A DNA stretch of 51,900 nt from positions 1 through 51,900 of the forward strand of contig JASHPG010000172.1 of NCBI GenBank assembly GCA_030038275.1, read 5' to 3'. Both the position numbers and the translations under genes were made by a program. Shown one piece after another: positions 1 through 51,900 of the stretch. The notes beneath the pieces were generated by a model. The model saw nothing but the letters and a program-made list of their open reading frames with translations, was not told where the DNA came from and searched no databases. Positions within the stretch are counted from its first letter, which is position 1, and every line of letters begins with the position of its first letter. This DNA is from Candidatus Acidiferrales bacterium (GTDB lineage Bacteria > Acidobacteriota > Terriglobia > Acidiferrales > UBA7541).

Positions 1-420
1 GCTCCCGCGGCGAACTACGAAGTCGATTATCTAATCACGCCTGGTTTGGGAGGGGCGGACGACATTCGGAACTTATGGCCCGAGCCGCGCTACGATACCG
101 TCTGGAATTCGTTTGTGAAAGACCAACTGGAGGACTATCTGCACCACGCTGTTTGTGGTGGAAAGCTCAGTCTGCCGGTTGCTCAGCGCGAAATCGCGAC
201 CAATTGGATCGCCGCGTATAAGAAATACTTCCATACGGATCACCCGCTTCCGGCAACAAGTGCATCTGTTTTCTCTGTGACAGGGCGAACCGAGCCGCCG
301 AGATCTCGTTTTCAGCCTCACCCGGTCGCGCGAGGTGAACAACATTTTATTGCTTTCCACGCGCCGCGAGCCGCAGCCACTTCGCGGTCCACAACCGCCA
401 CGCATAAGAACCTCTCGTAA
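1..420 (+). CDS. HNH-like 'NLWPEP' family protein, 5' truncated
   Basis: The frame is open from the first base of the window, so the gene begins upstream. Visible residues include a YEVDYLITPGLGG stretch, then NLWPEP, VWNSFVKDQLE, an LHHAVC segment and NWIAAYKKYF. This order matches a widespread family of small proteins whose core resembles an HNH fold (DHLIPLELGG...NLWP). Here the usual His after Asp is Tyr, so nuclease activity is doubtful. After the HTDHPLP segment there are about 45 further residues rich in Arg, Pro and Ser that I do not recognise and that may be a degraded or extended tail. The family assignment is from memory of the motif. The function is unknown. Confidence 0.6.
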   Translation, partial: APAANYEVDYLITPGLGGADDIRNLWPEPRYDTVWNSFVKDQLEDYLHHAVCGGKLSLPVAQREIATNWIAAYKKYFHTDHPLPATSASVFSVTGRTEPPRSRFQPHPVARGEQHFIAFHAPRAAATSRSTTATHKNLS

Positions 421-632
421 TCCGTCCTCTTAGTCCTTTCAGAATGCAGTCCGGCAAGTGTTTTGGCGAACAGATAGTCCAAGTTGACCCAGAGGTCAAC
501 TCTGCCCGGCCGCAGCGAGTCCTCCTCAGTCAGTGAAGTCACGCTCGCTCCCAAGCAGGTGTTTTGATATGCTCCCGCGCGGCAGTCCAGGGATTCCGCT
601 ACAAGTTAAAGCTATCCGGCGAAGGAGGCATC

Positions 633-1742
633 ATGCGACGAAAATGGGGGCCGAAAGCAAGTCTCATGATTGGCGCGGGTGTGCTGGCCGCGCTCGGGGC
701 GTTCGCGGCATTCGGGCAAGGATCGGATCAGGCGCCGCCGCTGCCGCCCGCTCCGGCGAATGCCCCTCCGCCATCGCTGCAGGCGAACGCCGATCCAGGC
801 TACGACGGCGCACTGGCGGCATGCAAAAACCCGCCACGAAAAATGCGTCCGATTGTATGGCCGGCTAGCGGGCCGCCTCCGCGCGATTACACGGTGACGG
901 AAATCCCGGGCGTGATCGCCGCTGGGCAGCGCTGGAAATTCCTGTGGCAGGCGGCCGGGAATAATGGCGACGGAATCGTCGCCACGAAAGACGGTGGGCT
1001 GCTGATCGCGCAGAACGACAACAGCGACATCGTGAAGATCGACGCGAACGGGAACCCGACAATTGTTTATACCAATACGCACACGGGCGGAGCGCTTTCC
1101 ATCAACGCACATGGAGCGATATTCGCTGTCGAGCGTGGGTTGAATCCGCGCATCGAGGAGCTCGCGCCTCATCGGCGCGTCCTGGCGGATCATTACTCGA
1201 ATGGCACGCTCGATTGCATCGGTGGCGTGATGAACGATCTTACGGCGGCGCGTAACGGCGGCGTCTATTTCACGATGGGCGGACTTTACTACGTTAGCCC
1301 AAAGGGCATGGTGACGGAGTACGGCGAAAATCTGCGGACGAACGGCATCATCCTTAGCCCGGATGAAAAGAAGCTGTACGTGACGAACGGCAACAGCGTG
1401 GCTGTTTTTGACGTCCAGAGAGACGGCTCGCTCACCAACCAGCGCGAATTTGCGAAGCTGCCGCCGGGCACGTACGGTGATGGCAGCGCCATCGATTCGG
1501 ACGGGAGAGTTTATGTCTCAACGAATCCAGGCGTGCAAGTGTTTGCGCCGGACGGGAAATATTTGGGGCTGATTCCCTCGCCACGCGACGAGATCAGCAT
1601 CTCGTTTGGCGGTCCAGGGCGGAAGACCATGTTCATTCTCGCTCGCGGAGCGGTGGACGCGAACGGCAAGCAGATCGCCAATGCCGCGCAGGTCTATTCA
1701 ATCCAGATGATTGCGCAAGGCCCGAGCAACCGCCCCAAGTAA
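633..1742 (+). CDS. Secreted SMP-30/gluconolactonase-like beta-propeller protein
   Basis: The 369-residue product starts at the ATG preceded by GAAGGAGG eight bases upstream, rather than at the earlier in-frame start at 564. Residues 1-28 form a signal peptide (RRK then a hydrophobic stretch ending AAFGQ). A Pro/Ala-rich linker follows, then a six-bladed propeller of the SMP-30/LRE type, with blade-like segments such as GIVATKDGGLLIAQ, NGIILSPDEKKLYVT and SAIDSDGRVYVSTNPGVQVF. Family members hydrolyse lactones or related esters using a bound divalent metal, but the substrate cannot be deduced here. It appears monocistronic: the next gene is convergent. Export to the periplasm is inferred from the signal peptide. 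Confidence 0.75.
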   Translation: MRRKWGPKASLMIGAGVLAALGAFAAFGQGSDQAPPLPPAPANAPPPSLQANADPGYDGALAACKNPPRKMRPIVWPASGPPPRDYTVTEIPGVIAAGQRWKFLWQAAGNNGDGIVATKDGGLLIAQNDNSDIVKIDANGNPTIVYTNTHTGGALSINAHGAIFAVERGLNPRIEELAPHRRVLADHYSNGTLDCIGGVMNDLTAARNGGVYFTMGGLYYVSPKGMVTEYGENLRTNGIILSPDEKKLYVTNGNSVAVFDVQRDGSLTNQREFAKLPPGTYGDGSAIDSDGRVYVSTNPGVQVFAPDGKYLGLIPSPRDEISISFGGPGRKTMFILARGAVDANGKQIANAAQVYSIQMIAQGPSNRPK

Positions 1743-1871
1743 TCACTCGTCGTCGTAGTCCGCAACGCGAGGATTAGCTGGGTCGCGAAAGCCCCGGACC
1801 GCAGCGAAGGGCCTAATTGCGCCCATGTTTGGGACGCGAAATTGGCCTCGATCTGTCGAAGCGCCCCATCG

Positions 1872-2495
1872 CTAGCGCGAAGCTGTGGTAGAAGCGGGAA
1901 TCTCGGATTTACGTGCAGCTGCTGCCTGCCCGCGAATCCAGAATGCGCCAAATGCCACGATTAGGGCCGGAAGCAAGAATCTTATGCCGTCGCGTAGGAG
2001 AGCGCCCGGACCAGCCTCTTGCGGGGGCCCTACGCCGCAGCCGCAGTCGATTTTGAGCCCGCGCTGGTAAGCCGAGAAGATGGCGATCATAAAACCGCAG
2101 AACGCCAGACATGCAACCAGCGAAGCATACCGCCGCAAAATCCCGCTGACCAACCAAAGCCCGAGCGCCAGCTCCACAAACGGAAGAGTGTGCGCGATAG
2201 TGTTTGCCGTTTTCGCTGAAACCACCTGATACGATTCAACTTGGATAGCGAACAGTGCGATAGAGGTCTTGGCCGAAGCCCAGTTCCACGGGAATCCAGG
2301 AAGAGGCTTCAGCTTGCCGTAGGAAGCGGCGAGGAAAATGCATCCGACGACAATCCCGCCCACCAGCAGAAGAGCCCGCATAAGGTACCGGCGCTGCGCC
2401 GGCTTGCGAGCGCAAAGAAAAGCAATCAGCCCGGCGACAACAAAGATGAAGCCCCATTCGGCAAGCCAATTCAACACTGAACCGAGCGCATCCAT
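1872..2495 (-). CDS. MauE/DoxX-like integral membrane redox protein
   Basis: The 207-residue protein has four to five hydrophobic segments and a DCGCG motif near residue 150, the cysteine pair typical of the MauE/DoxX-like family of membrane proteins linked to disulfide chemistry. The chosen ATG (MDALGSVLNW) lies 17 bases after the stop of the upstream thioredoxin-fold gene. Upstream in-frame starts would overlap that gene. The order 'DsbA-like protein then MauE-like protein' suggests a two-gene unit in which the membrane protein passes electrons to or from the exported thiol protein, in the manner of DsbB or VKOR. That pairing is inferred from gene order and motif; the partner and direction of electron flow are unknown. 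Confidence 0.6.
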   Translation of the reverse strand: MDALGSVLNWLAEWGFIFVVAGLIAFLCARKPAQRRYLMRALLLVGGIVVGCIFLAASYGKLKPLPGFPWNWASAKTSIALFAIQVESYQVVSAKTANTIAHTLPFVELALGLWLVSGILRRYASLVACLAFCGFMIAIFSAYQRGLKIDCGCGVGPPQEAGPGALLRDGIRFLLPALIVAFGAFWIRGQAAAARKSEIPASTTASR

Positions 2496-2512
2496 CAGAG
2501 GTTCCGGTGCGC

Positions 2513-3250
2513 CTATTGGCTGCTCAACAGTGAGTCGAAGAATTGCTTCAGAAGGGGCCACGAGACCGCGGCCGACGTGGGCGGCAGCTTTCGTCCCTTG
2601 TAAATAATCTCGAACGTAGGAGTGGCACGGACGGGAACCTCTTCGCCCATGGCGCGGTCTGCGTTAATCGTCGCGTCGAGCGGGCATCCCCCGGGCGCCA
2701 CGTCAAACGAGCAACCGGTCATGAGCCGCTGAATACGCCTGAAGTCGGATGCGGGCATGGCAGCCGACATGTACTTCGCAATGTCGCCCGTTGAACCCCA
2801 GGCATCCTGATTATCGTAAAGGGCTGCCTCGGCGTTGGCGAACTCTCCGACGCGCGCCGCGGCCTCTTCCCAACGAGCAGCCTCATAACCATATTTGTGC
2901 TGCGGAAGAGGAAAATCATGATGCACGAGGTATACCTTGCCCGAAGCGACGTAGTCGCTAATCATCGGGCGCAGCGTATTTTCGTAGAAAGCGCGGCAGG
3001 AGGGACATTGGTAATCGGTGAACACGATCATGGTGATCGGAGCGCTGCTGGACCCGTAGCTCTTCACGGGCGCGGGCAGAGATTCGACGGTTTTCGTCCT
3101 TGGGCGAGTTGCACGAGCGCGTGGCGCGGCGGCATTCAGCGTTGCCCCCACCGCGATAATCGAGACCACTGCGGCTGCAACCCCCGCTCTTCGCGCCCAA
3201 GCTGGCCAGCGGCCGCGCGATGTCTGCTGCAAAGTATCTCGGATTTCCAA
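2513..3250 (-). CDS. Exported DsbA-like thioredoxin-fold protein
   Basis: The 245-residue protein has an N-terminal membrane or signal segment (residues about 20-42), then a DsbA/thioredoxin-4 type domain. The active-site segment is FTDYQCPSCRAF, a CPSC redox pair, with the cis-Pro loop VRATPTFEI later. Two further cysteines (TGCSF, GGCPL) lie in the helical insert. The start is TTG, well supported by GGGAGGAG a few bases upstream. Family members oxidise or isomerise periplasmic thiols. It precedes the MauE-like gene by 17 bases and both are transcribed away from dnaK. The exact redox role (oxidase or reductase) is not settled by the sequence. Confidence 0.75.
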   Translation of the reverse strand: MEIRDTLQQTSRGRWPAWARRAGVAAAVVSIIAVGATLNAAAPRARATRPRTKTVESLPAPVKSYGSSSAPITMIVFTDYQCPSCRAFYENTLRPMISDYVASGKVYLVHHDFPLPQHKYGYEAARWEEAAARVGEFANAEAALYDNQDAWGSTGDIAKYMSAAMPASDFRRIQRLMTGCSFDVAPGGCPLDATINADRAMGEEVPVRATPTFEIIYKGRKLPPTSAAVSWPLLKQFFDSLLSSQ

Positions 3251-3674
3251 AGGCTCCTCCCAGAGTCCTTACTCCCATTCATCGGCAAACGGCGATTCTA
3301 GCGCGAATTCCCCAGCTTGCGCTTATTGATGTTGGACCGCCGAGCGCGAAATAGGTAACTGCCTTTGTAGTACGATGCGCGTACGGAGCACGGGGTTCGC
3401 TTGGACCGTCATGCTTGCTGCGATGGCGAATGAGCCGCGCTCGGTGCGTGTCGCTAGATGCAGAGTAAGCGCATCCCGACGAGAGCTTCTAAGGGCTGGC
3501 GGACATCTTTTTTTCTTCAGATGGTGAAAAATCGCGCGTGAATGAATCTGTACGCGAAGCTGTGCGGCAGCCGGATACGTGATTTCCCTTGAGGGCCCTC
3601 GTGCCGACAAATGGCCGGTTAGTTTCTAATGTAAGTTTCTGTAAAAACGTAACATATTAATCTGTATCAAACAA

Positions 3675-3695
3675 CTTGACAATAATACACTCAAC
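3675..3695 (+). promoter_or_regulatory. HAIR operator (HspR binding site) upstream of dnaK
   Basis: The 21-bp element has arms CTTGACA and ACTCAAC separated by seven bases. This closely matches the HAIR consensus CTTGAGT-N7-ACTCAAG bound by HspR. The hspR gene is the third gene of the same cluster, so the site fits autoregulated heat-shock control: HspR, helped by DnaK, represses the operon until unfolded protein titrates DnaK. The operator covers the -35 hexamer TTGACA. The match was made by eye. Confidence 0.8.
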
Positions 3696-3704
3696 CTGTA
3701 ATAT
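3676..3704 (+). promoter_or_regulatory. Sigma-70-type promoter of the dnaK operon
   Basis: A perfect -35 hexamer TTGACA (3676-3681) is followed after 17 bases by TAATAT (3699-3704), four of six matches to the -10 consensus. It lies about 65 bases upstream of the dnaK start and overlaps the HAIR operator, so HspR binding would block RNA polymerase directly. Confidence 0.7.
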
Positions 3705-3769
3705 TTCGGCGTACGCGGCGGAATCGATCTGCGCGGGGCGAGTAATAGCTTAGTTTAGGAGCGGATTCC

Positions 3770-5722
3770 ATGAGCAAGATTATTGGCATAGATCTGGGGA
3801 CAACCAACTCGGTGGTGGCCGTCATGCAAGGTGGCGAGCCCGTCGTCATCCCCAACCAGGAGGGGGCGCGAACCACCCCATCAGTGGTCGGCATCACGAA
3901 AACGGGAGAGCGTCTGGTGGGCCAGGTGGCGAAGCGCCAGGCGATTACCAATCCCGAGAACACCATTTATTCCATCAAGCGGTTTATGGGCCGGCGATAC
4001 GACGAAGTCACCGAAGAAATGAAGATGGTGCCTTATAAAGTCGTGGCGCAAGGCGACCATGTCGCGGCGATGGCACAGGGCAAACCGTATAGCCCTCCGG
4101 AAATTTCTGCGATGATTCTCCAAAAGCTGAAGCAGGCGGCGGAAGACTTCCTCGGAGAAAAGGTCACGGAAGCAGTGATCACTGTGCCGGCATACTTCAA
4201 CGACGCGCAGCGCACGGCGACGAAAGACGCTGGAAAGATCGCAGGGCTCGACGTGAAGCGGATCATCAACGAGCCGACAGCCGCTGCGTTAGCCTATGGC
4301 CTCGACAAAAAGAAGGACGAAACGATCGCTGTATATGACTTCGGCGGCGGAACTTTCGATATTTCTATCCTCGAGGTTGGTGAAGGCGTCATCGAAGTGA
4401 AAGCCACGAACGGGGATACGCATCTCGGTGGCGACAACATCGACCAGCGGATCGTGGACTGGCTGATTGACGAATTCAAGAACGACGAAGGTCTCGATCT
4501 GCGCAGTAAGGGCAACGAAATGGCCTTGCAACGTCTCCGCGACGCCGCTGAACGCGCCAAGATCGAGCTGTCCACGACGATGGAAACGGAAATCAATCTG
4601 CCTTTCATCACCGCGGATGCTTCAGGCCCAAAGCACCTGGTAAAGAAGCTCACGCGTGCGAAGCTCGAGGCTATGGTCAGCGAAATCGTCCGGCGCTCCA
4701 TTGACCCCTGCAAATTGTGCATGAAAGATGCAGGCGTCGATGCCAGTAAGATCAACGAAGTGGTTCTCGTCGGCGGCCAGACTCGTATGCCCATGATTCA
4801 AGCGCTTGTGAAGGAGCTCTTCGGACGCGAGGGTCACAAGGGCGTCAATCCGGACGAAGTAGTGGCGGTCGGCGCGGCCATTCAGGGCGGCGTATTGGGC
4901 GGCGAAGTGAAGGACATTCTGCTGCTAGACGTAACGCCTCTCTCGCTCGGCGTGGAGACGCTCGGCGGCGTGATGACTGTGTTGATCCCTCGGAACACGA
5001 CCATTCCGACTCGCAAATCGGAAACCTTCTCGACGGCTGCGGACAATCAAACTTCAGTGGAAATCCACGTGCTGCAGGGCGAACGCCCGGTGGCCAGCGG
5101 CAACCGTTCGCTTGGAAAGTTTCAGTTGATCGGAATTCCATCGGCGCCGCGCGGATTGCCGCAGATCGAGGTGACGTTCGACATCGACGCGAATGGCATC
5201 TTGAACGTATCGGCAAAGGACAAGGCAACCAATAAAGAGCAGAAGATAACCATCACCGCGTCCACCGGTCTGACGAAAGAGGAGGCGGACCGGATGCAGA
5301 AAGAGGCCGAAGCCCACGCTTCGGAAGATAAAGCGCGGCTCTCGGAAGTCGAAGCCCGGAACCAGCTTGATGGCCTGGTTTATCAGACCGAGAAGCTAAT
5401 CAAGGAGAACCGCGAAAAACTGGGCGAGGCCGACGTCAAGGCGGTGGAAAACGCCATCGAGGATGCTCGCCGGGCGCTAAGCGACGGCGGTGCTGACCGG
5501 CTTCGCGCGGCAAACGAGGCGTTGACAAAGGCGTCGCACCAGGTTGCTGAAGCGCTGTACAAGGCGCAGGCGGCCGCTGGCGGCGCGGCCGGGGGAGAAG
5601 GCGGTTCGACTCAGACCGGCGGTGCGGGCGCTCAGGGCGGCGCTTCACAGGGGCAGGGAGGACAAGGCGACGTGGTGGACGCCGAGTTCGTCGACGTGGA
5701 CGAGTCGAAGAAGCCTAACTAA
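3770..5722 (+). CDS. dnaK: Chaperone DnaK (Hsp70)
   Basis: The 650-residue protein is full length for DnaK. Residues 1-15 contain the phosphate-binding segment [23 protein letters not shown] and the [10 protein letters not shown] loop complete the actin-like ATPase domain. The substrate-binding domain begins near residue 385 ([14 protein letters not shown]). The C-terminal lid ends in a Gly/Gln-rich tail and an acidic [12 protein letters not shown] segment typical of bacterial DnaK. TTTAGGAG precedes the ATG. It is the first gene of dnaK-dnaJ-hspR and sits behind the HAIR-controlled promoter. It folds client proteins in the cytoplasm with DnaJ and a GrpE encoded elsewhere. Confidence 0.98.
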
Positions 5723-5828
5723 CGATTACGAAGTCCTTGAAGCGAAATGAGGCGGCGAATCGCGCAAGTGACCGCGCTCGCTCGCCCGGTTTTTTCGCGT
5801 TGTAATTTCGGGGACGGAATTCAAAGCA

Positions 5829-6992
5829 ATGGCGACTGCAACCAAAACCGACTATTACGAACTGCTCGGTGTCCCGCGCAAAGCGTCCACGAAAGACATC
5901 CGGGCCGCGTACCGCAAACTCGCGCGTAAATACCATCCTGACCTGAACCCGGGCGACAAATCGGCGGAAGAAAAGTTCAAGCAGATACAAGAAGCGTACG
6001 AAGTCCTTTCCGACACGAAAAAGCGCCAGATGTACGACCAATTCGGGTTCAACGTGCCGAGTCCGGGCGGAGCTCCGCCCTCGGGGGCAGGTTATGGCGG
6101 CGTGTCGCCGGAGGACATTCACTTCGACTTCGGCGGATTCGATTTCGGAGGCCAAGGCACAACCGGCGGGACCAGCTTCCGCGATCTTTTCAGCCAGTTT
6201 TTCCGCAGTGGCGCGGGCACGGCACAAGCGAGGGCGGAGCGTGAGTGCGGCGACGACCTCGAATATGGAATCGATATCACCTTTGCGGAAGCAATGCACG
6301 GCACGGTTAAGAAGCTTAGTTTCACGCGGCTGGATACCTGCCAGGTGTGCCACGGCACGGGCGCGGCGGGCGAAGCGAAAACTTGCCCGACCTGCAACGG
6401 CTCGGGCCAGGTGACGCAGGTTAGCGGAAAGATGCGCTTTCAGGTGCCGTGCTCGCGCTGCGGCGGCACTGGCAGGCTACAGAACGTCTGCCGAAACTGC
6501 GGCGGTGAAGGGCGCGTTTCGCGCGTTGATACGCTCGAAGTGCGCATTCCGCCCGGTGCGCAGACGGGTTCGCGCGTGCGTGTCGCCGGGCGTGGCAATG
6601 CCGGCATTCATGGCGGACCTCCGGGCGATCTCTACATCATCACAAACGTGGAATCGCATCCCTTTTTTGAGCGCCGCGGCGATGATCTATACACCACAGT
6701 GCCAATCACGGTGACCGAAGCTTCGCTTGGCGCAAAGGTGGAAGTCCCTACGATCGATGGCCGCGCGCAGGTGCGCATTCCGCCTGGGACGAACAGCGGC
6801 AAGCGCCTGCGGCTGCGGGAAAAAGGCGCGCCATCCGCGCGGCATCCCGGCAAGCGCGGCGACCAGATCATCGAAGTGCAAGTGGTTGTCCCAAGGCCGG
6901 AAGACGAACGCGTTCGCGATCTACTGCGCGAGCTCAGCAAGGTCGATCAGGAAGACCCGCGCAAGGAGATTTTCGCGCGCGCGACGGTCTGA
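5829..6992 (+). CDS. dnaJ: Chaperone DnaJ (Hsp40, type I)
   Basis: The 387-residue protein has an N-terminal J domain with the HPD tripeptide at residues 36-38, which stimulates DnaK ATPase. A Gly/Phe-rich linker (about 75-135) follows, then a zinc domain with four CxxCxGxG-type repeats ([32 protein letters not shown]; about 171-230), and the two C-terminal beta domains. All zinc cysteines are present, so this is a type I DnaJ and not CbpA. It lies 106 bases after dnaK and 26 bases before hspR. It delivers unfolded substrates to DnaK. Confidence 0.95.
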
Positions 6993-7018
6993 TTTTCAGT
7001 GAAAGGAAGGAGGCGCAC

Positions 7019-7417
7019 ATGGCAGCACGGCAACGACGAAGAGCAAAGGCCGGCTACATGATAAGCGCCGTGGCAGAGCTGTATAAGATTCATCCGCAGA
7101 CGCTACGTCTCTACGAACGTGTGGGCCTGCTGATGCCTTCGCGGTCGGAGGGCAACACCCGCCTCTACACCGATGCCGATCTTGAGCGCCTCGAAGTGAT
7201 CCTCAACCTCACGCGCGAGTTGGGCGTCAATCTGGCGGGCATCGAGATCATTCTGAACATGCGCGACAAAATGGCGGAGATGCACGAGCAGATGGAGTCG
7301 TTCATGAAGTTCGTGCGCAGCGAAGTGGCTCGAAATTTCGCCGCCGCGGGCGAGCATCGCGTGCGCAACGCCATCGTGCGCGCCGTCCCGCGCCACGCGA
7401 TCCGCGTGGAGAAATAA
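7019..7417 (+). CDS. hspR: MerR-family heat-shock repressor HspR
   Basis: The 132-residue protein begins with a short basic segment, then a MerR-type winged helix (YMISAVAELYKIHPQTLRLYE, GLLMPSRSEGNTRLYTDADL) and a predicted coiled coil (about 65-105). There is no metal-binding cysteine set. The HPQTLRLYER helix and the position behind dnaK-dnaJ identify it as Hsp[12 protein letters not shown] lies just before the ATG. It should bind the HAIR site at 3675-3695 and so regulate its own operon. Its activity depends on DnaK in studied bacteria; that is family knowledge. Confidence 0.9.
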   Translation: MAARQRRRAKAGYMISAVAELYKIHPQTLRLYERVGLLMPSRSEGNTRLYTDADLERLEVILNLTRELGVNLAGIEIILNMRDKMAEMHEQMESFMKFVRSEVARNFAAAGEHRVRNAIVRAVPRHAIRVEK

Positions 7418-7434
7418 GCATCCGGTCGGGATGC
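7418..7434 (+). terminator. Possible hairpin after hspR
   Basis: GCATCC and GGATGC form a six-pair stem around a five-base loop immediately after the hspR stop codon. No run of T follows, so intrinsic termination is uncertain. Confidence 0.25.
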
Positions 7435-7487
7435 TCATCCCGAGCGCGCAGCGCGAGCGGTCCCGTTATAAGCGCGCCCATTAGGTC

Positions 7488-7522
7488 GTCATCCTGAGCC
7501 GCCGAAGGCGGCGAAGGATCTG
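7488..7522. repeat. Palindromic 'GTCATCCTGAGC...GAAGGATC' element
   Basis: A nested inverted repeat: ATCCT pairs with AGGAT, and inside it GCCGCC pairs with GGCGGC around GAA. The outer phrase TCATCCTGAG...GAAGGATCT is, from memory, a widely dispersed intergenic phrase in Acidobacteriota genomes. Only one copy was noticed here. Confidence 0.45.
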
Positions 7523-7637
7523 TTGATTGTCTGCACCGAAATCGATTCCTCGCTCGGTTCTAAATTTCCACAACACGCAAGAATTTTCACAGGCGCATCC
7601 GCTTGCATGCGCCTCGCTTCCCGCATATTCTTCCTGC

Positions 7638-8492
7638 ATGGCGAGAGCCGATTGCCCCACCTGCCATGGTAGCGGCTGGAAAATAGTCGAGCGAAATACC
7701 AACGGAGCGCAGGCGCTCTCCGCGGATAAGCCCGGCACGGCTTCGGTTGGCGACCCGAAGCTCGTGTGGGCCGTTCCGTGCGACTGCACTTCAGGCGATC
7801 GCAGCGAACGGGTGCTGGCCAAAGCTCGCGTCCCGGAACGCTATCGCCATTGCGATTTCGCGGTCTTCGAAACAGATAATGAAATTGAGAGGGCCTCATC
7901 CGAGCAGGTAACCGCATGGAATCGCAGCTTGGCACAAGCGAAGCTGATCGTGCAACGCTTCGCTGGGGAATTTCCGGTCGGCAGCGAGCAAGGTCTGCTA
8001 CTCATGGGGCCATGCGGCGTGGGTAAGACACATCTGGCCGTGGCGGCGCTGAAAGAGACCGTGTTGCGCGGCCACACCGGCCTCTTTTACGACTACCGCG
8101 AGCTGCTAAAGCAGATTCAGGATAGCTACAACGCCGAGAGCCAATCGACCGAGATGGGCGTGCTCGAACCGGTGTTGAAGGCTGAGATTCTGGTGCTCGA
8201 CGACCTGGGATCGAGCAAGCCCTCGCTATGGGCGCTCGAAACCGTGGGGCACATTCTGAACACGCGCTACAACGAAAAGCGCGTCACGATTCTGACCACG
8301 AATTATCTCGATACGGAGCCGTCGATTTCCGTAGCGCGAGTGGCTGGCATGCGCACGCCATCTATCGACGACTCACTCACCGAGCGTATCGGACAGCGCA
8401 TCCGATCACGCCTGTACGAAATGTGCCGCACGGTAGAGATTAGCGCAGCCGATTACCGCAAGGAAATCCGTAACATCAGCCGAGGGGCATAG
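7638..8492 (+). CDS. DnaC/IstB-like AAA+ ATPase
   Basis: The 284-residue protein carries an N-terminal zinc-finger-like part (CPTCHGSG at residues 5-12 and PCDC near 48) and a C-terminal AAA+ domain. The domain has Walker A GPCGVGKTH (about 118), Walker B LVLDDLGS, a sensor segment ILTTNY and an arginine-finger-type segment ERIGQRIRSRL. This is the architecture of DnaC/DnaI-type helicase loaders and IstB-like ATPases. No transposase is adjacent, so a replicative helicase-loader role is favoured. The ATG at 7638 fits the domain start; an upstream in-frame ATT/ATG-free extension is unlikely to be coding. No clear Shine-Dalgarno sequence precedes it. Confidence 0.75.
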   Translation: MARADCPTCHGSGWKIVERNTNGAQALSADKPGTASVGDPKLVWAVPCDCTSGDRSERVLAKARVPERYRHCDFAVFETDNEIERASSEQVTAWNRSLAQAKLIVQRFAGEFPVGSEQGLLLMGPCGVGKTHLAVAALKETVLRGHTGLFYDYRELLKQIQDSYNAESQSTEMGVLEPVLKAEILVLDDLGSSKPSLWALETVGHILNTRYNEKRVTILTTNYLDTEPSISVARVAGMRTPSIDDSLTERIGQRIRSRLYEMCRTVEISAADYRKEIRNISRGA

Positions 8493-8564
8493 CCGCACGA
8501 TTTCGCGTTGAAATGTCGCTCTTGGGCGATCTAGTCCGCCTAGAATCGCATGTACCTATGCGAT

Positions 8565-8593
8565 TTGCTTCCGTCGAATCCTCATTGTAAAGT
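8565..8593 (+). promoter_or_regulatory. Possible promoter upstream of the moaA leader
   Basis: TTGCTT and TAAAGT with a 17-base spacer lie about 25 bases before the riboswitch aptamer. Each hexamer is a partial match (three and four of six). Position supports it, but it is weak. Confidence 0.3.
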
Positions 8594-8615
8594 TTTCTTA
8601 GAATTCTCCGACCAC

Positions 8616-8752
8616 TGCGGCCTACCGGGAGAGACATCCCACGGCGCGGCGGCGATGTCCTGGATTTGCGAGGGCTGAGGGTTCGGGTGGAAACGCCCGG
8701 GCCTCCCGTTTGGAAAGGGGAATGTTATCCGGCGGAGTTGCCGCCGGTGTAT
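8616..8752 (+). promoter_or_regulatory. Moco-type riboswitch aptamer in the moaA leader
   Basis: The leader has the conserved phrase GCCTCCCG...GGAAAGG found in the Moco (molybdenum cofactor) RNA motif, for example upstream of E. coli moaA. It is preceded by a helix with a GAAA tetraloop (CGGGTG/CGCCCG at 8685-8700) and by GACATC/GATGTC (8633-8638/8654-8659). It is followed by CCGGCGG/CCGCCGG (8729-8735/8741-8747). The aptamer ends directly at an intrinsic terminator before moaA, a molybdenum cofactor gene, which is the expected regulatory layout. Boundaries are estimated by eye. A tungsten-cofactor variant cannot be excluded. Confidence 0.75.
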
Positions 8753-8784
8753 GCCCAAGTCCAACGCGGATTTGGGCTTTTTTT
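8753..8784 (+). terminator. Intrinsic terminator, expression platform of the moaA riboswitch
   Basis: A ten-pair stem (GCCCAAGTCC with GGATTTGGGC, one G-T pair) encloses a five-base loop and runs straight into seven T residues. It ends 22 bases before the moaA start, so transcription would be attenuated when the upstream aptamer is occupied. Confidence 0.85.
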
Positions 8785-8806
8785 GTTTTCAAGACCCTGG
8801 AGCGAG

Positions 8807-9787
8807 ATGCCGCTAATAGATAAATTCGGCCGATCCATTACCGATCTCCGCGTTTCGGTTACCGATCGCTGTAACTTTCGCTGCGTGTATTGCCGCTCGG
8901 CGAATCCGGAAAATCACATGCCCTCGGGCGAGCTGCTTTCCTGGGACGAATACGAGCGGCTGGTGCGGATTCTAGTCGCCATGGGCATCCGCAAGGTCCG
9001 CGTGACTGGTGGCGAGCCGCTGGTGCGCGAAGGCGTCGAGGACTTCATCGGGCGCCTGAAGGCGATTGGCGTGCAGGATTTGTCGATGACCACCAATGCT
9101 CATCTGCTGGCAGAGCGGTGCGACCGCCTCGTAGCCGCGGGCATGGACCGCATCAATATCAGCCTCGATTCGCTGGATCGCGCCAAATTCGAGCGCATCA
9201 CGCGCACGAAATCGTTCGACAAAGTGATGGCCGGGATCGACGCGGCGCAGGCCTCGCCGTTGCGGCCAGTGAAGGTCAACGCGGTGCTCGTGCGCGGCGT
9301 GAATGATGATGAAGTCGAGGCCTTTGCGGAGTTCGCGCGCGACCGCGATTTGATTATGCGGTTCATCGAATTTATGCCGCTGGACGCTGACCGCGCATGG
9401 ACGCGTGACATGGTCGTGACTGGCGCGGAAGTGTACCAGCGCATTTCGGCGTTGTGGTCTCTGGTCCCTGTCGTCCACGAACGGAGCGAAACCGCCCGCA
9501 AGTATCGTTTCGCCGATGGCCGCGGAGAGATCGGCCTAATCTCACCGGTTTCGCAGCCGTTCTGCGGCTTCTGCTCGCGCATCCGGCTGACCGCGGACGG
9601 TAAGCTGCGCACCTGCCTTTTCAGCAAGGATGACCACGATTTGAAGTTCCTCTTGCGCGGAGGCGCCACCGATCGCGAAATCGGCGATGAAATTTTGGCT
9701 ATCGTGGCGGAGAAGGAAAAGGGCCACCGAATCAACGAGCCGGGATTCGTGCCTCCGTCGCGCACAATGGTCTTTATCGGCGGCTGA
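8807..9787 (+). CDS. moaA: GTP 3',8-cyclase MoaA
   Basis: The 326-residue radical SAM enzyme starts at the ATG after CTGGAG; the longer in-frame extension would run through the riboswitch and terminator. The N-terminal cluster motif is CNFRCVYC (CxxxCxxC), followed by VTGGEPLVR. The C-terminal cluster motif is CGFCSRIRLTADGKLRTC, the CxxC-x13-C pattern specific to MoaA. The protein ends in Gly-Gly, as needed for activity in studied MoaA enzymes. It converts GTP to 3',8-cyclo-GTP, the first step of molybdenum cofactor synthesis. No other moa gene is in the window. Its expression is probably governed by the leader RNA. Confidence 0.96.
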   Translation: MPLIDKFGRSITDLRVSVTDRCNFRCVYCRSANPENHMPSGELLSWDEYERLVRILVAMGIRKVRVTGGEPLVREGVEDFIGRLKAIGVQDLSMTTNAHLLAERCDRLVAAGMDRINISLDSLDRAKFERITRTKSFDKVMAGIDAAQASPLRPVKVNAVLVRGVNDDEVEAFAEFARDRDLIMRFIEFMPLDADRAWTRDMVVTGAEVYQRISALWSLVPVVHERSETARKYRFADGRGEIGLISPVSQPFCGFCSRIRLTADGKLRTCLFSKDDHDLKFLLRGGATDREIGDEILAIVAEKEKGHRINEPGFVPPSRTMVFIGG

Positions 9788-9830
9788 ACCGTCACGGCAA
9801 TCGGATCGTCCAATAAGCAGCGGAGAAAAC

Positions 9831-10277
9831 ATGGCAGAAGAAGCGCCCAAATTTTTCTCGCTCAGCGAAGCCGAGACCCTTCGCACTCAGTTAGAGCCGC
9901 TGCTAATTGAGGCCATTGAGGCTCGGCGCAAGATAGGCGAAGTTGACGAAAAGCTGGACGAACTCGCGGAACGCATTCAGCGATCCGGCGGCCTGCTCGT
10001 GCCTTACGATCACGCGTCCAAATGGCGCCGTGAGTACAACCATCTCGCCGGCGCGATTCGCAACGCCGTCGAACGCATCCATGCCACCGGGTGCGTGGTG
10101 AAGGACATCGAAATCGGCCTGCTCGATTTCCCCTCGCGCCTCAACGGGCAGGACGTGTTTCTCTGCTGGCGCCTCGGCGAGGATCGCATCCGCTTCTATC
10201 ACGGCATGGACGAAGGCTTTGCCGGACGCAAACCGATAGATCCGCGAGACGCGGGCTTCCAGAACCCGGTTCAATAA
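9831..10277 (+). CDS. DUF2203 family protein
   Basis: The 148-residue cytoplasmic protein begins FFSLSEAETL and contains a predicted helical hairpin (about 10-85) and a C-terminal part with GLLDFPSRLNGQDVFLCWRLGE and YHGMDEGFAGRKPI. This order matches DUF2203, a conserved small protein of unknown function often encoded in Acidobacteriota. CGGAGAAAAC precedes the ATG. It lies 43 bases after moaA and may be cotranscribed with it, but no molybdenum-related role can be read from the sequence. Confidence 0.75.
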   Translation: MAEEAPKFFSLSEAETLRTQLEPLLIEAIEARRKIGEVDEKLDELAERIQRSGGLLVPYDHASKWRREYNHLAGAIRNAVERIHATGCVVKDIEIGLLDFPSRLNGQDVFLCWRLGEDRIRFYHGMDEGFAGRKPIDPRDAGFQNPVQ

Positions 10278-10346
10278 AGCACGCGCCGCGATGTTTTCAA
10301 TCGCAAAACTTTCGGGCAGCACGTGAATCATAGCCGAGGAGACGAT

Positions 10347-10949
10347 ATGACTTCTTCCGCCTATCCAGTCCGTGCCACGCCACCGCAACCGGGCGAAACT
10401 GCTCCCGATTTCGAGTTACCGGATTCCACCGGCGCTCCACGGCGGCTTTCTGAACTCTGCTCCACGAATCCTCTGGTGCTGGTCTTCTATCGCGGTCACT
10501 GGTGACCGTTTTGCCTCCGTCAGTTGGCGGATTATCGGCAGCAAGAGCCGGCGATCCGAGCTGCCGGCGCGCAGCTCGCGGCAATTTCCGTCGATAGTCC
10601 GGAAAAATCGCAGGCGGTCCGCGGCGAACTCCATCTGCATTTCCCCATTTTATGCGACACGCTTCGCCGCGTGGCGCGCGAGTGGGGCGTGTACAACGCG
10701 CGCGAAAAAGGAGGCGTTGCCAAACCCGCCGTGTTCATTCTCGATCCCGGTCCTGTAGTGCGTTACGCCTCGGTGGATGAAGTGGCTTCGCGCATCCCCG
10801 CCTCGGAAGTCGTTCGCGTGCTTTCCGCGCACGGCCATACTCCCGCTCCTGAGCGGCGACGGCTGGTTCCTCACCCTGGCAACTTTTTCCGCGCGGTCCG
10901 CAACTCGATTCACTTTGGCATGCGCGAACCGGAATCCCCATCGAAGTAG
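10347..10949 (+). CDS. Peroxiredoxin-like selenoprotein (in-frame TGA read as Sec53)
   Basis: The frame encodes 200 residues if the TGA at 10503-10505 is read as selenocysteine. The ATG at 10347 follows GAGGAGA. Residues 16-52 read PGETAPDFELPDSTG...LVFYRGHW, and the TGA comes next, followed by PFCLRQL. In this AhpC/TSA-like family the motif is YRGxWCPFC, so the TGA sits exactly at the peroxidatic cysteine and gives a UPFC (UxxC) active site. Downstream, AAISVDSPEKS, FPILCD and KPAVFILDPG continue the thioredoxin fold without another stop, so the gene is not decaying. A hairpin with an AGTT loop follows the TGA (10516-10531). The likely role is thiol-dependent reduction of peroxides or a related redox reaction. 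The alternative is a point nonsense mutation of TGC or TGT. Confidence 0.8.
10516..10531 (+). promoter_or_regulatory. Candidate bacterial SECIS hairpin for the peroxiredoxin-like gene
   Basis: TCCGTC pairs with GGCGGA (one G-T pair) around the loop AGTT. The loop starts 16 bases after the TGA and has G as its second base. This meets the general rule for bacterial SECIS elements (short stem, G in the first two loop positions, roughly 16-37 bases from UGA). The rule is permissive, so the hairpin is supporting evidence only. Confidence 0.45.
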
Positions 10950-11022
10950 CCTGTGCTGACTTTCAAAATGCAGTTGACTTCCCCATTTGACGGTATAGTA
11001 TCCCGCTCCGGGGAAGGAATGG

Positions 11023-11502
11023 ATGCACTTCTGCGAGGCGCTTCAGCATAATCCGTGGATTATCTCCCTCGATAGCTCCGTCGCTCTAACGACTATCTTC
11101 GAGCTTTGCCACTACGCCGGATTTTTTTTGCTCGTGGGATCGATCGCTCTCATCGATCTGCGCGTGCTCGGCATTGCAGGCCGCAGCCAGACACCTACGT
11201 CGATGGCCCAGCAGCTTTTTCCTTGGATGTGGGTTGGATTCATCTTCGCCTTGGTCTCGGGGTTTTTCATGTTCGCCGGGGATGCCGTGGACTTCTACGG
11301 CGCCTCTTTTTTCCGCCTGAAGATACTCGCGCTGGTAGTCGCTTTGGTGGTGGGCATCGTCGTGCAGTGGCGGGTGCCGCGGTGGGATCGGCGGGGATCG
11401 ATATCGTTTGGACCCAAGATCCTCGCCATGATTTCTCTTGCTTTGTGGGTTGCGACGATCCTGATAGCTCTCGAAGTTCCTGCCATTAATGGAGTCGGAT
11501 AG
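11023..11502 (+). CDS. Four-helix integral membrane protein, DUF6644-like
   Basis: The 159-residue protein has four hydrophobic segments (about 25-48, 63-85, 92-114 and 130-152). CHYAGFFLLVGSIALIDLRVLG and FPWMWVGFIFALVSGFFMF are the recognisable parts. Its pattern repeats in the next gene (LTHFSGLSLWIGTNLALDFRLLG; FAWNWAGFAIAV), so the two are paralogues. GGGGAAGG precedes the ATG. The pair is followed by a copper-site lipoprotein gene. I infer a small membrane complex, possibly copper- or heme-related because of conserved membrane His residues, but the function is not established. Confidence 0.65.
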   Translation: MHFCEALQHNPWIISLDSSVALTTIFELCHYAGFFLLVGSIALIDLRVLGIAGRSQTPTSMAQQLFPWMWVGFIFALVSGFFMFAGDAVDFYGASFFRLKILALVVALVVGIVVQWRVPRWDRRGSISFGPKILAMISLALWVATILIALEVPAINGVG

Positions 11503-11547
11503 TTTGATTCGTTGCCAGCACATATACGAAGTCGAGGGCCCGCGCGG

Positions 11548-12048
11548 ATGAGCGCGGTGCTGATGGCGTTAGCCAAGTGGCTACAAGCCACTCATTGGGC
11601 TACCTGGATCAGCTCTTCGAATTGGGCGTATCCGTTTGTTCAGCTCACTCACTTTTCCGGGCTGTCGCTCTGGATCGGAACCAACCTGGCGCTCGATTTT
11701 CGACTCCTCGGCATCGGCCGCAAGCGGCAAACAGCCGCGGACCTTTCTAAGAGTCTCTTTGCATGGAACTGGGCGGGCTTCGCTATCGCCGTCTGCGGCG
11801 GATTCATGCTCTTTTCGTCGTCGGCGACGAAATATGTGATCAACCCCGCGTTTCTCATCAAGCTTGGAATCCTGATTCCATTGGGCCTGATCGTGCACAT
11901 CGTCAACCAGCAAAAATCGAAGATCTGGGGCGCCACGGCGGACACTTTGAGCATCGGAAAGTATATGGGGTTGCTCGAATTGCTCCTTTGGATCGGCGTG
12001 GTGACTGCGGCCGTTTCGATTCCCACTTTCGAAGTCTTCGGCAGCTGA
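11548..12048 (+). CDS. Four-helix integral membrane protein, paralogue of the preceding gene
   Basis: The 166-residue protein has four hydrophobic segments and shares with its neighbour the 'TH/CH-x-(A/S)G-x-(F/L)-L-(W/V)' segment, the DFRLLGIGR turn and the second-helix W-N/W-WAGF motif. The ATG at 11548 is preferred; a TTG at 11512 would add 12 residues without good ribosome-binding support. It lies 45 bases after its paralogue and nine bases before the cupredoxin-like lipoprotein gene, so the three are probably one operon. Function unknown. Confidence 0.65.
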   Translation: MSAVLMALAKWLQATHWATWISSSNWAYPFVQLTHFSGLSLWIGTNLALDFRLLGIGRKRQTAADLSKSLFAWNWAGFAIAVCGGFMLFSSSATKYVINPAFLIKLGILIPLGLIVHIVNQQKSKIWGATADTLSIGKYMGLLELLLWIGVVTAAVSIPTFEVFGS

Positions 12049-12057
12049 CGGAAAGAA

Positions 12058-12819
12058 ATGAAAATCGGTGTTATTCGCGTCGCGTTCTTCGGAGCGGCAG
12101 TTTTGCTTCTCGCCACCGCCGGATGTGGCAATGGGGCGAACAGCCTGCCTCTTGCGCCGTCTGTCGATGCACCAACGGCCGCGTCGATCACCGGCACCGT
12201 CATATTTGAAGGCACGCCTCCAGCGCTGCGCCCCATCGACATGAGCGCTTCGTCCGCTTGTGTAAAGGCAAATCCAACGCCCGTCGTGCCTCCAGATGTC
12301 GTAACCGGTGCGAATGGCGCGCTCGCCAACGCCGTCGTTTATGTGAAATCCGGCCTCGGAAACTATCGGTACCCCACACCGCAAACCCCTGTTGTCCTCG
12401 ATCAGAAAAATTGCATGTACACGCCGCACGTACTGGCCGTCATGGTCGGCCAGCCATTTTCGGTCGCTAATGGCGACCCGACCATGCACAACGTCCACGT
12501 CATGGCGCGCCACAATCGTCAGTGGAGTTCCTCGCAGCCAGTGGGTTCCGCGCCGCTCAAGTCCACGTTCGAGCGTCCGGAATTTGCCATTCCGGTGCTT
12601 TGCAACATCCATCCATGGATGCGCGCGTATGTCTTCGCCTTCGACCAACCCTATTTCGCCGTCACCGCGACTGACGGCGCTTTTGCAATCAAAAATCTTC
12701 CCCCGGGTACTTACACCATCGAGGCCTGGCACGAACCGCACGAGACGATCGACCGGACCGTGACGGTCGCACCCAAAGAATCAAAGACGATTACTTTTAC
12801 GTTTCATTCCGGCTCGTAA
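12058..12819 (+). CDS. Cupredoxin-like lipoprotein with carboxypeptidase regulatory-like domain
   Basis: The 253-residue protein starts with a lipoprotein-type signal (about 1-23, ending ATAGC with Cys23). Residues about 40-200 form a cupredoxin-like domain whose putative copper ligands are visible: MHNVHVM near residue 143 and VLCNIHPWM near residue 180 (Cys, His and Met in the C-terminal loop as in type 1 copper proteins). The last 50 residues (FAIKNLPPGTYTIEAWHE...) resemble the beta-sandwich of carboxypeptidase regulatory-like domains. It probably acts as a periplasmic copper electron carrier or copper-binding protein. It directly follows two paralogous membrane proteins that may be its partners. 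Confidence 0.7.
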   Translation: MKIGVIRVAFFGAAVLLLATAGCGNGANSLPLAPSVDAPTAASITGTVIFEGTPPALRPIDMSASSACVKANPTPVVPPDVVTGANGALANAVVYVKSGLGNYRYPTPQTPVVLDQKNCMYTPHVLAVMVGQPFSVANGDPTMHNVHVMARHNRQWSSSQPVGSAPLKSTFERPEFAIPVLCNIHPWMRAYVFAFDQPYFAVTATDGAFAIKNLPPGTYTIEAWHEPHETIDRTVTVAPKESKTITFTFHSGS

Positions 12820-12881
12820 CGGGCGACTCCCCGCGGAAAATCGGCGAAAATTGGGGTAGAGATACCGCCTTGTTCGACACC

Positions 12882-13172
12882 ATGCCCCAACTGACGCTTC
12901 AGGAAAAGCTGCGGCGCTACCGGAACAGCAGGCGCGAAATGCTGGTTCTATATCTCGGTTGGCCTCTCGTGGCCATTTTCCCTGCCATTTCGCTCAAACG
13001 GCTATTCGATCGCCAGCCGACCTTCTGGGCAGGTTTTGTTTTGTTAGTCCTTTGGTCGCTGATGATCGTCATAAGGTGGCATCGTCTCGTCGGGAACCCC
13101 TGCCCGATCTGCGGGCGTACGGTATTCAGGCACCCGTTGCGCGGATGTAAACTCGAAAACGCCGCCGCGTAG
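12882..13172 (+). CDS. Small membrane protein with C-terminal CPIC motif
   Basis: The 96-residue protein has a basic N-terminus, two hydrophobic segments (about 20-38 and 48-65) and a cytoplasmic-looking tail with CPICGRTVF and one further Cys. The ATG at 12882 is used; an in-frame TTG at 12870 would add four residues. The CxxC pair with the later Cys may bind zinc. I do not recognise a family. It is separated from the copper lipoprotein gene by about 60 bases and from znuC by 134 bases. Confidence 0.5.
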   Translation: MPQLTLQEKLRRYRNSRREMLVLYLGWPLVAIFPAISLKRLFDRQPTFWAGFVLLVLWSLMIVIRWHRLVGNPCPICGRTVFRHPLRGCKLENAAA

Positions 13173-13306
13173 CTCCGTTTACTCCCAATTCCGCCTCTGT
13201 GTTTGTAGCCATTCTTTGCGCAATCTGCTAATTTCTTCCATCACGTTAGGAGCAACTCGCGTCTGAAGCGCAGCGCACTACACCCGCATCAAACGCTCCT
13301 GTCAAA

Positions 13307-14014
13307 ATGGCGTCGCCAAACTCCATTCTCTCGGTCGAAAAGCTAGGTGTCGCTTTCGGTCATAGCATCATCATCGACGACCTCAGCTTTGAAGTTCGCG
13401 AGGGCGATTGCCTCGCCGTCATTGGGCCCAACGGTGCCGGCAAAACCGTACTGCTCAAAGCGCTGCTCGGTCTCGTGCCTCATCGGGGCGAAATTCGCTG
13501 GAGCGTCGGCGCCCACCTGGGCTACGTTCCACAGAAGGTCGCCGCCGACCGGCAACAGCCCATTCGAGTGGTCGATCTACTGGCCTCGAAAGCAGCGGTA
13601 CAACACCTGCCATCCGCCGATATTTCCGCAGTGATTTCCGAAGTAGGGCTTTCGCAGCAAGTTCTCAATTCGAGCGTGGGACACTTATCCGGCGGCCAAT
13701 TCCAAAAAGCGCTGATCGCGTTCGCGCTGCTTGGCCGCCCCAACGTGCTGCTCTTCGACGAACCTACCGCCAGCCTCGATGAGCTCGCCGAAGAGCACGC
13801 TTACGACTTACTGCACAAGCTGCAGCACGAAAAAGGCATGACCGTCATCCTGGTCTCGCACGACCTAAGCGTGGTCTATCGATACGCAAATCAGGTGTTG
13901 TGCCTGAGCAAAGGCAAGCCGTGCATGGGGCCGCCAAAGGAATTGCTGACGCCAGGAATGCTGGAGGAACTCTATGGCGGGCCGTCAAAATTTTATCGTC
14001 ACATTCACGAATAA
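13307..14014 (+). CDS. znuC: Metal ABC transporter ATP-binding protein (ZnuC-like)
   Basis: The 235-residue ATPase has Walker A GPNGAGKTVLL, a Q-loop in LGYVPQKV, the ABC signature LSGGQFQK, Walker B VLLFDEPTASLD and an H-loop VSHDLSVV. The C-terminal end (LYGGPSKFYRHIHE) carries the His-containing tail common in zinc/manganese (ZnuC/MntB-type) ATPases. It lies 34 bases before a permease gene of the matching ABC-3 family. No substrate-binding protein gene is adjacent. The ion (Zn or Mn) cannot be fixed from sequence; no Zur or MntR box was recognised upstream. Confidence 0.85.
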   Translation: MASPNSILSVEKLGVAFGHSIIIDDLSFEVREGDCLAVIGPNGAGKTVLLKALLGLVPHRGEIRWSVGAHLGYVPQKVAADRQQPIRVVDLLASKAAVQHLPSADISAVISEVGLSQQVLNSSVGHLSGGQFQKALIAFALLGRPNVLLFDEPTASLDELAEEHAYDLLHKLQHEKGMTVILVSHDLSVVYRYANQVLCLSKGKPCMGPPKELLTPGMLEELYGGPSKFYRHIHE

Positions 14015-14048
14015 AACCACGGAGGGTCCGCGAACGCCGCGCTAGCGC

Positions 14049-14825
14049 ATGCACGAAGGAAACATTTTGCTCTTTTTTCTCGCGCTTTGCTTCGCTCTCG
14101 CGGCCGGATTGATCGGCTGTTTCGCGCTGATGAAGCGCATGCTGCTCGCGAGCGACGTGATATCGCACCTGGCGCTGCCGGGGCTCGGAGTCGCATTCCT
14201 GCTGAAGATCAATCCGCTTTATGGCGGAGCCGTCACTTTGTTTTTGGGAACGTTTCTCGTCTGGCAGCTTCAGAAAAAGACTGGGCTGGCCACCGACGCT
14301 TCGATCGGAGTAGTTTTCGCCGCTGCGCTTGCCATCGGCGCGGCCGTTACCCCCAAAGGCGATTTGATCGACGCGCTTTTCGGCGGTCTCGGAAGCGTGA
14401 ATTGGCTCGGCTTCCTGCTGGGCGTGGCTGCGTCAGCGGTGGTAGTGATTGCGGTTTTTCTAATGAAGGATCGCCTGACGCTTTCCACATTTTCCACGGA
14501 ACTAGCGGCGTCGAGCGGTATCCGTGTGGACCCGCTTGACTTGATCTATCTCCTAGTCTTCAGCCTCACGGTCCTCGTCGGGCTTCGTTTTATGGGCGCG
14601 CTGCTGGCCAGTTCGTTAATTATTTTGCCCGCGGCTGCCGCGCGTCAATTCGCGGACCGGCTATCGCGCTTCTTCGTCATCTCCGCGGCCATCAGCATGA
14701 TCTCGATTGTCGCAGGCGTCTTCTTCAACACGTACCTTTTCCACCTATCGACTATCGCGCCGGCCACGGTAATATTTGCGGCGCTCGTGTTCGCCGCAAG
14801 CCTTATCGTCCGCCGCTCCTGGTGA
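14049..14825 (+). CDS. znuB: Metal ABC transporter permease (ZnuB-like)
   Basis: The 258-residue permease has about eight hydrophobic segments and typical ABC-3 family landmarks: LIGCFALMKRMLLASDVISHLALPGLG near residue 20 and LRFMGALLASSLIILPAAAA near residue 178. Family members import zinc, manganese or iron together with a ZnuC-type ATPase, encoded just upstream. The stop codon ends at the base before the stop of the convergent hydrolase gene, so there is no spacer for a terminator. Confidence 0.85.
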   Translation: MHEGNILLFFLALCFALAAGLIGCFALMKRMLLASDVISHLALPGLGVAFLLKINPLYGGAVTLFLGTFLVWQLQKKTGLATDASIGVVFAAALAIGAAVTPKGDLIDALFGGLGSVNWLGFLLGVAASAVVVIAVFLMKDRLTLSTFSTELAASSGIRVDPLDLIYLLVFSLTVLVGLRFMGALLASSLIILPAAAARQFADRLSRFFVISAAISMISIVAGVFFNTYLFHLSTIAPATVIFAALVFAASLIVRRSW

Positions 14826-15683
14826 TTAGCTCGAAGCGCCTTTCGCGGCGCTCTTTCCCAGGAAATTCAGCAGCTCGCGATTCACTTCCTCCGCGTGCGT
14901 CCAAGCTACGTTGTGCGGGCCATCCTTCACTTCATAAAGCCGCGCGCCGCGAACCATTTTTACCGTTCGGCGTGCGGACGCCTCTATGGGAACGATCCGG
15001 TCCGCCGCGCCGTGGATCACCAGCGTAGGCACGTCGAGTTTCGCCAAGTCGGCGCGAAAATCCTCATGCCACGTTGGCACGCATGCCACGCTTGCCGTCG
15101 GCGACGCACTCGCCGCCACGTTCCAACTCGCCCGTACCGCTTGCTCGCTGATATTTTTGCCCATCAACACGTCTGTGTTGTAGAAGTTTTTGAAGAACTC
15201 CGTGAAAAAAGCGTAGCGGTCGGCCGAGACGGCTTGTTCGATTCCTTTGAACACGCTCTCGTCCACGCCATCGGGATTGTCCGCCGTCTTCAACAGATAC
15301 GGAGGAATCCCGCCGATGATCGCCGCCTTGCTCATGCCTTTCGTGCCGTACTTTCCGGCATAGCGCGCCACTTCGCCGCCGCCCATCGAGAATCCCACCA
15401 GCGCGAAATCGCGCAACCCGAGGTGCTTAATCAACTTGTGCAAATCGTCGGCAAACGTGTCGCAGTTGTAGCCGCTTGTCGGCTGGCTGGATCGGCCAAA
15501 TCCACGGCGGTCGTAGGCGATCGCGCGATACCCTGCGCTCAGCAACGCCGGAACTTGTTTTTCCCACGATGCGGCGTTCAACGGATAGCCGTGGATCAGC
15601 ACCACCGCGGCGCCCGAACCATGGTCTTCGTAATAAAGCTGAATGTCTCCCGAGTTTTCCTTCCCTACCGTCACGTACGGCAT
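14826..15683 (-). CDS. Alpha/beta hydrolase, non-heme chloroperoxidase-like
   Basis: The 285-residue protein has the alpha/beta hydrolase features HGYPLNAASWE (oxyanion region), the nucleophile elbow GFSMGGGE (Ser near residue 98), the acid segment HGAADRIVP and the catalytic His in DGPHNVAWTH. Overall spacing fits the cofactor-free 'chloroperoxidase'/esterase subfamily, enzymes that hydrolyse esters and can form peracids. GAAAGGAG precedes the ATG. The natural substrate is not predictable. It is convergent with znuB. Confidence 0.85.
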   Translation of the reverse strand: MPYVTVGKENSGDIQLYYEDHGSGAAVVLIHGYPLNAASWEKQVPALLSAGYRAIAYDRRGFGRSSQPTSGYNCDTFADDLHKLIKHLGLRDFALVGFSMGGGEVARYAGKYGTKGMSKAAIIGGIPPYLLKTADNPDGVDESVFKGIEQAVSADRYAFFTEFFKNFYNTDVLMGKNISEQAVRASWNVAASASPTASVACVPTWHEDFRADLAKLDVPTLVIHGAADRIVPIEASARRTVKMVRGARLYEVKDGPHNVAWTHAEEVNRELLNFLGKSAAKGASS

Positions 15684-15822
15684 CTCCGCTCTCCTTTCGC
15701 GTCCCTCATTTGTTGGTGAAGAATCGAGGAATCTGGACGTGACCGGCGTAATGACCGGCTGCCTCTGACGCTCCGCCGTCGTTCACGACCGGCAGCTTCC
15801 GGGAGACTAATTAGGGGTGCGA

Positions 15823-16869
15823 TCAGGGCTTATACGCAACCGCAGCGCTGGTCGAACCAGCCAGAGGGATGCTCTCAAAGCTGGCGAATCCCGCTTCGGC
15901 GCACCACGCCCGAAAATCCGCGCCGGTGTAGTCGAAAGCATCCCCAAGTTCAATGAGCATATTGAGGGACATCAATAATCCGAACGCATTCTCCCGCCGT
16001 GCGTCATCGATGACGTTCTCTATAGCGATGAGGGCTCCGCCGGACGGGAGCGCTGCATAGGCCTTTGCTATGAGACGCTTTTTCTTTTCCAGGTTCCAGT
16101 CGTGGAGGATATTGCCCATCGTAACCACATCCCCTTTCGGCAGGTCGTCGCGAAAGAAATCTCCTCCTATCGCGGTTATGCGTCCTCCCATGCACTCCTC
16201 TCGAATCCGGCGTTGGGCGAGCGGACACACAGCCGGGAGATCAAAACTCGTGAACGAAAGATGCGCGTGACGGGTTGCCACGAGTCGCGATAGTAGGGCC
16301 AACGCTCCGCCTACATCGGTCACCGTTCGGTATCTCGAGAAATCGAACTTCTCAGCAAGCATCTGGAAGTTTGCTGCTTGCAATCCCGACATCGCATCGA
16401 GAAATTGACCGAGGGCAGCTGGATCAGCATAGACTTCCTCGAATATCGACGTCCCGCCGCGCTTGGTTTCGCTTTGTGCCTCTCCGGTTTTCAGAGCCGG
16501 CGCGAGATCGTTCCAGAATCCAAAAAGGCGCGAATTCAACATTTCCGGTAGGCCACCTATGTAGCTCGGACTTCTCTTGTTCAAGAACGCTGTTGTTTCA
16601 GGTGTGTTCTTATATTTCCCCTCGTTACCGTCTCCTTCCCGATCTAGAAATTTCAGGGCAACCAACGCATCGAAAAAGTCGTACCAGCCGCGCGGATGCA
16701 AGTTAAGCGCCTTTCCCAGCTGCGCCGCCGATAGTTTCTGCTCGTCCAGGACCGTGAACAGCTCCAGCCCAACGGCGGTCAACAGAACCTTTGAACCCCA
16801 AAAGGCCGTCGCGGTCTGCATGATGTGAGACGGATTGAGATGCTGGTTGCCCATTGGTTTGTACCCCAT
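15823..16869 (-). CDS. O-methyltransferase-like protein with altered SAM motif
   Basis: The 348-residue protein has an N-terminal winged-helix dimerisation domain (about 15-100, with GLELFTVLDEQKLSAAQLGK) and a C-terminal methyltransferase-2 domain. SAM-domain landmarks include SFDLPAV, GDFFRDDLPKGDVV and LHDWNLEKKKRL. Motif I reads DVGGALALL where the family normally has DVGGGxGxL, so two glycines of the SAM loop are replaced. It may still bind SAM weakly or may have lost catalysis. The start at 16869 (MGYKPMGNQ) is preferred, although the frame is open further upstream and 16854 is possible. It stands alone; no biosynthetic cluster surrounds it. Confidence 0.7.
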   Translation of the reverse strand: MGYKPMGNQHLNPSHIMQTATAFWGSKVLLTAVGLELFTVLDEQKLSAAQLGKALNLHPRGWYDFFDALVALKFLDREGDGNEGKYKNTPETTAFLNKRSPSYIGGLPEMLNSRLFGFWNDLAPALKTGEAQSETKRGGTSIFEEVYADPAALGQFLDAMSGLQAANFQMLAEKFDFSRYRTVTDVGGALALLSRLVATRHAHLSFTSFDLPAVCPLAQRRIREECMGGRITAIGGDFFRDDLPKGDVVTMGNILHDWNLEKKKRLIAKAYAALPSGGALIAIENVIDDARRENAFGLLMSLNMLIELGDAFDYTGADFRAWCAEAGFASFESIPLAGSTSAAVAYKP

Positions 16870-16953
16870 ATTTATTATGAGAGGCCGACCCACGCAACAG
16901 GGTAACACAGCGTCCTGGGGCACGCTAAGTTTACCTTTCTAGTTACAAACTCA

Positions 16954-17526
16954 TCAGTTTGAATCCAGTCGTCGTTCAGCCGCGCTTCTTTCATTCAGCA
17001 GTGGTAAGATTAATTTCTCGACGTTTGCGGTGTATTCGAAGCCGATGATTTTCTGCCGCAAGATACCCCGGCGATCGTAGATAAACGTCGTCGGAAGCCC
17101 TTGCAGTTCCCCGAACTTTGCCGCAATCGCAGGCCCTCCAATTGCCAGCGGGTAAAGCACTCCGATTTTCTGCGCAAAGCGAACCGGATCCTCCGTATCC
17201 GCCATCATGGTCGCCTTAAATCCCACTACCGCCAGCCCCCGCGATCCGTAGTGGTCGAGCAGGTGCTGATATCCGGGCATCTCCTTCTTGCACGGCTCGC
17301 ACCAGGTCGCCCAAAAATCCACGATCGCTACCTTGCCCCGCAGCTCCGACGACGAAAATTGATTGCCCTGAAAATCCTTCACCGTGAAGTCCGGCAGCAT
17401 CGATCCTATTTCACCGGCGCGTGGAGCCGTTGCCGTGGCGTTTACCATTCGCGACGGTCGGCTGCAACCCGCAAGTAACGCAGCCACCAGAGCAATCGCC
17501 CACATCCGCAACCTGCGACTCGTCAT
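16954..17526 (-). CDS. TlpA-like thiol-disulfide oxidoreductase lipoprotein
   Basis: The 190-residue protein has a lipoprotein signal ending LLAGC (Cys21), then a TlpA/ResA-type thioredoxin domain with LPDFTVKDFQGN, active site WATWCEPCKKEM (Cys76 and Cys79) and the cis-Pro loop LQGLPTTFIYD. Family members reduce disulfides in periplasmic or membrane-anchored partners. The chosen ATG lies eight bases after the end of the HMA selenoprotein gene, and an alternative start would overlap it, so the two are translationally close. I infer that it may reduce the selenylsulfide or diselenide form of its neighbour. Both of its own active-site residues are ordinary cysteines. Confidence 0.8.
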   Translation of the reverse strand: MTSRRLRMWAIALVAALLAGCSRPSRMVNATATAPRAGEIGSMLPDFTVKDFQGNQFSSSELRGKVAIVDFWATWCEPCKKEMPGYQHLLDHYGSRGLAVVGFKATMMADTEDPVRFAQKIGVLYPLAIGGPAIAAKFGELQGLPTTFIYDRRGILRQKIIGFEYTANVEKLILPLLNERSAAERRLDSN

Positions 17527-17533
17527 CGGATGC

Positions 17534-18052
17534 TCATTCCTTTTTTTTAACCTCAAGGACTGTAAGCTTCAACTCTTTCGGAACCTGCTTCTTCTTGGCC
17601 TGCCCTTTTTCAAATAACCGTCCCTTCACCGTCACAACCGTCTGCGATCCGGCCAGCGCTTCGAGCTGCGCCGATTGCTGATTCGGCGATATCTCGAACG
17701 AGCGCCCCGGAGCGTACGTCAAGCTCAATCCTTGCGCCGTTCGCGTCACTCGACCGCTCACCGTCGCGTCCATTTCGCCCACGCTAACGCCGCTGTCGTA
17801 AGTTGCTTTCAGCAGCTCTCGCGGATCGATTTCGCCGTCATCTTTCGGAGTAATCTCCGCCGTCCCATCCCGCAAACTCACCAATGCTTTTGCCACGCCA
17901 GCCTGGCGTTCCAGGGATTTTTGCACCCCGTAAGCTCAAAAATTTCAAGTCATGCCCTCAACGCGCATTTCCACGTGCCGAATTTGCGCCTGCACGACCG
18001 GCACGCAAACAGCGCTCAAAATCAAAATCGCCGTAATCCTAGCCGCTTTCAT
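17534..18052 (-). CDS. Periplasmic HMA-domain selenoprotein with UxxU motif (two in-frame TGA codons)
   Basis: Read through two TGA codons, this is a 172-residue protein. GGGGAGGG precedes the ATG. Residues 1-22 are a signal peptide ending VVQA. Residues 24-43 read RHVEMRVEGMT-U-NF-U-AYGV, then KSLERQAGVAKALVSL and TAEITPK. This is the heavy-metal-associated fold (GMTCxxC...GV), and the two TGA codons (17947-17945 and 17938-17936) fall exactly on the two metal-binding cysteines, Sec36 and Sec39. No other stop interrupts the frame. Residues about 95-172 form a Lys-rich beta-type domain I do not recognise. It sits between an outer-membrane barrel gene and a TlpA-like gene, downstream of an RND efflux operon. 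Likely role: periplasmic capture of soft metal ions or metal-linked redox. Two independent nonsense mutations at exactly these codons are improbable. Confidence 0.82.
17895..17909 (-). promoter_or_regulatory. Candidate SECIS hairpin for the HMA selenoprotein
   Basis: On the coding strand ACGCCA and TGGCGT form a perfect six-pair stem around the loop GGC. The loop begins about 32 bases after the second TGA and starts with two G residues, as expected for bacterial SECIS elements. It is about 41 bases from the first TGA, beyond the usual range. An alternative short stem, GGGG with TCCC, lies between them and could serve the first TGA. Prediction is by eye. Confidence 0.45.
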
Positions 18053-18063
18053 TGGTCCCTCCC

Positions 18064-19023
18064 CTATAAGTGCAGCCGAAACTGCTGTGTAATTCCGAAA
18101 ATGATCTGCCGCCTCACCGGCATGTAAGCAATCCCCGATGAGTGCGCCACGTCCCAATCGACGCCAACCCACACATCCATCCCTGGCCGCGCGTCCACGT
18201 ACGTCGTCACGCCGGCAAGCAGCGCATCTCCTCCGCTACCGGCCTGCTCGACGCCTCCCACTCGATCGTTCTGCGCGTGCAACCACGTCACGTCCGGTCC
18301 GATGAACCAATCTCGGCTGGCGTACTTCGATTCATACGGCCGGTACGAAAGCCAAAACCGCGACGAGATTTCATCTCCCAATTTCGTGTCCTGCGTCCCG
18401 GTTGTCCGAAGCAGCGAACGAAAATCCTCATCGGCAACGAGCCGCCGGATGTTGAACACGCCGGTGTAGGTCCAGTTCGCGCCAAGAAAAAAATCGGCTG
18501 ATCCGGACCCTGCTTGCAAGCCTGCGGGCAAGAGCGCGCCGCTCTCGTCTCTCAGGTCGGTTCTCCCGGTTGGCAGCTTGGGACCGAATGTCACCGATAA
18601 CTGCGACGTTCCGCGCGGCGAATCTTTCCGGTAGAACCGGTATTTCACCAGCACCATCGTGTCTCCGAACCCTGTTCCTCTGGCTTCGGGCGCTGTGCTG
18701 CTGCCGCCAAAGTCGAAATGGTTCGCTACGATCGGTGCCGTCACTTCCAAGTCGAAATTAGAAAAGAATCCCCACGTGAAATCGAAATCCCCATCGTAAG
18801 AAAACGTCGGGCGCGCGGTGACAGGAATAATCCCGCCCAGCGCAGCAACTGGTTCTCGCGTTGCAAACGTTGAGCCATACGATATCAGCGCACCGCCGGG
18901 GAAAATCGGCGGAGCGGTCTCGGGAGATGGCCCTTGCGCCCGCGCTATCGCTGGTACGAACGCCAAAATGGACGCAACCACGTACGCACGAATTCGCGCG
19001 CGCACCGCATGGGACTGAACCAT
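18064..19023 (-). CDS. Outer-membrane beta-barrel protein (MetA-pathway/transporter-like)
   Basis: The 319-residue protein has a signal peptide (about 1-30, ending AIARAQ) and alternating beta-strand segments such as DFDFTWGFFSNFDLEVTAP, LVKYRFYRK, QLSVTFGPKLPTG and VWVGVDWDVAH, ending in the aromatic-rich QQFRLHL expected at the end of a barrel. The pattern resembles the 'phenol MetA-like/transporter' outer-membrane family of unknown substrate. The ATG at 19023 has GGAGGAGG immediately before it; an earlier TTG is embedded in that ribosome site. It precedes the HMA selenoprotein by 11 bases, so the two are almost certainly cotranscribed. Confidence 0.65.
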   Translation of the reverse strand: MVQSHAVRARIRAYVVASILAFVPAIARAQGPSPETAPPIFPGGALISYGSTFATREPVAALGGIIPVTARPTFSYDGDFDFTWGFFSNFDLEVTAPIVANHFDFGGSSTAPEARGTGFGDTMVLVKYRFYRKDSPRGTSQLSVTFGPKLPTGRTDLRDESGALLPAGLQAGSGSADFFLGANWTYTGVFNIRRLVADEDFRSLLRTTGTQDTKLGDEISSRFWLSYRPYESKYASRDWFIGPDVTWLHAQNDRVGGVEQAGSGGDALLAGVTTYVDARPGMDVWVGVDWDVAHSSGIAYMPVRRQIIFGITQQFRLHL

Positions 19024-19091
19024 AACCTCCTCCAAGCAGACTTCGGTTTTTCAGCGCACACACGTGCGCAAGTCGCCTGCTGGCGGAGTTT

Positions 19092-19436
19092 CTAGATTCG
19101 GAGGGGTAAAGAGTTCGCGCTAAATAACGAACCAGGCGGAGCGTGGGATCGTGCAACACCACGCGACAGAAGAGTCTGAACGGCGCACAATGCCGCACGC
19201 GAAGAAACGGCCGCCGAGCGAATCACATTCGGCGGCCGGATTTTTTCAACGCTGGCGTTGACGAATGGCGAGTGCGAGGCCGGCTGCGCATTGCAGCAAT
19301 TCTTTCTATGCGAACACGGCATATTCTTGCAGCACTGCATCGCCTGCTGCGGCGACATCGCGTACGAGCAGTCATTCGCGTACGCCGCGAGCGAAAGAAC
19401 GATAGCTATCGCGAGTGCTGCCTTTGAAACGTACAT
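19092..19436 (-). CDS. Small exported Cys-rich protein
   Basis: The 114-residue protein has a signal peptide (KAALAIAIVLSLAAYA) followed by a cysteine-dense segment: DCSYAMSPQQAMQCCKNMPC, then KNCCNAQ. That gives seven Cys in about 30 residues plus several His and Met. The rest is polar and ends with SHAPPGSLFSANSLPLRI. The composition suggests binding of a thiophilic metal such as Cu(I), Ag or Hg(II). No curated family is recognised, though a similar layout occurs in other acidobacterial proteins from memory. It lies 68 bases upstream of the outer-membrane protein gene and 57 bases downstream of the VOC gene, in the same direction. Confidence 0.6.
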   Translation of the reverse strand: MYVSKAALAIAIVLSLAAYANDCSYAMSPQQAMQCCKNMPCSHRKNCCNAQPASHSPFVNASVEKIRPPNVIRSAAVSSRAALCAVQTLLSRGVARSHAPPGSLFSANSLPLRI

Positions 19437-19493
19437 TATCTTCAACCTAGGCCCACCGCATCCGCAAGTCAAGCCCGCTATTCTCGGCGCGCC

Positions 19494-20639
19494 TCATCTT
19501 GTGTACGTGCCCGTTGGGTCCGTCTTCACGTCGTGGTCCATGAACTCCAGCCAGAATCCCTGCGGATCGCCCACGAAAAACATTCGCGTCGTCTTGGAGA
19601 TGAACACCGGCGCGTCGGACTTGCTTTCGGTATGCAGGTGCGCGGCTTTCACGCGCTGGATCATCACGTCGTCGTTTTTCGACATAAACAGGAAATGCGC
19701 CGCGCCTGCGTCTTGAAAGTACGGCCGCTTGAATTGCTTGCTGTGGTTTTTGTACTCGACTAGCTGCATCACCACTGGTGAACCTGGGACCAGCGCCTGC
19801 GCCATCCGGAATTGGCTGTGCGTGCCCGTCAGCTTTTCGTACGCCGCATCGCCCATTGACGGGCTCAGCCAAAACTTGAAATCCGGCCCGACGAGGCTCT
19901 CGTACATCCGAGCCGTTTTTTCGAGATTGTCCACCACGATCGTCACCCGCGCGCCCAGGACGTTGCTCCCTGCCGCGGCGGTCGTTGCCGGCGCGGGAGT
20001 GATTTGCATCAGTTCCACGGGATAGCCGTCCGGATCGCGCACCATCACCGCGCGAATTTGCCCAGTGATGCCCGGCCAGCTCGCAAGCTCTACCGGACTC
20101 CCGCCCTCCGTAATCACCGGCGTGCGTTCGCTCTTCAGCACTGCAAGCGTCTTATCGAGATCGGCAACGATCAGCGTCAAGTACGATGCTCCCGGATTCG
20201 TCAGTGGCGGATTGAAGCGGTGCTTCGGAATTCCCTGGATATCGATCGCTTCGATTGTCATTTCCGGGCCGCCCGTCGCCGCTGCGGTCCCAGGAATTGG
20301 GAGCAGCACCACCCGGCTGGTCTGAAGGTATGGGTTCGAAACTCCCTGCGCCAGCTCGGCCACTTCCTGCAAGCCCTTGTTAATAAAAAATGGCCGCGGC
20401 TGCTCGCGCTTGCCCACCAGTTCCAGGCCAATCAAGTCGTGGTAAAAGTGCGTCGTCAATTCAACGTTCGTAATCTGCCGCCCCAAGTGCCCTGGACGCA
20501 GCACGTCGCCCGGCGGCGCGATTCCGGTCGGCGGCGCGTCGAGCGTCGCCCACGATGTCTGCGCCGATGCCATCGGCGCTGCGATCGTCAGTATCACCGC
20601 CATTGTGATAAACCCGAGCACACCCGTTTTCTTGGTCAT
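19494..20639 (-). CDS. Exported protein with two VOC (glyoxalase-like) domains
   Basis: The 381-residue product starts at MTKKTGVLGF with a signal peptide ending ASAQ. Two vicinal-oxygen-chelate domains follow: the first about 50-205 (ITNVELTTHFYHDLIGLELV ... VRDPDGYPVELMQI), the second about 220-375 (ARVTIVVDNLEKTARMYESLVG ... VGDPQGFWLEFMDH). The Glu of PVELM and WLEFM are typical VOC metal ligands. The reaction (isomerase, dioxygenase or resistance protein) cannot be told. An exported VOC protein is unusual and its position between an RND pump and a Cys-rich protein suggests a link to metal handling. Confidence 0.7.
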   Translation of the reverse strand: MTKKTGVLGFITMAVILTIAAPMASAQTSWATLDAPPTGIAPPGDVLRPGHLGRQITNVELTTHFYHDLIGLELVGKREQPRPFFINKGLQEVAELAQGVSNPYLQTSRVVLLPIPGTAAATGGPEMTIEAIDIQGIPKHRFNPPLTNPGASYLTLIVADLDKTLAVLKSERTPVITEGGSPVELASWPGITGQIRAVMVRDPDGYPVELMQITPAPATTAAAGSNVLGARVTIVVDNLEKTARMYESLVGPDFKFWLSPSMGDAAYEKLTGTHSQFRMAQALVPGSPVVMQLVEYKNHSKQFKRPYFQDAGAAHFLFMSKNDDVMIQRVKAAHLHTESKSDAPVFISKTTRMFFVGDPQGFWLEFMDHDVKTDPTGTYTR

Positions 20640-20821
20640 TGCCGCTTTGGCCCCCTGATCTCGCTTAAGGATCTGCGAATCGCCATCTTCGCCGCTGCGC
20701 ATCATACGCTTCGCTCGCCGCCACCACAACGGCAACTCGCATGGGCGGCATGGGCGCCTCGCCGCGCGGTCCGGCGGCATCGCTTAGTTCAGCTCCAGCG
20801 CGCTTGAGTCGAGTGCTAGTT

Positions 20822-23800
20822 TTACAGTAATTGCTTTGTGGGTTTTAGCCAGTAGCTTGCGAACACCGGAATCAGAAGCAGAATCGCGAACGGCGCTGTC
20901 ACCATACCGCCAACCACCACGCGCGCCAGCGGCTGCTGTGCCTGCACCCCAATTCCCGTTGCCATCGCGGCCGGCAACAGTCCCAACCCTGCCGCCGCGC
21001 ACGCCATCAACACAGCGCGCATTTCCGCCACGCCGCCTTTTTCGATCGCTTCGAGCCTGGAGTTCGTGCCCGTCTCTTGCTTGCGTATGCCCGAAACTAC
21101 TACCACTCCTCCCAGCGTGCACACGCCTATAACCGATGCAAACCCCACCGCCGCCGAAATGCTGAACGGCGTGTGCGTGATCAGCAGTGATAGCACTCCG
21201 CCCGTCGCCGCGAACGGCAGCATTGCCAGCACGAGCGCGGCGTCGCGCAGGGAATTAAACGCGGTGAATAGCAGGCCGAGGATAATCACCAAGCTGATCG
21301 GGATGATCACTGCCAGTCGCCGCTGTTCTTCCCGCAGGCTCTCGTACTCGCCGGCCCATTCCAGGTGGTAGCCCTCGGGCAGATGGATTCGCTGCGCGAT
21401 TCGCGCCTGCGCCTCCTCCACCGTGCTCGAAAGGTCGCGCCCACGCACGCTAAACTTGATGGGGATATATCTCCGCCCGCCCTCGCGATAAATCACGAAC
21501 GCGCCTTCGTGCAGCGATACGTTTGCCACTTGGCCCAGCGGCACGCGTCCGCCGTCCGGAGTCGGAAGCAAAATGTTGCGAATGGCTTCCGGCGATTCTC
21601 GGTATTTCTTTTGATACCGGATCACGAAATCGAACCGCCGGTCTCCCTGCAGAATCTGCGTCGCGGCGATTCCGCCGATCGCCGCCTGCACCGCCGTATC
21701 CACGTCCTGCGCCATCAATCCGTAGCGCGCGCTCGCGTTTCGATCGATTGATACCAGCAGCTCCGGCTGGCCCGTTTCCGGAAATACGCCCAGGTCCGTA
21801 ATTCCCGGGACTCCCGCCATCACGTCGCGAATCTTGTCCGCTTCCGCCACCAGCACGTCGATGTCGTCGCCAAACAATTTCAGCGAGTTTTCTCCCTTTA
21901 CGCCGGACATCGCCTCTTCCACGTTGTCCTGAATGTTCTGCGAAAAGTTGAAATCGATCCCTGGAAACTTCTCCAGCCGCTGGTCCATCTGCCGGATCAG
22001 ATCGGGTTTGCTGATACCGTGTGGCCACTGCCCAGGCTGCTTTAGCGACACCATGAACTCGACGTTATTGAACGTCGTCACGTCGCTTCCGTCATCAGGC
22101 CGCCCCATCTGCGAAACAACCTGCGTCACCTCCGGGTACGTCAGCAAAATCTCGCGAATATCGTGTGCCATTCGCGCGCCGGTTTCATACGACGCGTCCT
22201 GCGGCAGCGTCGCCCGCACCCACAAATTCCCTTCTTCCAGCGCGGGCATGAACTCGCCTCCAAGGAACGATCCCAGCGCCAGCGTCACCACCAGCGCTGC
22301 CGCCGCGATTCCAAGCACGCTTTTTCGGTGCTTCAGTGTCCACGCCAATGTCTGCGAGTAATGCCGCCCAAGGAATTCCACGAGCCTCGTGCTGTGCTTC
22401 TTCACGCTTTCCGGGCGTATCCAGGAGGCCAGGACGGGCGCGAAGAAAATGGAAAAGAGCAACGCACCCGTCAACGCGAAGCCGTACGTTTCAGACATCG
22501 GCGCGAAAATTCTTCCCGGCACGCCTTGCATGCTGAACAGAGGAATCAACGCAACGATGATCACCAACACCGAAAACAGTACCGGTCGCACCGCTTCCGC
22601 CGTCGCCTCGGCCACGATCTCTTGCGACGTGATTCCGTGCGGCGCCGATTGTAGCCGCCGGTAAACGTTCTCCAGCACGATCACGCTCGCGTCCACTAGG
22701 ATTCCGAAGTCGATCGCCCCGATGGAAATCAGGTTCGCCGATCCGCCGCCCATCACCATCAGCGCAAATGCGAACAGCAGCGCGCAAGGAATTGTCAGCG
22801 CGGCGATCAGCGACATCGGCAGGTCTCCCAAAAACACGATCAGGATCGCCGTCACCAGCGCCAATCCCATTAGCACGATGTCGCGAACCGTCGATGTGGT
22901 CAGATGGATCAAGTCGGTCCGGTCGTAAAGCGTCACGAGCTTCATGCCGGACGGCAACAGCCCATTGTTTAGGTCCTTTACTTTTTCCTTGAGTGCCTTC
23001 AGTGCTGGCAGCGACTGCTCTCCGCGCTGCAGCAGCACGATCCCTTCGATCGCGTCGTCATCGTGGTTCACGCCCACCAGCCCCAGCCGCGGTTCCGTTC
23101 CTTCGTGAACGTTCGCCACGTCGCTCAAAAACACCGGCACGCCGCTGTGCTCCGCGATCAGCACGTTCTTCATGTCCTGCAAATTTTCCAGCAACCCAAT
23201 CCCGCGTACGTTGACGCTCTGCGCGCCCATCGTCAGGTAATTGCCGCCGGCATTCGCGTTGCTGGCCGCCACCGCCGAAATCACCTGCGGCAGCGTCACG
23301 TTGTATTGCAATAGTTTCTGTGGATCGACCTCTGCTTGGTATTCACGCGTCGTTCCTCCAAACGACGCCACGTCCACGATCCCCGGCACCTGCTTGATTT
23401 CCCGCGTCACGAACCAATCCTGCGTCGCCTTCAGCTCGTTCAAGCTGTACGACGGCCCGTACAGCCGGTAACGATAGATTTCTCCGATCGGCGATTCCGG
23501 CGAAAGCTGCGGACTCAGTCCTCCCGGCAGCGTCAAGTTTTGCAGCCGGTTCAGCGCCTCTTGCCGGTCCCAGTAGTAATCGCTGTCGTAACTGAAATAG
23601 AGCTTCACGTCGCTCAGTCCGAAAATACTGATCGACCGCACCTGGTCCAGGTGCGGCATGCCAAAGAGCGCCGTTTCCACCGGCACCGTCACCTGCTGCT
23701 CCATTTCTTCGGCGGACCACGACGCATTCTGCGTGATGAATTCCACCATCGGCGGCGAGGGATCGGGATACGCCTCGATGTCCAGACGTGAAAACATGTA

Positions 23801-23881
23801 CGCGCCGCCCGCGACCCACGCGGCCAATGCCACGATCACCAGCGGCCTATAGCGAAGAAGCGATCGAATCAGCGCGCGCAT
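20822..23881 (-). CDS. Heavy-metal efflux RND pump, CzcA/CusA family
   Basis: The 1019-residue inner-membrane protein has the RND layout: TM1 (residues about 14-31), large periplasmic loop, TM2-6, second loop and TM7-12. The fourth-helix motif GAIDFGILVDASVIVLEN carries both Asp residues of the HME proton relay. The DFGx3D form fits pumps for divalent cations (Zn, Co, Cd, Ni) better than CusA-type Cu/Ag pumps, although the canonical GA after the second Asp is AS here. It exports metal ions across both membranes with the adaptor and TolC-type genes upstream. It starts four bases after the adaptor stop. Confidence 0.9.
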   Translation of the reverse strand: MRALIRSLLRYRPLVIVALAAWVAGGAYMFSRLDIEAYPDPSPPMVEFITQNASWSAEEMEQQVTVPVETALFGMPHLDQVRSISIFGLSDVKLYFSYDSDYYWDRQEALNRLQNLTLPGGLSPQLSPESPIGEIYRYRLYGPSYSLNELKATQDWFVTREIKQVPGIVDVASFGGTTREYQAEVDPQKLLQYNVTLPQVISAVAASNANAGGNYLTMGAQSVNVRGIGLLENLQDMKNVLIAEHSGVPVFLSDVANVHEGTEPRLGLVGVNHDDDAIEGIVLLQRGEQSLPALKALKEKVKDLNNGLLPSGMKLVTLYDRTDLIHLTTSTVRDIVLMGLALVTAILIVFLGDLPMSLIAALTIPCALLFAFALMVMGGGSANLISIGAIDFGILVDASVIVLENVYRRLQSAPHGITSQEIVAEATAEAVRPVLFSVLVIIVALIPLFSMQGVPGRIFAPMSETYGFALTGALLFSIFFAPVLASWIRPESVKKHSTRLVEFLGRHYSQTLAWTLKHRKSVLGIAAAALVVTLALGSFLGGEFMPALEEGNLWVRATLPQDASYETGARMAHDIREILLTYPEVTQVVSQMGRPDDGSDVTTFNNVEFMVSLKQPGQWPHGISKPDLIRQMDQRLEKFPGIDFNFSQNIQDNVEEAMSGVKGENSLKLFGDDIDVLVAEADKIRDVMAGVPGITDLGVFPETGQPELLVSIDRNASARYGLMAQDVDTAVQAAIGGIAATQILQGDRRFDFVIRYQKKYRESPEAIRNILLPTPDGGRVPLGQVANVSLHEGAFVIYREGGRRYIPIKFSVRGRDLSSTVEEAQARIAQRIHLPEGYHLEWAGEYESLREEQRRLAVIIPISLVIILGLLFTAFNSLRDAALVLAMLPFAATGGVLSLLITHTPFSISAAVGFASVIGVCTLGGVVVVSGIRKQETGTNSRLEAIEKGGVAEMRAVLMACAAAGLGLLPAAMATGIGVQAQQPLARVVVGGMVTAPFAILLLIPVFASYWLKPTKQLL

Positions 23882-23884
23882 CGG

Positions 23885-25027
23885 TCAGTTTTCCGCCGCT
23901 TCTCGCAGCAGCAGCGCGCCCTGCGTCACCACCGTATCTCCCGCCCTCAAGCCGTTCTCGATCTCGACCGAACCTCCCATCGTTTGCCCCAGCGTCACTA
24001 CTCGACGCTCGAAGCGCCCGTTTCGCTCGGATACGAATGCGTAAGCCATGGTCCCTTCCCGGATCACCGCCGTGGACGGCACCACGATCCCTTTGCTCGT
24101 CGATTTCAGCAGCCAGATGCTTCCGAACATCGCCGGTTTCAGCCGCGCGCCAGGATTCGCCAGCACCACGCGTACGTGCAGTGTCCGCGTATTCGGATCG
24201 ACGGCATCCGCAACCGCGCTCACCTGTCCGTTCCACGATTGCCCCGGATACGCATCCATCGTCACCACCGCCGGTTCTCCTGGATGCGCTGCGGTCAACT
24301 CCTGCTCGTAAATGTCTCCCACCGCCCATACGCTCGAAATATCGGCGATCGTGCACAGCGGCTGCGCCGCCGAAAGCGCGTTCGAGTACTCGCCCTGCGC
24401 CGCGCCGATATCCAGCACCACGCCGGAACGCGGAGACACCACCCGCAAATCCGCCCCCGCATGGTCTGGATCCACGCCAAGCACTTGTAATTGCGCGCGG
24501 GCCGCTTGCACTTCGGCTTCAGCCATTTGTGCGTCGCCCTGCGCCTGCTGCAAATCCTTCTGCGCGATCGCGCTGTGCGCGTAAAGATACGTTGCCCGAT
24601 CGAGCTCCTTCTTCTTCACTTCGCTATCGATCGCAGCCTTGTGATAGTCGGCTACCGCCCGCGCCAAGTCGCTGCTGTCCAGAATGGCCAACGTCTGCCC
24701 TTTTTCCACGTGGTCCCATGGCCGCACTTTCATTTCCGTGATTCGCCCGCCCGCCGGTGCATAGACGTGCACCACGCGCGTCGGATCGGCCTGAATCTGC
24801 GCCGGCAGTTCCAGATAATTCGGTACGGCCGAAACCTGGACCGTTTCTGTCGTAACTCCGCTGGCATTCGGCGCCACGTATTCTCCGGCCAAACCCGAGC
24901 TAGTAGTCGCATTCTGCGTCACCGCTGAATCCTGCTTCGCTACGCTGTTGCCGCAGCCTGCCAGCACCATTGCCAATGCTAGGCACAAAATTGCCGCCGC
25001 CAAAAAAATCGCAAGCGTCCGCCTCAT
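23885..25027 (-). CDS. RND efflux periplasmic adaptor lipoprotein (CzcB/CusB-like)
   Basis: The 380-residue protein has a lipoprotein signal ending VLAGC and the membrane-fusion-protein order: barrel-sandwich halves (VVHVYAPAGGRITEMKVRPWDHVEKGQTLAILD and the matching return VVSPRSGVVLDIGA), an alpha-helical hairpin between them, a beta-barrel (SVWAVGDIYEQELTAAHPGEPAV) and a membrane-proximal domain near the C-terminus. It links the pump to the outer-membrane channel. Its start overlaps the stop of the TolC-family gene by four bases (ATGA), indicating translational coupling. Confidence 0.88.
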   Translation of the reverse strand: MRRTLAIFLAAAILCLALAMVLAGCGNSVAKQDSAVTQNATTSSGLAGEYVAPNASGVTTETVQVSAVPNYLELPAQIQADPTRVVHVYAPAGGRITEMKVRPWDHVEKGQTLAILDSSDLARAVADYHKAAIDSEVKKKELDRATYLYAHSAIAQKDLQQAQGDAQMAEAEVQAARAQLQVLGVDPDHAGADLRVVSPRSGVVLDIGAAQGEYSNALSAAQPLCTIADISSVWAVGDIYEQELTAAHPGEPAVVTMDAYPGQSWNGQVSAVADAVDPNTRTLHVRVVLANPGARLKPAMFGSIWLLKSTSKGIVVPSTAVIREGTMAYAFVSERNGRFERRVVTLGQTMGGSVEIENGLRAGDTVVTQGALLLREAAEN

Positions 25028-26328
25028 TGCAAAACCTCCCGGCCCACCGCCATGTTCAATTGCGCTGCCGCCGTCAAATAAGAACCTATCAAGTTCAGAT
25101 AACTGAGCCGGATGGTCCGGTAATCGTTTTCCGCGCTCAGAAAATCCAATAGCGACTCCGCCCCGCGTTCGTACGATGTCCTCACCGTCTCGCGCACCCG
25201 GCTCGCCTGCGCCAGGTACGTCTGCTTGTACGGTCGCAGCAACGCCACGTCGCTATTCACCTGCGCGTACGCCGAATCCACGTCGCCGAAAACCTGCGCC
25301 CGCGCCGCATCCAGCAGTTGCTGATTTTTTGTGACGTCCAGTTCCGTGCGCAGTTTTTCTCCCTGATTGCGGTCGAAAATGCGCAGCGGCACGTTCACGC
25401 TGATTCCCAGCGTTTGCAGTCCGGTTGTATTTGGGTTGTTCGTGGACGCGTTGTGCGTGTACCACGCGCTGAACGTCGGATCCGTCGAACCATCGGCAAC
25501 CGCCAGTCGATGGTTCACCTGCGCCTGATCGACCGATTGCATTGCTGCCCGCAGGTCCGGCCTGTTCGCTAGCGCCAGATTCCTAATATCGTCGAGCGTC
25601 GGTAGTTCGTCCGTGTAGTCAAACGGACCGGTTACGTCGAACTGGTTCACCGGCGTTCGCTCGTTCAGCAGCTCCAACATCTGAATTTTCGCCGTCCGCG
25701 GGTTCACTTCCGCGGTTTGTAAGTCCGACTCGAACTGCACTCGCTGCAATTCGAGCCTGTCCATATCCAATCCCGAGATATCACCCACGCTAAGCCGGTC
25801 GCGGCTGATGGTGAGCACGCGGTCCCAGTAACCGAGGTTGTCCTGCGCGAGTTGCAGCACCGCCTTCGCCTGCAGCGTATCGACGAACGCCGCCCGCAAA
25901 TTGAAAAGCAACGTCCTCCGCAGGTCGGCCTGATCCGAAACGGCTATCGCCGTCCCAGCTTCCGCGCTTTTCAACCGCAGTTCCCGCTTGTGGTCGCGCT
26001 CGTGTAAATAGCTGATCTGCGCGACCTCATACGTGCCCGCGAACGGCGTCCATATCCCCTTATTGGGCGCGATCTGCGTCCCGTCCTCCGAAACAGTAAG
26101 TTCCGGATTGGGTCTCAGGTACGCGCTGGTCTCTTCTGCGCGCGATTCGCTAATCCCCGTTTCGCCGGCCTGCAACGTCGGATTGTTCTGCTCGAAACGC
26201 TGCTGAACCTGAGCCCACGTCAGCGGCGTCGCCGTCTGCGCCCGTATGCCGCCCGCACCCAAAAGAACGCCAATCCAAGCCACTAGCCAAAATTTCCACA
26301 GCCCCAATCGAGCTGCTCTCGATCTCAT
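25024..26328 (-). CDS. TolC/CzcC-family outer-membrane efflux protein
   Basis: The 434-residue protein has a signal peptide ending GGIRAQ and two repeats of the outer-membrane efflux protein fold, each with a long coiled-coil region (about 40-230 and 245-430). SYLHERDHKRELRLKSAE and PDLRAAMQSVDQAQ are representative helices. It forms the outer-membrane exit channel of the CzcCBA-type pump encoded downstream, with which it overlaps by four bases. It is the first gene of the pump operon; about 130 bases separate it from the FG-GAP gene upstream. Confidence 0.88.
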   Translation of the reverse strand: MRSRAARLGLWKFWLVAWIGVLLGAGGIRAQTATPLTWAQVQQRFEQNNPTLQAGETGISESRAEETSAYLRPNPELTVSEDGTQIAPNKGIWTPFAGTYEVAQISYLHERDHKRELRLKSAEAGTAIAVSDQADLRRTLLFNLRAAFVDTLQAKAVLQLAQDNLGYWDRVLTISRDRLSVGDISGLDMDRLELQRVQFESDLQTAEVNPRTAKIQMLELLNERTPVNQFDVTGPFDYTDELPTLDDIRNLALANRPDLRAAMQSVDQAQVNHRLAVADGSTDPTFSAWYTHNASTNNPNTTGLQTLGISVNVPLRIFDRNQGEKLRTELDVTKNQQLLDAARAQVFGDVDSAYAQVNSDVALLRPYKQTYLAQASRVRETVRTSYERGAESLLDFLSAENDYRTIRLSYLNLIGSYLTAAAQLNMAVGREVLQ

Positions 26329-26461
26329 TTCGCAAACTCCGTGTGTTGATAAACGTAGGCGTTCCTGCGCACCGCGCGCGGGACGATAGCCTTTTTCCGT
26401 TCGTCTTACGGTTGGACAAAAGCCGCGCCGAATTTCTCCGCGGCTGCTGATTGGCTGAGGC

Positions 26462-27169
26462 TTAGAGGAGCGAGGGGGGTGCCCTGCCGTGGGTCAAAAG
26501 ATGCGAGGTGGAAAGAAGAACTGCCGAATGCAAATAAATTCGATTACGCGCCCGGGGTGCCGGCTGTGCAGCGCCACCGCCTACGTCAACGCTCGGCCGC
26601 GATTGCGCCGCGCTCGCCGTCGCGCGCGGATGTCGCGCGTGAGAAAGCCCTTCGCTAGCCGCCTGTTGGAACGCGCCCGGATACGCGCTCGGTTTTTCAG
26701 GCGTGAATTGGCCATGCCCATTGTTCAGCAGGACAGCCACCGGCCGGCCGAGCCACGTCGTGCTCAGCACCAGGTCGATCGCATGATCGCCGTTAACGTC
26801 CGAGGCCGTAACCCGCAAGCCTCCGGCCGGCGCCACGATCCCGATCAGTTGCCGCCCAGCCTGCGTCAGTTGCAGTTGAATCCAGTACTGCGTCTCGTAC
26901 GAACTGCTCTGCCCAGCTTGCACCCGCGCCAGGTCTGGACGGTGGTCTCCGTCGAAATCGGCGATCGCAAACGGGCCGCCGCCTCTCGGCGTGACCATCG
27001 CGGGCGCCGCGTTCGCCGCGCCGGCATTTCTCGTCGCTGCGCTCGCACCTGCGGAAGCAGCCATCGCAATCGCCAGTGCCGCGCACACCCACGCCGCCAG
27101 CATCCGCGTCCGTTGAATGGCGCGCCCGCCTCTACATCCGTGCGCAAGAAATTTATTCTTTGAAGGCAT
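26462..27169 (-). CDS. Exported FG-GAP/VCBS-like repeat protein
   Basis: The 235-residue protein has a long basic signal region (MPSKNKF... then AALAIAMAASAGASA) and two short calcium-binding-type repeats of the FG-GAP/VCBS kind: FAIADFDGDHRPDLARV and VTASDVNGDHAIDLVLS. It ends THGRAPPSLL, recalling the SHAPP segment near the end of the Cys-rich protein in the same cluster. The ATG at 27169 is preferred; one at 27103 would shorten the signal region. It may be a surface-exposed binding protein transcribed with the efflux operon. Its function is unknown. Confidence 0.55.
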   Translation of the reverse strand: MPSKNKFLAHGCRGGRAIQRTRMLAAWVCAALAIAMAASAGASAATRNAGAANAAPAMVTPRGGGPFAIADFDGDHRPDLARVQAGQSSSYETQYWIQLQLTQAGRQLIGIVAPAGGLRVTASDVNGDHAIDLVLSTTWLGRPVAVLLNNGHGQFTPEKPSAYPGAFQQAASEGLSHARHPRATASAAQSRPSVDVGGGAAQPAPRARNRIYLHSAVLLSTSHLLTHGRAPPSLL

Positions 27170-27308
27170 CGCCCTGCGTTCTGTCCTCGCGCTCGCGCGA
27201 AGCGCTAGCATTATCGCGCACTTCGGCGCTTCGGCGAAATCTTCTGTTCTCGCCCGCAATCACTGATGACAATCCGCCCCTCGGGCGATAAGCTCCTCGC
27301 AACTTCTC

Positions 27309-27698
27309 ATGCCCAATCGCGCCGCCGATTTCGACCTCGTCCGCAAGCTCGCCCTCGAACTTCCCGGCGTCGAGGAGTCCTCAGCCTATGGCGCTCGCGC
27401 CTTCAAGGTTCACGGCAAACTTCTCGCCTGCACTCCCGTGAACCGTTCCGCCGAGCCCGGCTCGCTGGCGGTTCGCGTCGATATCAATGATCGCGCTCAC
27501 CTGCTCGTCGAAGCGCCCAGCGCGTACTACGTTACGGACCACTACGTTCCCTATCCTATGGTTCTCGTTCGCCTCGCCCGCGTCACTCCTGATGTCCTCA
27601 GGGATCTTCTCCGCATGTCTCACAAATTCGTCACTGCCAAATCGAAGTCCGGCACGACGTCGCAACCATCCCGCCGCCGCAAATCCCGCAGCGCGTAA
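27309..27698 (+). CDS. MmcQ/YjbR family protein
   Basis: The 129-residue protein matches the YjbR/MmcQ family (double-wing DNA-binding-like fold): DFDLVRKLALELPGVEESSAYGARAFKVHGKLLA, then LLVEAPSAYYVTDHYVPYPMVLVRL and the closing LRDLLRMSHKFV. The tail is basic (RRRKSRSA). Family members are small cytoplasmic proteins of uncertain function. It is transcribed divergently from the FG-GAP gene, with no partner gene on its strand. Confidence 0.8.
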   Translation: MPNRAADFDLVRKLALELPGVEESSAYGARAFKVHGKLLACTPVNRSAEPGSLAVRVDINDRAHLLVEAPSAYYVTDHYVPYPMVLVRLARVTPDVLRDLLRMSHKFVTAKSKSGTTSQPSRRRKSRSA

Positions 27699-27741
27699 AG
27701 GTCATCAAAACCACGCGGACATTGCGCAGGCTAGCAGGAAT

Positions 27742-27816
27742 TGGAGGCGCGGGTGAGAATCGAACTCACGCATGAAGGTTTTGCAGACCTCTCCCTTGCC
27801 ACTTGGGTACCGCGCC
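27742..27816 (-). tRNA. tRNA-Cys (GCA)
   Basis: The minus strand folds into a complete cloverleaf: acceptor GGCGCGG pairs with CCGCGCC, followed by discriminator U and an encoded CCA. The anticodon loop CTGCAAA gives GCA, and the T arm contains the GTTCGATTC loop. U73 and GCA are the identity elements of tRNA-Cys. It is a single gene with no neighbouring tRNA. Confidence 0.95.
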
Positions 27817-27898
27817 CCGATCCAGCCCACTTAAAAAAGTATAGCGAAACTTCGCCGCCGTTTCAGCGCGCCGCCGCACATCGGTCCTACGATGGACG

Positions 27899-27994
27899 CG
27901 CGGGACTTCTACCGTAAGGCGCGAAGCGCAGTCTCGCGAAAAAGACGCGGTTTGCCGCGCACTCCTTTCGCGCTGGTTTACCCGCGCGATGTAT
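27899..27994. repeat. 'GCGAAAAAGACGCGG' interspersed repeat, copy 1
   Basis: The phrases GCGGGACTT, CGCGAAAAAGACGCGG, TTGCCGCGC, CCTTTCGCGCTG and TTACCCGCGCGATG occur in the same order here and at 30480-30556. This copy is longer by an insertion after GCGGGACTT that breaks the hairpin present in the other copy. Confidence 0.6.
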
Positions 27995-28035
27995 TCGATT
28001 CCCGCCGCCGCAAACGCAGCCATGCCTCCGCAAAC

Positions 28036-28091
28036 GGGTCAGTTTGAATTTCCTTGATCGTGACACAAGCAGTCGAAATTCAAACTGGCCC
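28036..28091. repeat. 56-bp interspersed palindromic repeat, copy 1
   Basis: The arms GGGTCAGTTTGAATTTC and its reverse complement (one mismatch) flank a core reading CTTGATCGTGACACAAGC. Three further clear copies are at 31573, 31673 and 32288. See the finding on arm covariation. Confidence 0.8.
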
Positions 28092-28123
28092 ATCTCCAAC
28101 GCCGGCTCCGCTGCCGTGTTCGC

Positions 28124-29824
28124 CTACCGTATATGCAGCACGTACGGAACGCGCGCCTGCACCGGCGCCATCCTTCCCACCACGTGCTGCAACACGCCCT
28201 CAAGTGACGGCGTGCGCCCGCTCAACTGGTTCTCCTCCAGTTGCAGCAGTTGCTCGAACAAGCTCTTCTGCCGCGGCAGCCGCTCGATGCTCACCGGCTC
28301 CCGCGCCGGAATATTCGCCAATTGCTTCGCCACGGCGATCGCGCGATCTAGTCCGCCCAAATAATCCACCAGCCCGAGTTGTTTCGCCTGCGTGCCCGTC
28401 CACACGCGGCCTTTGGCGATCTGATCGATGGCTTCGACGCTCATGTGTCTGTCGGCCGCCACCGTTTGCGTGAACGTCTGATACGTCTCCTGCAGCGATT
28501 TCTGAATGTACGCCGCCTGCGCCGGCGTGAAATTCTGCTGATCCGAAAAGAGCGTCGCGTTGTCGCTCGTCGCCACCGAATCCGTGCTCAGCCCCAGCAA
28601 ACTATACAGCCCCGCCAGATTCATCTTTCCCGCCAGCACTCCGATCGATCCAGTCTCCGTGTCCGGCTCCGCCACGATTTTCGCCGCCGGCGCCGAAATC
28701 CAGTAGCCGCCCGAAGCAGCCAGATCGGCCATCGACACCACCACCGGTTTCCGCGTTTCCGCCAGCTCCACTTCGCGCCGGATCACCTCGCTCGCCACCA
28801 CCGATCCGCCGCCCGAATCCACTCGCAGCACGATGGCCCGCACGCCGTCATCTTTTCGCGCGCTGCGCAATGCCGCCGCGATTGTGTCGCCGCCCATCAC
28901 CGTCCCGCTCGTCGGGCTTGTGCCCGAATCTCCCGAAGCAATCTCCCCCGTCGCGTACACCACCGCGATGCGCGGCCCTCCTGAACGGCCCGGCACACGC
29001 TCGTAATTCTCGTAATCGCTCAACGAGACCGGATTCCATCCGCCGCGCTCGCGAAAATACCCCTGTACCTGGTCCCAATACGCCAGCCGGTCAACCAGCC
29101 CGTCGCGTACCGCTTCGCTTCCCGAAAATGGCCCGCTCGCCACCAGTGACTGGAATTTCGACCGATCTATGCCTCGCGCTTCGGCCGTGTCCGTCAGGTA
29201 TTGGTTGAACACCCCGTTCAACACCCCTTCCACTTCCTCCCGGTGCGCGGGCGTGAATTTTTTCTCCGTGTACGTGTTATACGCGGTCTTGAACTCCGCG
29301 ATGTGATACACCTCCGGCACCACTTTCAGCTTGTCCAGCGTCCCGCGCAGGAAAAGCGCCTGCGCCATCATCCCAGTAATGCTCAGCGGATTCGTGGGGA
29401 CTAGCCACACCTGCGAGCACGCGCTGGCCAGGTAGTATTCCGGATTCCCCACTCCGTCGTATCCCAGGTAGCAGACGTTTGGCTTGCCGCTCGTGCGGAA
29501 CTCCAGCAGATGCTGCCGCAGCTCTTCGATCTTCGCCCATCCGCCGCTCAGAGGCCCAATCCGCACCACCAGTCCTGTAATCCGCGAATCGCTGCGCGCC
29601 GAATCCAGCGCGTTGACGTAATCGTGCAGCACCGTCGGAGTGCTGCCTGTCAGCGCTCCGAGCGCGCTCAACGGCGCTTGGTCTTCAATGTCGCCGTTCA
29701 CGTCCATCACTAGGACGGATTTCCCCAGCAGCAGCTTCCGCGGCCGCAGCGCCGCCCAAATAATCGCCGCAAAAAACAGCACCACCACCGTAATCACGAT
29801 GGCCCGCCGCTTCCCCCATGTCAT
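28124..29824 (-). CDS. sppA: Signal peptide peptidase SppA, long (67K) type
   Basis: The 566-residue protein has one N-terminal membrane segment (about 8-25) and two tandem ClpP-like domains, the layout of long SppA. In the N-terminal domain the catalytic Lys is in AEFKTAYNTYTEK (about 195). In the C-terminal domain the Ser nucleophile is in ADLAASGGYWIS (about 385), preceded by VLRVDSGGGSVVASE. The Ser/Lys dyad is therefore intact. SppA digests leftover signal peptides in the cytoplasmic membrane. Downstream of the gene are repeats only. Confidence 0.92.
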   Translation of the reverse strand: MTWGKRRAIVITVVVLFFAAIIWAALRPRKLLLGKSVLVMDVNGDIEDQAPLSALGALTGSTPTVLHDYVNALDSARSDSRITGLVVRIGPLSGGWAKIEELRQHLLEFRTSGKPNVCYLGYDGVGNPEYYLASACSQVWLVPTNPLSITGMMAQALFLRGTLDKLKVVPEVYHIAEFKTAYNTYTEKKFTPAHREEVEGVLNGVFNQYLTDTAEARGIDRSKFQSLVASGPFSGSEAVRDGLVDRLAYWDQVQGYFRERGGWNPVSLSDYENYERVPGRSGGPRIAVVYATGEIASGDSGTSPTSGTVMGGDTIAAALRSARKDDGVRAIVLRVDSGGGSVVASEVIRREVELAETRKPVVVSMADLAASGGYWISAPAAKIVAEPDTETGSIGVLAGKMNLAGLYSLLGLSTDSVATSDNATLFSDQQNFTPAQAAYIQKSLQETYQTFTQTVAADRHMSVEAIDQIAKGRVWTGTQAKQLGLVDYLGGLDRAIAVAKQLANIPAREPVSIERLPRQKSLFEQLLQLEENQLSGRTPSLEGVLQHVVGRMAPVQARVPYVLHIR

Positions 29825-29940
29825 AGCCGCCTACCCCATTTCATATGAATCTCCCCTCCCCCTCGCCGAATCTTTTGCCTGGCTTGGCGTTTCCCGCCAA
29901 ACTGGCAGCCTTTTCCCCTCGCCGCAGTCCGATCCGAGAG

Positions 29941-30019
29941 GTTGTCGCCCCGAACCCGGTCCCGACGCAGTTTGTCGGGAACGGGGGTGAGGGGTCTGCT
30001 TTTGACTTGCCGCGCCCCC
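29941..30019. repeat. 'GTCGGGAACGGGGGTGAG' repeat, copy 1
   Basis: This copy shares with 30281-30361 and 30682-30754 the phrases CCCGACGC, TTTGTCGGGAACG, GGGTGAGG and GGTCTGCTT. TCCCGAC and GTCGGGA form a seven-pair hairpin inside each unit. Confidence 0.7.
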
Positions 30020-30280
30020 AGCATGCATTTCCGCTGTACTGACCTCAGTTTGAATTTCTTGGTCGCCGCGCCAGTGGCCAAAATCCATGCTGCTCCGATA
30101 ACCAATTTTCCGCTTACCCTAGCACGCCCACATCCAGTGCGCAAAATCCGCGCGTCACAAAGCCGGAGGTCTCGCGGAAGCCTGCATTGGAGCGTAGCGC
30201 CGGTGTCTCGCCTGCCGCGGAATGCCTCGATCCACATGCCAACGCGTTGTTACGCCGCCTGCCCTGAGCCAGGTCGAAGG

Positions 30281-30361
30281 GAACCCAGCCCCGACGCGGT
30301 TTGTCGGGAACGCGGGTGAGGCCTGTCTGCCGCAGGCATGGGTCTGCTTTTGATTTGCCGC
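30281..30361. repeat. 'GTCGGGAACGGGGGTGAG' repeat, copy 2
   Basis: Same order of phrases as the copy at 29941, with an 18-base insertion (CTGCCGCAGGCAT region) before GGTCTGCTTTTGA. Confidence 0.65.
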
Positions 30362-30479
30362 TTGTCTTGCCACGTCTAGGCGGGCGCTCGCTCGTGGCAA
30401 CCACTTTGCTCTATGGGCGCCGCGCCAGCAGTCAAAATTCAAAACGACCGCAACCCGGCGTGGTTAACTTTGGTGGAAG

Positions 30480-30556
30480 CGCGGGACTTTAGTCCCGCGA
30501 AAAAGACGCGGCTTGCCGCGCTTCCTTTCGCGCTGCCTTACCCGCGCGATGCATTT
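30480..30556. repeat. 'GCGAAAAAGACGCGG' interspersed repeat, copy 2
   Basis: It begins with an eight-pair hairpin CGCGGGAC-TTTA-GTCCCGCG (30480-30499) and continues AAAAAGACGCGG, TTGCCGCGC, CCTTTCGCGCTG, TTACCCGCGCGATG as at 27899. Confidence 0.65.
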
Positions 30557-30681
30557 AGTTTCCCCGCAATGCGACTCTCCTGACCGTCGCCTGCCAACGT
30601 CCGCGTAGCCGGATACCTACCTGCTGAACACCCTCATCTCACAGCTTGCATATCATGGCCACCTCGGCGCGGACACTGAGC

Positions 30682-30754
30682 GTTGTCACCCCGAACCCGG
30701 TCCCGACGCACTTTGTCGGGAACGGGGGTGAGGGGTCTGCTTCAAATTGCCGCG
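30682..30754. repeat. 'GTCGGGAACGGGGGTGAG' repeat, copy 3
   Basis: Nearly identical to the copy at 29941 (GTTGTC, CCCGAACCCGGTCCCGACGC, TTTGTCGGGAACGGGGGTG), differing at a few positions. Confidence 0.7.
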
Positions 30755-30843
30755 CGTCGTGGAGAGTCGGCGAATGCTCCCTCCTGGCAACCACTTTTTT
30801 GCTCTATGATCTCTGAATCCGGCGAATTCCCCCCAATCTCAAA

Positions 30844-31368
30844 ATGACGCCTCCTCTCGAAACTCCTCGCCTTTTCCTTCGTCCTCTGGAACTCTCCGAC
30901 GCACCCCAAATTCAGCGAATCTTTCCCCGATGGGAAATCGTGCGCCATCTCGCCGCTCGCGTCCCTTGGCCCTACCCTCCCGATGGCGCCCTCTCGTTCA
31001 TTCGCGACGTCGCTCTTCCCGCTGTCGCGCGCGGCGAAGCATGGAATTGGACTCTTCGCCTCAAATCCGATCCTGCCCGCATCATTGGCGGAATCGACCT
31101 CCGCAAAACTGATAACCACGACAATCGCGGCTTCTGGCTCGATCCCGCGTTTCACCGCCGCGGCCTCATGACCGAGGCCGCCGACGCCGCAACCGCCTTC
31201 TGGTTCGACGTTCTCCATTTTCCCGTTCTCCGCACCTCGAAAGCGGTCGCTAACGTCGCCTCGCGCCGCATCTCCGAAAAGCAAGGCATGCGCATGATCG
31301 GCGTCACCGAACGCGACTACGTCTCGGGCCGCCAGCCCAGCGAGGTATGGGAAATCACTGGCGCATAA
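30844..31368 (+). CDS. GNAT-family N-acetyltransferase (RimJ/RimL-like)
   Basis: The 174-residue protein begins TPRLFLRPLELSDAPQI, the usual opening of RimJ/RimL-type acetyltransferases. It continues with WTLRLKSDPARIIGGIDL, GFWLDPAFHRRGLMTEA (the acetyl-CoA pyrophosphate loop, here HRRGLM) and NVASRRISEKQGMRMIG. These enzymes transfer acetyl groups from acetyl-CoA to amines of proteins or small molecules. The acceptor is unknown. It is an isolated gene between two repeat-rich regions. Confidence 0.85.
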   Translation: MTPPLETPRLFLRPLELSDAPQIQRIFPRWEIVRHLAARVPWPYPPDGALSFIRDVALPAVARGEAWNWTLRLKSDPARIIGGIDLRKTDNHDNRGFWLDPAFHRRGLMTEAADAATAFWFDVLHFPVLRTSKAVANVASRRISEKQGMRMIGVTERDYVSGRQPSEVWEITGA

Positions 31369-31572
31369 TGGCGCAGGTACAGGTCCGCCAGATATTCCCC
31401 ATCTTTTTCTAATCGCAAGACTTACCCTCCCACGCACCCTTCCCGGACCTGCCCCAAAACCACCTGTCCCTCATCTGTACCACTGACCAGTAGGCAAACG
31501 TCCTCTCGGTTGCTACGTTGGTTGGGTGGCTTGCCATTGCATCGTGGCGAGCCAGCCGGGAGACTTGCGGAG

Positions 31573-31626
31573 GAGCCGTTTGAATTTTTTTGATCGTCGC
31601 GCAATCGGTCGAAATTCAAACGAACC
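31573..31626. repeat. 56-bp interspersed palindromic repeat, copy 2
   Basis: The arms CGTTTGAATTT and AAATTCAAACG flank a divergent core TTGATCGTCGCGCAATCGGTCG. The outer bases differ from copies 1 and 4. Confidence 0.7.
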
Positions 31627-31645
31627 CTGACGGCGGTTTTTGGGG

Positions 31646-31659
31646 GGAGCTTTAGCTCC
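31646..31659. repeat. CTTTAG-centred hairpin
   Basis: GGAGC-TTTA-GCTCC, one of several short hairpins in the window that share a C-TTTA-G or C-TAAA-G centre. Confidence 0.5.
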
Positions 31660-31672
31660 GACATAACGCCAC

Positions 31673-31727
31673 GGTCCGTCTGAATTTCCTTGATCGTGAC
31701 ACAAGCCGTCGAAATTCAGACGGACCC
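31673..31727. repeat. 56-bp interspersed palindromic repeat, copy 3
   Basis: The 16-base arms (GGTCCGTCTGAATTTC and its exact reverse complement) flank the same core as copy 1. Changes relative to copy 1 occur in pairs that keep the stem. Confidence 0.8.
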
Positions 31728-31783
31728 AGCTTGCGAAAATCCGCTGGAAAATTAGGAAGGAGAAATTAGGAGGAATCGAATCC

Positions 31784-31915
31784 ATGACGCCGCAAGCCCC
31801 GCCCTCTCGCCGTCGGCGCACCCGCCGGTCCTGCCCGCCCGAAATCGCCCGCCACGCCCGCAAATGCACCATCTGCCGCCATCAGCAACGTGCCGAAATC
31901 GCGATGGCCTTCCTC
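31784..31915 (+). pseudogene. Possible remnant of a small HTH/zinc-motif gene
   Basis: The first 44 codons from this ATG encode a basic stretch, then CPPEIARHARKCTICRHQQ and EIAMAFLNRQ. This resembles the N-terminus of small acidobacterial proteins (RHxRKCTICxHxxRxxIExxFL..., followed by a helix-turn-helix), recalled from memory. After this point the similarity ends and the frame continues into unrelated sequence. It is probably a decayed gene. Confidence 0.35.
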
Positions 31916-32455
31916 AATCGGCAGTTGATTACTTCGATCCTGTCGCCACTCGCCACCCTGCATTTCTACCCGAAACACCCAACGAGTAGAATCGCGTCTA
32001 ACTCCTTTGCTATGAGTCCCGCTGCCGCCGCTACCCGAGACACTTCCCGTCACAATTTCGCGTGGGTTTCCCGCCGCATTCTGCCCCAACTCGTCGCGCG
32101 TCCTGCTTGCGCGCGATTCGCTTTTCCTTCCCGTTCAGGTGCTACTTTAGGGCGGAACAGCCAATCAACCTTGCCCAGACGTAACTCGCTGAAAATAAAG
32201 CTACATGAAAATCAAAGGGCGGAACGTCCCGGTGCATCTTCTTATTCGGAACTTTCCGTTCTACCCTCTAACCTCCAGCCGCGGCGTGGGTCAGTTTGGA
32301 TTTTCTTGATCGTGACACAAACGGTCAAAATTCAAACTGACCCGCTACTAAATTCAAACCGCCTCCGATCGAACAGCGGGGCGCGATTGCTGGCCAGCGG
32401 CGATCGCGCTACAGTGGGGGCACTCGCGGGTACGAAAGCGAAAATCGGAGAACCG
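31916..32455. other. Non-coding region upstream of rmuC
   Basis: The frame is open into rmuC but has no credible protein features. It contains copy 4 of the 56-bp palindrome. The rmuC start with its ribosome site is at the end of this stretch. Confidence 0.5.
32288..32343. repeat. 56-bp interspersed palindromic repeat, copy 4
   Basis: The arms GGGTCAGTTTG and CAAACTGACCC are perfect outside. The inner bases and core (TTGATCGTGACACAAACGGTC) match copies 1 and 3 closely. Confidence 0.8.
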
Positions 32456-33553
32456 ATGACTGTGTTGGCGTGGATTCTTGTGGTGGTGATCGCGGCTGTG
32501 CTTGTAGCCGCCGTGGTATGGGGAGCGGGCGCGGGTCGCCGCGCCGAACAGCAGATCGCCGCCGCGCGCCAGGAACTGCAAACCTCCATCGTCTCGCAAA
32601 CGCAATCGATGAACGCTCACCTCGGTCAGTTGATGCAATCGGTCACGCAGCAGCTCGGCCAAGTCCGCCAGGAATTGCAGACCGGTATTGCATCCAGCGG
32701 ACAGCTCGCCAGCGAAGCCCAAAAGGAAGTGGCGCGCAGGCTGCAATCGTCCACCGAAGCGCTGGTGCAGATGAGCCAGAAAATCGGTGAAGTCCAAAGG
32801 ACCAGCCAGGATCTTTCTCAAGCCGCGCAAACGCTGCAATCCGTTCTCGGCGGCGCGAAAACGCGCGGCACGCTCGGCGAAGTCACTCTCGAGCGAATGC
32901 TCGAAGACGCGCTGCCGCGCGGCGCCTACGAAATGCAGCATCGCTTCGCATCCACTGGCACCGTCGTCGATGCCATCGTGCGCACCGGCGACCGCGTCCT
33001 GCCCGTCGATTCGAAATTCCCGCTGGAGGCTTACCGCCGCCTCGCCGAGGAAGAAGATGCCGCGCGGCGGGAATTTTGCGCCGCCGTCCGCAAGCACGCT
33101 GATTGCATCGCCGAGAAATACATTTTGCCCGAGGAGCACACGCTCGATTACGCGCTGATGTTCGTGCCCTCCGAGGGCGTTTATTACGAGCTGCTGCGAA
33201 GCGAAGATTCGAAATACGGGCTTCTCGACGAATACTGCCGCGGCAAGCGCGTTTTCCCCGTTTCGCCCAATACGTTCTACGCCTGCCTCAGCGCCATCGC
33301 CGTAAGCCTGCAGGGCCAAAAGATCGAGGAAAACGCGCGGCACCTGCTGGCGAATCTGGCGGGAGTCAAAAAGCAGTTGGATTCGTTCGCCGACGTGTAC
33401 GAAAAGCTCGGCACGCATCTGCGCCACGCGCAGCAGAATTACGAGGAGGCCGATAGCCGCCTCGACCGCGCGCGCAATTCCGTCGAACAGATGTCGCAAG
33501 GAGCGTTGCCGGAAGACGCGCCGAAGTTGCTGGAAACCGCGGCGCGTGAGTAG
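32456..33553 (+). CDS. rmuC: DNA recombination protein RmuC
   Basis: The 365-residue protein starts at MTVLAWILVV after CGGAG. It has one N-terminal membrane segment (about 3-25), a long coiled coil (about 30-130) and a C-terminal restriction-endonuclease-like RmuC domain containing LGEVTLERMLEDAL, VLPVDSKFPLEAYRR and FVPSEGVYYELL. RmuC limits inversions at short inverted repeats in E. coli, presumably by nuclease action on branched DNA. An upstream open frame would extend the protein by 224 residues, but it runs through a palindromic repeat and is not coding. Confidence 0.92.
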   Translation: MTVLAWILVVVIAAVLVAAVVWGAGAGRRAEQQIAAARQELQTSIVSQTQSMNAHLGQLMQSVTQQLGQVRQELQTGIASSGQLASEAQKEVARRLQSSTEALVQMSQKIGEVQRTSQDLSQAAQTLQSVLGGAKTRGTLGEVTLERMLEDALPRGAYEMQHRFASTGTVVDAIVRTGDRVLPVDSKFPLEAYRRLAEEEDAARREFCAAVRKHADCIAEKYILPEEHTLDYALMFVPSEGVYYELLRSEDSKYGLLDEYCRGKRVFPVSPNTFYACLSAIAVSLQGQKIEENARHLLANLAGVKKQLDSFADVYEKLGTHLRHAQQNYEEADSRLDRARNSVEQMSQGALPEDAPKLLETAARE

Positions 33554-33556
33554 CCG

Positions 33557-34654
33557 TTACAAAGCGGAGTCAGCGGCGGCGAGCAACGTGCGTTCGTCGC
33601 CGGGCGCGGCTTGGTCGAGTATGCGCTCTACGTCGCGGCGCTCGCTTTCGACGTTGCGGGGATGATGCGAGAGCCGTTCGGCGAGTTTTTCGATTCGGCG
33701 GCGCTGCCCGGCTTGGTCGCGCGGAGCCAACCGCGCCGCAACCTGCAAATACCGCGCCGCGATGGATGCGTCGGGCGGTGGAACCACGCGCGCGCGGAAC
33801 GTAAAATCGCCGGAGCGGTTCGGTTGCGCTGCAATCGAGGCGAAATTGTTGGCGCCGCCGCTGGTGCGGACCTGCTGCACGTCGCCTCGCAAAAAGCGAA
33901 GCACGTCCGGGCTGGTATTTTCGACCACCAGGTTGAGCTTTGCGTCCGAGCCGCGAACGCGAATGGTCAGCCTGCCTTTTTGCGCCGGTTGCAGCGCCGG
34001 ATGCGGCGCTTCGAACGCAAGCGAGACGAACGTCGTCGAAGCGGTCCAGTGCACGCCGGGCGCGCTAACGGCGACGGATGCAGCGCCAGCCACGACGCCG
34101 GGCGGCGCGATCGTCGCCAGACATTCCGGCGACGCGGCGAGCACCAGCGCCGGATGCGAGTCGATGGTGGCGCTGTCCGCGCTCGCGTCGCCTTGCAGGC
34201 CGGGGCCGCAAATCCAGAAGCTTTCGCGCAGCGAAACGAATGGCGCGATAGTGACTGACTTTGGTTCGCTCGCGCCGCTCGCCGGATCGATCAGCGTGGC
34301 GGCGATCGTTCCTTCCGCCTGCGCCAGCAGATACGTTGCGGACGCGGGCGCGGTGAAATGAGCGCGGCCGGTGCGGTCGGTGGTAATGCTTTCGCCGTCG
34401 CTGAGCGTCACGGAAACGCCCACGGCAAGTTTTCCGCCGGCGCCGAAAACGGCGAGCGTGGCTGGATGCGCGGCCATGAGCTTTGGCGGAAGCACTATGG
34501 TCACCGCGGACATGGAGAATGGCGCGGCTTCGCTTTGCGCGGGATTGGGACGCGCCGCCACGCTCGCGGCTGCAAGGCAAAGCGCCAACAGCAACACGAG
34601 CGCGCTAGAGCCGATTTTGTTCGCCGCATCGGATTCGCGCGCAGTGAAACGCAT
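33557..34654 (-). CDS. Exported protein of unknown function with beta-sandwich and helical C-terminus
   Basis: The 365-residue protein has a signal peptide (about 15-35, ending SVAARP). Residues about 45-130 look like an immunoglobulin-like or carboxypeptidase-regulatory-like sandwich (AVFGAGGKLAVGVSVTLSDGESITTDRTGRAHFTAP). The middle is beta-rich and contains CGPG and PEC. The last 60 residues are charged and helical (RRRIEKLAERLSHHPRNVESERRDVERIL). No family is recognised. Its ATG overlaps the stop of the RlpA-like gene (TAATG), so the two are translationally coupled. Confidence 0.6.
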   Translation of the reverse strand: MRFTARESDAANKIGSSALVLLLALCLAAASVAARPNPAQSEAAPFSMSAVTIVLPPKLMAAHPATLAVFGAGGKLAVGVSVTLSDGESITTDRTGRAHFTAPASATYLLAQAEGTIAATLIDPASGASEPKSVTIAPFVSLRESFWICGPGLQGDASADSATIDSHPALVLAASPECLATIAPPGVVAGAASVAVSAPGVHWTASTTFVSLAFEAPHPALQPAQKGRLTIRVRGSDAKLNLVVENTSPDVLRFLRGDVQQVRTSGGANNFASIAAQPNRSGDFTFRARVVPPPDASIAARYLQVAARLAPRDQAGQRRRIEKLAERLSHHPRNVESERRDVERILDQAAPGDERTLLAAADSAL

Positions 34655-35535
34655 TAGTTATCGAGGCGGACGACGAAGGTGGTGAGCCGTTCGCTCGCGC
34701 GGAGCTCGCCCGCAAGTTCGCGCGCGGCCGCTTCCGTGGACACGCGGCCCACGCGCACGCGATAGAAAACTCCCGAGGGCGAATCGTAAGGCACGATAGC
34801 GATCGGCGAATAACGCGCGGAAAGTCCGGCGCGGAGGCGCTCGGCGTTTTGCTCCACTTCAAACGCGCCGACTTGCACGCCAAAGAAACCCAGCGATGGA
34901 TTCGGGCCGGAGACAACCTGCAAGCGCACCGGAGCCGTGCCGGGGCCGACGATGCCCAGCGCTTCGGCGGCGGCATACGAGAGATCGATGATGCGGTTGG
35001 CGACGAACGGGCCGCGGTCGGTGATGCGAACATCCGCTTGGCGTCCGTTCGTGAGATTCGTCACCTGGACGATCGAGCCGAACGGCAGCGTGCGATGCGC
35101 GGCGGTCATTTGGTGCATGTCGTAGATTTCGCCGTCGGACGTGCGGCGGCCGTCGAATGGCGCGCCGTACCAGGAGGCGACGCCTTCTTCGACGTACCCG
35201 CCGGGCGCGACGGGCGGCGCAATGCCGGGCTGCGCTGGCGCGGGGATTTGCGCGCCAGACGAAGGCGGTGAATAGGGCGCTTGCTGCGCAGCCGGAGCGG
35301 GCGCGGGAGCTTGCGTTGTGTACCTCCGATGCGCGCAGCCGGCCGCGAGGAAAGAAATCGCGAGAAAACAGACGGTCAAGGGAATTCGATGTAGGACGGT
35401 ACGATGTGGAAACCAAGAAAGGGAGCAGCAAGCAGCGCCCCTACGGTCCGAAAGCCTAATGCGTTCAGTAGCGTTTTTCGAGACGTGCGCTGATGAGATG
35501 TTCGCGAGAAGACACCTTCGCGCGGGAAGACTCAC
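34654..35535 (-). CDS. rlpA: RlpA-like lipoprotein with SPOR domain
   Basis: The product has a hydrophobic segment and lipobox FLAAGC near residue 67, a Pro/Ala-rich linker, and a double-psi beta-barrel of the RlpA type: GVASWYGAPFDGRRTSDGEIYDMHQMTAAHRTLPFGS, then DVRITDRGPFV and IIDLSYAAAEALGI. The C-terminal 75 residues form a SPOR domain (FFGVQVGAFEVEQNAERL) that binds denuded peptidoglycan at the septum. RlpA is a lytic transglycosylase in some bacteria. The annotated ATG leaves 50 residues before the hydrophobic segment, which is too long for a lipoprotein signal, so the true start is probably an alternative codon inside it. Confidence 0.85.
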   Translation of the reverse strand: MSLPARRCLLANISSAHVSKNATERIRLSDRRGAACCSLSWFPHRTVLHRIPLTVCFLAISFLAAGCAHRRYTTQAPAPAPAAQQAPYSPPSSGAQIPAPAQPGIAPPVAPGGYVEEGVASWYGAPFDGRRTSDGEIYDMHQMTAAHRTLPFGSIVQVTNLTNGRQADVRITDRGPFVANRIIDLSYAAAEALGIVGPGTAPVRLQVVSGPNPSLGFFGVQVGAFEVEQNAERLRAGLSARYSPIAIVPYDSPSGVFYRVRVGRVSTEAAARELAGELRASERLTTFVVRLDN

Positions 35536-35608
35536 GAAATATCCCGGTTTACGGGGTTGAACACTCCGGTATTATAGGAACGCGTCCAATTTCTCGCAAG
35601 GAAACGAA

Positions 35609-36541
35609 TTGCCTCTCTCACCGCGGGCTCGATGGAAGATCGAGCAATTTCGAAAAAAAGTGAGCGGAGTTTTCGGCGGGCAGAAAGCTCCGCCGCGTCC
35701 GAAAATCTGCCCCGCGTGCGGGTCGCTCGTGGGCATCACGGCGACGCATTGCCATCAATGCGGCGCGAACTTGACGTTTTCGCTGGCCGCGGCCAGCAAA
35801 TCTCTGGGCCGCTTGCTGCCGGAAAGATCGCCGTTGACGTACGGAATCCTGACGGTGTGCTGCGCGATTTACTTCGCGACGCTGCTGGCGACGATCCACA
35901 TGACGGGATTCGCCATGCCCAGCGGCGGCCTGCTGGGAATATTCAACCTCGGAGCAATCAACAACCGCGTGCTGATCGGCGCCGGCGCTTCGCTTCCGCT
36001 GGGCTACAACCTCGCGCAGCCATGGCGATTCGTGACGGCGGTTTTCCTGCACGCGAGCATTTTGCATATTGTTTTCAACATGTGGGTGCTGATGGACATC
36101 GGGCCGGTGGTTGAGGAGTTGTACGGATCCGCGCGGTACCTCTTCATTTTCGTGGTGACGGGAATCGGCGGATACCTGCTCAGCAGCTTCATCGGGAATT
36201 TCAGCCTGGGAGCTTCGGGCGCGCTGCTGGGGCTGATCGGCGTGCTGCTGGCCATGACCATGGGCCGCAAGACCGCGGGGATGCAAGCGCTGCGCAGCCA
36301 AATGATCCGCTGGCTGATTTACATCCTGATATTCGGGTTGGTGATGCGCGGGATTGACAACTGGGCCCACGCGGGAGGATTCGTCGCTGGATTCATTCTC
36401 GGCAAGCTGATGGTCAGCCGCCCGCCGGCTTCACCCGAAGAGCGCAAGCGCGCGTACGTGCTGGGCTGGGCGGCGGGACTCGCGGTGGCGGTAAGCTTCG
36501 CGATCGTCATATATAAACTGATGGGGCCAACCGCCGTGTGA
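35609..36541 (+). CDS. Rhomboid-family protein with N-terminal zinc ribbon
   Basis: The 310-residue protein starts at TTG, supported by AAGGAAA upstream. Residues about 34-53 form a zinc ribbon (CPACG...CHQCG). Six hydrophobic helices follow. The rhomboid landmarks are visible: HASILHIVFNMWVL, the catalytic Ser in SLGASGALLG and the catalytic His in NWAHAGGFVAGF. It is therefore likely an active intramembrane serine protease. The zinc ribbon is a common addition in this phylum. The substrate is unknown. It is divergent from rlpA and convergent with pgsA. Confidence 0.88.
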   Translation: MPLSPRARWKIEQFRKKVSGVFGGQKAPPRPKICPACGSLVGITATHCHQCGANLTFSLAAASKSLGRLLPERSPLTYGILTVCCAIYFATLLATIHMTGFAMPSGGLLGIFNLGAINNRVLIGAGASLPLGYNLAQPWRFVTAVFLHASILHIVFNMWVLMDIGPVVEELYGSARYLFIFVVTGIGGYLLSSFIGNFSLGASGALLGLIGVLLAMTMGRKTAGMQALRSQMIRWLIYILIFGLVMRGIDNWAHAGGFVAGFILGKLMVSRPPASPEERKRAYVLGWAAGLAVAVSFAIVIYKLMGPTAV

Positions 36542-36559
36542 CCGCGGACTTTCGCCGCC

Positions 36560-37126
36560 TTATTGCTCCGCCGGCGTTTCGGCGTGCAGTTGGCGCGAGA
36601 CGACGAAGCTGTAATGCAACCCGGAGATAATCACAAACGCCGCGACGCAATAGCCGCAAATACCTCTCGCAATCCATAAGGCGTCGGGACGCCAAATGGT
36701 GAGAACGAGAACCATCACGATCAGGACGATCTCGAAAAACGTGGTGGCCTTGCCCCAAATGCTCGGCGGAAACGGCCGGTAGCCGACGACGAGCAGAATC
36801 ACCGCGCAGGCGATGAGAAGCAGGACGTCGCGGCCAAGAACGAGAATCGCCAGCCACCAGGCGATTTTTGCCTTCAGCGCCAGCACGAAATAAGAAGAGG
36901 AAAGCAGCAGCTTATCGGCGATGGGATCGAGGTACGCGCCGAGGGGCGAACGCTGATTCAGGTTGCGGGCCAACAGCCCGTCGAGTCCGTCGCTAAGGCC
37001 GGCGAGAACAAGGATGCCCAGAGCGACGGTGTAACGGTCGTATTTGATGGCGATGATGAAGAACGGCAGAAACGCCAGGCGAACGAACGTGAGTTGATTC
37101 GGGACCGTGAATATGCGCGTTTTCAT
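36560..37126 (-). CDS. pgsA: CDP-diacylglycerol-glycerol-3-phosphate 3-phosphatidyltransferase
   Basis: The 188-residue membrane enzyme has four to five hydrophobic helices and the CDP-alcohol phosphotransferase motif: DGLDGLLAR, then GAYLDPIADKLL (DGx2AR...Gx3Dx3D, with the expected two Asp of the second part). The opening TVPNQLTFVRLAFLPFF is typical of PgsA. It makes phosphatidylglycerophosphate, the precursor of phosphatidylglycerol. It is preceded by a small conserved gene on the same strand 33 bases away. Confidence 0.9.
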   Translation of the reverse strand: MKTRIFTVPNQLTFVRLAFLPFFIIAIKYDRYTVALGILVLAGLSDGLDGLLARNLNQRSPLGAYLDPIADKLLLSSSYFVLALKAKIAWWLAILVLGRDVLLLIACAVILLVVGYRPFPPSIWGKATTFFEIVLIVMVLVLTIWRPDALWIARGICGYCVAAFVIISGLHYSFVVSRQLHAETPAEQ

Positions 37127-37159
37127 GGGCGTGATTGGGGCGCGATCCGGCGCGACGGC

Positions 37160-37468
37160 TCAGGCGAACTGCGCGAGATAGTCCATCAGCGAAAGGCCGA
37201 CCTTCTTTTCAAAAATTCCGGCCATCGACGGGATCGATCCGTGAGGCTCATCGAGCGCGATCCGTTCGATGCGCAGCATGGGAAAAAACAGAGTCGGCAA
37301 GCCGATGCGGTCGCCCTCGGGATGCAGCACCTGGCTGACGAAATCGTCGAACGAACCGAGATCGATGCCGCGCAGCGTGACGCCCGCGCTGGAAATGGCC
37401 AGCAGCTCGCCCCAGACGCGCTCCTTCGGGCTATGCAGACTGACGACCACGATCGAATGCGGCTCCAT
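37160..37468 (-). CDS. Conserved small protein of unknown function
   Basis: The 102-residue protein reads HSIVVVSLHSPKERVWGELLAI, GVTLRGIDLGSFDDFVSQVL and LPTLFFPMLRIERIALDEP, a compact beta-rich pattern suggesting a small SH3-like or Hfq/Lsm-like barrel. TGGAGG is placed well before the ATG. It lies 33 bases upstream of pgsA and is probably cotranscribed with it. No family name is assigned; the fold is inferred from strand pattern only. Confidence 0.65.
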   Translation of the reverse strand: MEPHSIVVVSLHSPKERVWGELLAISSAGVTLRGIDLGSFDDFVSQVLHPEGDRIGLPTLFFPMLRIERIALDEPHGSIPSMAGIFEKKVGLSLMDYLAQFA

Positions 37469-37565
37469 TGCGGCTCCTCCATGTCCAGATAGTCAATGCT
37501 AACCCAGAGCGCCAATCGGCGCACGCACTCCGAGCGATTTCTAAGGTACCGGCCTCGACCGCAGG

Positions 37566-38228
37566 CTATATGGAAATGGTTTTGAGCCGCGGGGAGATGC
37601 GCAGCAGCGGCTCCGTCAATCTTTGCACGAATTCGGGCGTTTCGCCGGACGCAACTTCGAGCAGCTCCAGTCCTTGTGGGGTGACTTTGATGACGGCGAG
37701 TTCGGTGACGATCAGGTCCACGACGCCCACGCCGGTAAGCGGCAGCGCGCACTTTTTCACGATTTTTGGCTGGCCCTCTTTTGTGGCGTGCTCCATGGCG
37801 ACGATCACGCGTTTCGTGCCCGCCACAAGATCCATCGCGCCGCCCATGCCCTTGAGGACTTTGCCGGGAATGGACCAATTGGCGAGATTGCCTCGCTCGT
37901 CCACTTGCAGCGCGCCGAGAACGCTGACGTCGATATGGCCGCCGCGGATCATGGCGAACGAATCGGCGCTGGAAAAGTAACAGGTGCCGGGAATTTCGGT
38001 GACCGGTTCTTTTCCGGCGTTCACCAGATCGGGGTCGTCCTCGCCTTCGTAAGGATAGGGGCCGACGCCGAGCATCCCGTTTTCCGATTGCAGAATCACG
38101 TCGATCCCGGACGGAATGTAATTGGTGATCAGGGTGGGAATGCCGATGCCGAGATTGACGTAAAAACCGTCGCGCATTTCCTGCGCCACGCGGCGAGCGA
38201 TCAGTTCGCGTTTGTCGGTTGGAGGCAT
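37566..38228 (-). CDS. scoB: 3-oxoacid CoA-transferase subunit B
   Basis: The 220-residue subunit has the family-I CoA-transferase motif [14 protein letters not shown] near the N-terminus and the catalytic Glu in [14 protein letters not shown] (SENG). [23 protein letters not shown] follows. The chosen ATG lies four bases after the scoA stop, so the subunits are coupled. With subunit A it moves CoA between succinyl-CoA and acetoacetate (or a related acid) in ketone-body or branched short-chain acid use. Confidence 0.92.
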
Positions 38229-38232
38229 CGGC

Positions 38233-38934
38233 TCATTCCTTGCGTTTGCGTTTAGGGCCACGCTCGGTTGGTTTGCGGTAATTCTTGCCCTGGAAAATCG
38301 CGTCCACGTAAATTCCGGGCGTGTGGACGGAATCGGGATCGAGTTGGCCAAGTTCGACGAGTTCCTCGACTTCGGCGATCACGTAATCGGCGGCAGTGGC
38401 CATCACCGCGTTGAAATTGCGCGCCGTCTTGCGATAGACGAGATTGCCCCATCGGTCGCCCTTCCAGGCCTTCACGAAAGCGAAATCTCCGCGCAGCGCG
38501 GGCACGAGAATGTGCGGGCGGCCATTGAATTCGCGCACTTCGCGCCCTTCGGCGACCATGGTGCCGTAGCCGGTGGGAGTGAAAAACGCGGGGATTCCCG
38601 CTCCGGCGGCGCGCATGCGCTCGGCAAGCGTGCCCTGCGGATTCAGCTCCATTTCGATTTCGCCGGCGAGCGCCAGCTTTTCGAACGTTTTGTTAGCGCC
38701 CACGTAGCTGCCGATGAATTTCCTTACCTGCCGGTTTCCGATCAGCAGTCCGTTGCCGTAAGCGTCGGTACCCGGATTATTCGAGACCAGGGTGAGATTT
38801 TTGGTGGCCCGCTTCATCAGGGCGGCGATCAGATTTTCGGGCACCCCGCAGGAGCCAAAGCCGCCCATCAGTATCGTGGCGCCGTCTTTGACGCGGTCAA
38901 TCACCGCTTCGGCGTTTGCGACGCGCTTGTCCAT
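38233..38934 (-). CDS. scoA: 3-oxoacid CoA-transferase subunit A
   Basis: The 233-residue subunit has the CoA-binding segment [19 protein letters not shown] and [18 protein letters not shown], with [46 protein letters not shown] split across the usual fold. It precedes scoB by four bases. The C-terminus is unusually basic ([13 protein letters not shown]). It acts in the cytoplasm as half of the heteromeric CoA transferase. Confidence 0.92.
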
Positions 38935-39115
38935 TATTTATTGCGGCCTGAACCTAACGCTCCAGTAAGAGTCAGCGCCGGTAAATGGCGCGAACGAAAC
39001 GGGTAGTTTACTACAAAATTCCGACAAAGCTTCCCGTGCGAAAGTTCCAGAGCCCGCGATTCGCCGCTCGCGAAGCGCGCGAAAGCTTCTAGCGAGAAAC
39101 GAGCAGCGCCCCTCA

Positions 39116-39129
39116 GCGGCTAAAGCCGC
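39116..39129. repeat. CTAAAG-centred hairpin
   Basis: GCGGC-TAAA-GCCGC, a five-pair stem with TAAA loop. Confidence 0.5.
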
Positions 39130-39149
39130 ATAGCCATCGCCTTAGTTAC

Positions 39150-39169
39150 GGCACGACTAAAGTCGTGCC
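39150..39169. repeat. CTAAAG-centred hairpin
   Basis: GGCACGAC-TAAA-GTCGTGCC, a perfect eight-pair stem with the same TAAA loop as the hairpin 20 bases away and the reverse complement of the TTTA loops at 30480 and 31646. Confidence 0.6.
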
Positions 39170-39313
39170 CTGACGAAAATCACCATCGTCGAGCAAATGT
39201 AAAGAAAGGGGACGGCCCCGTGCAGTGGCCGCACGTTCACCCCTTAAAACCCGCCGCTACGTAACCCAAGACGCCTGGGCGCGCTTGCGTTTGATTTGCC
39301 GCCGCGTTTGCAG

Positions 39314-40201
39314 TTACGAACTGCGGCGGGAGATGCCGGAGCGGGCGGCGTCTTTCAGCGAGCCGATGAGGCGGGCGACGTTGGCCGCGGCTTCTTTCGC
39401 GCTCGCGGACTTTTCGATTTCAGCGACGATCGCCGAGCCGACAACGGCCGCATCGGCGATGCCGCCGAGAACGGAAACGTGTTCGGGCTGCGAGATGCCG
39501 AAACCGACGGCGAGCGGAAGCTTGGTGAAGCGGCGAACGCGGCGCGCGAGCGCGGGCAAGTCCTCTGGCAGCGCGGAGCGGGCGCCGGTAACGCCGGTGC
39601 GCGAGATGAGATACAGGAAGCCGCTGGAGCATTCGGCGATTTTGGCGAGGCGCTCGTCCGTGGAAGTAGGCGCGGCGAGGAAAATCGTGTCGAGATTGCG
39701 CGCGTGCATTGCCGCTCGATAATCCGCCGCTTCTTCGGGCGTCAAATCCGTCGCGAGGACGCCATCGGCTCCAGCCTCCGACGCGGCATCGGCGAATTTA
39801 TCGAGTCCCATCTGCAGGATGGGATTGAAATAGCTGAAAAGAATCAGCGGAACATCCGCCGCGGCCGAGGACGTGCGCGCGCGAAGGCGGCGGACGAGAT
39901 CGATGACGGACACAAGCGTGGCGCCTGCGCGAAGCGCACGATCGCTGGCGCGCTGGATGGTTGGGCCGTCCGCGACCGGATCGCTGAACGGCACGCCGAG
40001 CTCGATCACGTCCGCGCCGGATTCCGCGGCAGCGACAACGATTCGCTCGGTGGCGTCGAGCGAAGGATCGCCGGCGGTGACGTAGGCGACGAGGCCGAGT
40101 TCACCGCGCGCGGAAAGCTGGCGAAAGCACCGGGCGATTCTGCCCGCGGCGGGAGACGCTTCGGAGGCGGCGGCCGATTTGGGAGCGGCGGTTTCAGACA
40201 T
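39314..40201 (-). CDS. trpA: Tryptophan synthase alpha subunit
   Basis: The 295-residue protein carries the TrpA landmarks [20 protein letters not shown], the catalytic Glu in [18 protein letters not shown] (with the second acid in the same segment) and the phosphate-binding [11 protein letters not shown]. It cleaves indole-3-glycerol phosphate to indole. About 20 extra residues at the N-terminus are Ala/Ser-rich. It overlaps trpB by eight bases, the usual translational coupling of the two subunits, and is the last gene of trpC-trpF-trpB-trpA. Confidence 0.96.
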
Positions 40202-41417
40202 AACGCGAAAGGGTTTCCATGTCTTTATCGCCGCGGCCGGAAAGATTGACGATCGCGAGTTCGTCGCGCTTCATTTTCGGCGCGCGGCGGATCAGTTCGG
40301 CGACGGCATGCGAGGATTCCAGCGCGGGAATGATGCCTTCGATGCGCGCGAGAGTCTTCGCGGCTTGGATCGCTTCTTCGTCGCTAACGGCGGTGTATTC
40401 GGCGCGGCCGATATCGGAAAGCCACGCGTGCTCGGGGCCAATGGCGGGATAGTCCAAGCCCGCCGAAATGGAATGCGTGGTGGCGATTTGGCCGTCGCTG
40501 GTTTGCAGGACGTAACTGTAAGTGCCTTGCAAGATGCCGGGGCGCGCGCCGGTGAATCCGCGGGCCGCGGCAAGGCGCACGGCGTGGTCTCCGAGAGTGT
40601 GGCCGCGTCCGCCTGCTTCGACGCCAACCATTTTCACGGATGAGTCGGCGAGGAATGCGTTGAAAAGGCCAATGGCGTTGGAGCCGCCGCCCACGCAAGC
40701 GAAAAGCCAATCAGGCAGGCGATTTTCTTTCTGGAGAATTTGTTCGCGGGCTTCTTCGCCAATCACTTTATGAAAATCGCGCACGATTTGCGGATACGGA
40801 TGCGCACCGAGAACGGAGCCGAGCAGATAGTGGGACATGCGAACGTTGGTGACCCAGTCGCGCATGGCTTCGTTGATGGCGTCCTTCAACGTGCGGCTGC
40901 CGGATTCGACGCCGATCACATCGGAGCCGAGCAGGCGCATGCGGTTGACGTTGAGGCGCTGGCGTTCCATGTCCTCGGTGCCCATGTACACGGTGCATTC
41001 GAGGCCGAGGCGCGCGGCTACCGTCGCGGTGGCGACGCCGTGCTGGCCCGCGCCCGTTTCCGCGATGACGCGCTTTTTGCCCATGCGCACGGCGAGAAGT
41101 CCCTGGCCGAGGGAGTTGTTGATCTTGTGCGCGCCGGTGTGCAGCAGGTCTTCGCGCTTGATGTAAATGCGCGCGCCGCCCAGATGAGAGGTAAGACGTT
41201 CGGCGAACTGCAAAGGCGTGGGACGGCCGGCGAAGTCGTGGAGGAGCGCGTCGAGTTCGGCGTGGAATTTCGGATCGGCGCAGGCCTCGGCATAAACGCG
41301 CTCGAGTTCTTCGAGCGGCGCGACCAGAGTTTCGGGGACGTAGCGGCCACCGTAAGGGCCGTAGCGTCCGCGAACGTCGGGAACAGGTTCAAGAACGGAT
41401 GGAGCGATGGAGCTCAT
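40194..41417 (-). CDS. trpB: Tryptophan synthase beta subunit
   Basis: The 407-residue protein is full length. The PLP lysine lies in [13 protein letters not shown], the phosphate loop is [12 protein letters not shown], and [22 protein letters not shown] is the typical N-terminus. [17 protein letters not shown] and the E of the catalytic loop are present. It joins indole with serine to form tryptophan. It overlaps trpF by four bases and trpA by eight. Confidence 0.97.
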
Positions 41418-42055
41418 GTTGCAATCCTTTGCGCTTCGCGCACGGCGAGCGTGAATGCCTTCAGCCGCGCGGGATCTTTTTTGCCTGGACGCGATTCGAC
41501 GCCGCTCGAAACATCCACGGCGTAGGGGCGCGCGGTGCGAATCGCGCCAGCTACGTTTTCGGGAGCTAGTCCGCCGGCAACGAAAACGCGGACGCGCGAT
41601 GCCGCGCGACGCGCGATTTTCCAGTCGAAAGTTTTGCCCGTGCCGCCGCGGAGGCGGCGATCGAAGCCATCGAGCAATAGCGCGCTCGCCGCGCGATAGC
41701 GCGTGATTTGCGCGGAGCGGAAAGGCCGCTTCACGCGCAACGCTTTGATCACGCGAAACGAGCGTTGGAGGCGGGCGACTTCAGCCGGAGATTCGTCACC
41801 GTGCAATTGCAAATATTTCAGTCCGACGCGGCGCGCGATGGCGAGCATCTTTTCTTCCGGCTCGTTCACGAAAACTCCAACGGCCGCGATCCTCTTGGGC
41901 AACTTCTCGATAATCCGGCGAGCCTTCGCGGGCGCGACGTAGCGCGGGCTTTCGGGATAGAAATTAAATCCCAGAAAATCGGCGCCGCTTTCGATGGCGC
42001 GCCGCGCGTCGGTGAAGCTCGTAATCCCGCAAATTTTGATTCGCACTCGGCGCAT
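41414..42055 (-). CDS. trpF: Phosphoribosylanthranilate isomerase
   Basis: The 213-residue TIM-barrel enzyme starts [17 protein letters not shown] with the catalytic Cys in KICGIT. The catalytic Asp is in [20 protein letters not shown], and [11 protein letters not shown] holds the second phosphate-binding loop. ACGGAG precedes the ATG, 10 bases after trpC. It converts phosphoribosylanthranilate to the carboxyphenylamino-deoxyribulose phosphate used by TrpC. An upstream in-frame start would overlap trpC and is not favoured. Confidence 0.94.
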
Positions 42056-42065
42056 CTCCGTGTGG

Positions 42066-42893
42066 TTAACCGGCTGTATCGCCCGCGCCATTTTTCGGCG
42101 CGCCAAGCAGCGCTTGCAGGGGCTCGGAGGGATCGGCGGCGTCCATGAGGCGCTCGCCAATCAGAAACGCGTCGAAGCCGGCGCGGCTCAGGCGCGCGAG
42201 ATCGTCATGGGAGCGCAATCCCGATTCGCTGACGGCGATGCAATCATTGGGAATCGAGCCGATCAATTCGAGCGACGTCTCAACGCGCACGGTAAAGTCG
42301 CGCAGGTCGCGATTGTTTACGCCAACGATGCGCGCTCCGGCGGAAATGGCGCGATCGAGCTCGGCGCGCGAGTGAACTTCGACGAGCGGTTCCATCTTCA
42401 GCGAGCGGCCGAGATCGAGCAGTTCGCGGAGCGCTTCATCGTCGAGCACCGCAACGATCAGCAGGAAAGCGTCGGCGCCGGCGGCGCGCGATTCCCAAAC
42501 TTGCCACGGATCGACGATGAAGTCCTTGCGTAGCACCGGAATCTGCGCGGCTTTTCGCGCGGATTTCAGATCGGCAAGCGACCCGAGAAAGAAATCTTCT
42601 TCCGTGAGAACCGAGAGCGCGGCGGCGCCGGCGCGTGCGACGGCCGAGGCAAGCTCCGCGGGCGCGTAATTTTCGCGAATGAGCCCGCGGGAAGGCGAGG
42701 CTTTCTTCAATTCGCCGATGATATTGATCCCAGGGCGGGTGAGCGCGCCGGAAAAGTCGCGCGGCGGCTCGGCCTTTTCGACGGCGTACTTCAGCGCCAC
42801 TTCCGGCAACACGCGCTTGCGATGAGAAATGGATTCGCGGCGCTTCTCGACGATGCGGCCAAGGATGTTTTGTTCGCGTGAGACGGTTTCCAT
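42066..42893 (-). CDS. trpC: Indole-3-glycerol phosphate synthase
   Basis: The 275-residue TIM-barrel enzyme has the substrate and catalytic segments NIIGELKKASPSRGLI (catalytic Glu and Lys), LSVLTEEDFFLGSL, PVLRKDFIVDPWQ (catalytic Lys) and GVNNRDLRDF, with VSESGLRSHDDL at the end. It is the first gene of the trpCFBA cluster. trpE, trpG and trpD are not in the window. No tryptophan-rich leader peptide was found upstream. Confidence 0.96.
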   Translation of the reverse strand: METVSREQNILGRIVEKRRESISHRKRVLPEVALKYAVEKAEPPRDFSGALTRPGINIIGELKKASPSRGLIRENYAPAELASAVARAGAAALSVLTEEDFFLGSLADLKSARKAAQIPVLRKDFIVDPWQVWESRAAGADAFLLIVAVLDDEALRELLDLGRSLKMEPLVEVHSRAELDRAISAGARIVGVNNRDLRDFTVRVETSLELIGSIPNDCIAVSESGLRSHDDLARLSRAGFDAFLIGERLMDAADPSEPLQALLGAPKNGAGDTAG

Positions 42894-43058
42894 TTGTAAG
42901 CGCCGACGGCAATTCTGCCTTGCCGAAGCACACCTGATTCTAGCCAGAGGCCACGGGACTCAGCGGATAAACCATGCTAACCGCATGATGGCAGGGAGTC
43001 AATTTGGCTCGCTTGGCAGTTCGCTTCGCGGGCGCGCCCGTTAGCGCGAGAAACAGAT

Positions 43059-43934
43059 TTACGTTGGCGGCTGGCGGGGAGTGCGGAACGGAAGCTTGAG
43101 TTTATGGACGATGTCGGGCCAAAACTCGCGCAGGATGTCGAATCCGGCGTCGTTGGCGATGCCGATCGCGCCGCCTTCGACGTAGGGAGCGACGCCATGA
43201 ACGCGGTAGCCATGGTACGTGCTGGCAAGCGCGACGGTGGTGGCGGTGCCCAGCCATTCCGTGTAGTTGAAGTCGGACGAGCCATTCTCCTTGTGAGCGA
43301 TCGCAACGTGGCTGATGGCGTGGACGACGCGGCGAACAGTGCCGCCGCGGCCGAGACGGTAATAGCGCGGATCCTGCGAAAACACGGTGGGATAAACGAG
43401 GTCCTTGAAAAACGCGCTGTTTGCCTGGTCAGCGACGTTGGCTCCGAACCGCTTGCCGTAACCACCGAATCCCTGGCCGAAGCGCGGGTCGCCGTTTTGC
43501 GCTTGCTCGATCCCGGCGTCAAAAGCCGCGCCGACGAAGGTGACTGGGTTGGTAAAGTCGCGCACGAACAATTTTGCTTTTCCCTTTGTGGTTAACGTGC
43601 ACAAGACGGTTCCGGATTTGTAGATCGCGCCGTGCGGCGTTGCGGACTTGATTTCGAGCTTCTTGCCAAAAAATCCCACGACATCAGCGAAAGGGCCTTT
43701 GTAGTCCTGCCACTCCACCATCGGAGCCGGCTGAATGCATGGTGGCGGCGGAACAGCAAGCGGCGGAGGGGTGGGTATCGTGGGCGGTGGCGTGGAAGGC
43801 GCCACTTTCGGCGGAGTGGATGGAGCGGATTGAGCGAACGCTGCGCTGCATCCAAGTAGCACAATGAACAAAACGAGCTTTGACCCGAACGATACGGCGA
43901 GCGCGGCTCTTTTAGCTGCCGCGCGCAAATTCAT
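43059..43934 (-). CDS. Exported protein of unknown function with Pro-rich linker
   Basis: The 291-residue protein has a signal peptide (about 15-35, ending SAAFAQ), a Pro/Thr-rich linker (about 36-70), and a conserved-looking domain with YKGPFADVVGFFGKKLEIK, TNPVTFVGAAFDAGIEQAQNGDPRFGQG and SQDPRYYRLGRGG. GYRVHGVAPYVEGGAIGIANDAG follows. It resembles proteins common in Acidobacteriota that are annotated only as hypothetical. It may be outer-membrane associated. The start at 43934 overlaps the 3' end of the Amt-like gene by 23 bases. Function unknown. Confidence 0.65.
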   Translation of the reverse strand: MNLRAAAKRAALAVSFGSKLVLFIVLLGCSAAFAQSAPSTPPKVAPSTPPPTIPTPPPLAVPPPPCIQPAPMVEWQDYKGPFADVVGFFGKKLEIKSATPHGAIYKSGTVLCTLTTKGKAKLFVRDFTNPVTFVGAAFDAGIEQAQNGDPRFGQGFGGYGKRFGANVADQANSAFFKDLVYPTVFSQDPRYYRLGRGGTVRRVVHAISHVAIAHKENGSSDFNYTEWLGTATTVALASTYHGYRVHGVAPYVEGGAIGIANDAGFDILREFWPDIVHKLKLPFRTPRQPPT

Positions 43935-45252
43935 CGCCGTGCGTGACGGTTTCGGGGTATGCGCCTGCACCCAGTTCATAGAGGTCCAGCCCTTGGCGCT
44001 CGCCTTCCGCAGGCACGCGTTGGGGCACAAAACGATTCAGCAACCAGTTCGATCCATAGACCAGCGGAAATACGAATCCGAGCAAGGTGGCAATGCCAAT
44101 GAACTGCGCGAGCCATTGGCCCGAGTGTCCAGCCGCCATCTCGCCTGGTTCGAACGCACCGGTTGGCACCCGCGCGAAAATCGCAACCGATAGAAGCCCC
44201 CAAATACCCCCTACCGCAAAGGAGGATACGGAGCCGCCTGGATCGTCCACGGAGAGATGCATCTCGATCCATTCCACCGAGAGCGCGACCAGGATGCCGG
44301 CAACGACTCCGATCGCAACGGAGGCAAGGGGCGCCACAAACGCACAACCCGCGCTGCTCGCCACCAAGCCGCCGGTCCAGCCGTTGGCCGTGAGCGACGC
44401 GTCCGGCCTTCCAAAGCGGACGCTGGTGATGATTGCGGCGGTGATACCGGCGGCGGCAGCCGCGAGAGTCGTATTCACGATCACGAGTACCACGCGACCC
44501 GGTGGAACCCCGGCGTAAAGCAATGCCCCGGCGGAATTGAGTCCCCACCAGCCGAGCAGGGCGAGGATGCAGCCGAAGAGCACGAAAATCGCGTTGTGGC
44601 CCGGAATTGCGGCCGGCATTCCGTCGAGCGTGTATTTGCCCTGGCGCGGTCCGAGAATCCACGCCACCGAAAGAGCCGCGAGTCCGCCAACGACGGCAAT
44701 CGCACCCGATCCACCGGCGTCGATGAATCCGCGGCCCAGGCCGTAGTTCGCGCCAAGCTGAGCGAGCCATCCGCCGCCCCAGGCCCAATGGGCGAAAATC
44801 GGGAAAGCGAATCCGGCAAGCAGCCCCGCCGAGATACATGCTGCTAATAGCCTCCAGCGGTCGGCGCCGCTGCCAAGCGGGATGAGGGCGACAACTCCCA
44901 CCGTGGCGATTCCGAGCAGAGCGGCGAGCGAGGCGGGCGATCCTGAGAGAGGAAGGTGCCTGAAGAACAGAGAACCATTGGCCAGCCAGCTCCAACTCTT
45001 GCCTCCCATGATGATCGCGCGCTGGGACTCGCCCGAAAAGCCTTGCCAGGACTGCCCCCAAAAGAAATAGACGAGCGCCGCTACGGAGAGGACGCACAGC
45101 GACGACATCATCGCGTGCGCGGCGCTGCGCAGGCGACCGAGGCCGGTATTCATCAGGGCAAGGCCCGCCCACGCGAGCGGCACCATGCAAATGAAGCACA
45201 GGCACAGCACCGACGAGGCGAGAGAGAAGATTGGAACGCCTGGTCCCGGCAT
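43912..45252 (-). CDS. Ammonium-transporter-family (Amt) protein lacking both pore histidines
   Basis: The 446-residue protein has about eleven hydrophobic helices and aligns by eye with AmtB over helices 5-11 and the C-terminal ERQGLDLYELGAGAYPE segment. In the helix holding AmtB Asp160 and His168 it reads IDAGGSGAIAVVGGL: Asp is kept but the His position is Ala. In the helix holding His318 it reads VDDPGGSVSSFAVGGIWG: the His position is Phe. Both members of the conserved twin-His pair are therefore replaced. It may be a sensor, a changed-selectivity channel or non-transporting. It begins one base into the stop of a small upstream gene. No glnK gene is adjacent. Confidence 0.8.
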   Translation of the reverse strand: MPGPGVPIFSLASSVLCLCFICMVPLAWAGLALMNTGLGRLRSAAHAMMSSLCVLSVAALVYFFWGQSWQGFSGESQRAIIMGGKSWSWLANGSLFFRHLPLSGSPASLAALLGIATVGVVALIPLGSGADRWRLLAACISAGLLAGFAFPIFAHWAWGGGWLAQLGANYGLGRGFIDAGGSGAIAVVGGLAALSVAWILGPRQGKYTLDGMPAAIPGHNAIFVLFGCILALLGWWGLNSAGALLYAGVPPGRVVLVIVNTTLAAAAAGITAAIITSVRFGRPDASLTANGWTGGLVASSAGCAFVAPLASVAIGVVAGILVALSVEWIEMHLSVDDPGGSVSSFAVGGIWGLLSVAIFARVPTGAFEPGEMAAGHSGQWLAQFIGIATLLGFVFPLVYGSNWLLNRFVPQRVPAEGERQGLDLYELGAGAYPETVTHGDEFARGS

Positions 45253-45431
45253 CAGCGGAGTTCACGCGGCGCGAGCAAGTGAGCGCGGATCACGAGGCCG
45301 AACCCCAGAATTTCCACCGCGATACCCGCCAGCACGAAAACAGAGCGCGCCGCGGCGGAGGGAAGCAGCACGGCAGCTGTGAGAACGATGGCCCATCCTG
45401 CCAGCAAGAGAAGAAAGCCCAGGAGCTTCAT
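45252..45431 (-). CDS. Small two-helix membrane protein
   Basis: The 59-residue protein has two hydrophobic segments (LLGFLLLLAGWAIVLTAAVLL and VFVLAGIAVEILGFGLVI) joined by a short polar turn, and a basic tail. Its stop overlaps the Amt-like start (TGATG), so the two are coupled and may form one complex. An alternative start at 45452 would add seven residues. No family recognised. Confidence 0.6.
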   Translation of the reverse strand: MKLLGFLLLLAGWAIVLTAAVLLPSAAARSVFVLAGIAVEILGFGLVIRAHLLAPRELR

Positions 45432-45546
45432 CGGGAGCGCCTCAACGGGCAAAAGGATCGTGTTAGCCTAGCATCCGCTACAACGGCATCCAATCCATTT
45501 TTTACCCGGTTTGCGCGCCGGAGCTTCAAAGCAGTTAGACGCTGCC

Positions 45547-46662
45547 CTACTGCGAGTTCAGCGGTGGCTGCACCGTAACGGTGAGCGGCTGCTCAAGCTG
45601 AAAATCCAGCTTCGTTTCGGACGGAATCCTTACCTGTTTGCCATGAGTGGCTGCTTGATAGCCACCGCCCGCGGCCGCGCCAACCCCCGCGCCAATAGCC
45701 GCTCCTCTCCCACCCCCGGCAATTGCGCCGATAAGGGTGCCGAAAATCGCGCCCGCGCCGACTTTCTTCGCGGTGTCCTTGCCCCGAGACGAGCCGTTGA
45801 GGCTATAGGTACTGCTCACCAGCGGATAAGACTGGCCCTGGAATTCGAGTTTCACCAGTTCCAGGCGAAGTTCGCTGCTGCCGGTCACGCGGCCGGCGGA
45901 AGAAGCGTTGACTAGGCGAACGTACACGTCGGCGCCTTTCGGAACGACGACACGGTTGCCGGAGATCAGCGGTTCATCAAGTGACGCGTGAAAGATCTCA
46001 CCTGGCTGATTCACCGAGGAATCCACCGCATCGATCATGCGGATCGTCATCGTGCTGCCAGCCGGGATTTGCACCTGCTGCGGCTGAGGAGGTGGAGGAG
46101 GGGCAGGAGCCGCTGGAGGAGCGGCCTGCGGAGCCGGCGGCGCCGCGGATTGCGCCGAAGATTGATCCGATGCAGCCGGAGCAGAACCATTTGCGGATTG
46201 ATCCTCAGACGGTGCAGGCGGCGCGTTGTTGACGGCAGTTTCAGTATTTTGATCCGGCGAAGATTGTTCGACGTCCCGTCGATGCTGCTTTTCGCGCGCG
46301 TGCTTGCGAGAGGTTTCTGGCTTTGCAGCCGCCGGCTCGGGAGGAGCTGCCTGCGATGGGGGCGGAGCGGGACTGGCGAGCGCCTCGTCCACGGAGATCT
46401 TGTCGTTTACGCGGACGACGCCCGCGGTCTGCGAAGCGATCTTGTAGGCCTCCAGATGAGCTGCGTCGTTGGGGACAGACCCGCTGAGCGTTACCTTGCC
46501 ATCGACTGCCGCGACTTGCAGGTTCGCGTCCTTGAGCTGCGGATCGGAAAACATTTGCGCCTTGATGTTGGTGACGAGGGCGGCATCATTCGCCTTGTGC
46601 GAGCATCCGGCCGCGAAAAAAAGAGCGAGCGCAACGACCGGAACGATCGATCTCTGGCGCAT
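45547..46662 (-). CDS. BON-domain lipoprotein with glycine-zipper C-terminal region
   Basis: The 371-residue protein has a lipoprotein signal ending FFAAGC. Residues about 25-95 form a BON domain ([35 protein letters not shown]). A long Ala/Pro/Gln-rich linker (about 100-195) follows, then a beta-rich domain ([30 protein letters not shown]) and a glycine-zipper stretch ([33 protein letters not shown]). BON domains contact phospholipid or other envelope parts. A structural role in the outer membrane or periplasm is inferred. Confidence 0.75.
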
Positions 46663-46974
46663 CGAAAGCTTCTCCTTGTTGGTTTACGCGCGCGGAACCC
46701 GCCACGAGGCCGGGGTTTTGGGCGGTTCGCGCCGCTTAGTGTACTACGATGCCGAATGAGCGGATGCCGCTGTCTGGCACTTCACGGCATAGCCACAGTA
46801 GATGAGCCCGAAAACTCGCGCTAGGCCATCTGAGCGTTCGCACTTTTGGCATGAGGCCGCCCGTCATGGTAGCGCGCTCCATGGAAGAAATTACCGATCA
46901 GCGGGAGAACATGCAGTCACAAAAAGGGCCGCTACTTGAACGATGCTGGCGGTGGTCCTTTACGTTGGCGGATT
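46663..46974. other. Non-coding region with no recognised element
   Basis: This 312-bp stretch lies upstream of the BON lipoprotein and downstream of the next minus-strand gene. Apart from an imperfect inverted repeat around GGCCGGGGTTTTGGG (about 46697-46736), nothing was recognised. Confidence 0.45.
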
Positions 46975-47694
46975 CTATTCCATGCGCTCGGCGCGTAACT
47001 GCTTGCCCTGCACTTCGATTTCGATGGCGATCGGCGGGCGTATGCCGGCTCCGTGAACGATTGCCCCGCGGACGAGTCCCCCATCCGATGCGCCGCTATC
47101 GTACTGAAGCAGGTCGTAAACTGTGTGCGTGCAAGGATCGGCGACCATCGGGTGATTCGCGCGAAAATTGTATTCGCTTCGCAGCGCGCTCAGATCGGTT
47201 ACGTACTCGAGCTGGCAGGTACCGAACGGCTCGATCATCGATATGCACCAGTATTGTCCGGCGGGCAAGCGGACGACCAAAGCCGGAATCGGGTCGTTCG
47301 ATAGGTCACTGTGAAACAGAAAGCGCTTCGATGACCACGGCTTTTCCAGTTCCGCCGTGGAGCCGATGATTCCCGGCGCAACGGGTAAGTCTGTTGAGGG
47401 GGTGTTGGAAGTCCCTGGCGCGGCAGCGCTGCTAACGCCGTCCGCGAGGGGCTGCGATTTCGCCGCCGAACCGGAATGCGAGAACATCCAGGCGCCGCCC
47501 AAGCCGAGAACGATTACCAATCCGATAGCCGCCCATACAACGCGTGCGATCGGTCTGCGCGGTGCGGCCTTCGCCGGATGTTCAGCCGCGCCGGAGTCGG
47601 CCGAGGGTGCCGGTCTGGCTGGCGCGGCAGCCGGAACGCCCGGAATAGACGGCTGGGCTGGTTTGAACGGATCGAATTTTGTAGCGTCGGCCAT
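46975..47694 (-). CDS. Membrane-anchored protein of unknown function
   Basis: The 239-residue protein begins MADATKFDPFKPAQPS, a Pro/Ala-rich cytoplasmic segment, then has one membrane helix (about 48-67, VVWAAIGLVIVLGLGGAWMF) and an outer domain with EKPWSSKRFLFHSDLS, LPAGQYWCISMIEPFGTCQLEYVTDL and PCTHTVYDLLQYDSG. The Cys residues of the outer part may form a disulfide. It resembles acidobacterial hypothetical proteins. An earlier in-frame start adds 28 residues without a ribosome site. Function unknown. Confidence 0.65.
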   Translation of the reverse strand: MADATKFDPFKPAQPSIPGVPAAAPARPAPSADSGAAEHPAKAAPRRPIARVVWAAIGLVIVLGLGGAWMFSHSGSAAKSQPLADGVSSAAAPGTSNTPSTDLPVAPGIIGSTAELEKPWSSKRFLFHSDLSNDPIPALVVRLPAGQYWCISMIEPFGTCQLEYVTDLSALRSEYNFRANHPMVADPCTHTVYDLLQYDSGASDGGLVRGAIVHGAGIRPPIAIEIEVQGKQLRAERME

Positions 47695-48036
47695 GTAGCG
47701 GATCGCGACTTTCAGGGTGAATGGCCGAATGCAAAAAAGCAATATAACCGGGCGTGGGAAGTATTGATGCTTTCGCAAAAGGCTCTGGCCCGTTCCAACA
47801 GTGAAGAATTAGCGCCGAACAGCGGATGCCATTTCGGGGCGTCTTCTGCTCCGCTAAGGGAACGCCACGTGGCGAAATTCCTGCCAATTTTGGCTCTACG
47901 AGCGGCTCGGAAGTGCAAAATGTCGTCATCCATGATGACGACATTCGCGCAGGTTTGTTTTCGCCATACATTCGCCCATGCAGTGCTGATGCGGGCCGGA
48001 CGAGATGGCATCGGCTCGCCAGAAGATAGGATTTTG
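47695..48036. other. Non-coding region with a 12-bp perfect inverted repeat
   Basis: No gene is supported in this 342-bp stretch between two minus-strand genes. The single striking element is the inverted repeat at 47919-47945. Confidence 0.5.
47919..47945. promoter_or_regulatory. Perfect 12-bp inverted repeat
   Basis: AATGTCGTCATC and its exact reverse complement are separated by CAT. No T-run follows on either strand. It could be a dimeric-regulator operator or an RNA hairpin between the genes ending at 48037 and starting at 47694. Confidence 0.5.
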
Positions 48037-48375
48037 TCAGGCCAGGTATTCGAGTCGGATGGAATGATGGGCGACGTATTCCTGCAGGTTGGCGAGTATC
48101 AGGAGCAACTCAAGCATACGGTCGCGCATTTCGGGGTCGGGCTGAGCCATTTCGTCGTCCAGATTGTTGACGACTGCGAGCGCATCCGCGAGCAGCCATT
48201 CAAGCTCGGAGGCATTGATGGCGCAGCCTTCGCGGCAGCGGTCAAGCGTGTGATCGGCGCGAAGAAAAGCTTCGTCGAGGAAGTGCCCCAAGCAGAGCCG
48301 CTCAGCGGCCAATGCAGCGGGAATCGGGTTCGCACATTGCGGCCTTCGGCAATTAGCAACAGCGAGCGCGGCCAT
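48037..48375 (-). CDS. Small conserved protein with Cys-rich N-terminus
   Basis: The 112-residue protein begins AALAVANCRRPQCANPIPAALAAERLCLGHFLDEAF, with three Cys and a His in a pattern that may bind zinc, followed by a helical part (ELEWLLADALAVVNNLDDEMAQPDPEMRDRMLELLLILANLQEYV). It is cytoplasmic. I do not have a family name, though a similar layout occurs in other acidobacterial genomes from memory. It is located downstream of secA on the same strand, 168 bases away. Confidence 0.55.
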   Translation of the reverse strand: MAALAVANCRRPQCANPIPAALAAERLCLGHFLDEAFLRADHTLDRCREGCAINASELEWLLADALAVVNNLDDEMAQPDPEMRDRMLELLLILANLQEYVAHHSIRLEYLA

Positions 48376-48536
48376 GACGTACTCCCGGATTCAGATGAGC
48401 AGACGCCAAAAACGTTGGAAGAGCGTATCACAAGCCGACAATGCGTGCATCAATTAACCAGCCGCGATGCTGAATGGTACCTATCCGAAACCGGGGCGCG
48501 ACCGCAAATGGCCGAAGCTCTCAAATCAGGGGTTGT

Positions 48537-51519
<2,983 letters not shown>

Positions 51520-51771
51520 AACAGCTCAGTCGAGAGCCCTTTCCCTCAGATTGATGCGGCGCCGCAGACCAGCCATGGCGGTGGTTTCTTATCCATTGTA
51601 GCACCCGCGGGCGAGTCCGCCATTCGCAACCATGCTCGTTGCGGATGCTCTTCGGCGCATCCAAGATCAAACGCAGAGCGAGAGCAGATTTTGCGAATGC
51701 GATGAGGCCCCGATTTGTTATAGTGCCGGGCAAAACGTGGGAGCAGCGGGCGCGCGAAACGGAGGGCGCGA

Positions 51772-51900
51772 ATGGCGGAGAGAAAAGAACGCGCGGGACT
51801 GGCGCCGGAGCGCATGCGTCACCTGAAAGCCGCAATCGAAGAGGATATACGGCAAGGCAAGTATTTTGGCGCGGTGCTCGCGGTTGCGCGGCATGGCGTA
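51772..51900 (+). CDS. Serine hydrolase / beta-lactamase-family protein, 3' truncated
   Basis: The ATG follows GGAGGGCGCGA. The 43 visible codons read RAGLAPERMRHLKAAIEEDIRQGKYFGAVLAVARHG, which is the usual N-terminal helix and first strand of class-C beta-lactamase-related serine hydrolases (GxxPERLxRLxxxIxxxIxxGxxxGAVxxVARxG). The catalytic SxxK motif lies beyond the window end. No signal peptide is visible. It is transcribed divergently from secA. Confidence 0.65.
   Translation, partial: MAERKERAGLAPERMRHLKAAIEEDIRQGKYFGAVLAVARHGV

Follow-up and report, generated by a model that had tools for sequence, protein, structure and literature searches.

Does the interrupted reading frame in the 51,900-nt stretch of Candidatus Acidiferrales DNA analysed here (the window) belong to a broken gene, or does it encode a protein with two selenocysteine (Sec, U) residues? 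Read from the ATG at 18052, the frame runs through a TGA at 17947–17945 (codon 36) and a TGA at 17938–17936 (codon 39), followed by 133 sense codons and a terminating TGA at 17536–17534. The TGA pair falls on both Cys positions of the heavy-metal-associated (HMA) motif GMTCxxC, in the context VEGMT-U-NF-U-AYGV. An earlier note on this DNA had proposed this frame, and our reading confirmed its start codon, both TGA positions and the 133 open codons. The features of the locus are collected in Table 1.

Table 1. Features of the HMA-OB locus and its neighbours (positions in the window)
Feature	Position	Strand	Remark
TlpA/ResA-like thioredoxin lipoprotein (WCEPC)	16954..17556	(-)	likelier start ATG at 17526
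UxxU HMA-OB selenoprotein gene	17534..18052	(-)	172 codons + stop
Probable signal peptide, residues 1–22, ...VVQA/Q	17987..18052	(-)	sequence reading and AF2 helix 5–13
HMA domain, residues 22–99	17756..17989	(-)	
UGA1, Sec36, first metal-site position	17945..17947	(-)	
UGA2, Sec39, second metal-site position	17936..17938	(-)	
Hairpin SL1, between UGA2 and SL2	17914..17929	(-)	register varies among relatives
Hairpin SL2, SECIS-like	17893..17911	(-)	window stem 17895–17909, 6 bp, loop GGC
C-terminal domain, about residues 90–172, probable OB-fold	17537..17785	(-)	AF2, PDB
Exported protein, outer-membrane-barrel-like by appearance only	18064..19035	(-)	without Pfam family
Small exported Cys-rich protein (MQCCKNMPCSHRKNCC)	19092..19472	(-)	
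Glyoxalase/dioxygenase-fold protein	19494..20780	(-)	
CusA/CzcA family heavy-metal RND pump	20822..23881	(-)	TIGR00914, 869.7 bits, cut-off 701.45
CusB/HlyD-type membrane-fusion protein	23885..25027	(-)	PF16576, 161.6 bits
Outer-membrane efflux protein	25024..26328	(-)	PF02321, 125.7 bits

The read-through product

With Cys in place of Sec, residues 29–83 of the read-through product matched the Pfam HMA family PF00403 with 33.6 bits, above the cut-off of 24.8. The HMA fold is present in the AlphaFold model, where the best PDB matches are CopZ, MerP and copper ATPase domains. The model also indicates that the C-terminal domain is probably an OB-fold; for this domain, Foldseek returned nothing at 0.001, the top match being BrxL with an E value of 0.036, and a sequence-profile search of the PDB gave matches only at E 0.44 and above. 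The PHROGs collection yielded no match to the UxxU HMA-OB protein at 0.01. Mechanical ORF calling splits the gene and gives a 130-aa ORF from the GTG at 17926, and copies of the HMA-OB gene have therefore probably been missed in annotation.

Homologues, selection and phylogeny

To place the TGA pair in a family, 396 genomes of the phylum, including the source genome, were searched without fixing the TGAs. The search returned 74 matching stretches in 59 genomes, and 23 of these stretches carry an internal stop: two TGA codons in 14, one TGA in eight and one TAG in a single stretch (L042), where it falls 3' of the HMA domain. The two-TGA stretches are the window gene and 13 others, and all 13 others read as UxxU. 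Three of the eight one-TGA stretches read as UxxC (L024, L036 and L043); of five further one-TGA rows (L134–L138), L135 is CxxC with its TGA located elsewhere, and the other four did not match the motif filter. Many of the stop-free matches are CxxC. Thus, both the Cys homologues and the further UxxU homologues that the earlier note had proposed to look for were found, and the UxxU, UxxC and CxxC forms align at the same residues. The TGA pair falls on the HMA cysteines, as the note had claimed.

Named bacterial and archaeal genomes were also scanned, using a DNA pattern that contains both TGAs; of the 84 stretches obtained, 49 are family members and 35 read as chance. The pattern itself fixes the TGAs, and their invariance in this set is not evidence; SL2 lies outside the pattern. 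A motif filter gave 48 of these members and dropped a true one, L079, which is the 49th. L079 is included in the bSECIS, shuffle, covariation and tree sets and is absent from the neighbourhood, dN/dS, single-fold and 45-sequence SL2 sets. According to the record titles, which cover 48 of the 49 members, 40 are acidobacterial, five are Methylomirabilota or Methylomirabilis (L050, L068, L077, L079 and L108), and the others are from Tectomicrobia (L065), Nitrospinae (Nitrospinota; L081) and an uncultured bacterium (L103). The two sets overlap and share at least six of the 13 other two-TGA stretches from the phylum search (L063, L096, L109, L113, L125 and L126). Together they provide 53 distinct UxxU sequences, which their record titles assign to four phyla; 45 were obtained via the TGA-fixing pattern, seven without it, and one is the window copy. 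Neither TAA nor TAG was seen at the two TGA positions.

The closest relative of the window gene is L090, from a Candidatus Acidiferrales MAG, with 87% identity. Across the 50 codons that follow the second TGA, the two copies differ by one nonsynonymous and 13 synonymous changes (dN 0.009, dS 0.468). The corresponding values are dN 0.079 and dS 0.490 for the stretch before the first TGA, and dN 0.086 and dS 0.536 for the C-terminal part. The median dN/dS over 656 pairs was 0.43, in a set that includes saturated and probably some misaligned pairs; for this reason only the window/L090 comparison was used. The earlier note had judged that random stops would hardly land on just these two codons, and both the constraint after the second TGA and the UxxU in 13 further genomes of the 396 bear this out.

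In a tree of 56 homologues, from which 18 near-copies or cut sequences had been removed by hand, and also rows shorter than 110 residues, the window and L090 copies lie within a supported set of 12 UxxU rows. The three UxxC rows stand apart: two adjoin a CxxC clade and one adjoins a CxxC paralogue of the same genome. This scatter suggests, from sequence comparison, that Sec and Cys were exchanged stepwise. At locus L024 (G377:C87), a UxxC copy and a CxxC copy are separated by about 1 kb and group as sisters in the tree, which marks a Sec/Cys exchange inside a single genome. L068 and L108 are two UxxU genes on a single Methylomirabilota contig, JACQQF010000073.1, and fall on different tree branches.

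The selenocysteine machinery

The source genome (4.07 Mb, 88% complete) contains a tRNA-Sec with the anticodon tca, SelA (567 bits), SelB (382 bits) and SelD (363 bits), so all four of selA, selB, selC and selD, which the earlier note had named as a check, are present. SelD carries its own in-frame TGA, reading GUASKL, and is itself a selenoprotein. A second, partial SelB-like match (G000:C156:28-1152; 199 bits, below cut-off) lies at a contig end.

Among the 14 genomes with UxxU stretches in the phylum search, the source genome included, tRNA-Sec was detected in ten. It was not found in four drafts, G290, G266, G110 and G026, which are 65%, 72%, 95% and 95% complete. Because tRNA-Sec is common across the phylum (238 of the 396 genomes), its presence lends weak support. 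For the named loci, tRNA-Sec was found at 1e-8 in 37 of the 45 searched, one of these 37 (the L090 genome, 49.7 bits) being doubtful, and was not found for eight. These 45 are part of the 49 loci; L096, L109 and L126 were covered in the phylum search, and L108 shares its contig with L068.

Hairpins downstream of the UGA codons

When members were folded singly, two hairpins 3' of the UGAs formed as a rule. The SL2 hairpin, defined as columns 37–43 paired with columns 49–55 as counted from UGA1, was 96.2% paired in 45 sequences. In the 53 distinct UxxU sequences, 95.4% of the cells are paired, 26 cells are changed on both sides, and the covariation score is 0.295, as compared to at most 0.085 for slid partners. 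Neither the pairing, nor the number of two-sided cells, nor the covariation score was reached by any of 500 shuffles. Three pairs with two-sided change were reached by eight of the 500 shuffles, and eight further pair types by 117. A G-C pair of SL2 that is constant in the other sequences is A-U in L079, through a CGC to CAC change together with a silent GGC to GGT change. Inside SL2, Arg is encoded by CGC in 49 of 49 sequences and Gly by GGC in 49 of 49 (counted without L079, after a filter that fixed amino acids and not codons), while the codons of the conserved Gly residues 28 and 53 vary. Codon choice inside SL2 thus goes beyond the need of the protein. All 53 UxxU sequences have a G at loop column 45.

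Published rules for bacterial SECIS elements ask for a loop of 3–9, a stem of 4–16, a G in the first two loop positions, a spacing of 16–37 nt and an energy of −7.5 or lower (PMC13188914). Applied by script in the form in which that paper states them, they identified a hairpin for UGA2 in 48 of the 53 UxxU sequences, every time at SL2. Conforming hairpins were found in two of 18 CxxC homologues for the second codon and in three of 18 for either codon, these controls being a motif-filtered, non-random set in which some members, judged by length, lack the C-terminal domain. In the three UxxC homologues, no hairpin conforms to the model. Against synonymous-codon shuffles with family-pooled codon use, the UxxU sequences gave a mean z of −2.92, with 50 of 53 under −1.5, as compared to a mean of −0.81 for the CxxC sequences, with six of 18 under −1.5 and one at −4.13.

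The window copy is a weaker example. Its SL2 has lost two basal pairs and keeps five of seven; the loop GGC and the spacing fit, but the contiguous 6-bp stem has an energy of −7.0 kcal/mol against the limit of −7.5, which L090 also misses. The synonymous-shuffle z of the window copy is −1.62 (p 0.067); tested against dinucleotide shuffles, its 66-nt stretch shows no excess of folding (z −0.32). Rfam returned nothing up to E 5 for positions 17500–18400. The bSECIS check suggested in the earlier note therefore had a divided outcome: the family hairpin fits and covaries, and the window copy falls slightly short of the energy limit.

As one fixed stem, SL1 has 74.5% of its cells paired with a covariation score of 0.134; slid by −1 it has 67.6% with 0.217, and slid by +1, 74.2% with 0.184. 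Since its register shifts among subfamilies, we make no claim of covariation for SL1.

Gene neighbourhood

The HMA-OB gene is flanked on one side by a tripartite CusA/CzcA-type efflux run and on the other by the gene for the TlpA-like lipoprotein, all on the minus strand. Neighbours were counted as single-linkage ORF clusters within 5.5 kb at 49 loci including the window, some of which are too short to hold all of them. The neighbour that recurs most often is the cluster of the barrel-like gene (45 of 49 loci), followed by those of the TlpA-like gene (27 of 49) and the Cys-rich gene (18 of 49). The pump gene cluster was found beside the window and L090 only, among loci of at most 8 kb that barely test for it. 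Beside some relatives, of which one or two examples of each neighbour type were scanned, there is an NHL-repeat lipoprotein, an ArsP_1 permease, a heavy-metal P-type (P1B) ATPase or a MerT-HMA fusion.

The Cys-rich protein and its relatives share the pattern AMxCCxxMxC...CC. No Pfam family was matched at 0.1 by the window copy, and no NCBIfam model at 0.001 by a relative's copy; this small exported protein is a possible metal-binding partner. At 13307–14825 on the plus strand, not far from the efflux run, genes for a ZnuC-like protein (below cut-off) and an ABC-3 permease probably make up a metal ABC transporter. A Pfam HMA search of the source genome gave nothing at 1e-3; as it missed even the HMA-OB gene, it apparently overlooks domains split by TGA. 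Within the limits of that search, which found no Cys-type HMA domain in the 88% complete assembly, the genome may have the UxxU protein as its only HMA protein.

Proposed mechanism and alternative readings

The Sec machinery, the exchange among UxxU, UxxC and CxxC forms and the covarying family hairpin support the selenocysteine interpretation, and the window gene very probably encodes a real double selenoprotein. Computation established the gene with its two UGAs, the Sec machinery, the exchange of Sec and Cys among homologues, a covarying hairpin in the family, the HMA fold and the order of the genes; from these we infer Sec insertion in the source organism, export, the identity of the metal and the roles of the partners as follows. 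The GMTCxxC pair of an HMA domain would be replaced by GMTUxxU and fused to a probable OB-fold in an exported protein. Both UGAs would be read as Sec by SelB and tRNA-Sec, directed by the hairpins just downstream, with SL2 as the putative SECIS for UGA2. Acting in the periplasm, the two selenolates would take up ions of soft metals, namely Hg(II), Cu(I) and Ag(I), and could hand them to the adjoining CusA/CzcA-type efflux system, while the TlpA-like lipoprotein might keep the pair reduced. For this whole explanation, an exported two-domain double selenoprotein with an HMA domain and a probable OB-fold that serves soft-metal capture, we estimate a probability of about 0.7.

How the two UGAs would be decoded can be considered from ribosome geometry. 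The ribosome covers about 12 nt downstream of the A site. With UGA2 being decoded, SL1 would thus be open and SL2 still folded; SL1 would be melted by a ribosome that has halted at UGA2, and a separate hairpin for each UGA is therefore conceivable. We offer only tentatively the fuller proposal that tandem hairpins occur family-wide, SL1 for UGA1 and SL2 for UGA2, and that the encoded protein acts in the periplasm as a diselenolate metal trap and represents a new HMA-OB family. With its two hairpins and with UGAs spaced by nine bases, the gene offers a natural test of double-Sec decoding.

Several other readings were weighed. If only UGA2 had a SECIS, translation would end at UGA1 on most ribosomes, making the full-length protein rare or selenium-conditional. 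The position of SL2, about 40 nt from UGA1 and so outside the model range of 16–37 nt, fits this idea, as does the detection of a conforming UGA1 hairpin in only 21 of the 53 UxxU sequences, the window copy not being among them; yet SL1 sits in between, with its loop 20–22 nt from UGA1 in those 21, and we regard a SECIS for UGA2 alone as very unlikely. A pseudogene, or an internal start at GTG 17926 after termination at the first TGA, would agree with the 130-aa ORF from mechanical calling. Such a start would cost the HMA domain its metal site along with its first strand, and the upstream part is conserved in frame between the window and L090. Moreover, both TGAs recur in the 53 sequences of four phyla, 13 phylum genomes having been found without the TGA pattern, and TAA and TAG are absent from the two positions; on the recurrence and the conserved upstream frame, we rejected this hardly credible reading. 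Least probable, to a degree close to negligible, is a changed genetic code in which TGA specifies Trp or Cys in the source genome. No supporting evidence was found for it; it was rejected in view of the complete Sec system, including tRNA-Sec(tca), and of the neighbouring 1019-residue pump gene, which is open under table 11, and the UxxU/UxxC/CxxC alignment fits Sec.

The most serious rival accepts the selenoprotein and disputes its function, taking UxxU as a redox centre, a diselenide/diselenol electron carrier working with the TlpA-like neighbour, and not as a metal site. The protein is probably periplasmic, the TlpA-like gene lies near more than half of the members (27 of 49), and redox functions are assumed for most prokaryotic selenoproteins (PMC9312934). 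The HMA metal-binding fold, with its best matches among CopZ, MerP and copper ATPase domains, speaks against a redox centre, as do the metal-efflux and MerT-type genes among the neighbours, and we consider this reading improbable, if less so than those above. We therefore keep to soft-metal capture by a double selenoprotein. What looked like a broken gene then encodes a double selenoprotein that recurs in Acidobacteriota and some other phyla and in the window adjoins a metal-efflux system, which suggests a use of selenium for soft-metal capture outside the cytoplasm.

Comparison with known selenoproteins and metallochaperones

UxxU metal-binding proteins have been named before. NF041115 (UxxU_metal_bind) is described as a metal-binding protein or putative mercuric reductase with UxxU and two Sec residues, and is credited to a 2007 study of Olavius symbionts (PMC13188914); the UxxU metal-binding protein is also called a putative mercuric reductase elsewhere (PMC9312934). 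A MerP selenoprotein appears in a table of the marine GOS selenoproteome, in a row that gives no motif (PMC2398784). In the main text of PMC12013277, the terms MerP, mercur-, UxxU and HMA are absent. A search of titles and the openings of abstracts, with subscription papers mostly outside its reach, found no description of the HMA-OB form.

The earlier note had left undecided whether this family has a name. UxxU in an HMA domain is already represented in NCBIfam, by NF041115 and NF045683, but the HMA-OB protein scores below both cut-offs; indeed, it lies below every NCBIfam cut-off tested, and no NCBIfam model was found to cover the family.

The closest likeness is to NF041115, which shares the UxxU in the HMA domain and was matched at E 1e-5 or better by all 39 members scanned, out of 50 with the window included. 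The window protein reaches 43.1 bits against its cut-off of 95, in a model only 74 positions long. NF045683, the MerT/CopZ fusion-like heavy metal transport selenoprotein, likewise has an HMA domain in a heavy-metal selenoprotein; the window protein matches only the C-terminal part of that model, lacks the MerT part and scores 30.7 against 375 bits. MerP and CopZ-type metallochaperones are single-domain CxxC proteins, and the window protein scores 38.7 bits against the MerP model TIGR02052 (cut-off 92.55) and 49.1 bits against the CopZ-type model NF047957 (cut-off 85). As compared to NF041115, the window protein has an additional leader and a C-terminal domain.

What the first reader, a model, noticed from the sequence alone, without database searches (positions are those of the whole stretch)
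17534..18052. HMA-domain protein with both metal-binding cysteines encoded as TGA (UxxU)
Seen directly: the frame from the ATG at 18052 runs through TGA at 17947-17945 and again at 17938-17936 and then stays open for 133 codons. The residues before (VEGMT) and after (AYGV...KSLE...GV) are the heavy-metal-associated domain pattern GMTCxxC, and the two TGA codons fall on the two Cys positions. Established: bacteria insert selenocysteine at UGA with SelB and SECIS hairpins, and HMA CxxC pairs bind soft metals. Inference: a periplasmic diselenol (UxxU) metal-binding or redox protein. Two random stops landing on just these two codons in an otherwise intact, well-spaced gene is very unlikely. I cannot check whether this family has been named.
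Basis: partly seen in the sequence, partly recalled or inferred. Interest (0 to 1): 0.95.

Follow-up and report, generated by a model that had tools for sequence, protein, structure and literature searches.

The report
Twin-selenocysteine metal-binding protein gene
An Acidobacteriota-type bacterium appears to make a small metal-binding protein whose two metal-gripping cysteines are both replaced by selenocysteine, written as two 'stop' codons, so databases mostly hold only the broken-off tail of this widespread protein.

Summary
The frame from ATG 18052 crosses TGA at 17947-17945 and 17938-17936 and ends at TGA 17536-17534. Read through, it is a 172-residue protein with an HMA domain (33.6 bits, cut-off 24.8), both TGAs on the GMTCxxC cysteines.

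It is not chance: 25 of 399 genomes of the class carry a homologue with two in-frame TGAs, and 53 homologues with a readable motif are UxxU 29, UxxC 8, CxxC 16. The genome has selA, selB, selC and selD. Four relatives with CxxC, each 99% complete, lack SelB. The RNA downstream carries two abutting hairpins, more stable than synonymous-codon shuffles, with compensatory changes.

A UxxU metal-binding selenoprotein family is already named (NF041115), but this protein scores 43 of the 95 bits required. It adds a C-terminal OB-like domain and an operon with an outer-membrane-like and a TlpA-like protein. I call it a new variant of a known kind: probably an exported diselenol soft-metal carrier, metal unknown, with an unusual two-hairpin recoding signal. 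Sec insertion itself is unproven.

The parts
17534..18052 (-). UxxU selenoprotein gene: probable signal peptide (residues 1-22, by eye), HMA domain (about 23-93), OB-like barrel (about 94-172)
   Evidence: translation; Pfam HMA; AlphaFold2 pLDDT 90.2; homologues
17945..17947 (-). first recoded TGA (residue 36, first Cys of GMTCxxC)
17936..17938 (-). second recoded TGA (residue 39, second Cys of GMTCxxC)
17913..17929 (-). hairpin P1, starting after a 15-nt spacer behind the first TGA; the pairing register differs between subgroups
   Evidence: (3 bp only); invariant GGG-GTG codons
17893..17911 (-). hairpin P2, loop beginning at the 32nd nucleotide after the second TGA; 5 of the 7 family pairs form in this gene
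18064..19023 (-). outer-membrane-like protein gene (ATG 19023 by eye; the ORF tool starts at TTG 19035); no Pfam family found
   Evidence: ORF; cluster in 24 of 27 loci; Pfam
16954..17526 (-). TlpA/ResA-like thiol-disulfide oxidoreductase gene with a WCEPC site (ATG 17526 by eye; the ORF tool starts at TTG 17556)
   Evidence: AhpC-TSA and Redoxin; cluster in 16 of 27 loci; active site
19092..19436 (-). small Cys-rich, probably exported protein gene (ATG 19436 by eye); no Pfam family found
   Evidence: ORF; cluster in 7 of 27 loci; Pfam

Best explanation
This is a genuine selenoprotein gene in which SelB and tRNA-Sec decode two UGA codons nine nucleotides apart, giving a UxxU pair in place of the CxxC of an HMA domain. 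The protein is probably exported, folds as an HMA domain followed by an OB-like barrel, and probably grips a soft metal ion (such as Cu(I), Ag(I) or Hg(II)) between two selenolates. The TlpA-like protein of the same operon probably keeps the pair reduced, and the outer-membrane-like and small Cys-rich proteins probably handle the same metal. Shown: the frame, conservation of both TGAs, Sec/Cys exchange among homologues, Sec machinery in the genome, conserved RNA hairpins, the gene neighbourhood, and a confident fold prediction. Inferred: Sec insertion, export, metal binding, TlpA as reductant. Odds: selenoprotein about 0.95; soft-metal carrier about 0.6; no particular metal is favoured. The confidence given is for the selenoprotein with a soft-metal site.
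For: Two TGAs in 25 of 399 genomes of the class. UxxU 29, UxxC 8, CxxC 16 of 53 homologues. SelA, SelB, tRNA-Sec and SelD in the genome. CxxC relatives G071, G095, G123 and G222, each 99% complete, lack SelB and nest in a UxxC group. Hairpins: 30 UxxU genes fold at -21.3 kcal/mol against -12.8 for synonymous shuffles and keep 6.73 of 7 P2 pairs against 4.68; compensatory changes in P1 and P2. TGA is an ordinary stop in 7 of 11 neighbouring genes, so the code as a whole is not changed. Fold: the nearest solved structures are copper chaperones and MerP. Conserved neighbours.
Against: No direct proof of Sec. SelB is near-universal in the family (39 of 41 near-complete members without the gene have it), so co-occurrence there proves little. 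SelB was not found in four genomes whose match has two TGAs: G003, G012, G635 (72-79% complete) and G499 (95% complete; its motif was not picked up by my pattern). The window's own RNA does not stand out against dinucleotide shuffles (z about -0.6) and forms only 5 of 7 P2 pairs. CxxC relatives also fold somewhat below their shuffles (-15.4 against -12.4). No metal specificity could be tested.
Confidence: 0.75

Rival explanations
1. A selenoprotein, but a redox enzyme rather than a metal carrier: the UxxU pair cycles between diselenol and diselenide, exchanging electrons with the TlpA-like protein.
For: A TlpA-like gene follows directly in 16 of 27 loci. A review says that most known Sec proteins of Trx-like type are redox proteins (PMC13188914, passages).
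Against: HMA is chiefly a metal-carrier fold, here best matched by copper chaperones and MerP. Relatives stand beside a metal-type MerR-family regulator (L081) and, by eye, a multicopper oxidase (L079).
Confidence: 0.2
2. The gene is broken, or the TGAs are sequencing errors: a pseudogene whose tail alone, from GTG 17926, is translated as database entries suggest.
For: 111 of 120 listed database homologues start just after the TGA pair.
Against: The same two TGAs in 25 genomes; dN/dS 0.17-0.32 before the first TGA in 5 of 6 pairs compared (the sixth gave 1.6 from one synonymous change); conserved signal-peptide-like start and HMA first strand, which the tail would lack; 8 homologues with TGA plus Cys and 16 with Cys twice.
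Confidence: 0.02
3. TGA is read as another amino acid (a changed genetic code or a suppressor tRNA), not as Sec.
For: 6 of 120 listed homologues were annotated with W at both sites.
Against: 7 of 11 neighbouring genes end in TGA; Cys, not Trp, stands at the sites in stop-free homologues; a complete Sec set is present; hairpins follow the TGAs.
Confidence: 0.02

Closest known systems
NF041115 UxxU_metal_bind, 'metal-binding (seleno)protein' (in review PMC13188914 'Metal-binding protein (putative mercuric reductase)', UxxU, 2 Sec, citing the 2007 Olavius symbiont selenoproteome paper)
   Same: HMA-type domain with UxxU at the metal-binding cysteines
   Different: That model has 74 positions; this protein has 172 residues with an OB-like second domain, and scores 43.1 of the 95 bits required
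MerP (TIGR02052) and CopZ-type metallochaperones (NF047957, NF033795)
   Same: HMA fold and the GMxCxxC site; MerP is periplasmic (established knowledge)
   Different: Cys in place of Sec; no second domain; scores 38.7 of 92.55, 49.1 of 85 and 35.9 of 91 bits
NF045683 MerT_CopZ_Se, heavy metal transport selenoprotein
   Same: A selenoprotein family with a CopZ-like part; matched by the HMA part
   Different: 235-position fusion model; score 30.7 of 375 bits
Bacterial SECIS element as in E. coli fdhF (recalled)
   Same: A hairpin in the coding sequence shortly after the UGA; an invariant G in the P2 loop
   Different: Two abutting hairpins behind two UGAs nine nucleotides apart; no Rfam family matched 17800-18060

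Membership tests
bacterial selenoprotein | in-frame UGA at a position held by Cys in homologues | tested here: met
   UxxU 29, UxxC 8, CxxC 16 of 53 homologues
bacterial selenoprotein | Sec machinery in the genome (SelA, SelB, tRNA-Sec, SelD) | tested here: met
   567, 382, 64 and 363 bits, each over its cut-off; tRNA-SeC by ARAGORN
bacterial selenoprotein | SECIS-like hairpin downstream of the UGA | tested here: met
   conserved, covarying hairpins; function not tested, bSECISearch not run
bacterial selenoprotein | Sec present in the protein | not testable with these tools
   needs 75Se labelling or mass spectrometry
HMA domain (PF00403) | score over Pfam's gathering cut-off and the HMA fold | tested here: met
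NF041115 UxxU_metal_bind | score at least 95 bits | tested here: not met
   43.1 bits; three TGA-bearing relatives 40.6, 51.4 and 47.5
NF041115 UxxU_metal_bind | UxxU at the HMA metal site | tested here: met
MerP (TIGR02052) | score at least 92.55 bits | tested here: not met
   38.7 bits
CopZ family metallochaperone (NF047957) | score at least 85 bits | tested here: not met
   49.1 bits
OB fold (C-terminal domain) | clear structural match to a solved OB fold | tested here: inconclusive

The most novel reading that the evidence does not exclude
A phylum-wide, so far unnamed family of exported HMA-OB proteins uses a diselenol soft-metal site, and its mRNA carries a two-hairpin signal (P1 abutting P2, possibly stacked end to end) dedicated to decoding two UGA codons nine nucleotides apart: either each hairpin serves one UGA in turn as the ribosome advances and melts P1, or the pair acts as one composite SECIS.
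Probability: 0.45. Interest if true: 0.72.

Novelty: new variant of a known kind. Interest (0 to 1): 0.58.

Why it matters
It would add a widespread selenoprotein family that databases record mostly as truncated hypothetical proteins. It offers a natural UxxU / UxxC / CxxC series for measuring what selenium gains a metal site, and a defined system for asking how bacterial SelB decodes two closely spaced UGAs.

Tried and rejected
Folding the window's own downstream RNA against dinucleotide shuffles gave no signal (z about -0.5 to -0.7); only the comparative tests did. Rfam listed nothing in 17800-18060 up to E 5. SelB and tRNA-Sec co-occurrence inside the family does not discriminate. The RND-type genes upstream (20822-26328) did not form a neighbour cluster in four or more loci, so I do not count them as part of the unit. 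Strict one-hairpin-per-UGA is weakened by L057, a UxxC gene nested among UxxU ones that keeps P1 and 6 of 7 P2 pairs. P1's pairing register differs between subgroups, and over 24 genes RNAalifold kept only 3 P1 pairs. The C-terminal domain matches OB folds only weakly, so OB-like is a description, not a family. A MerT link is weak: the L092 neighbour scores PF02411 E 0.03, below cut-off, and DUF4149 better (E 0.0007, also below cut-off); the L090 neighbour had no MerT match. The outer-membrane-like and small Cys-rich proteins tested had no Pfam family over cut-off. The alignment used wrong coordinates and was not used.

Literature: the listings, and passages (not whole texts) of PMC13188914, PMC5029168, PMC1794560, PMC12013277 and PMC9312934, showed me no Acidobacteriota HMA UxxU selenoprotein of this architecture. 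The papers PMC12013261, PMC1976440 and PMC9879109 are not held, so this is no proof of absence.

Rows dropped: 4 of 31 neighbourhood loci without a motif match; 9 of 33 loci without a motif match; L017 as a copy of L019, L025 (contig end) and L060 (same gene as L106) left out of the 53, and one more (L120, 116 residues) left out of the tree of 52 and of the 15 CxxC genes. Earlier calls of L054 and L060 failed and were recovered.

Full report
WHAT IS THERE. On the minus strand an ATG at 18052, behind ggggaggg, opens a frame that meets TGA at 17947-17945 and 17938-17936 and then runs to TGA at 17536-17534. With both TGAs read as Cys it is a 172-residue protein with an HMA domain above Pfam's cut-off (33.6 bits against 24.8, residues 29-83). 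The TGAs are the two cysteines of GMTCxxC. Residues 1-22 look like a signal peptide (by eye; no predictor was run). A close relative with the same TGA pair is a Candidatus Acidiferrales bacterium (86% identity), so the window is probably from Acidobacteriota.

NOT CHANCE. In 399 genomes of the class the search gave 37 matching stretches in 33 genomes: 26 stretches (25 genomes) with two TGAs, 5 with one, 6 with none. In the family 16 of 89 genomes have the gene. A motif scan that demanded a stop at both places found 25 loci in 24 genomes; all 50 stops were TGA, with motifs UNFU, UPLU and USLU. A profile search over 396 genomes of the phylum matched 71; many weaker rows there cover only the HMA part of long frames and look like other proteins. 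Among 53 homologues with a readable motif, UxxU stands in 29, UxxC in 8, CxxC in 16; the UxxC and CxxC codons were inspected. On a tree of 52 of them the three states need 5 changes (shuffled mean 20.2), and four CxxC sequences (L101, L103, L106, L112) nest inside a UxxC group (the root is a midpoint). Their genomes G071, G123, G222 and G095 are each 99% complete and have no SelB match, the picture expected when Cys replaces Sec after loss of the machinery. Before the first TGA, 5 of 6 pairs of genes show dN/dS 0.17-0.32; the sixth gave 1.6 from a single synonymous change. Of the 120 database homologues listed (396 found), 111 begin just after the TGA pair, 6 have W at both sites and 3 have C at both.

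MACHINERY. The genome (88% complete) holds tRNA-Sec (64 bits; ARAGORN: tRNA-SeC, anticodon tca), SelB (382 bits), SelA (567 bits) and SelD (363 bits, with one in-frame TGA of its own). Of 32 genomes whose match has one or two TGAs, 30 have a SelB match and 26 a tRNA-Sec match; of 41 near-complete family members without the gene, 39 have SelB and 35 tRNA-Sec (one search ran with stricter filters). So the machinery fits but does not discriminate inside the family. SelB was not found in G003 and G012 (73% and 79% complete), G635 (72%) and G499 (95%), each with a two-TGA match. TGA is an ordinary stop here: 7 of 11 neighbouring genes checked end in it.

THE RNA SIGNAL. Among 17 UNFU genes, codons 42-43 (GGG GTG), 49-50 (CGC CAG) and 52 (GGC) never vary although synonyms exist, and codons 37-56 are more constrained than the rest (p 0.003). 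RNAalifold pairs these blocks: over 24 genes P2 and 3 pairs of P1, over the 11 more divergent genes both hairpins. P2 keeps 94-96% of its pair cells, against 29-48% in slid registers. In the 11 divergent genes P1 and P2 together keep 98.5%, with four pairs changed on both sides, against 33-51% slid. Against shuffles that keep the protein and draw on the gene's codon usage, 30 UxxU genes fold at -21.3 kcal/mol (shuffles -12.8, best shuffle mean -14.3) and keep 6.73 of 7 P2 pairs (shuffles 4.68, best 5.23); 15 CxxC relatives keep 2.87 (shuffles 2.68), though their folding energy (-15.4 against -12.4) is also somewhat low. The window's gene is among the weaker cases (5 of 7 P2 pairs; no signal against dinucleotide shuffles). 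Seven UxxC genes have instead one hairpin, N-CACGC-CGTG(A/C)-GCGTG-N, whose outer pair is C-G in five, G-U in one and A-U in one (sequences, read by eye). P1 begins after a 15-nt spacer behind the first TGA; the P2 loop begins at the 32nd nucleotide after the second; P1 and P2 abut; G45 in the P2 loop is invariant in 30 genes. Bacterial SECIS hairpins also lie shortly behind the UGA (recalled). One reading is serial use, P1 for the first UGA and P2 for the second once the ribosome has melted P1; the other is one composite element. L057, a UxxC gene within the UxxU group, keeps P1 and 6 of 7 P2 pairs, which leans towards the composite.

HOW IT MOST LIKELY WORKS. The ribosome inserts Sec twice under SelB; the product is exported; the UxxU loop binds a soft cation between selenolates; the TlpA-like protein keeps the pair reduced; the outer-membrane-like and Cys-rich proteins act on the same metal. 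The first step is strongly supported by sequence; the rest is inference from fold and neighbours.

KNOWN OR NEW. NCBIfam has a UxxU metal-binding selenoprotein model, NF041115, and reviews list a UxxU 'putative mercuric reductase' or 'metal-binding protein' (passages). This protein scores 43.1 against a cut-off of 95, three TGA-bearing relatives 40.6-51.4 and three database homologues 19.0-33.7, so I do not file it there. The kind, a UxxU HMA selenoprotein, is known; the HMA-OB architecture, the operon, the Sec/Cys series across the phylum and the two-hairpin signal appear undescribed as far as the searches named in Tried and rejected go.

Noticed in passing
8594-8736 (+): Molybdenum/tungsten cofactor riboswitch (RF01055, 56.7 bits) at the head of a MoaA-like radical-SAM gene (named by eye).
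   Followed up: no
G000 C193:13778-14725 (L094), outside the window: The genome's own SelD has an in-frame TGA, so SelD is probably a selenoprotein too.
   Followed up: no
19092-19436 (-): Small Cys-rich, probably exported protein (CC..MPC, CC..) with relatives before the outer-membrane-like gene in 7 of 27 loci and no Pfam family; by eye similar proteins stand in L078 and L090.
   Followed up: partly
20822-26328 (-): RND efflux genes: ACR_tran pump and HlyD_D23 adaptor, TolC-like by eye; not a conserved neighbour of the selenoprotein gene in the other loci.
   Followed up: partly
G732 C87:46108-47626 (L097), outside the window: Two homologues side by side, one with an in-frame TGA and one without (CxxC), and further HMA stretches some 10 kb away.
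   Followed up: no
G023 C2 and G286 C465, outside the window: Two tRNA-Sec matches each; in G286 they lie about 260 bases apart.
   Followed up: no
L057: A UxxC gene nested among UxxU ones that keeps P1 and 6 of 7 P2 pairs; a natural test of how the hairpins divide the work.
   Followed up: partly
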